From Acidobacteriota bacterium (lineage in GTDB: Bacteria; Acidobacteriota; UBA6911), in contig JAAYAJ010000044.1 of the NCBI GenBank assembly GCA_012719455.1, positions 1 to 36,934 of the forward strand: 36,934 nt of DNA, read 5' to 3'. Below the pieces are notes generated by a model, which was not told where the DNA came from, ran no database searches, and saw nothing but the letters and a program-made list of their open reading frames with translations. Both the position numbers and the translations under genes were made by a program. Shown in pieces: positions 1 through 36,934 of the stretch. How positions within the stretch are numbered: the first letter of the stretch is position 1; each line of letters opens with the position of its first letter.

Positions 1-3000
1 ACAAGGAGGCGCTTGGCGTCCTCGGGCTGGCTCAGCGTCAACATCTTGTAGCGCGTCTCGGCGTAGGCGTAGTCCTTCAGCGGGATGGTCGGCGTCCGGG
101 AATCCAGGATCAGCGGGTTCTTCCCCTCCGCCGCCATCAGCGGGTTGAACCGGTAGAGGATCCAGTGGCCGCTGTTGACCGCCGCCTTCTGCTGCTGGTT
201 GCCGCGGACCATGTCGAAGCCGTGGGCGATGCAGTGGCTGTAGGCGATGATGATGGAGGGGCCGGGGAAAGCCTCCGCCTCCCGGAACGCCCGGATGGTC
301 TGCACGTCGTTGGCCCCGAGGGCCACGGTGGCGACGTAGGCGCCGCCCCCGTTCATCGCGTGCATCCCGAGGTCTTTCTTGGACGCAGCCTTCCCCGCCG
401 ACGCGAACTTGGCCACGGCCCCCATCGGGGTGGCCTTCGACATCTGCCCGCCGGTATTGGAGTACACCTCGCTGTCGAGCACCAGGATATTCACGTCGCG
501 GCCCGAAGCCAGGACGTGGTCCAGCCCGCCGTAACCGATGTCGTAAGCCCAGCCGTCCCCGCCGACGATCCACACGCTCTTCTTCACCAGGTAATCGGCC
601 AGGGTGAGGAGGCTCTTCGCTTTCGGGGAATCCACCCCCTGCAGCCTTTTCTTCAATTCCGCCACCCGTTCCCGTTGGGCGAAAATTCCGGCTTCGGTCG
701 ACTGGTCCGCGTCGAGCAGCTGCCCGGCCAGTTCTTCGCCGATCTGCGGCGCCAGCTCCCGGACCAGGTCGCGCGCCACCCCGGCGTGCTGGTCGACCGT
801 CAATCGGAAGCCCAGGCCGAACTCGGCGTTGTCCTCGAAGAGCGAATTGCTCCAGGCCGGCCCCCGCCCATCCCGGTTGCGGGTGTAGGGCGTCGTCGGC
901 AGGTTGCCGCCGTAGATGGAGGAACACCCGGTGGCGTTGGCAATGAGGGCCCGGTCGCCGAAAAGCTGCGTCAGCAGCTTGATGTAGGGGGTCTCGCCGC
1001 AACCGGCGCAGGCCCCGGAAAACTCGAAGAGCGGCTGGAGCAGCTGGGTGGTCTTGACGCTGTTCAGGCGCAGCAGCCGGCGGTCGTACTCCGGCAAATC
1101 GAGGAAGAAACGGAAATTCTCCCGCTCGGCAAGGCGGACCGGGGGCTGCGGCACCATGTTGATCGCCCTGCGCTTCGGATCCTTGCGGTTGCGCGCGGGA
1201 CACATCTCCACACACACCCCGCAGCCGGTGCAATCCTCGGGAGCGACCTGGACGCTGTACATCATGCCCGGCTGGAAATCGTTCCCCTTCGCCGGCATGT
1301 GCTTGAAGGTGGGAGGCGCCTTCTCAAGGTGCCGCGCGTCGTAGGCCTTGATCCGGATGCTCGCGTGGGGGCACGACAGGGCGCACTTGCCGCACTGGAT
1401 ACAGGTGTTCGGGTCCCACGAGGGGATTTCCAGGGCTATATTGCGCTTCTCCCACCGGGCGGTCCCCGTTGGGAAAGTCCCGTCCACGGGGAAGGCGCTC
1501 ACCGGGAGGCGATCCCCCACCCCCTCTATGATGCGGGCGGTGAATTCCTGCACGAAATCGGGGGCCTCCTCCGGAACCACCGGGGGTTTTTCAAGCCTGC
1601 CAGTGGCCGTTGCGGGAACCTTCACCTCGAAAAGGTTCGCCAGAGTTTCTTCCACCGCGCGGAAGTTCTTCCGAACGACCTCCTCCCCCTTCGACCCATA
1701 GGTATTCTTGATCGAATTCTTGATGGCGTCGATCGCCTCGTCGCGCGGCAGCACACCTGAAATGGCGAAGAAGCAGGTCTGCATGATGGTGTTGACCCGC
1801 GCACCCATCCCCGTCGCCTTAGCGACCTGGTAGCCGTCGATGACGTAGAAGCGGATCTTCTTGTCGATGATCTGCTGCTGCACGCTCCGCGGTATCCGGT
1901 CCCAGACCTCCTCGGGGCCGTAGGGGCTGTTCAGGAGAAAGGTGGCCCCCTCCACGGCATCCTTGAGCATGTCGTAGCGCTCCAGGAAGACGAACTGGTG
2001 GCAGGCGATGAAATTCGCCTTGTCCACGAGATAGGTGGAGCGGATCGGCTTGGCCCCGAACCGGAGGTGCGACACCGTCACCGTCCCCGACTTGCGCGAA
2101 TCGTAGAAAAAATACCCCTGGGCGTGGTTGGGCGTGTCCTCCCCGATGATCTTGATCGAATTCTTGTTTGCGCCGACGGTGCCGTCCGCCCCCAGCCCAT
2201 AGAAAAGGCAGCGTGTGACGTCCCCCTCGACGCTGAAATCGGGGTCGTAATCGATCGAGTTGCCGGTGACGTCGTCGTGGATCCCAACGCTGAAATTGTT
2301 CTTCGGGGTCTCCTTTTTCAGTTCCTCGAAAACGCCGCGGATCATGGCCGGGGTGAATTCCTTCGAGGAAAGACCGTAGCGTCCCCCCACCACCTTCGGA
2401 AAGCGCGCAAACGGCAGGGTTCCGGCGGCGTACGATTCCGCGAGCGCCGTGACCACGTCCTTGTACAGCGGCTCCCCGCCAGCACCCGGCTCCTTGGTTC
2501 GGTCAAGCACCGCCAGGGTGCGCACCGACGGCGGCAGCGCCCGGATCATGTCCTCCCCCGAGAAGGGGCGGTAGAGGCGCACTTTCAGGACACCTATCTT
2601 TTCTTTCCGGTCGTTGAGGTAATCGACGGTCTCCTCCGTCGCTTCCGCCCCCGACCCCATCAGCACGATCACCCGTTCCGCGTCCGGGGCGCCGACATAG
2701 TCGAAGAGGTGGTATTGCCGCCCGACAACGGCGGCAAACCGGTCCATCACCTTCTGAACAATGGCGGGGGTGGCTTGGTAGAAGGGGTTCGCGGCCTCCC
2801 GCGCCTGGAAAAAGACGTCGGGGTTTTGCGCCGTTCCGCGGATGACGGGGTGATCGGGGGAAAGCCGACGCAAGCGATGGGCCAGTACCAGGTCGTCGTC
2901 AATCAGGGCGCGGATGTCTTCTTCCGTAAGCTGCTCTATCTTCATAATTTCGTGAGAAGTCCGGAACCCGTCGAAGAAGTGCACGAAGGGGACGCGGGCC

Positions 3001-3485
3001 TCGAGCGTCGCGGCCTGGGCGATGAGCGCCATGTCCATCACTTCCTGCACCGAGTTGGAAACCAGCATCGCCCATCCGGTGGAGCGCACAGCCATGACAT
3101 CGCTGTGGTCCCCGTAGATCGAAAGCGCATGGGCGGCGATGGTGCGGGCGGTGACGTTGAAGACCGCGGGCGTCAACTCTCCGGCGATCTTGAACATGTT
3201 GGGGATCATCAGGAGCAGCCCCTGCGAGGCGGTGAACGTGGTGGTCAAGGCGCCTGCCTGCAGCGCGCCGTGAACGGCTCCGGCCGCCCCCCCCTCGCTC
3301 TGCATCTCGGTCACCGAGGGGATCATCCCCCAGATGTTTTTGAGCTTCTGCGCCGCCCAGGCATCGGCCCATTCCCCCATCGGGGAGGAGGGAGTGATCG
3401 GGTAGATCGCGATGACTTCGCTGGTGCGGTAGGCGACATAGGCCGCGGCCTCGTTACCATCGATGGTAACCATCTTTCTTTCCAT
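1..3485 (-). CDS. nifJ: Pyruvate:ferredoxin (flavodoxin) oxidoreductase, C-terminus cut by window edge
   Basis: This enzyme oxidatively decarboxylates pyruvate to acetyl-CoA and CO2 and reduces ferredoxin, or runs in reverse. The frame is open from the ATG at 3485 to the left edge, giving about 1161 codons. Homodimeric PFORs are near 1,180-1,200 residues, so only a short C-terminal tail is missing. The N-terminus has the YPITPSSPMGEW pyruvate-binding motif. A mid-protein ferredoxin domain carries two clusters, CIQCGKCALSCP and CTGCGVCVEMCP. The C-terminal thiamine-diphosphate domain has CAGCGETPY, GGDGWAYDIGYGG and the NTGGQMSKATP stretch. All domains are fused in one chain, unlike the neighbouring multi-subunit enzyme. 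A 267-base gap separates it from that operon, so it is probably transcribed on its own. I am very confident of the family. Confidence 0.96.
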   Translation of the reverse strand, partial: MERKMVTIDGNEAAAYVAYRTSEVIAIYPITPSSPMGEWADAWAAQKLKNIWGMIPSVTEMQSEGGAAGAVHGALQAGALTTTFTASQGLLLMIPNMFKIAGELTPAVFNVTARTIAAHALSIYGDHSDVMAVRSTGWAMLVSNSVQEVMDMALIAQAATLEARVPFVHFFDGFRTSHEIMKIEQLTEEDIRALIDDDLVLAHRLRRLSPDHPVIRGTAQNPDVFFQAREAANPFYQATPAIVQKVMDRFAAVVGRQYHLFDYVGAPDAERVIVLMGSGAEATEETVDYLNDRKEKIGVLKVRLYRPFSGEDMIRALPPSVRTLAVLDRTKEPGAGGEPLYKDVVTALAESYAAGTLPFARFPKVVGGRYGLSSKEFTPAMIRGVFEELKKETPKNNFSVGIHDDVTGNSIDYDPDFSVEGDVTRCLFYGLGADGTVGANKNSIKIIGEDTPNHAQGYFFYDSRKSGTVTVSHLRFGAKPIRSTYLVDKANFIACHQFVFLERYDMLKDAVEGATFLLNSPYGPEEVWDRIPRSVQQQIIDKKIRFYVIDGYQVAKATGMGARVNTIMQTCFFAISGVLPRDEAIDAIKNSIKNTYGSKGEEVVRKNFRAVEETLANLFEVKVPATATGRLEKPPVVPEEAPDFVQEFTARIIEGVGDRLPVSAFPVDGTFPTGTARWEKRNIALEIPSWDPNTCIQCGKCALSCPHASIRIKAYDARHLEKAPPTFKHMPAKGNDFQPGMMYSVQVAPEDCTGCGVCVEMCPARNRKDPKRRAINMVPQPPVRLAERENFRFFLDLPEYDRRLLRLNSVKTTQLLQPLFEFSGACAGCGETPYIKLLTQLFGDRALIANATGCSSIYGGNLPTTPYTRNRDGRGPAWSNSLFEDNAEFGLGFRLTVDQHAGVARDLVRELAPQIGEELAGQLLDADQSTEAGIFAQRERVAELKKRLQGVDSPKAKSLLTLADYLVKKSVWIVGGDGWAYDIGYGGLDHVLASGRDVNILVLDSEVYSNTGGQMSKATPMGAVAKFASAGKAASKKDLGMHAMNGGGAYVATVALGANDVQTIRAFREAEAFPGPSIIIAYSHCIAHGFDMVRGNQQQKAAVNSGHWILYRFNPLMAAEGKNPLILDSRTPTIPLKDYAYAETRYKMLTLSQPEDAKRLL

Positions 3486-3752
3486 GGTTCACCCTCTATA
3501 TAAGTCAAGGTGGGGCGTGAGGTTCCGGGCAGGGGCGATTTCGATCCCTCGTTCACTTCCACCCGTGTAATCGGCTTACCGATGACGTTCATCCACCCCG
3601 GCCACCTTTCCGTCCGGGGGGGGGAAACAAACAGGCTCATTCTAAAATAATCGCGGGGGGTTTACCAGCCGGTATTTTCCCGGCCGTTCAGGCCGGCCTC
3701 GAAAAGAGCGGCAGCGCGGCTTTAGTCATTGACCCATCACATCTTATTCAAT

Positions 3753-5186
3753 TCAGGCCTGCTCAGCCTCCACCGCCGCCCGCCGTCCGGCCTCGATCGC
3801 CCTGCGGTTGCTCTCGAGCATCCCCGGCCTGGTCCCCTTCTCGACGAAAGCCGCCAGGATCGATTCCTGGTCCACCGCCCCGGTCAGTTCCAGGTAGGCG
3901 CCCAGCATGACCATGTTGGTCGATTTGGCGCTGCCCAGTTCGGAGGCGATTTCGTAGGAGGGGATCCTGACGATCCGGATGTCCTTCCGGTCCGGCACCT
4001 CCTTCACCATCGAGGCATTCGCCAACAAGAGCCCTCCCGGCTGGATCGCGTGGGCGAACTTTCCGATCGAGGGCTGATTGAAGGCAATCAGGCTCGTGGG
4101 GCGGCTGATCCAGGGGGAAGCGATCGGTTGCCGGGAGAGACGCAGGTGGCAGTGGGCCGTCCCCCCGCGCATTTCCGGCCCATAGGAAGGGATCCAGGTG
4201 ACCTCCAGCCCTTCGCGCATGGCCCCTTCGGCCAGCGCCATCCCGGCAAAGAGCACCCCCTGCCCGCCGAACCCGCTCAGCGTCAGGGCTTCTTCCCCGA
4301 TCGTGCCTCGGGCCACGCTTCCGCCCTCCGGCGCCTCCGCCGCCGGCACCGGGGGATCGGCCGCAAACGGGATCCCGCCCCCCTTGCTCACATCGATCCC
4401 CTTCGGGAGACGGTCGCTGTGGTCAAGGTCCCGGAAGACCTGGAGCGGGAAGACCGGGACCATGTACTTTTCCACCCAGCGATTCGCCTCTTCGGGAGGG
4501 ACCTTCCATCCGCTGGGACAGGGGGAGAGGATTTCAACGAAGGAGAAACCGCGCCCCTCGACCTGGTTCCGGAGCGCCTTGCGCACCGCCTTGCGCGCAC
4601 GCATATTCTGCCTGGCATTGGTCAGGGCCACCCGTTCGATGTAGGCCGGCCCGTCGAGCGTGGCCAGCAGTTCGCACATTCGCATCGGGGGTCCCTCGAC
4701 CTCGAAGGAACGCCCCCGGGGGGAGGTCGTGGTGCGCTGGCCGAGCGGGGTCGTGGGCGCCATCTGCCCCCCCGTCATGCCGTAGATACCATTGTTGATG
4801 AAAAAGACCGTGATCGATTCGCCCCGGTTGGCCGCGTGGAGGATCTCGTTCCCTCCAATGGCGGCCAAATCACCGTCCCCCTGGTAGCAAAAGACAACGG
4901 CCTCCGGGCGCGCGCGCTTGACCCCGGTCGCCACGGCGGGGGCGCGCCCGTGGGAGGCGGAGATGTTGCCCACGTCCAGGTAGTAGTACATGAAGATGGA
5001 ACAGCCCACCGGGCCGACGAGGATGGCCCGGTCCTGGATGCCGAAATCGTCGATCGCCTCCGCGATCAGCTTCTGCATCACTCCATGGCCGCAGCCGGGG
5101 CAGTAGTGGGTAATCTCGGTATTTCCCCCCTTGCGCTCGAAACGATCATAAAACGATGCGGATCGGCTATGCTTGATTTCCCACAC
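3753..5186 (-). CDS. 2-oxoacid:ferredoxin oxidoreductase, fused beta (TPP) and gamma subunits
   Basis: This is the catalytic beta subunit of a KorAB/VorAB-type 2-oxoacid:ferredoxin oxidoreductase fused to the gamma subunit. Residues about 1-270 form the thiamine-diphosphate half, with HYCPGCGHG, GPVGCS, the YQGDGDLAAIGGNE metal/TPP motif and NNGIYGMTGGQ. Residues about 300-470 form the gamma half, with LSGFGGQGV and PSYGPEMRGG. Gamma is usually a separate polypeptide of about 180 residues. The start is a GTG at 5186 with GGAGA a few bases upstream, inside the end of the alpha gene, so the two genes overlap by 20 bases and are probably translationally coupled. Whether the substrate is 2-oxoglutarate, a branched-chain 2-oxoacid or another cannot be told from sequence. 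Confidence 0.92.
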   Translation of the reverse strand: MWEIKHSRSASFYDRFERKGGNTEITHYCPGCGHGVMQKLIAEAIDDFGIQDRAILVGPVGCSIFMYYYLDVGNISASHGRAPAVATGVKRARPEAVVFCYQGDGDLAAIGGNEILHAANRGESITVFFINNGIYGMTGGQMAPTTPLGQRTTTSPRGRSFEVEGPPMRMCELLATLDGPAYIERVALTNARQNMRARKAVRKALRNQVEGRGFSFVEILSPCPSGWKVPPEEANRWVEKYMVPVFPLQVFRDLDHSDRLPKGIDVSKGGGIPFAADPPVPAAEAPEGGSVARGTIGEEALTLSGFGGQGVLFAGMALAEGAMREGLEVTWIPSYGPEMRGGTAHCHLRLSRQPIASPWISRPTSLIAFNQPSIGKFAHAIQPGGLLLANASMVKEVPDRKDIRIVRIPSYEIASELGSAKSTNMVMLGAYLELTGAVDQESILAAFVEKGTRPGMLESNRRAIEAGRRAAVEAEQA

Positions 5187-6231
5187 ACTCTTTCTCCATC
5201 TTCCTGAGGGCTTCAGCCACTTCCTCCGCCGCCGGCATCATCCCTCCCGTCCGGCGCATCAGCTCGACCGGGGTGATGCCGGCGACGTGCAGGCGGACGT
5301 CATCCACCATCTGGCCGTTGTTGAGCTCCAGCACCAGGATGGCATAGACCTTGCCCGCCAGCTGGCGCAACCGCCGGGCGGGGAAAGGGAAGAGGCTGAT
5401 CGGGCGCAGCAGGCCCACCCGGACTCCGCCGGCGCGGGCCATGGCCACTGCGGCGCGGGCAATGCGGCTGCTGATGCCGAAGGCGACGATGAGGATTTCG
5501 GCGTCCTCCGTCCGGACCTCCTCCCACCGGACTTCGTTCTTCTCGATTTCCGCGTAAGTCCGTTCCAGCCCGGTGATGTGCATTTCCTGCTTTTCATGCT
5601 CGAGCAGGATCGAGGTAATCAGGTTCTGGCGCGTCTGAGCCGTTCCGGTCACGGCCCACGGCTTTTCCGGTTCGGGCGCGGCCGAGGTCGTGATGGTGAC
5701 CGGCTCCATCATCTGCCCGAGCGCCCCGTCGGCCAATACCATCACCGGGGTGCGGTAGCGGTCGGCTACGTCGAAAGCATGGATGGTGAGATCGCACATT
5801 TCCTGGACGCTGTTGGGGGCGAAGACGGGGGTCTTGTAGCAGCCGTGGCCGCCGGCCTTGACGACCTGGTGGTAATCCCCCTGCTCCACGCCGAGGTTTC
5901 CGAGCCCGGGTCCCGCCCGCTGCACATCCACGATCACTCCAGGCAGCAGGGCGCCCGCCATGTAGGAGATCCCCTCCTGCATCAAGCTGATACCGGGTCC
6001 TGAAGAGGCGGTCATGGCCCTTACGCCGGCCGACGAAGCGCCGAAGAGCATCTGAATAGCGGCGATCTCGCTTTCGGCCGGAATGAAAACGCCGCCCACA
6101 TCGGGAAGGAGGAGCGAGGCCATTTCCGCGATCTCGCTCGCCGGGGTTATCGGGTACCCGAAAAACGCCCTACACCCCGCGGCAATCGCGCCGTGCATCA
6201 CCGCTTCATTCCCCTTCATCAGCAGGCGCAT
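5167..6231 (-). CDS. 2-oxoacid:ferredoxin oxidoreductase alpha subunit (KorA/VorB type)
   Basis: This is the alpha subunit that binds the 2-oxoacid and CoA together with the beta-gamma protein. The first 60 residues contain KGNEAVMHGAIAAGC, FGYPITPASEIAE and the PAESEIAAI region, and later GPGISLMQEG, all typical of the family. Length is about 354 residues, which is usual. The frame extends to an upstream TTG at 6252. I chose the ATG at 6231 because GGAGG sits six bases before it and the conserved N-terminus begins there. It follows the ferredoxin-like delta gene after 67 bases and overlaps the downstream beta-gamma gene by 20 bases, so the three form one operon. Confidence 0.93.
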   Translation of the reverse strand: MRLLMKGNEAVMHGAIAAGCRAFFGYPITPASEIAEMASLLLPDVGGVFIPAESEIAAIQMLFGASSAGVRAMTASSGPGISLMQEGISYMAGALLPGVIVDVQRAGPGLGNLGVEQGDYHQVVKAGGHGCYKTPVFAPNSVQEMCDLTIHAFDVADRYRTPVMVLADGALGQMMEPVTITTSAAPEPEKPWAVTGTAQTRQNLITSILLEHEKQEMHITGLERTYAEIEKNEVRWEEVRTEDAEILIVAFGISSRIARAAVAMARAGGVRVGLLRPISLFPFPARRLRQLAGKVYAILVLELNNGQMVDDVRLHVAGITPVELMRRTGGMMPAAEEVAEALRKMEKECVGNQA

Positions 6232-6298
6232 GCACCGCCTCCACGATCGCAAACCGGCCCCCGCTCACGCTTAGCCCCCGGCTCAACCATAAGCCCTG

Positions 6299-6541
6299 TC
6301 ATGCTGCGGGCTTACCCTCGCCCAACTTGCGCACGCGCACGGTGATGGCACCAGGTTCCGGGCAGACGTAAAAGCATATGCCGCATCCGGTGCACCCGCT
6401 CCCCCGGTAGAGCGCCGCACAATAGCCCTGTTGGTTCAGCGCCGTCCCCTGCTCGAGCACCTTTGCGGGGCAGGAGACGATGCAAAGACGGCATCCCTTG
6501 CAGAGATGGTGCGCGATGATGACGTCGCCGCGGTCCGCCAT
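6299..6541 (-). CDS. 2-oxoacid:ferredoxin oxidoreductase delta subunit, 2x[4Fe-4S] ferredoxin
   Basis: This 80-residue protein is the electron-transfer delta subunit of the adjacent 2-oxoacid oxidoreductase. Two cluster motifs are plain: [12 protein letters not shown] near residue 14 and [16 protein letters not shown] near residue 50. Each gives four cysteines for a [4Fe-4S] cluster. A strong GGAGGAGG ribosome binding site precedes the ATG. It is the first gene of the delta-alpha-beta/gamma operon. It diverges from the zinc-ribbon gene at 6707 across a 165-base gap that must hold the operon promoter. I see no convincing -35/-10 pair on this strand. Confidence 0.92.
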
Positions 6542-6650
6542 ACCCTCCTCCAGATCACATTCTAGCCCGACACCGGGCCCGGAAAAATAGCTTTAACCAT
6601 AATCTGGAATGACTAACGAGGCAACACCTGTTTCGAAAAAAGGTTTCATG

Positions 6651-6680
6651 TTGGCACGCTCCCTCCGCCCGGAGTAGAAT
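6651..6680 (+). promoter_or_regulatory. Candidate sigma70 promoter for the zinc-ribbon gene
   Basis: TTGGCA (6651-6656) and TAGAAT (6675-6680) are separated by 18 bases. The predicted transcript would begin a few bases before the GGGGAGGGGG ribosome binding site of the gene at 6707. The two elements are reasonable but not perfect matches to consensus. Confidence 0.45.
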
Positions 6681-6706
6681 GGAAAAAAACCAGGGGAGGG
6701 GGAGCT

Positions 6707-7015
6707 ATGGCCCGGAAAAACAACGGCAATATATCGGTCGAGTGCCCCGATTGCGGCACCCGGCTCATCATCGATCCGCAGCTGGGCAAGGTGCTCCGGC
6801 ACGAGGCTCCGCCCCCCAAACGAAGTTCCATGGATCTGGGGGAGGCGGCGGCGCTCCTGCGAGAACAGGCGGAGAAACGGGAGGCTATCTTCCGGCAAAG
6901 CGCCGAGGACCTGAAGACCCACTCGCAACTGCTCGAGCGGAAATTCGAGGAATCGCTCAGCCAGAACCGGGGCCGTCCTGTGACCCGGCCCACCCGGGAT
7001 TTCGATCTTGATTGA
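6707..7015 (+). CDS. Small zinc-ribbon protein with C-terminal helix, function unknown
   Basis: This 102-residue protein begins with a single ECPDCGTRLIID knuckle near residue 12, the first half of a zinc ribbon. No second CxxC pair is visible, so any metal site would need dimerisation or be incomplete. The rest is highly charged: about residues 45-90 are predicted to be one long helix with many Glu, Arg, Lys and Gln, possibly a coiled coil. The start is supported by GGGGAGGGGGA directly upstream. It is soluble, with no signal peptide. The sensor gene follows after 33 bases, so they may be co-transcribed. I do not recognise a function. Confidence 0.75.
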   Translation: MARKNNGNISVECPDCGTRLIIDPQLGKVLRHEAPPPKRSSMDLGEAAALLREQAEKREAIFRQSAEDLKTHSQLLERKFEESLSQNRGRPVTRPTRDFDLD

Positions 7016-7048
7016 AAAATGAGGGAATCCCGGGATATGCTCTGATCA

Positions 7049-8161
7049 ATGGGCCGGATTCCGACCATGACCAAGCTCCTTCAAGGCGTGTCCCTGCGGG
7101 CCAGGGTTTCGGCCGGGTTCATCCTGATCGTGATCCTGAGCACATCGCTGGTCGCCTTTGTGGGATCCAGGATCCTCACCCGGGCGCTGCTCGACGAAGA
7201 AATCCGGCAGATGCGCCTGAACCTCCGGTCCGCCTCGATGGTCTACGCCCACAACCGGGACACCCTGCGACAGTCGGTCCAAGGGGCCGCGCGCTCGGAG
7301 CGCCTGGCACTGGCACTGGAGCCGGAGGGGAAGGACGCCCTCCCCGACCTGCTCGCCCTCATCCGGGAGGAGCAGCGGCTCCATTTCCTGACCTTCGTGG
7401 ACACCCGCAACCCGAGGATGCTGCGGGCCCTCGGTCAGGATTCCGGTCCGTCCGGGGCCGACCGCTTCCCCATTCTGGGCTACCTACAACGTGCCCTGGC
7501 CGGGGAGACGGCGGCGGGGACGGAGGTACTCCTCCCCGAGTCGCTGCTGCGCGAGGGACAGGCTCTGGCGCAACGGGCGCGCATCCCGGTCCACTCCCCC
7601 CGGGAGCATGAAAACGCCCCGCCCGAAGTTGACAACGGGCTGACCCTGATCGCCGCATCCCCGGTGGAGACCCGCTCCGGCTTCAAGGGGGTGCTCTACG
7701 GGGGGATTCTCCTCAACCACGACACCCGGCTCGTGACCCGGATCGGTGATTTCGTGTTCGGCGCGCGCCACGCCGAAGACGTCGGCGACGGGATCGTCAC
7801 CCTCTACCTGGGAGACGTGTCCGTGGCAACCAATGCCGCCGCCCCGGACGGGGAGGGGAAAGCCGGCATGCACGCCCACCCCGACATCGGGCGCACCGTC
7901 GGCTCCCAAGGGAAGACCTTTTACGGCCGGGTCGATTCGGGCGCCGGCGGACAGTTGACCGCCTGCCAGCCCCTGCGCAACCGCCTGAACGTCGTGGTGG
8001 GAATGCTGTGCGTCGGGATCTCGGAAAAGCCGCTGCTCGAGGCCCAGGCCTCCATGATCGCCACCTTCCTGATGGTGGCCGGGATCGGAACGCTGGTCGT
8101 GCTGGGACTCGCCTTCTTCATCACCCGCACCGTGGCGCACCAACCGCCGGAAGGGAGCTAG
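7049..8161 (+). CDS. Membrane sensor with periplasmic Cache domain, ending after the second TM helix
   Basis: This 370-residue protein has a first membrane helix at about residues 22-42, a large extracytoplasmic region, and a second helix at about 338-358. The region before the second helix resembles the dCache domains of sensor kinases and chemoreceptors, with VTLYLGDVSVATN, a GKTFYGRV segment and NVVVGMLCVGISEKPL. Family members continue into HAMP and then a kinase or methyl-accepting domain. This one stops about ten residues after the helix, so it has no output domain. The start is uncertain: ATGs at 7049 and 7067 are both possible and neither has a good ribosome binding site. It could be a truncated gene. 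The stop lies 179 bases before a tRNA. Confidence 0.75.
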   Translation: MGRIPTMTKLLQGVSLRARVSAGFILIVILSTSLVAFVGSRILTRALLDEEIRQMRLNLRSASMVYAHNRDTLRQSVQGAARSERLALALEPEGKDALPDLLALIREEQRLHFLTFVDTRNPRMLRALGQDSGPSGADRFPILGYLQRALAGETAAGTEVLLPESLLREGQALAQRARIPVHSPREHENAPPEVDNGLTLIAASPVETRSGFKGVLYGGILLNHDTRLVTRIGDFVFGARHAEDVGDGIVTLYLGDVSVATNAAAPDGEGKAGMHAHPDIGRTVGSQGKTFYGRVDSGAGGQLTACQPLRNRLNVVVGMLCVGISEKPLLEAQASMIATFLMVAGIGTLVVLGLAFFITRTVAHQPPEGS

Positions 8162-8340
8162 ATCCTCCCCGGGGCGCCCAAGCATCCGGTCGGGCGAACG
8201 CTGCCGGCTGGGGCGACACCGATCCCCGCGCCGGGCGCGATTTGCACTTGAAATGCGGCGCGGAAGACAGCAGAATAAGGGGTCTGCCGGATTGCCGGGC
8301 CCCGGGTCAACCCAACCCCCGATCCGGCCTTCGATCTTGT

Positions 8341-8417
8341 GGCGACGTAGCTCAGTTGGTTAGAGCGTGGGATTCATAACCCCAAGGTCGGTGGTTCAAT
8401 TCCACCCGTCGCTACCA
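8341..8417 (+). tRNA. tRNA-Met (anticodon CAT), CCA encoded
   Basis: The sequence folds as a full cloverleaf. The acceptor arm GGCGACG (8341-8347) pairs with CGTCGCT (8407-8413), with one G-U at the end. The D arm contains the usual AGCTCAGTTGGT. The anticodon loop is ATTCATAAC with anticodon CAT. The T arm has GGTTCAATTCC. A discriminator A and an encoded CCA follow. The G-U closing pair and the elongator-like loops argue against initiator tRNA. CAT could also be a tRNA-Ile2 modified to lysidine, which sequence alone does not exclude. Confidence 0.93.
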
Positions 8418-8528
8418 TTTACTTCACCACCGACAACTTCCAGTAAATCTACATTTTCCATCCATGTCAGACTTGAAAAACGAACCGAATCATTCAGAAC
8501 GCCCCGCCGCCTCTCCTTGCATGTTTGG

Positions 8529-9452
8529 CTAACCCTTTACGAAGGGTTCCATTCTATTGCTGCCGAGCGGGAGCGGACACATGGACCGGGGACCGAACCA
8601 CTTGTTGTATATCGCCATGAATTCACCGCTTTCCCAGAGATCATGCAGGCAATAATTCAGCGTATCGCGCCAGCGCGAATTGTTTTCGGAGACGCCGATG
8701 CCGTATTGAGCGTTTGCATAGAGCGTGTCGGTTATGGCAAGTTCCCCATCCGGACCGACCTTGCGTCCCGCCAGCATGGCCGTATTGATAACGATGGAAC
8801 TGTCGTCGGTGAATCCGTCGATTTGCCCGTCGATCAACGCCTGAATGCCCGCCGCATGGTTGTCGAATTGCTTGAGCCGAGGCAATTCCCACCCTTGGGC
8901 GGAAAAGTAATCCTGGATTTCTCCTTCCGAAGAGGATGCCCGCTTGAATCCCACCGTCTTGCCGGCAAACCAGGACAGCGCGCGCTTGCCATCGACAGTA
9001 CGGTACAGAATACCCTTGCCGTCCCAGCCATAAGGAACGGTGAAATCAATTCTCGCATCGCGCCGGCGGGTGATATTAATGTGGCATAAAGCCATGTGCA
9101 CCTCGCCCGACTGAACCCATCCGATGCGTGTTTCATCGGTAACCGCCCTGAATTCGAGCACCACGGGACGTTCGGCATACGCCTGAAGCTTTTTTGCAAC
9201 GGCGCGGGCGATATCGACATCAAACCCCACCAGCTCCCCTTTTTGGCGGTAACCGTACGGGGCGGCCTCCTGGCCGATGCCTACAATCACCCGCCCCTCT
9301 CTCTTGACAATCTCCAAAGTGCCGGCGGAAGGTTTTGATTCAGCCGACGGTTGCGGGCCGCTTTCCCGATGTCCCATGGAACATGAGCCGAACAGGAAAA
9401 CCAATGCGACGCTCATAATTGGTGTAATTTTCATCATGGATTGCACTGACAT
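8529..9452 (-). CDS. Polar amino-acid ABC transporter, substrate-binding lipoprotein
   Basis: This is a family 3 (GlnH/PEB1a-like) periplasmic binding protein of 307 residues. A signal peptide ends in a lipobox-like FGSC with the acceptor Cys at residue 24. The mature protein then has EIVKREGRVIVGIG, YGYRQKGELVGFDVDIARAVAKKL, the INITRRRDARIDFTVPY motif and DGFTDDSS, all usual for glutamate/aspartate/glutamine-type receptors. The start ATG has AGGA five bases upstream and lies only six bases after the stop of the permease gene. It is the last gene of the five-gene block. The ligand is not determined; polar amino acid is the safe statement. Confidence 0.9.
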   Translation of the reverse strand: MSVQSMMKITPIMSVALVFLFGSCSMGHRESGPQPSAESKPSAGTLEIVKREGRVIVGIGQEAAPYGYRQKGELVGFDVDIARAVAKKLQAYAERPVVLEFRAVTDETRIGWVQSGEVHMALCHINITRRRDARIDFTVPYGWDGKGILYRTVDGKRALSWFAGKTVGFKRASSSEGEIQDYFSAQGWELPRLKQFDNHAAGIQALIDGQIDGFTDDSSIVINTAMLAGRKVGPDGELAITDTLYANAQYGIGVSENNSRWRDTLNYCLHDLWESGEFMAIYNKWFGPRSMCPLPLGSNRMEPFVKG

Positions 9453-9458
9453 GGATTC

Positions 9459-10265
9459 CTAAACATTTGCACTTGCTTTCACGCGGTTTCGGGAAAGCAT
9501 TCTCCAGCCCAAGAAATTCCGAAATTTCACTCCGCCGTCACAGCGGGGGACCAGCATCGATGACACGAGGCAGGCAGGCGCCCAATAGAGGAAAAGCACA
9601 AGCAGCAGCACAAGCCCGTAGTTCAGCGGTTGTGACATCAACAACTGCCGGCCGGTGTAGGTCAATTCGGCGACTGCGACCACTGCCAGGGTGGAAGTAT
9701 CCTTGAAGACGGTAACCGCGAGATTGATGAAATCCGGCAGCATCGCGCGCAAGGCAAGAGGCAGCTCGATTTTCATGAAAATCTGCATCGGCCTGAGCCC
9801 GAGCACTTGACCTGAGCCTATCAGGCCCTGGGGAACCGCGCGAAATCCGGACCGTATCACCTCGGCGAAATAGGCTCCGGCATAAAAAGAAAATGCCGTG
9901 ACCGCCAGTATGATTCCCGGCGCACGCCATTGGGCGACCCGGTAGGGCAGATGGAATACCAGCAGCACCAACAACATGATCGGCAATCCCCGCACCACCT
10001 CCACAAAGCCTGAAGCCGCCGACCGAATCCCCCGGGAAACCAAGCGACCGACAAAGGACCTTCTCCCGCCTTCCCCGGCTTCGCGGCGGCAGAGCGCCAA
10101 CAGGCAGCCAAGCGGGAAGCCGATTCCCAAACTCATTACCGTAATGACCAGAGTCAGAGACAAGCCGCCGATCCGCTGAAAAAAAACGGGAAATGCCGGA
10201 TCCATCATTTCAGGCGGCGCCGGGTACCCTACCCACAAAACCCTGAACAGCTCCCACAATGTCAT
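9459..10265 (-). CDS. Amino-acid ABC transporter permease (second permease)
   Basis: This 268-residue HisM/GlnP-type inner-membrane permease has several hydrophobic helices. The family EAA-loop region is visible in RAVPQGLIGSGQVLGLRPMQIFMKIELPLA (about residues 150-180), which docks with the ATPase. The segment SLTLVITVMSLGIGFPLG begins the first conserved helix. It overlaps the upstream permease by four bases (ATGA), so the two are translationally coupled and probably form a heterodimer. The C-terminal 20 residues are basic and presumably cytoplasmic. Confidence 0.9.
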   Translation of the reverse strand: MTLWELFRVLWVGYPAPPEMMDPAFPVFFQRIGGLSLTLVITVMSLGIGFPLGCLLALCRREAGEGGRRSFVGRLVSRGIRSAASGFVEVVRGLPIMLLVLLVFHLPYRVAQWRAPGIILAVTAFSFYAGAYFAEVIRSGFRAVPQGLIGSGQVLGLRPMQIFMKIELPLALRAMLPDFINLAVTVFKDTSTLAVVAVAELTYTGRQLLMSQPLNYGLVLLLVLFLYWAPACLVSSMLVPRCDGGVKFRNFLGWRMLSRNRVKASANV

Positions 10266-10978
10266 GGAGCCGCTCCTATCCGCGCGTGCTCACGCCTTGC
10301 CCAGCCGTTCAGCAACCGGCCCATGACCAGGGCGAGAAACAGGTATCCCGCCGCGGCGAATATCGCCGGTTCCGCCCATGAAAATGTCAGCCCGGCAATT
10401 CGGCCGGCCTGGCCGGTCATCTCCATCATCTGCACGGGCAAGGGGACAACCACCGCGAGGGTGGCGTTTTTCATAATATGTATGAACCGCGATACCAGCG
10501 CCGGGGCAACGATACGCACGGCTTGCGGGAATACCACGTATCTGCCGATGGCCTTCTCCGACAGCCCCAGCGTGCGCGCGATGTCAGTTTGCCGGCTATC
10601 AACGGCTTCGACACCGGCCCGTAGAATCTCGGAAAGATAGGGACCGGCATTCAACGACAAGCCCAAGAGAAGGAGATGGAATTCCAGCCCACGCGGCCAA
10701 CCGGCGCCCGTCGTCGCCCGCCAGATTCCCGGCAGGGCAAAGGTGAGGAAGAGAAGGAGGGGCACCGTGGGCAAATTGCGGAACAGGACGACGTAGCAAG
10801 CCGCGGCGGTTCTCAATAAACGCTTCTTTCCGAGGTGACAGCGGAGGGATAAAACCCCCAACAATGCGCCGCCCGCACAGCCGGCCAGCCCGATCAGGAT
10901 CGTCATCAGGAAACCCCGGCACAGCCAGCCAAAATACGGTTGCCCGAAAACATACTGAGCGAAGTCCATAGTCATCAT
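10262..10978 (-). CDS. Amino-acid ABC transporter permease (first permease)
   Basis: This HisQ/GlnP-type permease has about 238 residues from the ATG at 10978. That ATG overlaps the TGA of the ATPase gene as ATGA; an upstream in-frame ATG at 11032 is less likely. The conserved first helix carries GFLMTILIGLAGCAGGALLG. The EAA-like loop lies near DSRQTDIARTLGLSEKAIGRYVVFPQAVR. With the neighbouring permease it would make the transmembrane channel of the importer. Confidence 0.9.
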   Translation of the reverse strand: MMTMDFAQYVFGQPYFGWLCRGFLMTILIGLAGCAGGALLGVLSLRCHLGKKRLLRTAAACYVVLFRNLPTVPLLLFLTFALPGIWRATTGAGWPRGLEFHLLLLGLSLNAGPYLSEILRAGVEAVDSRQTDIARTLGLSEKAIGRYVVFPQAVRIVAPALVSRFIHIMKNATLAVVVPLPVQMMEMTGQAGRIAGLTFSWAEPAIFAAAGYLFLALVMGRLLNGWARREHARIGAAP

Positions 10979-11733
10979 TTTCGGCGGGATCGCAGGTTTT
11001 CCAAAAGAGCGCCGTCCCGCGAACATCGGCACCGGCCGTCCTGCAGCAGTGCAAACGACCCGGCGGCCTGGCGCGCGAAGTCGACGTTATGAGTGACCAA
11101 CAGCATTGTCATGCCGGCGCCGGCCAGCTCGAGAATCCGATCACAAACTTCATCGACAAGATCGGGGTCGAGGTTGGCGGTGGGCTCATCCAGCAGCAGG
11201 AGCAAAGGATCAACCGCAAGTGCGCGGGCGATCGCTAGGCGCTGTTTCTCTCCGCCCGACAGGCTTGCGGGATATCTCCTTGCCAGAGAAGCCAGCTTCA
11301 TTCGTTCCAGTTCAACCATTGCGCGCTCATGGGCCTGGTTTGCAGGCAACCTTTTGAATTCGCGCAATGCGAGCATCACGTTCTCAATCGCCGTTAAATG
11401 CGGAAAGAGATTGGGCTCCTGGAATACCACGCCCACCTTGCCGAAGAGATTTCCAGGATATGGCGCATCGGCGGCTACGATGGAATCGGCTATCTGCAAC
11501 CGTCCCCCGTCAAATCCGGTCAAGCCGCTGATAATGCGTATCAGCGTTGTCTTTCCACTCCCGGAGGGCCCGCAAAGCGCGAGCACTTCGTGAGCATGGA
11601 TACTCATGGCAATTTCCGACAGGACCTGGCGCGTCCCATATCTCTTTGAGAGAGAATGGATCGCCAAAACCGGGAATCGGCCTGAATCGTTATGCGGATC
11701 ACTTGAAAACCCGCATGAATGGGAATGCATCAT
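10975..11733 (-). CDS. Amino-acid ABC transporter ATP-binding protein
   Basis: This is the GlnQ/HisP-type ATPase of the importer. All motifs are intact: Walker A GPSGSGKTT, Q-loop FQEPNLFPH, signature LSGGEKQRLAIARAL, Walker B LLLLDEPTANLD and the switch LVTHNVD. The open frame reaches a start at 11802 inside the upstream gene. I place the start at the ATG at 11733, which overlaps the TGA of the OsmC gene as ATGA and gives about 252 residues, the usual size. The first 20 residues, rich in His and Ser, are an unconserved leader. It is coupled on both sides to its neighbours. Confidence 0.9.
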   Translation of the reverse strand: MMHSHSCGFSSDPHNDSGRFPVLAIHSLSKRYGTRQVLSEIAMSIHAHEVLALCGPSGSGKTTLIRIISGLTGFDGGRLQIADSIVAADAPYPGNLFGKVGVVFQEPNLFPHLTAIENVMLALREFKRLPANQAHERAMVELERMKLASLARRYPASLSGGEKQRLAIARALAVDPLLLLLDEPTANLDPDLVDEVCDRILELAGAGMTMLLVTHNVDFARQAAGSFALLQDGRCRCSRDGALLENLRSRRK

Positions 11734-12191
11734 TCCGCCAATTGCCAGTCCACGTTGACTCGGATCTCTATGCCTTTCTTCAGCGAAGAAGAGACCGTGC
11801 AATATTTTTCAAAAATCCCGGAGCAACGTTTCGTTTCCGCCGATCGGTTTTTTACCGTCGGCCGCAATTGCACGTCCACGCCGTCAATCCGCGGCAGCCC
11901 GTCTTCATTGGGCTTCACAATCGCCACGACTTCCGTCTCGAATCCAAGCACCTCCACATGCGCGTGGCGGAGAGCTTCCAGCAAGCTTGCCGAGAGACAG
12001 TGGCCGATAGCGGAACCCAGAAGAGCCGGGGTGGCCGGTCCGGAAGCTTCGCCAACCGGATCCGGCTCATCCGAAACATAGGGATTGCCGTGCAGCCGGC
12101 CATCCTCGCTTGCTTGAGAAATGAACCTGAATCCCGATTCATGCTTCAGGTTAACGGCAAAACGCCGTTCTTTCTGGCCACGCATGTGCAT
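11730..12191 (-). CDS. OsmC/Ohr-family protein, first gene of the ABC transporter operon
   Basis: OsmC/Ohr proteins are thiol peroxidases that reduce organic hydroperoxides with two cysteines. Here both are present: Cys65 in GHCLSASLLEAL and Cys131 in KYCTVSSSL. Length is 153 residues, typical. The frame is open back to a TTG at 12230. The ATG at 12191 is preferred because GAGGG lies six bases before it. Its TGA overlaps the ATG of the ABC ATPase, so it heads a translationally coupled operon with a polar amino-acid importer. Many OsmC-like proteins are not peroxidases, so the substrate is open; a link to sulphur compounds is only a guess. Confidence 0.88.
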   Translation of the reverse strand: MHMRGQKERRFAVNLKHESGFRFISQASEDGRLHGNPYVSDEPDPVGEASGPATPALLGSAIGHCLSASLLEALRHAHVEVLGFETEVVAIVKPNEDGLPRIDGVDVQLRPTVKNRSAETKRCSGIFEKYCTVSSSLKKGIEIRVNVDWQLAE

Positions 12192-12322
12192 ATTGATCCC
12201 TCGCGCTGCAAAAGCCGGCACCCGCCTCAAAGAACCGTCGACAAAAGAACTATTTTCCTTTCTCCTTCACCTCCCGGCGTCGGCCACCCGGCCGGCTCGG
12301 GACAGGAGCAGGAGGCGGGGCT

Positions 12323-14677
12323 TCAGATCTTGCCCAGCGCCTTGAGCACCCGGTCCGGGGTGGCCGGCGGGTCCACCCATTTGCCGATCGCGTTGTAGAT
12401 GGCGCAGATGATCAAGTGCGTGTTGGCCATCGAATGGCTGATGCCGTTGGCGCCGTAGGCTCCGTTCCCCGCGCGCGTCTCCAGCAGGCGGGTTTCGAGC
12501 TTCGGCACGTCCAGCATCCCCGGCTTCTTGTACTCGATCATGTTGGTGTTGAGCTTCACGCCGGTGCTCTTGTCGTAATAGTAGTCCTCGAACATCTGGC
12601 ATCCCTGGCTGAAGAACGCCACCTGGTCGAGCTGGCTTTCGAGCGAAATCCGCCGGATGACCTTGCCCGAATCCACCGCGGCCCCGTAGCGCAGGATTTC
12701 CACCTGCCCGGTTTCGGTATCCACCGCCACCTCGCAGTACAGCGTGTTCAACGTGTCATACTTGCTGGGCCAGAGCGGGTCGGGAGGACGCCCGGCGAAG
12801 GTCGCGTAGACGTTGGAGGTGAGACTCTTGAGCGGCACCCCGGCGCCCGGGTCCGACTTGAGCACGATCTTTCCGCCCACGATATCCAGGTCCTCCGGCT
12901 TTTTCCCCTTCAACGGATTGGGCGCCCTCTTGGACGACGGGCCGCCGAATCCGCCGCCGGCCGGCTTTTCCGCTTCCGCGATCGCCGCCTCGAAGATGCG
13001 GCGCCGGAAGATATGGCAGCATTCCTTCATCACCCAGCCGGTGGCCACCAGGCCGTCGGCGCCCCCGCTGATCGACACGAACACCGCGTCGGGATCGTAA
13101 TCGATGTGGATGTCCGTGGCTTCCAGGCCGAGCTCTTCCGCGGCGATCATGGCCACGCCCTCGACCGAAAACACCCCCGCGTGAGGACCCTGGATCGGCA
13201 TGCGCACCACGCCGTTACGCAGCTCGAGCACGGCGTGGAAATCGCTCCCCAACGCATGCCGGGGGCACATCTGGTAGCGGAAACCGGCCCCATGCATCCG
13301 GCCGTCGGGCAGTTTCCTGGCCCCGTTCTTGTGCCACTTCCAGTTCATCATCTCCTTTCCGGCCTCGATGCAGGCGTCGAAGCTGGGAACCGGCCGGTGG
13401 TCGGTCTGGCCGTCGGGCCCGTGCAGGTTGAGCCGGGCGATGTCGATCGGATCCTTGCCGAGTTTCTCGGCGATCATGTGGATGGCCATGGTTACCGAGT
13501 CCCAGTTGAAGGGACAGAACTGCGAACTGAAGGGCATCAGGCCGCGGTTGCTGTCGACCACCTCCATCCGCTGACGGATGTTCAGGCACTTGGTCCCGAT
13601 GTAAGGGCCGTACCCCTGATCGCCGATCGTGCCGAAAAAGGAATTGCCCGTGGTGCCGCCGTCGGTGATGGAGAAATCGTCGAACGCGGTGATCAGGCCG
13701 TCCTTGGTAAAACCGACCTTCATGTGAATGAAACGCTGCTGGATCATGAAGTCGAAGGTGTCGCGGCGGGTATTGGCGCAGCGCACGGGCCTGCCGGTCC
13801 TTTTGGCAAGGAGCGGGGTGATCTGCTGGGACCGGCGAATGGTCCAGTCGCAGTACTTCCCCCCCTGGAACAGCCCCTCCTGCACGGTTTTTTCCGGCGG
13901 CAGCCCATACAATTGCCCGATCGCGTTCTTCCCGCCGCTGGCGTGCCAGACGGCCCCTTCCACGTGGATATTGTCTCTCCCCCGGTAGGGATCGTCGAAC
14001 CACCAGGCCACCGAACCGTGAGGGTTGGGGGAAGCGGAGGCGTAGGCGGGCATATTCAGGTCGTACTCGATGATGTAATCGGCCTCGCTAAAACCCTTTT
14101 CCACGTCGCCCTGGTTCTGGTTCGAATAGGCCACGTTCCCCTGTTTCGGCGGATTGTCGCCGCTCCCCCCTCCGAACGGATTGACGACGCCCGTCCGGTC
14201 CTCGGGACGGATGACAGGGGCGTTGGCCTCCCTTCCCGCCTTGATATCCACGATATGCGGCAGGACTTCCCATTCCACCTCGAGCGCCTCCAGGGCTTCG
14301 TCACAGATGTCCCCGTTTTCCGCGACGACGATGAAACCCACTTCCACATTCTCTTCCTCGGCGACATCGGACAGGAAAGGCTGGGGTGGACCGCCGATAC
14401 CGGCGCGGGCGAGCTTTTTCAGATCCTCGTCCTTCCAGGTGACGATGTCCACGACTCCGGCAACGGCCCGGGCCCTTTCCAGGTTGTACCCCTTGATCCG
14501 CGCATGAGCGTGAGGGCTGCGCAGGAACTTGGCTTCGAGCATATCGGGAACCACATAGTCGATCCCGAACTTGGCGAGGCCCGAGGCGACGGCCCATGAC
14601 AGCTTGCCCTGGAGGTCCGTTTTCCCGACCACCCTGAAATCCTTCCTCTGCCCGTTGATTCCCGTTAAATCCGCCAT
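12323..14677 (-). CDS. Xanthine-oxidase-family molybdopterin-binding subunit, divergent
   Basis: This 784-residue protein is the large, Mo-pterin-binding subunit of the xanthine dehydrogenase/aldehyde oxidoreductase family. It has the N-terminal ald_Xan hammerhead (ARIKGYNLERARAVAGVVDIVTW), a TGRPVR segment, EELGLEATDIHI and a C-terminal NAIGKWVDPPATPDRVLKAL. Two key sites are unusual. The GGGFG-type Mo-cofactor loop reads GLFQGGKYCDW. The C-terminal VGE motif, which supplies the catalytic Glu, reads AGNGAYG. No [2Fe-2S] or FAD subunit gene is adjacent, although the enzymes normally need them. A GAGGAGG ribosome binding site precedes the ATG. The protein may have another reaction or partner subunits elsewhere. 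Confidence 0.87.
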   Translation of the reverse strand: MADLTGINGQRKDFRVVGKTDLQGKLSWAVASGLAKFGIDYVVPDMLEAKFLRSPHAHARIKGYNLERARAVAGVVDIVTWKDEDLKKLARAGIGGPPQPFLSDVAEEENVEVGFIVVAENGDICDEALEALEVEWEVLPHIVDIKAGREANAPVIRPEDRTGVVNPFGGGSGDNPPKQGNVAYSNQNQGDVEKGFSEADYIIEYDLNMPAYASASPNPHGSVAWWFDDPYRGRDNIHVEGAVWHASGGKNAIGQLYGLPPEKTVQEGLFQGGKYCDWTIRRSQQITPLLAKRTGRPVRCANTRRDTFDFMIQQRFIHMKVGFTKDGLITAFDDFSITDGGTTGNSFFGTIGDQGYGPYIGTKCLNIRQRMEVVDSNRGLMPFSSQFCPFNWDSVTMAIHMIAEKLGKDPIDIARLNLHGPDGQTDHRPVPSFDACIEAGKEMMNWKWHKNGARKLPDGRMHGAGFRYQMCPRHALGSDFHAVLELRNGVVRMPIQGPHAGVFSVEGVAMIAAEELGLEATDIHIDYDPDAVFVSISGGADGLVATGWVMKECCHIFRRRIFEAAIAEAEKPAGGGFGGPSSKRAPNPLKGKKPEDLDIVGGKIVLKSDPGAGVPLKSLTSNVYATFAGRPPDPLWPSKYDTLNTLYCEVAVDTETGQVEILRYGAAVDSGKVIRRISLESQLDQVAFFSQGCQMFEDYYYDKSTGVKLNTNMIEYKKPGMLDVPKLETRLLETRAGNGAYGANGISHSMANTHLIICAIYNAIGKWVDPPATPDRVLKALGKI

Positions 14678-14746
14678 GGTTTCGACTTCCTCCTCTCAGA
14701 AAAACACCCTTCGCGGGCACCAGGTATTGTATCCACTTTCGATTCC

Positions 14747-14763
14747 CATTCCGAAGCGGAATG
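14747..14763. repeat. Inverted repeat CATTCCG-AAG-CGGAATG
   Basis: A perfect 7-base inverted repeat with a 3-base loop lies in the 98-base gap between the unknown gene (stop 14776) and the molybdopterin subunit gene (start 14677). No T-run follows on the minus strand, so it is not an obvious terminator. It could be an operator or an RNA hairpin in the leader. Confidence 0.4.
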
Positions 14764-14775
14764 CGAGACCGATCG

Positions 14776-15915
14776 CTAAAGCAATTCATCGATGATCCGT
14801 TGGAAGCCCGATGCCTCGAGTCCCGCAGAAACTACGCGCATCTTTCCGGTATTTGCAGGGGCTTCAGGTTTTGGCTCGGCATCGACAAGCGCCAGGGTTC
14901 CCTCCAGGCGCGGCCTCAGGATATCCAGGCGATTTTGAATCTGACCGAGAACCTCCGGGTCCACGAGATCCCGGTCAGTCACGCATTCGATACTGAGGTC
15001 CGGACCGTGGACCGTCCTTTGATGGAGATCAGCAAAAACAGGCACATCCTTTAAATCCCTGACGACCGACAAAAAGATCATCCTGTGGCCCAGCACGGGC
15101 GAGGAGTCCCCGTTGCGATTGCGCAACAACCTCTGGGTGGGCATTTCCACCGGAACACGGTACGCGTTCACCTCCACGGCCAGGGGCATCTTGAACGCCA
15201 CGTGACGGTCCAGCTTTCTTGAATGAAACACGAATTCCGGGATGCGCCGGGCCGGGTGATGGAACTGGCGTCCGAAGGCGATCTCGCGTATCTCGGTCAT
15301 CACGGGCCGATGATCGCCATCAAGGGCGACGCCCCATATCCCGTCCGGTTCCAGCAGGTGGATCATGGCCAGCGCGGCCCAGGTCTCATACCCGATCAGG
15401 AACATCCCCGCGGCGCCGGCGTCAAGATCCCCCGCCGCCAGGCGGGCGAAACCCTCCCTGGAAATATTGCCCTGAACCAGCTCGAACAGGCGGCCGTGGA
15501 TCAGGCGCATCAGGCCTTCCCCGGGCCTGCGCAGAAAGCTGGACAGGTCCTGCGCCAACCTCACTTCGAGACCCAATCTTTCTGACAACCGGCGCTCGGT
15601 CGTCAAAAAGCTCCGCGAAAGAGCCCGGATCTCCGAATGGAGGGAGGGATTCCATGATTCCACCACCGCGCGCCGGATCGTGTCGAATCGCTGGTAGAAG
15701 CCGGCGCGCCACTGCTCGGGGATACACACCTCCTCCGGACCGATCTCGATTTCCGGGTGGGCCCCGATGTAGTCCCTCAGGCCGCGATACTCGTCTTCCC
15801 AGCGGGGCTCTCCCCCCGCATCGCACCCTCTGCCCAAAATCTTACCTCTTCCCCAGGAAACGTTTTCCGCCCTGCCCCGATACCGGCCTCCACCATTGCG
15901 CCTGAACGCTATCAC
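14776..15915 (-). CDS. Hypothetical protein, about 350-379 aa, unrecognised
   Basis: I do not recognise this protein. The frame has normal codon use and a globular, soluble composition with no signal peptide or membrane helix. Visible segments include an Arg-rich N-terminus, a helical region with LRRPGEGLMRLIHGRLFELV, a hydrophobic patch AAGMFLIGYETWAALAMIHLL and a C-terminal, possibly beta-rich half. No cysteine-based metal site stands out. The listed start is a GTG at 15915. A later TTG or ATT near codon 26 with GAGGTAAG upstream is an alternative, so the N-terminus is uncertain. It lies 98 bases upstream of the molybdopterin subunit, on the same strand, and may belong to the same operon. 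Confidence 0.6.
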   Translation of the reverse strand: MIAFRRNGGGRYRGRAENVSWGRGKILGRGCDAGGEPRWEDEYRGLRDYIGAHPEIEIGPEEVCIPEQWRAGFYQRFDTIRRAVVESWNPSLHSEIRALSRSFLTTERRLSERLGLEVRLAQDLSSFLRRPGEGLMRLIHGRLFELVQGNISREGFARLAAGDLDAGAAGMFLIGYETWAALAMIHLLEPDGIWGVALDGDHRPVMTEIREIAFGRQFHHPARRIPEFVFHSRKLDRHVAFKMPLAVEVNAYRVPVEMPTQRLLRNRNGDSSPVLGHRMIFLSVVRDLKDVPVFADLHQRTVHGPDLSIECVTDRDLVDPEVLGQIQNRLDILRPRLEGTLALVDAEPKPEAPANTGKMRVVSAGLEASGFQRIIDELL

Positions 15916-16034
15916 CGCTCACAGCACCGGTGCCGGCGTTGTGGATTCAACCTGCATTGGGGGGATAAATGACGACGAACCGACGTTGTTTTAACGCGTT
16001 CAGGTAAAGCCGGAGAAAACATGCAGAGCGATCA

Positions 16035-16050
16035 CTTCCATATCTGGAAG
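16035..16050. repeat. Inverted repeat CTTCCA-TATC-TGGAAG, possible operator
   Basis: A 6-base inverted repeat with a 4-base centre lies in the 211-base gap upstream of the unknown gene at 14776-15915. The flanks partly extend the symmetry, with GAT on the left and ATC on the right. It may be a regulator site or chance. The rest of the gap shows no gene. Confidence 0.3.
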
Positions 16051-16126
16051 CTATCATGCAACAAACTCAGGGAATAAAACAAGCCGTTTGCTCTACCCTA
16101 TCCGCCGGCATCACAGGGGAAAGCGG

Positions 16127-16657
16127 CTACTGGAGCAGAAAACAGGCGGTGTAGGTGATGGTCCCCTTGCCGTGGTAGTAAGGGATGCCGCTTGCGCGGC
16201 AGGCGTCGGCGACCAGGATCCCGTACGCCTCCATGGGGGGGCTCGCCCCGAACGGGTCGCGGCAGGGGGCGTCGGGGTAGGTGCAACTGTCGCAGCGGGA
16301 GCAGCTCCCGGTCCCCATGGGGAGCATCCTGGGGAACTCCCGCCGCAGTTCGGCGGCCAGGCGGCGGAATGTCCGCGCGTGGCGCTCCGCGGCTTCCATC
16401 ATCCCCTCGCCATCGAACTCGTCCTCCAACTGTCCGACCGTCTGGACTATCAGCCCCTTCGAATAGCCGCGGAGGCGGGCGGCGCACTCCTCGAGCGTGC
16501 CGCACCCGGGGGGGCAGGACCAGCTGGTGCCGTAACGGCGGCAGCTGTTCGTGCTGCAGGCGGCGCGGACTTCAGGCCGCGCGACGAGGTGGGCGCAGTC
16601 GAGTTCAGCCGCCTCGTCGAAACCAGCTTCCAGGGCCTTTCGGATCCATCTTTCCAC
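16127..16657 (-). CDS. DUF2284 predicted metal-binding protein
   Basis: This protein of about 176 residues matches the DUF2284 (COG5423) pattern of Cys-rich predicted metal-binding proteins. The cysteines lie in ACSTNSCRRYGTSWSCPPGCG near the N-terminus and in SCSRCDSCTYPDAPCRDP in the second half, and the end reads YHGKGTITYTACFLLQ. This arrangement suggests an iron-sulphur or zinc site. The reading frame stays open far upstream over the methyltransferase gene. The true start is probably the GTG at 16657, 11 bases after that gene's stop, though no strong ribosome binding site supports it. It probably shares an operon with the URO-D gene at 16669, and members often occur with corrinoid methyltransferases. 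Function is unknown. Confidence 0.8.
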   Translation of the reverse strand: MERWIRKALEAGFDEAAELDCAHLVARPEVRAACSTNSCRRYGTSWSCPPGCGTLEECAARLRGYSKGLIVQTVGQLEDEFDGEGMMEAAERHARTFRRLAAELRREFPRMLPMGTGSCSRCDSCTYPDAPCRDPFGASPPMEAYGILVADACRASGIPYYHGKGTITYTACFLLQ

Positions 16658-16668
16658 GGCGCGTACCG

Positions 16669-17676
16669 CTACGCTCCCGCCGCACCGGACGGGAACATCT
16701 CCGCGGAGGCGTTGTCGATCTCCTCCATGACGGCTTCGTAAACGCCGGGGAAGATGCTGGTGGGGTCGCCCATCGTGGTGCAGGGAATGTAGTATTTCGT
16801 GCCGTATTCCCGGCAGGCCCGGAAAGTTTCCTTTCGGATCAGGTCGCGCGTCCAGTCCTCGCGGTCGACCTTGCCGTTGTCGATGCCTCCCATGATGGTC
16901 AGTTTCCCGCCGTAATCGGCGAGGATCTTCGGGATGTTGTTGGTGGACATCGCTCCCTGCCAGACGTCCATCCCCATCTCGACCATGTAGGGGACAAGGT
17001 TTTCCCCGTAGGAGTCCGAGTGGTGGACGATGCATTCGACGCCCTGGGACTTGTAATACCCGTAGATCTGCTTGTAGCAGGGGAGGAGGAACTCCTCGAA
17101 CATGGCCGGGGAGATGAAGGAGGATGTCTGGCTGCCCCAGTCGTCGTGATGGAACAGGGCGTCCGGCTTGATATGCCTGCAGATGTCCTCGGCGTACCGG
17201 AGCTCGAACTCGGTGATCATGTCGTAGATCTCGTGCAGCTCGTCGGGGTTGGTGTAGAAAGCGGTCAGGCAGTTGGCGATTTCCAGGAGATAGTGGCTCT
17301 GCTCGAAGACCCCGGGAGCGACGAAGGGGGCCACGAAATATTCGTTGCGGTCGATCGCCTCGACCTGACGGATCGTTTCCTCCCAGGCCTCCGCCGGCAT
17401 GACGGGATCGGGAACCGTGACATAGTCGCGCCAGTGTTCGATGTCCTTGATAACGACGTGTTCCGCATCGTGTACCGGAAACGGCCCGGGCGCGTTGTCC
17501 GGAAAGCAGAAGGTCACGCCCCATTTATTCTTCAGGGGAGGGGCGCCTTTGACCGGGCGCATGTTGCTCAAGGCAAATGGCGTCATCACCAGCGCGAGCG
17601 CCTCGTAGCCCTTGACGAAACGGTCAGGACGACCGCCCTTCATGGTCTCCACCATATTTTGTCTTTTCGTGAGCAT
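16669..17676 (-). CDS. URO-D-family corrinoid methyltransferase (paralog 1)
   Basis: This 335-residue protein has the uroporphyrinogen decarboxylase fold used by corrinoid methyltransferases such as MtaA and MtbA. Key segments are MLTKRQNMVETMKGGRPDRF at the N-terminus, HHDDWGSQTS near residue 176, VHHSDSY at 217-223, TIMGGIDNGKVDRED near 260 and YIPCTTMG near 296. His219, Asp221 and Cys299 would occupy the places of the HxC...C zinc ligands of MtaA. It is close to the protein at 26876 along its whole length. The ATG at 17676 has GAGGGGGAG upstream; the open frame extends further but lacks conserved sequence. It probably transfers methyl groups between a substrate and a corrinoid protein. Confidence 0.86.
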   Translation of the reverse strand: MLTKRQNMVETMKGGRPDRFVKGYEALALVMTPFALSNMRPVKGAPPLKNKWGVTFCFPDNAPGPFPVHDAEHVVIKDIEHWRDYVTVPDPVMPAEAWEETIRQVEAIDRNEYFVAPFVAPGVFEQSHYLLEIANCLTAFYTNPDELHEIYDMITEFELRYAEDICRHIKPDALFHHDDWGSQTSSFISPAMFEEFLLPCYKQIYGYYKSQGVECIVHHSDSYGENLVPYMVEMGMDVWQGAMSTNNIPKILADYGGKLTIMGGIDNGKVDREDWTRDLIRKETFRACREYGTKYYIPCTTMGDPTSIFPGVYEAVMEEIDNASAEMFPSGAAGA

Positions 17677-17790
17677 CCGATTCTCCCCCTCGATAAGGTA
17701 CAGTTGATCCCTAAAAGGCCGTCCACAGCGCACCGGAGCCTGTTCCCGTTCCGGTTGCATCACTGTAAGGAAAAACGGCGGAAAAGAATA

Positions 17791-17809
17791 CCTTTTTCTC
17801 GAAAAAAGG
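17791..17809. repeat. Hairpin CCTTTTT...AAAAAGG between divergent genes
   Basis: A 7-base stem with a 5-base loop lies between the divergent genes at 17676 (minus) and 17867 (plus). It could act as a terminator-like or operator element in either direction. The surrounding 190 bases must hold both promoters, but I see no convincing -35/-10 pair. Confidence 0.3.
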
Positions 17810-17866
17810 AAACGCGGTCTCTGGTATGGTGTGAACCGGGGGTTCGGTCCCGCAAGGAGTGTTTGG

Positions 17867-18649
17867 ATGACAAGCGCCGTCTTCGACCTGGAAGCCTATT
17901 TCGAGAGAGTGCAATATCGCGGCGGCACGGACGCCGGAGAGGAAACCCTCCGGGACCTTCACACCGCCCACGCCCTGAACGTGCCCTTCGAAAACCTGGA
18001 CGTGTTCTACGGGAGACCGATCCTGCTGGACGAAGCCTCCCTTTTCAGAAAAATGGTGGGGGAACGGCAGGGGGGGTACTGCTTCGAGATGAACGGCCTC
18101 TTCTCCCTGGTCCTCGGGAAAATGGGATTCAGGGCCAGGAATCTCCTGGCGCGGGTGATCCTCGACAACGACCGTTGTACGACCAAGACCCACCAGGTGA
18201 TCCTGGTGGAAGCGGGAGGCCGGAGGTGGCTGGCCGACGTGGGCTTCGGCAACAATGGTCTCGTCGCCCCGCTGATCCTGGAGGAGGGGATGGAGCAGGA
18301 TCAGTTCTCCCACACCTACCGTATCACCAACCATTCGGCCTTCGGCCACATGCTCCAGAAGAAGGAGGGGGAGCAGTACCTCCCCCTCTACGCCTTCACC
18401 CTCGAGGAGTGCTTCCCGGACGATTTCCTCATGGCGAACCATTTCACCTCCACGTTCCCCGGCTCTTTTTTCCTGACGATGCGCATGTGCACCCGCCCCA
18501 CCCGGGACGGGAGGGTCACCCTCACCGACAATCATTTCAAGGTCGTAAAAAACGGCGAGGTATCAGAGCAACCCCTCGCGGATGAAGAGGAATTCACCTC
18601 CCTGGCCAGAAAGCACTTCGGCCTGGATCCCGACCGGATCCAGCCGTAG
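17867..18649 (+). CDS. nat: Arylamine N-acetyltransferase
   Basis: This enzyme transfers an acyl group, usually acetyl from acetyl-CoA, to aromatic amines or hydrazines. The catalytic triad is clear: Cys72 in RQGGYCFEMNGLF, His109 in KTHQVIL and Asp124 in LADVGFG. The 260-residue length and the N-terminal VPFENLD motif also fit. The ATG at 17867 has AAGGAG eight bases upstream, better than the ATG at 17831. The next gene, a URO-D-like protein, begins 34 bases after the stop, so the two may share a transcript. Its place inside a methyltransferase cluster hints at an aromatic substrate, which is inference. Confidence 0.93.
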   Translation: MTSAVFDLEAYFERVQYRGGTDAGEETLRDLHTAHALNVPFENLDVFYGRPILLDEASLFRKMVGERQGGYCFEMNGLFSLVLGKMGFRARNLLARVILDNDRCTTKTHQVILVEAGGRRWLADVGFGNNGLVAPLILEEGMEQDQFSHTYRITNHSAFGHMLQKKEGEQYLPLYAFTLEECFPDDFLMANHFTSTFPGSFFLTMRMCTRPTRDGRVTLTDNHFKVVKNGEVSEQPLADEEEFTSLARKHFGLDPDRIQP

Positions 18650-18683
18650 CGACGGCGCCCGGCGGAGTTCGGAGGAATCGGCG

Positions 18684-19751
18684 ATGGACTTCGGAAAAAT
18701 CTTGATGGACGCAATCGAGGGCCGGGCCCCGGCCCGCCCCCTGTTCATGCCCGACCTGGGCCTCTGGTTTACCTGGCACAGCCGCCGGGGAACGCTGCCG
18801 CAAGGGTGCGGGGGGTCGCCCGCCGAAATCGCCGCGTCCCTGAACTGCCCGGCGTGGACCGTCCGGACCCCCTGGAAGCTGGAATATGAAGGGGTCGAGG
18901 TGACGCGCGAAAAGTCCGCGACCGGGCGGATCGTCCGGTATCTAACCCGGCGCGGGGTTCTGACCGAAAAGTGGGCGCTGGGCCCCGACGGCGACTGGTG
19001 GCAGCAGGAATATCCCGTCAAGAACGAGGAGGACCTGGACGCCGCGGAGGAGATCGTCAGGGGAATGCGTTACCGCCTGGAACCGTCCGGATCCCCCGCC
19101 GCCGCAAGCCCCGGGGGGATCGAAGCGATCGAGATCCCCAAGGCCCCCTACTCCGACCTGCTCCACACCCTGCTGGGATGGAGCGACGGACTGATGCTGC
19201 TGATGATGGAAGAGGAGCGGTTTGCGGCCATGCTGGAGGTCATGGAGGAAACCAGGAACGGGCTGGTTCGGGACCTGGCAGCCGCCTTCCCCGCCTCCCT
19301 CTTCTGGGCGCCCGACAACCTGGACGGGCAATTCGTCACGCCGGCCGCCTTCGGGAAATACCTCCGGGGCAGCTACCGCACGACGGGTGAACTGCTGCAC
19401 TCGAGCGGCGGCCGACTGTGGGTGCATATCGGGGGGATGTGCCGCCACCTGCTGGCGCCCATGGGGGAGGCCGGCATCAACGGGGTGGCGGGCGTTTCGG
19501 CCCCCCCCCAGAGCGATGCGACCCTCGCCGAGGCGAGGCAGGCAATGGGCCCGACCCCGATGCTGTGGGGGGGCATTCCCCAGGATTACGTCATGCCGAT
19601 GGTGGACCGCGCCCTCCTGAGGAGATCGATCGCCGAAGCCCGGGCCTTCGCGCGGGGGGACGGCCGGACGATCGTGGGGGTGGCGGACCACGTCCCGGTC
19701 GATGCCGAATGGGACCGAATCAGGGAAATCGCCGATGCTCTGAATTCATGA
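18684..19751 (+). CDS. Divergent URO-D-fold protein (paralog 2)
   Basis: This 355-residue protein has the uroporphyrinogen decarboxylase-like fold but is far from the other three in the window. It keeps family landmarks such as an LWVHIGGMCRHLL strand near residue 245 and a MLWGGIPQDYV strand near 293. The ligand region differs: HIGG replaces the HxC/HxD triplet, and the usual C-terminal PC is absent, although Cys253 is near. It may therefore lack the zinc site or carry another. The ATG at 18684 is preceded by GGAGGAAT. The gene follows the N-acetyltransferase closely and meets the RACo gene tail to tail with a 6-base overlap. Confidence 0.75.
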   Translation: MDFGKILMDAIEGRAPARPLFMPDLGLWFTWHSRRGTLPQGCGGSPAEIAASLNCPAWTVRTPWKLEYEGVEVTREKSATGRIVRYLTRRGVLTEKWALGPDGDWWQQEYPVKNEEDLDAAEEIVRGMRYRLEPSGSPAAASPGGIEAIEIPKAPYSDLLHTLLGWSDGLMLLMMEEERFAAMLEVMEETRNGLVRDLAAAFPASLFWAPDNLDGQFVTPAAFGKYLRGSYRTTGELLHSSGGRLWVHIGGMCRHLLAPMGEAGINGVAGVSAPPQSDATLAEARQAMGPTPMLWGGIPQDYVMPMVDRALLRRSIAEARAFARGDGRTIVGVADHVPVDAEWDRIREIADALNS

Positions 19752-21557
19752 AACGCTGGCGCCCATCGGGGTGATGGCGGCGAATTTCTCGTTGAAATCA
19801 GGGATGCGGGCCAGTTCGAGGTACCCATTCAGCTCGGCAATGGCGAGCGCCTCCCGGCGCCTCTCCCTCGAAACCAGCGCCAGGCGCGCCCCGGTCCCCG
19901 CCGCGTTCCCCACCTGGTCGAAACGCCCGAGGGGGAGCGCCGGGAGCATGCCGATGGCGATGGAGCTCTCCACGTCGATATAGGTGCCGAACGCCCCGGC
20001 GATGATCACCCGGTCGATATCCTCGTCCTTGATCCCCGCGTCTTCGACCAGGGCCTGGACACCGAGGCGGATGGCGGTCTTGGCCGCCTGCAGCTCCCGA
20101 ACGTCCTTCTGCGATACAGTGATATCTTCCTGCCCCGGCCGCTCGGCCAGGATGAATTCCTGCACCCCGTCGCGCCGGCGCACTAGCGGGTGGTCCAGCA
20201 TCCTTCCCGTGGCGTCGATCACCCCCTCCTGGAGCATCTGGGCGACGGCGTCGAGCAGGCCCGAGCCGCAGATGCCGACCGGGGCGCCCCCCCCGATCGT
20301 CTGGATTTCGGGCCGCCCCTCACGGAAACGCACGTGCTCGATCGCCCCCACAGCCGCCCGCATGCCGAACCGGATCTGCGCCCCTTCGAATGCCGGCCCG
20401 GAGGCGCAAGAGACGCTCTTCATCCTGCCGCCGCGGTTCAGGCAGATTTCGGTGTTGGTGCCGATATCGATGGCCAGGGTCACGCCCTCCCTCCGACTCA
20501 TCCCGATCGCCAGCAGCATCGCCACGTGATCCGCGCCCACGTATCCCGCGATATTCGGCAGCATGTGCGCCCAGGCTCCCGGCGCCGTCTTCAGGCCGAT
20601 GTCCCGGGCCTTGAAGTCCTCGGCGCCGCCGATGCCCGGCACGTACGGGACCAGGCCCAGCTGCCGCACCGGCAGGCGCAGGAAGAGGTGATGCACGGCG
20701 GTGTTGGCAACGAGCACCGCGTCGACGATGTGCGCGGGCTCGGCGCCGATTTCCGCGCACAGGGCGGAAACGCTGTCGTTCAGGGCATCCACCAGAAGCG
20801 TCTGCATGCGCGCGGCGTTCTCCACGGACTCCCCCGCGTTGTGGATGCGGGCGATGATGTCCTCGCCGTAGGAGATCTGCGGGTTCATCAACCCCGCGGA
20901 GGCGATGATGTCGCCGCTTTTCATGTCCACCAGGTACACCGCGATCTTGGTCGTGCCGATATCCACGGCAAGGCCGATCCAGCGGGTCGCGGGAGCATCG
21001 AGGGCGATGATCTCCCCTTCCCGCACCACGACGCTCGCCTCGAAACGGAGCTCGCGCAGCCTGGAAGCGAGAACCTGCTGCACGGCAAGATCGATGGTTC
21101 CCGGCGCCAGGCCGTGATCGCGCCGGAGGACGTCCCACAGGTTCCGGTCGTCCGGCAGCGGGCGCCCCAGCGAGGGAGCGGTCATCCGCACCTCGAACCC
21201 CCGCACCAGGGGATCCGGGTCGACCCGCACCTCGAGCCCTTCCACCTGGGTGCGCTGGGGGGCCGACAGCGATTCCGGCGGCACGTGCACCCGGATGTCG
21301 CCCTGCGGGACCGTCATGCAGGCGAGACGGCGGCCCTGCCCGATTTCCTCCTCCGAAAAGGCCTCCCGGTCCTCGGCCGTCGGCTCCGAAACTGGCCCCG
21401 CCACCACCTGGACCCGGCAGCGATGGCACACCCCGACGCCGCCGCAAATGCCGACCAGGTCCACGTCGAGGCGCCGCGCACATTCCAAGAGGGTTATCCC
21501 CTCGGGGCAGAGACCTCGCCTTCCCACCGGCATGAATTCGACTTTGTGCACCGACAC
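19746..21557 (-). CDS. RACo-type reductive activator of corrinoid proteins (DUF4445, 2Fe-2S)
   Basis: RACo proteins use ATP and a [2Fe-2S] cluster to reduce inactive cob(II)alamin in corrinoid methyl carriers to cob(I)alamin. The N-terminal plant-type ferredoxin domain has Cys38, Cys44 and Cys47 in GICGGVGVCHRC and Cys80 in RLACMT. After a linker, the ASKHA ATPase domain begins with GLAVDIGTTKIAVYLVD near residue 196 and continues with LAIDIGTNTEICL near 361, a GGGAPVGICGSGLLDA stretch and AGAFGTYID. The GTG at 21557 or the next GTG at 21551 is the likely start; earlier codons read through a terminator hairpin. It is about 603 residues. The intergenic terminator suggests it is not simply co-transcribed with the upstream URO-D gene. 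Confidence 0.92.
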   Translation of the reverse strand: MSVHKVEFMPVGRRGLCPEGITLLECARRLDVDLVGICGGVGVCHRCRVQVVAGPVSEPTAEDREAFSEEEIGQGRRLACMTVPQGDIRVHVPPESLSAPQRTQVEGLEVRVDPDPLVRGFEVRMTAPSLGRPLPDDRNLWDVLRRDHGLAPGTIDLAVQQVLASRLRELRFEASVVVREGEIIALDAPATRWIGLAVDIGTTKIAVYLVDMKSGDIIASAGLMNPQISYGEDIIARIHNAGESVENAARMQTLLVDALNDSVSALCAEIGAEPAHIVDAVLVANTAVHHLFLRLPVRQLGLVPYVPGIGGAEDFKARDIGLKTAPGAWAHMLPNIAGYVGADHVAMLLAIGMSRREGVTLAIDIGTNTEICLNRGGRMKSVSCASGPAFEGAQIRFGMRAAVGAIEHVRFREGRPEIQTIGGGAPVGICGSGLLDAVAQMLQEGVIDATGRMLDHPLVRRRDGVQEFILAERPGQEDITVSQKDVRELQAAKTAIRLGVQALVEDAGIKDEDIDRVIIAGAFGTYIDVESSIAIGMLPALPLGRFDQVGNAAGTGARLALVSRERRREALAIAELNGYLELARIPDFNEKFAAITPMGASVS

Positions 21558-21580
21558 CCGCCTTTCGCTGCAGGATCTGG

Positions 21581-21616
21581 AAAAAAGCCTCCCCGGGACC
21601 ATTGGCCCGGAGAGGC
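21581..21616 (-). terminator. Intrinsic terminator between URO-D gene and RACo gene
   Basis: On the minus strand an 11-base stem (GCCTCTCCGGG with CCCGGGGAGGC, one G-T pair) encloses an 8-base loop and is followed directly by six Ts. It lies just after the stop of the URO-D gene at 21644 and about 24 bases before the RACo start. Confidence 0.85.
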
Positions 21617-21643
21617 CGGGAGTGCAAGAAACCGCTTCGGGGC

Positions 21644-22645
21644 TCAGGCCTGCTGCTTTTTAAGCCATTCCGCGCCGTACCGGTTGCATTCGTCGATCAC
21701 GACCGGTGTCACCCACTCGTTGATACACTCGAGGCTGCCGATACAGGGGAGGAACGCCCCGCCGGGGGCGTAGGTGTCGATGGCCTTGCGGACCTCGCCG
21801 CGGATCACGTCCTCGGTCACATCGGCCCGGTCGATCACGCCCTGATCGATGCCCCCCAGCATGAGCATCTTGCCCTGCGTGTTTTCCCTGATCGCGTGGA
21901 GATCGTTGGATGGCAGGGCTCCCTGCCACATGTCGATCCCCAGATCGAGCATGTCCTTTTCGAGTCCCTGGATATAGCAGTCGGCATGATGCTGGACCAG
22001 CACCCCGCGCTCCTTGAGGTAGCTGTACATGCGCCGGTAATGCGGCTTCAGCAGCTCGCGGAACTTCTGCGGGGAGAAGAAAAGTGAGGTCTTGGAGCCC
22101 CAATCGTCGTGGCTTTGCACGACGTCGGGCTTCAGGTTGTCGATGAGCTGTTCGAAAACCTGGAGCTTCCAGTCGGCGTACGCATCGAAGAACTCGTACA
22201 TCGCCTCGGGCTCCTCGTACAAGTTGACGAGCATTTCCTCGAAGGGCATCAGGCAGTGCGCGCGCTCGAAAAGGCCGCGGAAACTGGGAACCATGATCAG
22301 CGTGGTTTCCCGGTCGATCTCTTCGACCGCCTTCTTGGCGTCACTCCAGTCCAGGTCCGGGATGACGGGGAACTTGACGTAGTCACGCCATTTCGTGATG
22401 TCCTTGATGACCTTGTTCTCGTCGTTGACGATCGGGATCCAGCCGGGGTCGCCGGGCAGGAAGCGCAGCGTCCCGCCCCAGTTGTCGATTGCCGCCTCCC
22501 CCGTGAACTGGAGGATGTCCCATATGGAAATGGGATCCATGACACAGTGGAACTTGACTTTTGGAAAGGCCTCGAACCCGTACCCCATCCATCGGATGGG
22601 TTTTTCATTCCGCAGGGCGGACAGGAACATCTCTTTTAAATTCAT
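21644..22645 (-). CDS. URO-D-family corrinoid methyltransferase (paralog 3)
   Basis: This 333-residue URO-D-fold methyltransferase resembles the proteins at 16669 and 26876 but is clearly more distant. It has an SHDDWGSKTSLFFSP block near residue 178, VQHHADCYIQ near 217, KMLMLGGIDQGVIDRADV near 259 and FLPCIGSLECI near 298. His220, Asp222, Cys223 and Cys301 are candidate metal ligands. The start ATG has AGGAG ten bases upstream. It lies between the hydantoinase-like ASKHA gene and the RACo gene, all on the minus strand, with a strong terminator on its downstream side. The methyl donor is unknown. Confidence 0.86.
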   Translation of the reverse strand: MNLKEMFLSALRNEKPIRWMGYGFEAFPKVKFHCVMDPISIWDILQFTGEAAIDNWGGTLRFLPGDPGWIPIVNDENKVIKDITKWRDYVKFPVIPDLDWSDAKKAVEEIDRETTLIMVPSFRGLFERAHCLMPFEEMLVNLYEEPEAMYEFFDAYADWKLQVFEQLIDNLKPDVVQSHDDWGSKTSLFFSPQKFRELLKPHYRRMYSYLKERGVLVQHHADCYIQGLEKDMLDLGIDMWQGALPSNDLHAIRENTQGKMLMLGGIDQGVIDRADVTEDVIRGEVRKAIDTYAPGGAFLPCIGSLECINEWVTPVVIDECNRYGAEWLKKQQA

Positions 22646-22830
22646 GAGCTAACGTCTCCTGATTGTTTTTGTTGGAATTCTCGAAAAATCATAGCCTGCA
22701 CGAGCCGATGCCATTATGAACCTTGCGCGAACGCTTCCTGTCCATCCGCGCCCCACGAAATCCCGCCGCGCGGGGCCGGACGCTTACCCATTTTATAAGT
22801 GATAGCGCCCGGTTCACAAGCGATAACTTC

Positions 22831-24900
22831 CTACGCCGATTCCCCGGGCCGCGGCAAACGGCCCGCTTTCCCCCCCCCGACGCGATCGGCCCCCGCATCC
22901 GGACGTCCCTCGAGGCTTGCGGATATGGTGCGCTCCAAAAAAACCTCTTCCCCGGTGGCCGCCAGGGGCCGGCTGTCCCGGGTTTCGAAGGTCAGGCTCC
23001 CACCGTCCGTTCCGGCTTCGCCCGCCTTCCGCTGCACGATGGCGGCCAAGGTCCGCCTGACGAACCGATCCGCGTCGTCGATGTTCCTGAAACGGTGAAA
23101 GCCGGAAACGCCTTCCACGATGAAATCGCCGTCGTCGCCGGGAACTATCCGGAGCCCTTTCCGGACATGCACGTGGCTCGTGATCGCGCCGATGGCGTTG
23201 GCGACATCCGCGTGCTCCGGGATGACGGCCCGGGCCTTGAGCGGGACGGCGGCCCGGGGAAGGAAGTAGCGGACCGGGGCGCCGATGCCGATGACGGGGT
23301 GCCTGAGGGTGACCGCCACTTCGTAATCGGGATGCTGCTCTTCCAGGAGATGGCGCACCAGCGTCCTGCAGACGGCGCAATGCTCCATGGCATCGGAATC
23401 GGTGTCGTCGTCCAGACTCCGCTTGAGCAGCTCCAGGGACAGGCGCCGGGTCCCCAGCTCGAGGACGTGGGCCGCCATTTCGTCCACAGACCGGCGGCAC
23501 TGCGAGGCGTAGAAGCCGGCATAGCGCCGGGCGGTTTCCACATCCCATTCCGTGTAGCACCCGTCGATATGAAGCAGGTCCGTAAGGGTCAGCCCGCATC
23601 TCTGGACGACCCCCCTCCCCTCGAGCCTCTGCAGCTGCAGGCTGGCTTCGGTGGCGGCGCCGTTGATATGGAGCATTTCCTCGATCGAGCGGGGCCTTTG
23701 TTCGAGCAGGCGGAGGACCTCTTCCTCCGCCGGGGTGAGGGGCAACGATCCGGCGTCGCCCGTCGCGACCAGGATCGGCATCTTCCCGGTGGAGACTCCG
23801 AACCGCTGGAGCCGGAGGGTCAGGTAGTCGAGGGCGGCTCCGGTGCCGGGCCAATGCCGACCGAGCCAGGAGATGGGGGCGACCCGTCCGGGGCCGATGG
23901 TGAACCGGTTCCGTTCATACAGGACCAGGCTGTCGCCGCCCAGGCCGACGGTGCGGAGATCTAGCGCCTGGACGTGGGTCCTGCGCCCCCCGACGTTGGA
24001 ACCCGCTGCATTGAGCCGGACCCGGCCCGACACCAGGGCGGCCGTATCGGTCGTCGTCCCGCCCATGTCCATCACCAGCGCATCGTCCACGCCGGTCAGA
24101 TGCCGGGCGCCCGCCACGCTGGCGGCAGGCCCCGAAAGGATGGTCTCGACCGGGCGCCGCTTCGCCATTTCCGCGCTCATCAGGGTGCCGTCCCCCTTGA
24201 CCACGAACACGGGCGCGTCGACGCCGTGCCGCCGCAACACTTCTTCGAGATCCAGCAGCAGGCCGGCGATCCTTGGGATGATCTTCGCGTTCAGCACGGC
24301 CGTGACCGCCCGGGTCTGAAAATCGAGCGTGTCCGAAAGTTCATGGCCGCAGGTGACGAAGAGCCCGGTTTCCTCCTCGATACCTCTTTTGACCCGGAGT
24401 TCGTGATCGGGATTGATGGCCCCGGCAAATCCCGACACGGCGAAGGCGGTCACGGCGTGATGCTCGACCATGCGGCGCGCGACGGACCTGATTTCGTCCT
24501 CCTGGACCGGCACGATTTCCCTCCCCGTGATGTCCAGTTGCCCCCGGACCACCGTTTTCGGCCGGTACGGGATGTTGTGATCGATATCCAGCCCGAAGGG
24601 GGGCATGAGGAGGAGACCGACCTTCTGCCCCTCGTTTTCGACGATGGCGTTGGTGGCCAGGGTGGTGGACAGGGAAACCAGTCCCGTGCTCCGCAGCAGT
24701 GTCCGGTCGAGTTGCTCGAGCGCCTTGCCTATGCCCACGGTGAAATCGCGCCGCGTGGTCAGGGATTTGGCCTTGCAGAGGGTGCGGTTCCCCCGGAGGT
24801 CGAACAGGACCGCGTCGGTATAGGTGCCGCCGGCATCCACGCCCAGTCCGATTGTGATGTGGCCGCTGTCGTTCAAGGTCTCCCCGGGGCTCCCGTCCAC
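22831..24900 (-). CDS. Hydantoinase/oxoprolinase A-like ASKHA protein with winged-helix-like insert
   Basis: This 689-residue protein belongs to the HyuA (hydantoinase/oxoprolinase) family of ASKHA-fold ATPases. GLGVDAGGTYTDAVLFD is near residue 18, STTLATNAIVE near 78 and LVMDMGGTTTDTAAL near 275. A region at about 388-433 (LPLTPAEEEVLRLL...LQRLEGRGVV) looks like a winged helix. A CAVC pair lies at 508-511. No HyuB partner is nearby, so a true hydantoinase role is doubtful. Similar proteins are found in corrinoid methyltransferase clusters, and an activating or ATP-coupled role is possible, though this is inference. The GTG at 24900 has AAAGGTG about 11 bases upstream. It diverges from the core methyltransferase operon. 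Confidence 0.83.
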   Translation of the reverse strand: MDGSPGETLNDSGHITIGLGVDAGGTYTDAVLFDLRGNRTLCKAKSLTTRRDFTVGIGKALEQLDRTLLRSTGLVSLSTTLATNAIVENEGQKVGLLLMPPFGLDIDHNIPYRPKTVVRGQLDITGREIVPVQEDEIRSVARRMVEHHAVTAFAVSGFAGAINPDHELRVKRGIEEETGLFVTCGHELSDTLDFQTRAVTAVLNAKIIPRIAGLLLDLEEVLRRHGVDAPVFVVKGDGTLMSAEMAKRRPVETILSGPAASVAGARHLTGVDDALVMDMGGTTTDTAALVSGRVRLNAAGSNVGGRRTHVQALDLRTVGLGGDSLVLYERNRFTIGPGRVAPISWLGRHWPGTGAALDYLTLRLQRFGVSTGKMPILVATGDAGSLPLTPAEEEVLRLLEQRPRSIEEMLHINGAATEASLQLQRLEGRGVVQRCGLTLTDLLHIDGCYTEWDVETARRYAGFYASQCRRSVDEMAAHVLELGTRRLSLELLKRSLDDDTDSDAMEHCAVCRTLVRHLLEEQHPDYEVAVTLRHPVIGIGAPVRYFLPRAAVPLKARAVIPEHADVANAIGAITSHVHVRKGLRIVPGDDGDFIVEGVSGFHRFRNIDDADRFVRRTLAAIVQRKAGEAGTDGGSLTFETRDSRPLAATGEEVFLERTISASLEGRPDAGADRVGGGKAGRLPRPGESA

Positions 24901-24969
24901 TGACTTGTAGCACCTTTCCCCCGCCGCATCAACGCCCCAATGACGCCCCCGAACCGGACGACATTACGG

Positions 24970-24997
24970 TTGACATCCGGCCGGAATGGAATAAAAT
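24970..24997 (+). promoter_or_regulatory. Sigma70-like promoter of the core methyltransferase operon
   Basis: TTGACA (24970-24975) is a perfect -35 and TAAAAT (24992-24997) a near-consensus -10, with 16 bases between. Transcription would begin near 25004, leaving an untranslated leader of about 205 bases before the ATG at 25213. Confidence 0.7.
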
Positions 24998-25096
24998 CAT
25001 AAAGGTCTTATTTCAGAGTACTTAGAGGATCCACGGGTTGGCTTGCATTTGACCCGGCGCCATCCTTTAGGAAACTCAATGTGTAAATAGAGCGGA

Positions 25097-25140
25097 GTCG
25101 GGCCGCACGGGCCCGACGGCGGCCGGGCGGGATCCCCGCC
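25097..25140 (+). promoter_or_regulatory. Structured 5' leader with two GC-rich hairpins
   Basis: Within the predicted leader, GTCGGGCC (25097-25104) pairs with GGCCCGAC (25110-25117). GGCGGG (25126-25131) pairs with CCCGCC (25135-25140). Neither is followed by a T-run, so they are not plain terminators. They could be part of a regulatory RNA, or stabilise the leader. Confidence 0.4.
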
Positions 25141-25212
25141 ACAGGCGCATCCCGCAACGTGTTCGGGTTCGGCAATGAATTCTGAATCATTATGGGAATG
25201 GAGTGATGTACG

Positions 25213-26034
25213 ATGATAATAATTGCTGAAAAAATCAATGGATCTATTCCATCCGTAGCCAAGGCGATTGAAGCGAGGGACGCCGGTTTCATCCAAAACC
25301 TGGCGAAAGTGCAGTCCGAAGCGGGGTCCGATTTTATCGACGTCTGCGCCTCCGTCGAGGTTTCCCGGGAGCTGGAAACCCTGAAATGGATGATCGACCT
25401 CGTCCAGGAGGTCACCGACACCCCTATTGCCGTAGACAGTCCGAGTTCCGAGACCTGCGCCAAGGCGATCGACTTCTGCAAGCGACCCGGGCTCGTCAAC
25501 TCCGTGTCCATGGAGGGGAACAAGGTCGAAGAGGTCTTCCCCAAGATCGCCAAGACCGAGTGGGAGTGTGTCGCGCTCCTGTGCGACGACACGGGGATCC
25601 CGCGCTCAGCCGAAAAGCGCCTCGAGGTGTTCGACGCCCTGATGCAGAAGGCGAAGGAATACAACATCGACCCTTCCAGGCTGCATATCGATCCGCTGGT
25701 GGAAATGCTGGCGACCTCGGACGACGGCATCAACATGATCATCGAGGTCATGAAGGAAATCCGGAGGCGCTACCCCACCATTCACATAACGGGGGCGGCC
25801 AGCAACGTCTCGTTCAACCTTCCGGCGAGAAAGATCGTGAACCAGGCCTTTGTCGTTCTCGCCATGAACGCGGGGCTGGACAGCGTGATCCTCGACCCGT
25901 TGAACAAGGACATGAGGGGCCTGATCTACGCCACGGAAGCGTTGCTGGGCCATGACGAGATGTGCATCGAGTTCATCCAGGCGTTCAGGAAAGGCGTGTT
26001 CGGCACGCCCCCCCAGGCGCCGGCGAAGAAGTAG
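25213..26034 (+). CDS. Pterin-binding (MtrH/AcsE-like) methyltransferase, THF:corrinoid
   Basis: This 273-residue protein has the dihydropteroate-synthase-like TIM barrel that binds tetrahydrofolate and exchanges a methyl with a corrinoid protein. Visible motifs are IIIAEKING at the start, DFIDVCAS near residue 40, PIAVDSPSSE near 71, VNSVSMEG near 95, HIDPLV near 158 and GAASNVSFNLP near 194. Asn198 falls in the position used by AcsE to activate the pterin. Length matches methyltransferase II enzymes of O-demethylase systems. GGAG lies nine bases before the ATG. It is the first gene of the operon with the corrinoid protein and a URO-D methyltransferase, which supports the methyl-transfer role. 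Confidence 0.9.
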   Translation: MIIIAEKINGSIPSVAKAIEARDAGFIQNLAKVQSEAGSDFIDVCASVEVSRELETLKWMIDLVQEVTDTPIAVDSPSSETCAKAIDFCKRPGLVNSVSMEGNKVEEVFPKIAKTEWECVALLCDDTGIPRSAEKRLEVFDALMQKAKEYNIDPSRLHIDPLVEMLATSDDGINMIIEVMKEIRRRYPTIHITGAASNVSFNLPARKIVNQAFVVLAMNAGLDSVILDPLNKDMRGLIYATEALLGHDEMCIEFIQAFRKGVFGTPPQAPAKK

Positions 26035-26215
26035 GGAGCCTGTCCGCCTCCGCCTGCGCGCTTCGGCGGCGGTTTTCCTTAGCTTCTTCGGGGCGGACAT
26101 GCTAGATAATATCTGGCGCAGTTGTTGCAATATAGCCGGTCTCGTGGAAGAGCGGTTATACAGGAATCAACTTCTCCGGCCCACGGCCGGGATATCATGA
26201 AATTCAGGTGAAAAA

Positions 26216-26848
26216 ATGGCCAAAATCGACGAAGTCAAAGAACAGGTTATCATCGGCAAAACTAAAATGGTTCCCGGACTGGTCCAGGCGGCCCTGGACG
26301 AGGGAAGCGCCGCGAAGGACATCCTTCAGGCAATGATCGACGGGATGAAGGTGGTGGGAGACCGGTTTTCCGCCGGCGAAATCTACGTGCCCGAAATGCT
26401 GATCGCGGCTAAAGCGATGGCCAAGGGCGTCGAAGTGCTGAAGCCCTCCCTCAGCGGCGAAGCCTCCACCTCCCTGGGCACCTGCGTCATCGGCACCGTC
26501 GAGGGCGACCTGCACGACATCGGGAAGAATCTCGTCAACATGATGATCGGCAGCGCCGGTTTCGACATGGTGGACATCGGCGTGGACCAGGCTCCCGACA
26601 AATTCATCGAAGCCATCAAGAACAACAAGAACGTGAAACTGGTGGCGTGTTCGGCGCTTCTGACCACCACGCTCCCCGCGCTCAAGAAGACGGTCGACGC
26701 CATCAGGGAGAGCGGACTGCAGGGCTTCAAGATCATCGTCGGCGGGGCGCCTGTGACCGCCCAGTTCGCCGAGGAAATCGGCGCCGACGCCTATGCCCCC
26801 GACGCTGGATCCGCGGCGGAAAAGGCGAAGGAAATCGTCGCGGCCTAA
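26216..26848 (+). CDS. Corrinoid (B12-binding) methyl-carrier protein
   Basis: This 210-residue protein has an N-terminal helical cap domain (residues 1-85, with VVGDRFSAGEIYVPEMLIAA) and a C-terminal Rossmann-like B12-binding domain. The base-off/His-on motif is Asp98-Leu-His100-Asp-Ile-Gly103 in EGDLHDIGKN, where His100 would ligate cobalt. A GGAPVT motif near residue 176 contacts the cobalamin tail. It is of the MtaC/MtbC/MttC type and shuttles the methyl group between a URO-D enzyme and the pterin enzyme. AGGTG lies just before the ATG. A 181-base gap separates it from the upstream gene. Confidence 0.95.
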   Translation: MAKIDEVKEQVIIGKTKMVPGLVQAALDEGSAAKDILQAMIDGMKVVGDRFSAGEIYVPEMLIAAKAMAKGVEVLKPSLSGEASTSLGTCVIGTVEGDLHDIGKNLVNMMIGSAGFDMVDIGVDQAPDKFIEAIKNNKNVKLVACSALLTTTLPALKKTVDAIRESGLQGFKIIVGGAPVTAQFAEEIGADAYAPDAGSAAEKAKEIVAA

Positions 26849-26875
26849 CCCCATCCCGATCAAAGGAAGACGTTC

Positions 26876-27892
26876 ATGCTGACCAAGAGACAGAATCTAC
26901 TGGAAACCATTCGTGGGGGCAAACCGGACCGGTTCGTCAACCAATACGAGGCGTTCGATTGCGATCCGGGTTCCATCTTCGGCATGATCATGGGAGACCC
27001 CATCGCGGCCGCCTCGCCGAGGGTGGGCCGCGGCGAGCCGCCGGTCAAAGACGGCTGGGGGGTCACCCGGGCGTGGCCTCCCAACGTGCCGGGAGCTTTC
27101 CCGGTGCACGACGAGGAACACAAGGTGGTCAAGGACATCACCCAGTGGGAGAAAGTCGTCAAGGCGCCGCGGCTGGACTACCCGCAGTCGGAATGGGACA
27201 AATTCAAGCCCAAGATCGCCGCCGTGGACCGGAACGAAGTGTTCGTCACCATATTCGGAGCTCCCGGAATTTTCGAGCAGCTTCATTACCTGATGGGCAT
27301 GGACGACTGCCTGATCGCTTTTTATGAAGAACCCCAGGCAGTGAAGGACCTCATCCAATACGTGACCGACTGGAAGCTCAGTTACGCCAAGTTGCTGTGC
27401 GACAATTTCGCCCCCGAAGTCATCCTTCAGCACGACGACTGGGGCAGTCACCGGTCATCCTTCCTCTCCCCGGACATGTTCGAGGAATTTTTCCTGGAAC
27501 CCTACAAGAAGTGGTACGGGTACTACAAGGAAAGAGGGGTCCAGCTCATCGTGCATCACAACGACTCCTACAGCGCCAATCTCGTTCCTTTCATGATCGA
27601 GATGAAGGTCGACATCTGGCAGGGGTGCGTCACTACGAACAATGTCTCCGAACTCATCAAGAAGTACGGCGGCAAGATCTCCTTCATGGGGGATATCGAC
27701 AACGGTCTCGTCGACCGCGAAGATTGGACCCAGGAACTGGTCGAGCAGCACGTACGCAGGGCTTGCGAGGAAAACGGCAAGCATTACTTCATTCCCTGCA
27801 TCACCCAGGGGGGCAAGGGCTCCGTCTACGACGGGGTCTACGACGCCATCTCCCGGGCAATCGACAAGATGAGCAAGGAGATGTTCAACTAG
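26876..27892 (+). CDS. URO-D-family corrinoid methyltransferase (paralog 4, core operon)
   Basis: This 338-residue URO-D-fold methyltransferase begins 27 bases after the corrinoid gene and is likely its direct partner. Segments are MLTKRQNLLETIRGGKPDRF at the start, LQHDDWGSHRSSFLSP near residue 184, VHHNDSYSAN near 226, FMGDIDNGLVDRED near 270 and YFIPCITQG near 304. His228, Asp230 and Cys308 replace the HxC...C zinc set of MtaA. It is closely related to the product at 16669 but not identical. AAAGGAAG precedes the ATG. Either a demethylase (methyltransferase I) or a methyltransferase II role is possible; the presence of the pterin enzyme favours methyltransferase I. Confidence 0.9.
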   Translation: MLTKRQNLLETIRGGKPDRFVNQYEAFDCDPGSIFGMIMGDPIAAASPRVGRGEPPVKDGWGVTRAWPPNVPGAFPVHDEEHKVVKDITQWEKVVKAPRLDYPQSEWDKFKPKIAAVDRNEVFVTIFGAPGIFEQLHYLMGMDDCLIAFYEEPQAVKDLIQYVTDWKLSYAKLLCDNFAPEVILQHDDWGSHRSSFLSPDMFEEFFLEPYKKWYGYYKERGVQLIVHHNDSYSANLVPFMIEMKVDIWQGCVTTNNVSELIKKYGGKISFMGDIDNGLVDREDWTQELVEQHVRRACEENGKHYFIPCITQGGKGSVYDGVYDAISRAIDKMSKEMFN

Positions 27893-27918
27893 AACGGGGA
27901 CGACTGTGCCCGAACAGG

Positions 27919-27961
27919 AGCCGGGGGACGCGCCGCATCCAGGTAGCGCCCCCGGCTTTTT
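27919..27961 (+). terminator. Intrinsic terminator of the core methyltransferase operon
   Basis: AGCCGGGGG (27919-27927) pairs with CCCCCGGCT (27949-27957). The stem continues as CGC/GCG after a bulged A. A run of five Ts, beginning with the last stem base, follows. It starts 27 bases after the stop of the URO-D gene. Confidence 0.88.
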
Positions 27962-28113
27962 CATTTTCCCCCGCCCCGCACGGCGCTGCCGAGGCGCCCC
28001 GGCAGCGGTCAAACAACCGGTCGAAAAGCCGGAAGACCTCCGGAAGCACCGGCCGGAAGCCGCGCTCCTTCATCATCCATCCTGCATCCTGACATGGCCC
28101 GGCTCCCGGCAGC

Positions 28114-29349
<1,236 letters not shown>

Positions 29350-29453
29350 TTATACAAGTGTTAATATTGTGTTACAAAATGACTGCGGGAACCGTATTCC
29401 TCATAATAACGGAGACGGGTGTTTTTCGTTCTTTAGACCAGGAGGAAACCGAT

Positions 29454-30287
29454 ATGCTTCGATGGACCGTCGCTTGTGTATGCTTGCTGCTTGTCATCAC
29501 CCCATCCGCCTTTGCCCAGGCGCCCCCCGCCGGCTCGGGCCCCTACCCGGCGATCATCGAGGGCGATCCGGGCGTACCCGGCCACACGATCTACCGGCCC
29601 GCGGACTTGGCCCCATTCAGCCCACAGAACCCCCTGCCCGTCCTGGCTTGGGGAAACGGCGGCTGCGCCAACTCCTCCCAGATGCATGCCCCTTTCCTGG
29701 TCGAAGTGGCCTCCCACGGCTACCTGGTCGTCGCCATCGGCCCCTACCGTGAAGGCGCCCCGGCCGCGAAAGAAGGAATGATGGGGGGCGGCACGAAATC
29801 GGCCCAGCTACTGGAGGCCATCGATTGGGCCACGGCCGAAAATGGACGCGCCGGAGGGAAATACCTCCGCAAGGTGGACCCGGCGAAATTCGCCGTGGCG
29901 GGGATGAGCTGCGGAGGGTTGCAGGCCCTGGAGGTCTCCCCCGATCCGCGCGTGGTGACCACCCTGGTCATGAACAGCGGTATTCTGAACACCCCGTTCG
30001 GCGCGCCGAAAGAGGGAATGCCCAAGGCGCCCCCGGCCGGGGGCGCACCGAAGATCGGTGCGGCGCCGAAGGCAGGTGCGGCGCCGAAGTTGTCGTCGAT
30101 GCCTGCGGTGGACAAGGCGCTGCTCGGAAAGCTGCACGCCCCCGTTTTCTACGTCATCGGCGGGGAGAAGGACATCGCGTTCCCGAACGCGACCGATGAT
30201 TTCGCGCGGATCAATGCTGTTCCGGTGGCCATGGCCAACCTCGACGTGGGCCACGGGGGGACCTACACCCAGCCCAACGGCGGGTAA
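29454..30287 (+). CDS. Secreted alpha/beta hydrolase, cut short by an in-frame TAA
   Basis: This protein has a signal peptide (WTVACVCLLLVITPSAFAQ) and an alpha/beta hydrolase fold of the dienelactone-hydrolase/PET-esterase-like kind. LPVLAWGNGGCANSS would form the oxyanion region, VAGMSCGGLQAL the nucleophile elbow (Ser in GMSCGG) and VGHGGTYTQ the catalytic His. The stretch at about residues 180-215 is a low-complexity Ala/Pro/Gly/Lys insert. The frame stops at TAA 30285-30287, but continues open and conserved-looking for 44 more codons to a TAG at 30420-30422. The active site lies before the stop, so the short form may or may not fold. AGGAGG precedes the ATG. Confidence 0.82.
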   Translation: MLRWTVACVCLLLVITPSAFAQAPPAGSGPYPAIIEGDPGVPGHTIYRPADLAPFSPQNPLPVLAWGNGGCANSSQMHAPFLVEVASHGYLVVAIGPYREGAPAAKEGMMGGGTKSAQLLEAIDWATAENGRAGGKYLRKVDPAKFAVAGMSCGGLQALEVSPDPRVVTTLVMNSGILNTPFGAPKEGMPKAPPAGGAPKIGAAPKAGAAPKLSSMPAVDKALLGKLHAPVFYVIGGEKDIAFPNATDDFARINAVPVAMANLDVGHGGTYTQPNGG

Positions 30288-30422
30288 TTCGGCCGGGTCG
30301 CCTCGGCCTGGTTGAACTGGCAATTGAAGGCGGATCAAACGGCCGGGAAGATGTTCACCGGTTCCGACTGCGGTCTCTGCGGCCACTCCGAATGGACGTT
30401 CGAAAAAAAGCGGATCCCCTAG
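30288..30422 (+). pseudogene. In-frame C-terminal remainder of the hydrolase beyond the TAA
   Basis: In the same frame as the hydrolase, 44 sense codons follow the TAA and end in TAG. They encode FGRVASAWLNWQLKAD, then KMFTG, CGLC and an EWTFEKK-like end. This resembles the normal C-terminal helix and tail of such secreted hydrolases, so the TAA probably split a longer gene. Confidence 0.6.
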
Positions 30423-30494
30423 CCCGTTGCCGACAATGACCAATCCCCCGGATCGGGGGGGCCTTGTGAAACGACGTCAAACAGGAGACTTTTC

Positions 30495-31427
30495 ATGAAA
30501 TCCAGAGCCTTGATCGCGATCTCCCTGGCCGCGCTGTGCCTCGGGATCGGCATCACCCAACCCCGGTCCTCCTCAGCCCAGCCGTCCGGCCAGCAGCCCG
30601 CCCCGCAGGCCGGGCGCAAGGCGCCTCCCTCCGGGCGCGCTGGCTTCATGCAGATGAAGGTCGATCCGCGCGTCCAGATGCGGTCCTACCTCTTCAAGGA
30701 AACCGGCGAGAAGATGGAGTATGCTCTGTTCATCTCCTCCAAGGTGCGCAAGGAAGAAAAAGCCCCCCTGATCGTCACCCTGCACGGGCTGGGCGCGGGG
30801 CCGACGATCATGTTCGGGGCGAAGGCCCTTGAACTGGCCGAAGAGGGAGGCTACATCCTCGTGGGCCCGATGGGGTACAACGTACGCGGCTGGTACGGCA
30901 TTTCCATGAAAGGCTTCGGCCCCAAACCGAAGCCCGAGGGGGCCGACGGGGCGGCTTCGAAGCCGAAGCCGTCCATGTTTTCCAACCCCGATGACCCGGA
31001 AAACCTGAACGAGCTGAGCGAGAAGGACGTGATGTACGTCCTTGACCTCGTCCGCGGGGAGTTCAACGTCGACGAACGGCGGATCTACCTGATGGGACAC
31101 TCCATGGGGGGCGCGGGAACGCTCCATCTCGGGGTGAAATACCCCTCGATCTGGGCGGCGCTGGCGCCGATCGCCGCCGCGGCCTTCACCATCGATCCGG
31201 ACAGCATGCGGGCGATCCCCGAAACTCCCATCCTATTCATTCACGGGGACGCGGACGAGGTGGTACCGGTCGCCAACACGCAGCGCTGGGTCGCCAAGGC
31301 CCGGGAGCTCGGCCTGAAGCACGAATACCTGGAAATGCCGGGGGTCAGCCACGGCCCCATCATCGAAGGGGCGCTGCCGGCGGTATACGCCTTCTTCGCC
31401 AAACACTCGAAGCCGGCGGCTCACTGA
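30495..31427 (+). CDS. Secreted alpha/beta hydrolase (PHB depolymerase/polyhydroxybutyrate esterase-like)
   Basis: This 310-residue protein carries a signal peptide at residues 1-28, then a Pro/Gln/Gly-rich linker. The hydrolase domain has PLIVTLHGLGAGPT near residue 91, the nucleophile elbow YLMGHSMGGAGT near 198, the acid in FIHGDADEVVP near 249 and the His in PGVSHGPIIEG near 284. All triad positions are present. A GFGPKPKPEG...SKPKPS insert sits near residue 140. An AGGAGA site lies before the ATG. It follows the interrupted hydrolase after 72 bases on the same strand, so both may be transcribed together. The substrate cannot be told. Confidence 0.88.
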   Translation: MKSRALIAISLAALCLGIGITQPRSSSAQPSGQQPAPQAGRKAPPSGRAGFMQMKVDPRVQMRSYLFKETGEKMEYALFISSKVRKEEKAPLIVTLHGLGAGPTIMFGAKALELAEEGGYILVGPMGYNVRGWYGISMKGFGPKPKPEGADGAASKPKPSMFSNPDDPENLNELSEKDVMYVLDLVRGEFNVDERRIYLMGHSMGGAGTLHLGVKYPSIWAALAPIAAAAFTIDPDSMRAIPETPILFIHGDADEVVPVANTQRWVAKARELGLKHEYLEMPGVSHGPIIEGALPAVYAFFAKHSKPAAH

Positions 31428-31507
31428 CGCGTCGTTATCTGTTGGCGGCTCTGTGCCTCGTGGAACGTGTATCCAGATTCGAGTGCAGGGTCGAACAAGC
31501 CGCGAGA

Positions 31508-31523
31508 ATTGCATTTATGCAAT
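31508..31523. repeat. Perfect palindrome ATTGCAT-TT-ATGCAAT
   Basis: A 7-base inverted repeat around a 2-base centre lies in the 266-base gap before the NifX-like gene. It has the size of a helix-turn-helix regulator site. A second, longer inverted repeat begins nine bases further on. Confidence 0.4.
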
Positions 31524-31531
31524 GAATCAAC

Positions 31532-31565
31532 CCCGATAGAGTAGCCGATGCGCTACTCTATCGGG
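31532..31565. repeat. Long perfect inverted repeat, 14-bp stem and 6-base loop
   Basis: CCCGATAGAGTAGC (31532-31545) pairs perfectly with GCTACTCTATCGGG (31552-31565). It lies 105 bases after the esterase stop. No T-run follows on either strand, so it is an imperfect terminator at best. It may instead be an operator, a transcript-stabilising hairpin or a mobile-element scar. Confidence 0.55.
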
Positions 31566-31693
31566 ACGTCCCTTCCCCGCCTTTAAGCCCTATCTAATTA
31601 CATATAAACATCTTGCCCCGATCGAATCCGGGACGTCGCCTCTGGCCCCCCATTTGCTATATTGAAGGTAGGTATAAAAAACGGGGTACGATA

Positions 31694-32440
31694 ATGAAAA
31701 CAGCCTTCTCGGTCTGGGACAACCGGATCGCGCCGGTTTTCGACACCGCCCGCCAGCTTCACATCATTGATGTCGGAGATGCCGGAGATGTCGGGGCGAG
31801 ACGGATATTGCACGAAACGCGCGCGACCCTGCCGGAGGATTTTCCGGTACACAAGGCGCTGCGGCTGGTGGAGTTGGGAATAGGCGCCCTCGTGTGCGGC
31901 GCCATCACCCGGACCATGCATGCCATCGTGGCCGGTTACGGCATCGAGGTCATTTCCTTCGTAGCGGGGGACCTGGACCAGGTTGTCGCGGCCTGGCTGG
32001 AAAACACCCTGGGACACGATACCTTTGCCATGCCCGGTTGCCGCGGACGGAGGGGAGGCTGGAGCTGCAGGGGAATGCATGGCTCTCAGGAGGGAAACAC
32101 AATGAATGGAGCAGGTCGTGGAGGCGGTGCGGGACGCGGAGGCGGCATGGGCCGCGGGGGCGGTGCCGGTCGTGGCGGTGGTGCGAGGGGCGGCGGCGGT
32201 ATGGGCCGGGGAGGTGGTGCGGGCCGCCGAGGCGGCGCAGGTCGTGGCGGTGGTGCGGGACGCGGAGGTGGTATGGGCTATGGAGGCGGCCCCTTCGCCG
32301 CCGGGCCGGAAGGTGATTGTGTCTGCCCGCAGTGCGGTGCGACGCTGCCGCATCAGCGCGGGATCCCCTGCAGCGAGCACAAGTGTCCGAAGTGTGGGGC
32401 TTTCATGACAAGACAACAGACAAAAGAAAAGGAGGTATGA
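31694..32440 (+). CDS. NifX/NifB-like (dinitrogenase iron-molybdenum cofactor) domain with Arg-Gly repeat and zinc ribbon
   Basis: This 248-residue protein begins with a NifX/MTH1175-type domain (residues 1-110), with MKTAFSVWDNRIAPVFDTA and VCGAITRTMHAIVAGYGIEVI. Residues 139-200 are a repeat of GAGRGG and GMGRGG units. The C-terminus has CVCPQCG (209-215) and CSEHKCPKCG (226-235), enough for a zinc ribbon. NifX domains bind iron-sulphur or Mo-Fe cluster precursors; the rest is unusual. The upstream frame extends to 31613, but the ATG at 31694 fits the conserved start. No nitrogenase genes are in the window, so a nif role is doubtful. The TGA lies just before the DUF5320 start. Confidence 0.85.
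   Translation: MKTAFSVWDNRIAPVFDTARQLHIIDVGDAGDVGARRILHETRATLPEDFPVHKALRLVELGIGALVCGAITRTMHAIVAGYGIEVISFVAGDLDQVVAAWLENTLGHDTFAMPGCRGRRGGWSCRGMHGSQEGNTMNGAGRGGGAGRGGGMGRGGGAGRGGGARGGGGMGRGGGAGRRGGAGRGGGAGRGGGMGYGGGPFAAGPEGDCVCPQCGATLPHQRGIPCSEHKCPKCGAFMTRQQTKEKEV
32108..32290 (+). repeat. Tandem 18-21-base repeat encoding the Arg-Gly tract
   Basis: Units of about 18-21 bases built on GGTCGTGGCGGTGGTGCG-type sequence repeat about nine times. They encode AGRGGG, MGRGGG and ARGGGG variants. The repeats differ at third positions and are open in more than one frame. Confidence 0.8.
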
Positions 32441-32442
32441 CC

Positions 32443-32817
32443 ATGCCAGGAGGAGATCGAACAGGACCAATGGGAATGGGATCTATGACCGGACGTGCGG
32501 CCGGTTACTGCGCCGGGTTCGGTGCGTCGCGATATGCACATCCCGGGCTTGGTTGCGGCTTCGGTTATGGCGGGGGCCGCGGGTTCAGAGGTGGAGGACG
32601 CGGCCGGCGCAACATGTATTACGCCACCGGGCGGCCGGGATGGAGCCGTTTCGGCCGGGGGGCCGTCCCTTACGGCTACCACCCCTACCGGACACCCGAC
32701 CCGGGAACGGAGGCGGAGGCGCTCAGGAACCAGGCCGAGGTGCTCAAAACGGAACTCAACGCCATCGAGAAACGGCTTTCTGAAATCGAGGCCGAGGGCG
32801 AAACGGCACGGGATTAG
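32443..32817 (+). CDS. DUF5320-type small Gly-rich protein
   Basis: This 124-residue protein begins MPGGDRTGPMGMGSMTGRAAGYCAG, the mark of DUF5320 proteins. Residues 45-65 are Gly/Arg-rich (GGGRGFRGGGRGRR). The C-terminal 40 residues form a helix with LRNQAEVLKTELNAIEKRLSEIE, probably a coiled coil. The ATG at 32443 lies seven bases after GGAGG. An ATG at 32437 overlaps the previous stop but has too short a spacing. DUF5320 genes are usually found beside NifX-like genes, as here. Function is not known. Confidence 0.85.
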   Translation: MPGGDRTGPMGMGSMTGRAAGYCAGFGASRYAHPGLGCGFGYGGGRGFRGGGRGRRNMYYATGRPGWSRFGRGAVPYGYHPYRTPDPGTEAEALRNQAEVLKTELNAIEKRLSEIEAEGETARD

Positions 32818-32894
32818 CCTATGACAGGCCTGCTTCGCTCCGGCCCGATCTGACGCAGGAGCGGGAAGAACTCGCGGCGCTTCCCCTGGCCGGG

Positions 32895-32928
32895 CCGCAA
32901 CCGGCGCCTGGGCCCGTTCCGGCTTTTT
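32895..32928 (+). terminator. Possible weak terminator after the DUF5320 gene
   Basis: A GC-rich segment with GCCGG at its left end and CCGGC at its right is followed by five Ts near 32923-32928. The stem is short and the loop long. It lies between convergent genes, where a terminator is expected. Confidence 0.3.
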
Positions 32929-32942
32929 AGCCTGTTCGGAAA

Positions 32943-34592
32943 TCAGGGCGGGGTGATACCGCGCTTCCGGAGAAGTTCGAGGCTTTGTTCCCGGAGCTTG
33001 AACTTCTGGATCTTGCCGCTGCCCGTGAGCGGGAAGCTGTCGACGAAAAAGATGTACCGGGGGATCTTGTAACGGGCGATCTGGCCGCGGCAGAATTCCT
33101 GCACCGCGACCTCGTCCAGCTCCGCCCCCTCCTTGAGGATGATGAAGGCGCCCACCTCCTCGCCGTACTTCTCAGAGGCCACCCCCACCACCTGCACGTC
33201 CTTGATCTCCTCCATGCGGTAGAGGTACTCCTCGACCTCCCGGGGGTAGATGTTCTCCCCCCCACGGATGATCATGTCCTTGATGCGGCCGGTGATCCGG
33301 TAGTTGCCGTCCGAGTCCCGGTACCCGAGGTCGCCCGAGTGCAGGAAACCGTCGGCGTCGATCACCTCGGCCGTGGCTTCGGGGTTCTTGTAGTACCCCT
33401 TCATGACCAGGTAGCCGCGGCAGCAGATCTCCCCCTGCTCCCCGTCGGCGCATACCTTCCCGGTCTTGGGATCGATAACAATCACTTCCGTGTTCTCGTA
33501 AGGACGGCCCACCGTCTGGCAACGCCATTCGAACGGGTCGTCGATGCGGGTCTGGGTCATCCCCGGCGACGATTCGGTCAGGCCGTACACGCTGGTGATC
33601 CGCATGAACATCTTGTCGCTCACCCGGCGCATCAGTTCCTCCGGGCAGAGGGACCCGGCCATGATGCCGGTCCGGAGGCTGGACATGTCGAACATCGGGA
33701 ACATCGGGTGGTTGAGCTCCTCGATGAACATGGTGGGAACGCCGTAGAGGGCGGTGCAGCGCTCCTTGTGGACCGAGGCCAGGACCACCAGCGCATCGAA
33801 CCGTTCCACCATCACCTGGGTGCAGCCGTGCGTCAGGCAGTTCATGGTGGCCAGGGTCACGCCGAAGCAGTGAAAAAGCGGGACGCAGACGCAGAGCTTG
33901 TCCTCAGCCGTGAACTGCATATGTTCGCCCGTCATGTACCCGTTGTTGGCCAGGTTGAAATGGGACAGCATCACCCCCTTGGGAAACCCGGTGGTGCCGG
34001 AGGTATACTGCATCATCATGACGTCATGGGGACGCACCGTCCGCTTGATCTCCTCGAGCGCACGCGGGTCCATGTTGGCCCCCAGCAGCTGCAGTTCGGC
34101 GGTATTGTACATCCCGCGGAACTTCTCCTGCCCGATGAAGACCACGTTTCTCATCACGGGGAACCGCTCGCTGCGCAACTGGCCCCGCATGCACTCTTTC
34201 AGCTCGGGGAGCATCTCGTAGACCATGTCCACGTAGTTGGAGTCCCAGGTCCCCTCGGTGATGAGCAGGGTGTGCATGTCTGAATGCTTCACCTGGTATT
34301 CGAGCTCGCTCTGCTTGTGGTTGGTGTTGACGGTCACGTAGACCGCGCCCAGCTTGGCGCAGGCATACATGTACGTCAGCCACTCGGGCACGTTCTGGGC
34401 CCAGATGCCGACATGGTCCCCCTTCTTCACCCCGATGGCTAGCAGACCGAGGGCGGCCTCGTCCACCCGCCGGTTGAACTGTTTCCAGGTAAAGCGCAGG
34501 TCGCGGTCGGAATAGACGATATATTCCCGGTCGGGAGTCGTTTCGGCCCAGTGCTCGAGCCATTCTCCCAGGGTTCGGTCGAATAATTGCAT
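32943..34592 (-). CDS. AMP-dependent acyl-CoA synthetase
   Basis: This 549-residue ANL-family enzyme activates a carboxylic acid with ATP and joins it to CoA. Motifs lie in order: [16 protein letters not shown] (nucleotide loop), [17 protein letters not shown] and [21 protein letters not shown]. The C-terminal Lys lies in [14 protein letters not shown]. The family includes medium-chain and aryl-acyl CoA synthetases, so the substrate is open. The ATG at 34592 has AAAGGGG upstream and follows the XRE-cupin gene by 13 bases. The pairing of a cupin regulator with an acyl-CoA synthetase suggests regulation by the acid or its CoA ester. Confidence 0.93.
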
Positions 34593-34605
34593 AAGCCCCT
34601 TTGAT

Positions 34606-35181
34606 CTAGAAAGGCGTGTAAACGACGGCCAGGATCTTGGCCGTGGACTCTCCGGCGGCGTGAACATTGTGCTCCACGATGGAATCGTAGTAGATGCTCT
34701 CGCCCTCGTGCACGACGTACTTTTCCTTGCCGTAATAGACCTCGATCGCCCCTTCCAGGACGTAAAGGAACTCCTCCCCCTCGTGGGTGGACATGGGGTG
34801 CTCGCAGCCGGAAGCGGACTCGATTTCGATGATGAACGGTTCCATGTGCCGCCCCGCCTTCGACTGGGCCAGGGCGAAGAACCTCAGGTCGTTGTGCGAA
34901 CAAGACGTCCCGGAGGAGAAGCTGATGCCCTCGGGACGCTCCCCTCTGCGGCAGAGAACGGGCCCCAGGCTGTCGCTGTCATCGAGAAAGGTGCCCAGCC
35001 GGACTCCCAGGGCCCGGGCGATCTTGACCAGCGGGGCCAGAGAAGGAAGGTTACGGTCCCCTTCGATGCGCTCCAGTTGCCCGGGGGTCAGCCCCGCGCG
35101 TTCTGCCGCCTGTTCGACGGTGATGTTCTTCGACTCTCGAATGGAACGGATTCTCGATCCGACACTAGCGGTATGGCTCAT
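34606..35181 (-). CDS. XRE-family regulator with C-terminal cupin domain
   Basis: This 191-residue regulator has an XRE helix-turn-helix ([48 protein letters not shown]) at about residues 9-60. A cupin domain follows at 115-185, with [21 protein letters not shown] and [10 protein letters not shown]. The His and Glu of the cupin barrel may hold a metal or ligand. The ATG at 35181 is preceded by GGGAAGGATC. It lies upstream of, and close to, the acyl-CoA synthetase. It probably controls this operon and itself, and AGGAATCAT repeats occur upstream. Confidence 0.92.
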
Positions 35182-35228
35182 GATCCTTCCCAGGCTGTGG
35201 AGCTTCACTCCAGTTAACAAAACAGACA

Positions 35229-35261
35229 AGGAATCATAGTATTTTTCTTCAGAGGAATCAT
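35229..35261. promoter_or_regulatory. Direct repeats AGGAATCAT, likely operator upstream of the XRE gene
   Basis: Two exact copies of AGGAATCAT lie at 35229-35237 and 35253-35261, 24 bases apart. On the minus strand TATGAT, a good -10, overlaps the first copy. The place, about 50-80 bases upstream of the XRE start, suits autoregulation. Confidence 0.45.
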
Positions 35262-35287
35262 CGCTTATTTTCCTCCTCCCCGCCCGG

Positions 35288-35327
35288 CCGGCGGCCGGCC
35301 TGGACGCTTGCGGCGGCCGGCCGCCGG
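35288..35327. repeat. Very GC-rich inverted repeat, 13-bp stem
   Basis: CCGGCGGCCGGCC (35288-35300) pairs perfectly with GGCCGGCCGCCGG (35315-35327) around a 14-base loop. It lies between the XRE gene and hisF. No T-run follows on either strand. It may block read-through between the divergent genes or form a hairpin in the hisF leader. Confidence 0.5.
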
Positions 35328-35382
35328 GGCCATAATGAATAAAACACTTGTGGGCGGGAATTGCCGCGGAAGGGAAAAGGGG

Positions 35383-36183
35383 ATGGAACCGGTCAGGATA
35401 ATGCCGTGCCTCGACATGAAGGACGGGCGGGTGTTCAAGGGGGTCAATTTTGTCGGGCTCAGGGACGTGGGCGACCCGGTGGAGAACGCGCGCTTCTACC
35501 AGGCGGAGGGGGCGGACGAACTGGCCATGCTCGACATCGCGGCCACCCTGGAAAACCGCAAGACCCGCCTGGAGTGGGTGACGGGTGTGGCGGCGGCCAT
35601 CTCGATTCCACTCACGGTCGGCGGCGGCATCGGCTCGCTCGAGGATATCCGGATGACGCTCGAAGCCGGCGCGGCGAAGGTGTCGATGAACAGCGCGGCG
35701 GTCAAGGACCCCTCACTGGTCACGGCGGCCGCGCGCGCTTTCGGCTCCGCCCGCATCACCGTTGCCGTGGACGCGCGCCGCAACCCCGCCATGCCTTCGG
35801 GGTTCGAGCTGGTGGTATCCGGGGGGACGAAGCCCGTGGGAAAGGACGCCGTCGCCTGGGCGCGCGAGTGCGAATGCCTGGGGGCCGGCGTTCTCCTTCC
35901 GACCAGCATGGACGGCGACGGCACACTGGCCGGTTACGACTTGGAATTCACCCGGGCGATCGCCGACGCGGTGACCGTTCCGGTGGTCGCCTCGGGCGGC
36001 GCCGGGACGCTCGAGCACTTCTACGAGGGGGTGACGCGGGGCGGGGCCCGCATCCTGCTGGCAGCCTCCGTATTCCACTATCGGACCTTCCGCGTCCGCG
36101 AGGTAAAAGAATACCTCAGGGGACGCGGCATTCCCGTCGTCGGCGGGGGTGCGGCCGACCCGGCCGGCCCCGGTGCGGCTTGA
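35383..36183 (+). CDS. hisF: Imidazole glycerol phosphate synthase cyclase subunit HisF
   Basis: HisF uses ammonia from HisH to cyclise PRFAR in histidine synthesis. The catalytic residues are in the expected places: Asp11 in MPCLDMKDGRVFKG and Asp130 in ITVAVDARR. The phosphate-binding loops LTVGGGIGS and VVASGGAG are intact. The usual TSMDRDGT reads TSMDGDGT. The frame extends to 35308, but the ATG at 35383 gives the normal 266 residues; AAAAGGGG lies just before it. No hisH or other his gene is in the window, so the gene stands alone here. Confidence 0.92.
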   Translation: MEPVRIMPCLDMKDGRVFKGVNFVGLRDVGDPVENARFYQAEGADELAMLDIAATLENRKTRLEWVTGVAAAISIPLTVGGGIGSLEDIRMTLEAGAAKVSMNSAAVKDPSLVTAAARAFGSARITVAVDARRNPAMPSGFELVVSGGTKPVGKDAVAWARECECLGAGVLLPTSMDGDGTLAGYDLEFTRAIADAVTVPVVASGGAGTLEHFYEGVTRGGARILLAASVFHYRTFRVREVKEYLRGRGIPVVGGGAADPAGPGAA

Positions 36184-36275
36184 TGAGGGGATGGCGCTGG
36201 GAACATTGGTTCTTCTCCGTGCGCCCGCCTTCCCCTGCGCGCCGTAGCGGCACGGTTTTCCGCCCCCATCCTCCA

Positions 36276-36671
36276 CTAGATCGCGTCGAAGAAGGAGGGC
36301 AATTCCCTCACCGCGCCGTCGGAGCCGATGGCGACGATGTCCACCTCCCCGCCGACCAGGGGTTCGGTCTCTCCCCGGCGCCGGACCCGCTGATGGAAGG
36401 TGAGCCGGTAATCGCTCGGGCGCTCGACGGAGGTGACCACCTCGATCATGTCTCCGAGCAGGGCTGGGCGGCGGTATTTGACCCGGATCTCGTAGATCAC
36501 GAGCCGGCAGTCGGGGTCGGCCGCCCGGGCCATCGGGACGCCGAGGGTCTCCAGGAATTCACTCCGGCCGCGCTCGAAAAAGCGCAGGTAGTTGGCGTAA
36601 TAGACGATCCCCTGTGCATCGACGTCTTCCATATAGACACGGAAAGGGTGCACATGTTCTTTAGTCGACAT
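36276..36671 (-). CDS. Acyl-CoA thioesterase, YbgC/4HBT hot-dog family
   Basis: This 131-residue protein is a hot-dog-fold thioesterase. The active-site motif EDVDAQGIVYYANYLRFFERGRSEFL has the catalytic Asp18. VKYRRPALLGDMIEV follows near residue 63, as in YbgC/FadM-type proteins. The open frame runs on to 36794, but the conserved start favours the ATG at 36671, although its ribosome binding site is poor. It is convergent with hisF and divergent from the oxidoreductase gene. It could hydrolyse short-chain or aromatic acyl-CoAs. Confidence 0.9.
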   Translation of the reverse strand: MSTKEHVHPFRVYMEDVDAQGIVYYANYLRFFERGRSEFLETLGVPMARAADPDCRLVIYEIRVKYRRPALLGDMIEVVTSVERPSDYRLTFHQRVRRRGETEPLVGGEVDIVAIGSDGAVRELPSFFDAI

Positions 36672-36792
36672 GACCGGGATTGTAACCGATTTCCCGGCGG
36701 CGCCAAGGGGAAACGGCGCCGCACCCCGGCGCCATTTTGCTTGACAAGAAAGGGACCGGAATTGCTTCATAGCGGGGAAAGGACACACCGAC

Positions 36793-36934
36793 ATGAGATC
36801 ACGCTATACGCACGTATTTGAACCGCTCAGGATCCGGGGGGTGGACTTCAAGAACCGCCTGGAGATGGCTCCCCCTTCCCCCAACCTGGCCGACCGCGAG
36901 GGGCGCGTCACCCCCGAATTCGTCGATTTCTTCC
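36793..36934 (+). CDS. NADH:flavin oxidoreductase (Old Yellow Enzyme family), N-terminus only
   Basis: The frame begins at the ATG at 36793, after GGAAAGGA, and is open to the right edge. The 47 visible residues include FEPLRIRGVDFKNRLEMAPPSP, the usual opening of Old Yellow Enzyme and 2,4-dienoyl-CoA reductase-like flavoproteins. MAPPSPN is the FMN-contacting start of the barrel. The rest of the gene is outside the window, so the subfamily is unknown. Confidence 0.85.
   Translation, partial: MRSRYTHVFEPLRIRGVDFKNRLEMAPPSPNLADREGRVTPEFVDFF

Follow-up and report, generated by a model that had tools for sequence, protein, structure and literature searches.

What is the use of four URO-D-family proteins encoded beside a single corrinoid carrier and an array of helper proteins? 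The question is raised by a stretch of 36,934 nucleotides from an Acidobacteriota bacterium (UBA6911; assembly GCA_012719455.1, contig JAAYAJ010000044.1). We refer to this whole stretch as the window, and all coordinates are window positions. Judging from the sequence, we consider it likely that the locus serves corrinoid-dependent O-demethylation in an anaerobic Acidobacterium that is not an acetogen. We infer both its activity and its substrates, which are probably methoxylated aromatics, possibly of the ferulate type.

A conserved block of ten genes

Interval 16127-27892 contains ten genes (Table 1): uroA to uroD, the carrier CP, the pterin-binding enzyme MT2, RACo, a HyuA-like ASKHA protein, a DUF2284 protein and an arylamine N-acetyltransferase (NAT). 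Their reading frames were settled by GC3, ORF structure and orthologues. A first-pass annotation of this DNA had listed the same components, and all of them are present, by Pfam and NCBIfam matches and, for uroB, by a profile-profile match. The gene set and its conservation are observed directly: the content of the block, and largely its order too, is kept in five Acidobacteria genomes of the same genus, and the grouping is thus not due to chance.

Table 1. Features of the locus, in window positions
Feature	Position	Strand	Description
DUF2284	16127..16660	-	cysteine-rich predicted metal-binding protein; PF10050 160 bits; start uncertain, about 16660-16675
uroA	16669..17676	-	predicted URO-D-family corrinoid methyltransferase (MT I); Pfam URO-D 54.7 bits
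NAT	17831..18649	+	arylamine N-acetyltransferase; Pfam 227 bits; start may be 17867
uroB	18684..19751	+	divergent URO-D-family protein
RACo	19746..21602	-	predicted ATP-dependent reductive activator of corrinoid protein, with [2Fe-2S] domain
uroC	21644..22645	-	predicted URO-D-family corrinoid methyltransferase (MT I); Pfam URO-D 42 bits
HyuA-like ASKHA	22831..24900	-	Pfam Hydantoinase_A 117 bits, Hydant_A_N 106 bits; C-terminal half without assignment
promoter-like site	24970..24997	+	sigma-70 type, TTGACA-16-TAAAAT, ahead of MT2-CP-uroD
MT2	25213..26034	+	predicted methylcorrinoid:tetrahydrofolate methyltransferase; NCBIfam PRK07535 (pterin-binding) 339 bits
CP	26216..26848	+	corrinoid carrier; Pfam B12-binding PF02310 and B12-binding_2 PF02607, scores of 80 and 60 bits
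uroD	26876..27892	+	predicted URO-D-family corrinoid methyltransferase (MT I), third in MT2-CP-uroD; Pfam 56 bits
ferulic acid esterase	28114..29328	-	convergent to uroD, with an apparent signal peptide; start probably at 29274

Family scans of the main ORFs of the window gave no match to the MtaB or MttB families, which bears out the earlier statement that the locus has neither protein. Neither an aromatic-acid transporter, in the block, nor a betaine transporter was detected; named relatives, sought in plasmid searches, gave only distant matches, which were uninformative. The promoter-like site matches at 11 of 12 positions, against 0.3 expected, and a similar sequence is retained in two close orthologous regions. 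The scan of RNA families ahead of MT2 found neither a cobalamin riboswitch nor any other RNA family.

The carrier and its partners

The B12 and folate motifs are seen directly in the two proteins that would handle the methyl group: CP has the lower-ligand motif D98-L-H100-D-I-G103 (DxHxxG), and the alignment of MT2 retains the folate-site positions D75, N96, D160 and N198. Among solved structures, MT2 is closest to 4o0q/4o1e/4o1f, with 302 bits, against 122 bits for AcsE; 4O1E and 4O1F are templates for folate-bound MT II (PMC13222342). It is 74% identical to an MT2 of Desulfosporosinus and 65% identical to one of Acetobacterium dehalogenans. The order MT2-CP-uroD is repeated in Desulfosporosinus as well as in A. 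paludosum; other Bacillota loci also hold the trio together.

RACo has three RACo domains in addition to its [2Fe-2S] domain (Pfam RACo_C_ter 262, Raco_middle 172 and Fer2 33 bits). The genome encodes another RACo, behind trpBA, which shares 63% identity with this one. The DUF2284 protein has 12 cysteines; its family occurs in 15 of 80 related loci, including all 12 that also hold RACo. The component families, together with the closest structures of MT2, agree with the earlier proposal that the core set follows an O-demethylase scheme: MT I, CP, MT II and activator.

The metal site of uroA, uroC and uroD

The family placement of these proteins and the residues of their metal site can be read directly. 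In the tree, uroA and uroD belong, with support 100/100, to a clade of 23 rows that also contains proteins of Blautia and 11 of the 20 URO-D matches of A. dehalogenans; the link that this tree gives to a characterised O-demethylase (OdmB, VdmB, MtvB or MtoB) is an indirect one. uroC forms a clade of its own. Relatives of uroD, at 53-68% identity, are found in Acetobacterium, Desulfosporosinus, Blautia and others.

The motifs H186-D187-D188-W-G and H228-x-D230 are invariant in the MT I family, and uroA displays them as HDDWG and HHxD, along with PC. The metal site of uroA, uroC and uroD thus reads H-x-D where thiol methyltransferases have H-x-C. A carboxylate replacing the cysteine indicates an O-type site, and His-Cys-Cys indicates S or Se (PMC10418091), so that H-x-D argues for O-demethylation over S/Se chemistry. 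Counting against the O-demethylase reading, the expected third metal ligand, C308, is not conserved throughout the family: several proteins of A. dehalogenans have N, G or S at this position. The most variable part of the family is the segment of residues 41-60, as would be expected if substrate choice differs there.

Sequence searches of the PDB with profiles of MT I and of uroB gave nothing useful, and the fold assignment therefore rests on a structure model. The model of uroD (pLDDT 94.8) is a URO-D barrel, with a Z-score of 23.5 to 4ay8, the methylcobamide:CoM methyltransferase of M. mazei, and 23.8 to URO-D. Both the tree and the residues rule out that uroA, uroC or uroD is a HemE: none of the three clusters with true HemE, uroD scores 19 bits to hemE against a cut-off of 303, and the genome carries a separate HemE that scores 416 bits.

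uroB and the accessory proteins

The fourth URO-D protein has no match in Pfam or NCBIfam. Its membership in the family is based on a profile-profile alignment with uroA, uroC and uroD (hhalign probability 96.8%, 146 columns, E 2.6e-10) and on matches of its profile, up to 48 bits, to URO-D methyltransferases of other genomes. In place of the HxD/HxC site it has VHIGG, the conserved site residues are absent, and clear orthologues are found only in the five cluster-bearing genomes. A structure model from two sequences has a pLDDT of 42 and was not used for the fold. These comparisons make uroB a deeply divergent fourth paralogue, and it matches no known active site, which counts against a role as demethylase.

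Relatives of the HyuA-like protein, at 63% and 59% identity, belong to Spirochaete and Deltaproteobacterium MAGs from Zodletone that also hold relatives of uroD. NAT scores up to 160 bits against NATs of the PDB, and has the catalytic cysteine motif QGGYCFE. A NAT adjoins URO-D genes at two loci of Blautia and at one other locus, too few to weigh.

The esterase and the fate of the methyl group

The esterase gene lies just beyond the range of the first-pass annotation, and is absent from it. The protein matches PDB 6rzo, 'Ferulic acid esterase', with 509 bits (E 8e-152), and has the nucleophile elbow GLSMG. Orthologues at 88% identity adjoin uroD in both closest orthologous regions, and this proximity points to methoxyaromatics of the ferulate type. 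The substrate, which had been described as unknown, can tentatively be narrowed to methoxylated aromatics, possibly of this type. However, the gene is convergent to uroD, not co-transcribed with it, and it could be a chance neighbour; in genome G003, the esterase is not adjacent to uroD.

Acetyl-CoA synthase (AcsB/CdhC) is absent from all carriers of the cluster, and FTHFS and MTHFR are present. The methyl group is thus probably oxidised, or directed into biosynthesis, rather than converted to acetate.

A possible mechanism

From the families and motifs described above, we infer the following sequence of reactions. RACo, with ATP, would bring the cobalt of the carrier to Co(I). The proteins uroA, uroC and uroD would be alternative MT I enzymes, each accommodating its own methoxylated aromatic in its URO-D barrel, transferring the methyl group to the one carrier, CP, in its Co(I) form and releasing a phenol. 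MT2 would then pass the methyl group from the carrier to tetrahydrofolate, and the methyl-folate would be oxidised via MTHFR and FTHFS, or serve in biosynthesis. The secreted ferulic acid esterase would be the probable supplier of ferulate-type substrates from plant polymer. The DUF2284 protein is a probable helper of RACo, the HyuA-like protein is probably one more ATP-dependent helper of the carrier, and NAT may acetylate an aromatic product.

Alternative readings

A restricted form of this mechanism retains only MT2-CP-uroD, with RACo, as a working O-demethylase; the remaining three, uroA, uroB and uroC, would then work with other carriers, or be regulators or scaffolds. It is a sub-variant of the preferred explanation, and their weights overlap. 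The absence of the conserved site residues from uroB is in its favour, as is genome G005, in which an orthologue of uroC is found with DUF2284 behind a different, housekeeping-like MT2/CP pair, 74% and 83% identical to the pair at C49 of the present genome. However, the genome has just two PF02607 carriers, CP and the one at C49, and the URO-D genes stay with CP in five species: we regard the restricted form as fairly unlikely. It is still less likely that uroB represents a hitherto undescribed class of corrinoid methyltransferases, its metal site, with neither HxC nor HxD, resembling none on record, and that the HyuA-like protein is an additional, uncharacterised ATP-dependent activator that works alongside RACo and DUF2284, the composite serving a class of substrates beyond the reach of known O-demethylases.

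The first-pass annotation had allowed for an O- or an N-demethylase; the O option is supported, and the N option is weakened by the H-x-D metal site and by the absence of MttB among the ORFs scanned. Could the locus demethylate N-methyl or quaternary amines, the HyuA-like protein being a marker of a betaine pathway and the URO-D proteins the N-demethylases? A full-length HyuA-like relative, at 35% identity, lies within a cluster CP-MttB-CP-MttB-HyuA-MT2 with a BCCT transporter, in a Desulfosporosinus MAG; a second one adjoins a BCCT-like gene, judged by eye; a hydantoinase is labelled in glycine betaine clusters (PMC9768040); and the best NCBIfam subfamily scores of CP are to MtgC/MtbC, though far under cut-off. 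Against this, relatives of the HyuA-like protein also occur at three loci that have no methyltransferase nearby, neither MttB, in the scan of the window, nor a betaine transporter was found, and MT2 is only 39% identical to the MT2 of the MttB cluster, against 65-74% to those beside uroD relatives. We find this possibility quite improbable.

Two further readings involve other URO-D methyltransferases, and both are highly improbable. The general make-up of the locus resembles a type 1 mlp gene cluster, with its three Mlps per cluster, but those clusters have almost invariable His-Cys-Cys sites and no H4folate methyltransferase (PMC10418091), and the NCBIfam MtaA/CmuA scores are very low here, at 18-38 bits; the residues and the tree lead us to reject it. 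Dehalogenation of chloromethane or dichloromethane, as by Cdm or the mec cassette, could be suggested by the URO-D membership of CdmB and Mec (PMC9768040, PMC13222342). However, the putative CdmB of A. dehalogenans (C8, assigned by the gene order B-C-A) carries an H-x-C-G site, shows about 25% identity along only part of the sequence, and in the tree falls outside the other methyltransferases, and the CdmA-like MT2 is 49% identical, below the range of the MT2s adjoining uroD relatives. The Cdm reading is again rejected on residues and tree; the mec cassette was compared by description only.

Comparison with known systems

The four-component systems Odm, Vdm and MtvABC, O-demethylases known from acetogens and Desulfitobacterium, combine, as here, a URO-D MT I, a monomeric corrinoid protein, a folate MT II and a RACo-type activator, and the Desulfosporosinus and Acetobacterium loci share the order MT2-CP-MT I. 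A. dehalogenans is reported to have 26 methyltransferase systems and the O-demethylases OdmB and VdmB (PMC13222342, PMC10418091). The chemistry itself is known from acetogens; four demethylase-like proteins and extra helpers around one carrier are an unusual version of it. Contrary to Odm, Vdm and MtvABC, the present locus has four URO-D genes, one of them the divergent uroB, as well as the HyuA-like protein, DUF2284 and NAT, and contrary to the acetogens, its host has no acetyl-CoA synthase. The locus would extend acetogen-type demethylation machinery to a genus of Acidobacteria whose cluster carriers lack this enzyme, with a plausible route that would lead ferulate of plant cell walls into the C1 metabolism of folate. 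Expression of methoxy-demethylation genes by Acidobacteriota has been reported for peat (PMC10805028), and the locus offers concrete candidate enzymes for that activity.

In MtoABCD of Methermicoccus, one carrier is likewise common to two MT I genes, and the activator and MT2 are in the operon (PMC8630106). However, its MT2 is MtrH-like and uses H4MPT, unlike the MT2 here, and MtoB, compared by description, is a protein of 47-48 kDa (PMC8630106), against 338 residues here. The suggestion that several URO-D paralogues feed one carrier has precedents in two operons of A. dehalogenans and in the mec cassette, which has three URO-D proteins, CP, MTII and reactivation genes (PMC9768040); its accessory genes differ, by description. 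In type 1 mlp clusters, too, one corrinoid protein and RACo are accompanied by more than one URO-D paralogue; the present locus differs from them by H-x-D in uroA, uroC and uroD, VHIGG in uroB, and its H4folate methyltransferase. In glycine betaine clusters, a HyuA-like ASKHA adjoins CP and MT2, as in the Desulfosporosinus MAG and in PMC9768040, but the MT I is of MttB type and accompanied by a BCCT transporter, whereas here it is of URO-D type. The cluster also presents uroB and the HyuA-like ASKHA, two unassigned types of proteins, in a context that lends itself to assays of what they do.

Gene set and conservation

We read the locus as probably a corrinoid system of the O-demethylase type, with methoxylated aromatics as its most likely substrates. 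Its ten genes, in the order DUF2284, uroA, NAT, uroB, RACo, uroC, HyuA-like, MT2, CP and uroD, were called from Pfam, NCBIfam, GC3 and orthologues, and the component list of the first-pass annotation proves correct, with the qualification that only profile comparison (hhalign, 96.8%; no match in Pfam or NCBIfam) identifies uroB as related to URO-D. Its complement of MT I paralogues and accessory genes is larger than is typical; operons with several URO-D genes are already known from A. dehalogenans (L228 and L231, with two or three such genes beside one corrinoid protein), the mlp clusters and the mec cassette.

The genome is a 2.79-Mb MAG, 97% complete, of a genus (Acidobacteria) that also takes in MAGs Zod_Metabat.919 and nzgw75 in a named-genome scan. 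Within this genus, G006 has all ten genes in identical but mirrored order, G004 has them split over two contigs with the break inside HyuA, and G001 has eight on a single 11.5-kb contig. In G003, the blocks HyuA-uroC-RACo, NAT-uroB and MT2-CP-uroD lie together, with uroA-DUF2284 on a separate contig and an additional URO-D gene; G005, without the full set, carries the separate pieces CP-uroD and MT2'-CP'-uroC-DUF2284. At L039, in a same-genus genome, an MT2/CP pair precedes a uroC orthologue and DUF2284; it is 74%/83% identical to the pair on contig C49 of our genome, and not to the window's own pair.

Coordinates of the features discussed
Feature	Location
tRNA gene (Rfam RF00005, 70 bits)	window 8341-8414
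Xanthine-dehydrogenase-family Mo subunit	window 12323-14677
Ten-gene block	window 16127-27892
Ferulic acid esterase gene	window 28114-29328
uroC orthologue and DUF2284 behind MT2/CP	L039:6905-10323
Mo-subunit relative (Deltaproteobacteria MAG)	L059:9247-11622
NAT near URO-D methyltransferase gene (uncultured Clostridia MAG)	L128:2263-4010
CP-MttB-CP-MttB-HyuA-MT2 cluster with BCCT transporter (Desulfosporosinus MAG)	L213:3271-14577
A. dehalogenans operons	L228:7560-12919; L231:8279-11948
NAT near URO-D methyltransferase genes (Blautia parvula)	L240:5225-8335; L241:4149-8672
Second RACo	L272:690-2483

The URO-D proteins

A maximum-likelihood tree of 61 sequences places uroA and uroD within a single 23-row clade (100/100), alongside 11 proteins of A. 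dehalogenans, while uroC forms its own clade and uroB an outlying long branch of unsure placement. A search of 149 relatives found uroB orthologues scoring over 700 bits in the five cluster-bearing genomes and no others, with distant homologues (70-109 bits) in three more genomes of the class. A. dehalogenans is an acetogen whose O-demethylation has been characterised (PMC13222342, PMC10418091). It has 20 matches to the URO-D methyltransferase family, so the OdmB and VdmB of this species should be among the 20.

The uroD model is a URO-D barrel (pLDDT 94.8), equally near URO-D (Z 23.8) and the M. mazei methyltransferase 4ay8 (Z 23.5). The alignment shows HDDWG and HHxD motifs, with residues 186-190, 227-228 and 230 invariant in 26 relatives; Cys308, present in uroA, uroC and uroD, is not invariant among other family members. 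On our reading of the alignment, H228 and D230 would correspond to the His and the first Cys in the H-x-C of MtaA, which we take to be metal ligands. His-Cys-Cys marks S-type enzymes, and a carboxylate in place of Cys the O-type (PMC10418091).

Carrier, activation and accessory genes

CP carries the B12 motif D98-L-H100-D-I-G103. MT2 scores 302 bits against 4o0q/4o1e/4o1f, of which 4o0q/4o1e presumably come from the Desulfitobacterium hafniense O-demethylase, versus 122 against an AcsE-type enzyme; it has D75, N96, D160 and N198 at the presumed folate-site positions of the family. It shares 74% identity with a Desulfosporosinus MT2 and 65% with one from A. dehalogenans, as against 49% for the putative CdmA and 39% for its counterpart in an MttB cluster. 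In Desulfosporosinus and A. paludosum, MT2, CP and a uroD relative are likewise adjacent and in this order; the three genes co-occur in other Bacillota. A strong promoter-like site precedes MT2; a riboswitch search there found none.

The locus RACo shares 63% identity with another RACo of this genome, encoded immediately after trpB and trpA, and so probably arose by duplication and recruitment of a general reactivator. DUF2284 is present in all 12 named related loci with RACo within reach, which suggests that it assists activation. The HyuA-like protein has no HyuB partner in the window; relatives occur elsewhere in two Zodletone MAGs also holding uroD relatives (63% and 59%), in an MttB/CP/MT2/BCCT cluster (35%) and, in G001, beside genes for RACo and DUF1638. 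A corrinoid-linked ATP-dependent accessory fits best, although some relatives stand alone.

Substrate and fate of the methyl group

Beyond the range of the first-pass annotation, a gene convergent to uroD encodes a protein that matches the solved ferulic acid esterase PDB 6rzo (509 bits across 356 residues) and has a GLSMG elbow and an apparent signal peptide. It also adjoins uroD in G006 and G004 (88%); it is absent there in G003, and the G001 contig ends at that point. Because ferulate bears an aromatic methoxy group, a ferulate-type substrate would be the simplest reading; the two genes converge, however, and the link is circumstantial. Ferulate itself is a tentative, somewhat doubtful candidate. 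The Mo subunit near the cluster, whose L059 relative (59%) directly adjoins a uroD relative, is a possible further aromatic link.

The CdhC/AcsB family is found in none of the five cluster carriers, and is present in two other members of the genus, G005 and G007. MAG incompleteness could hide such a gene, though hardly in every one of the five. The genome encodes FTHFS and several proteins of the MTHFR family, and the methyl group would be oxidised to formate or enter biosynthesis.
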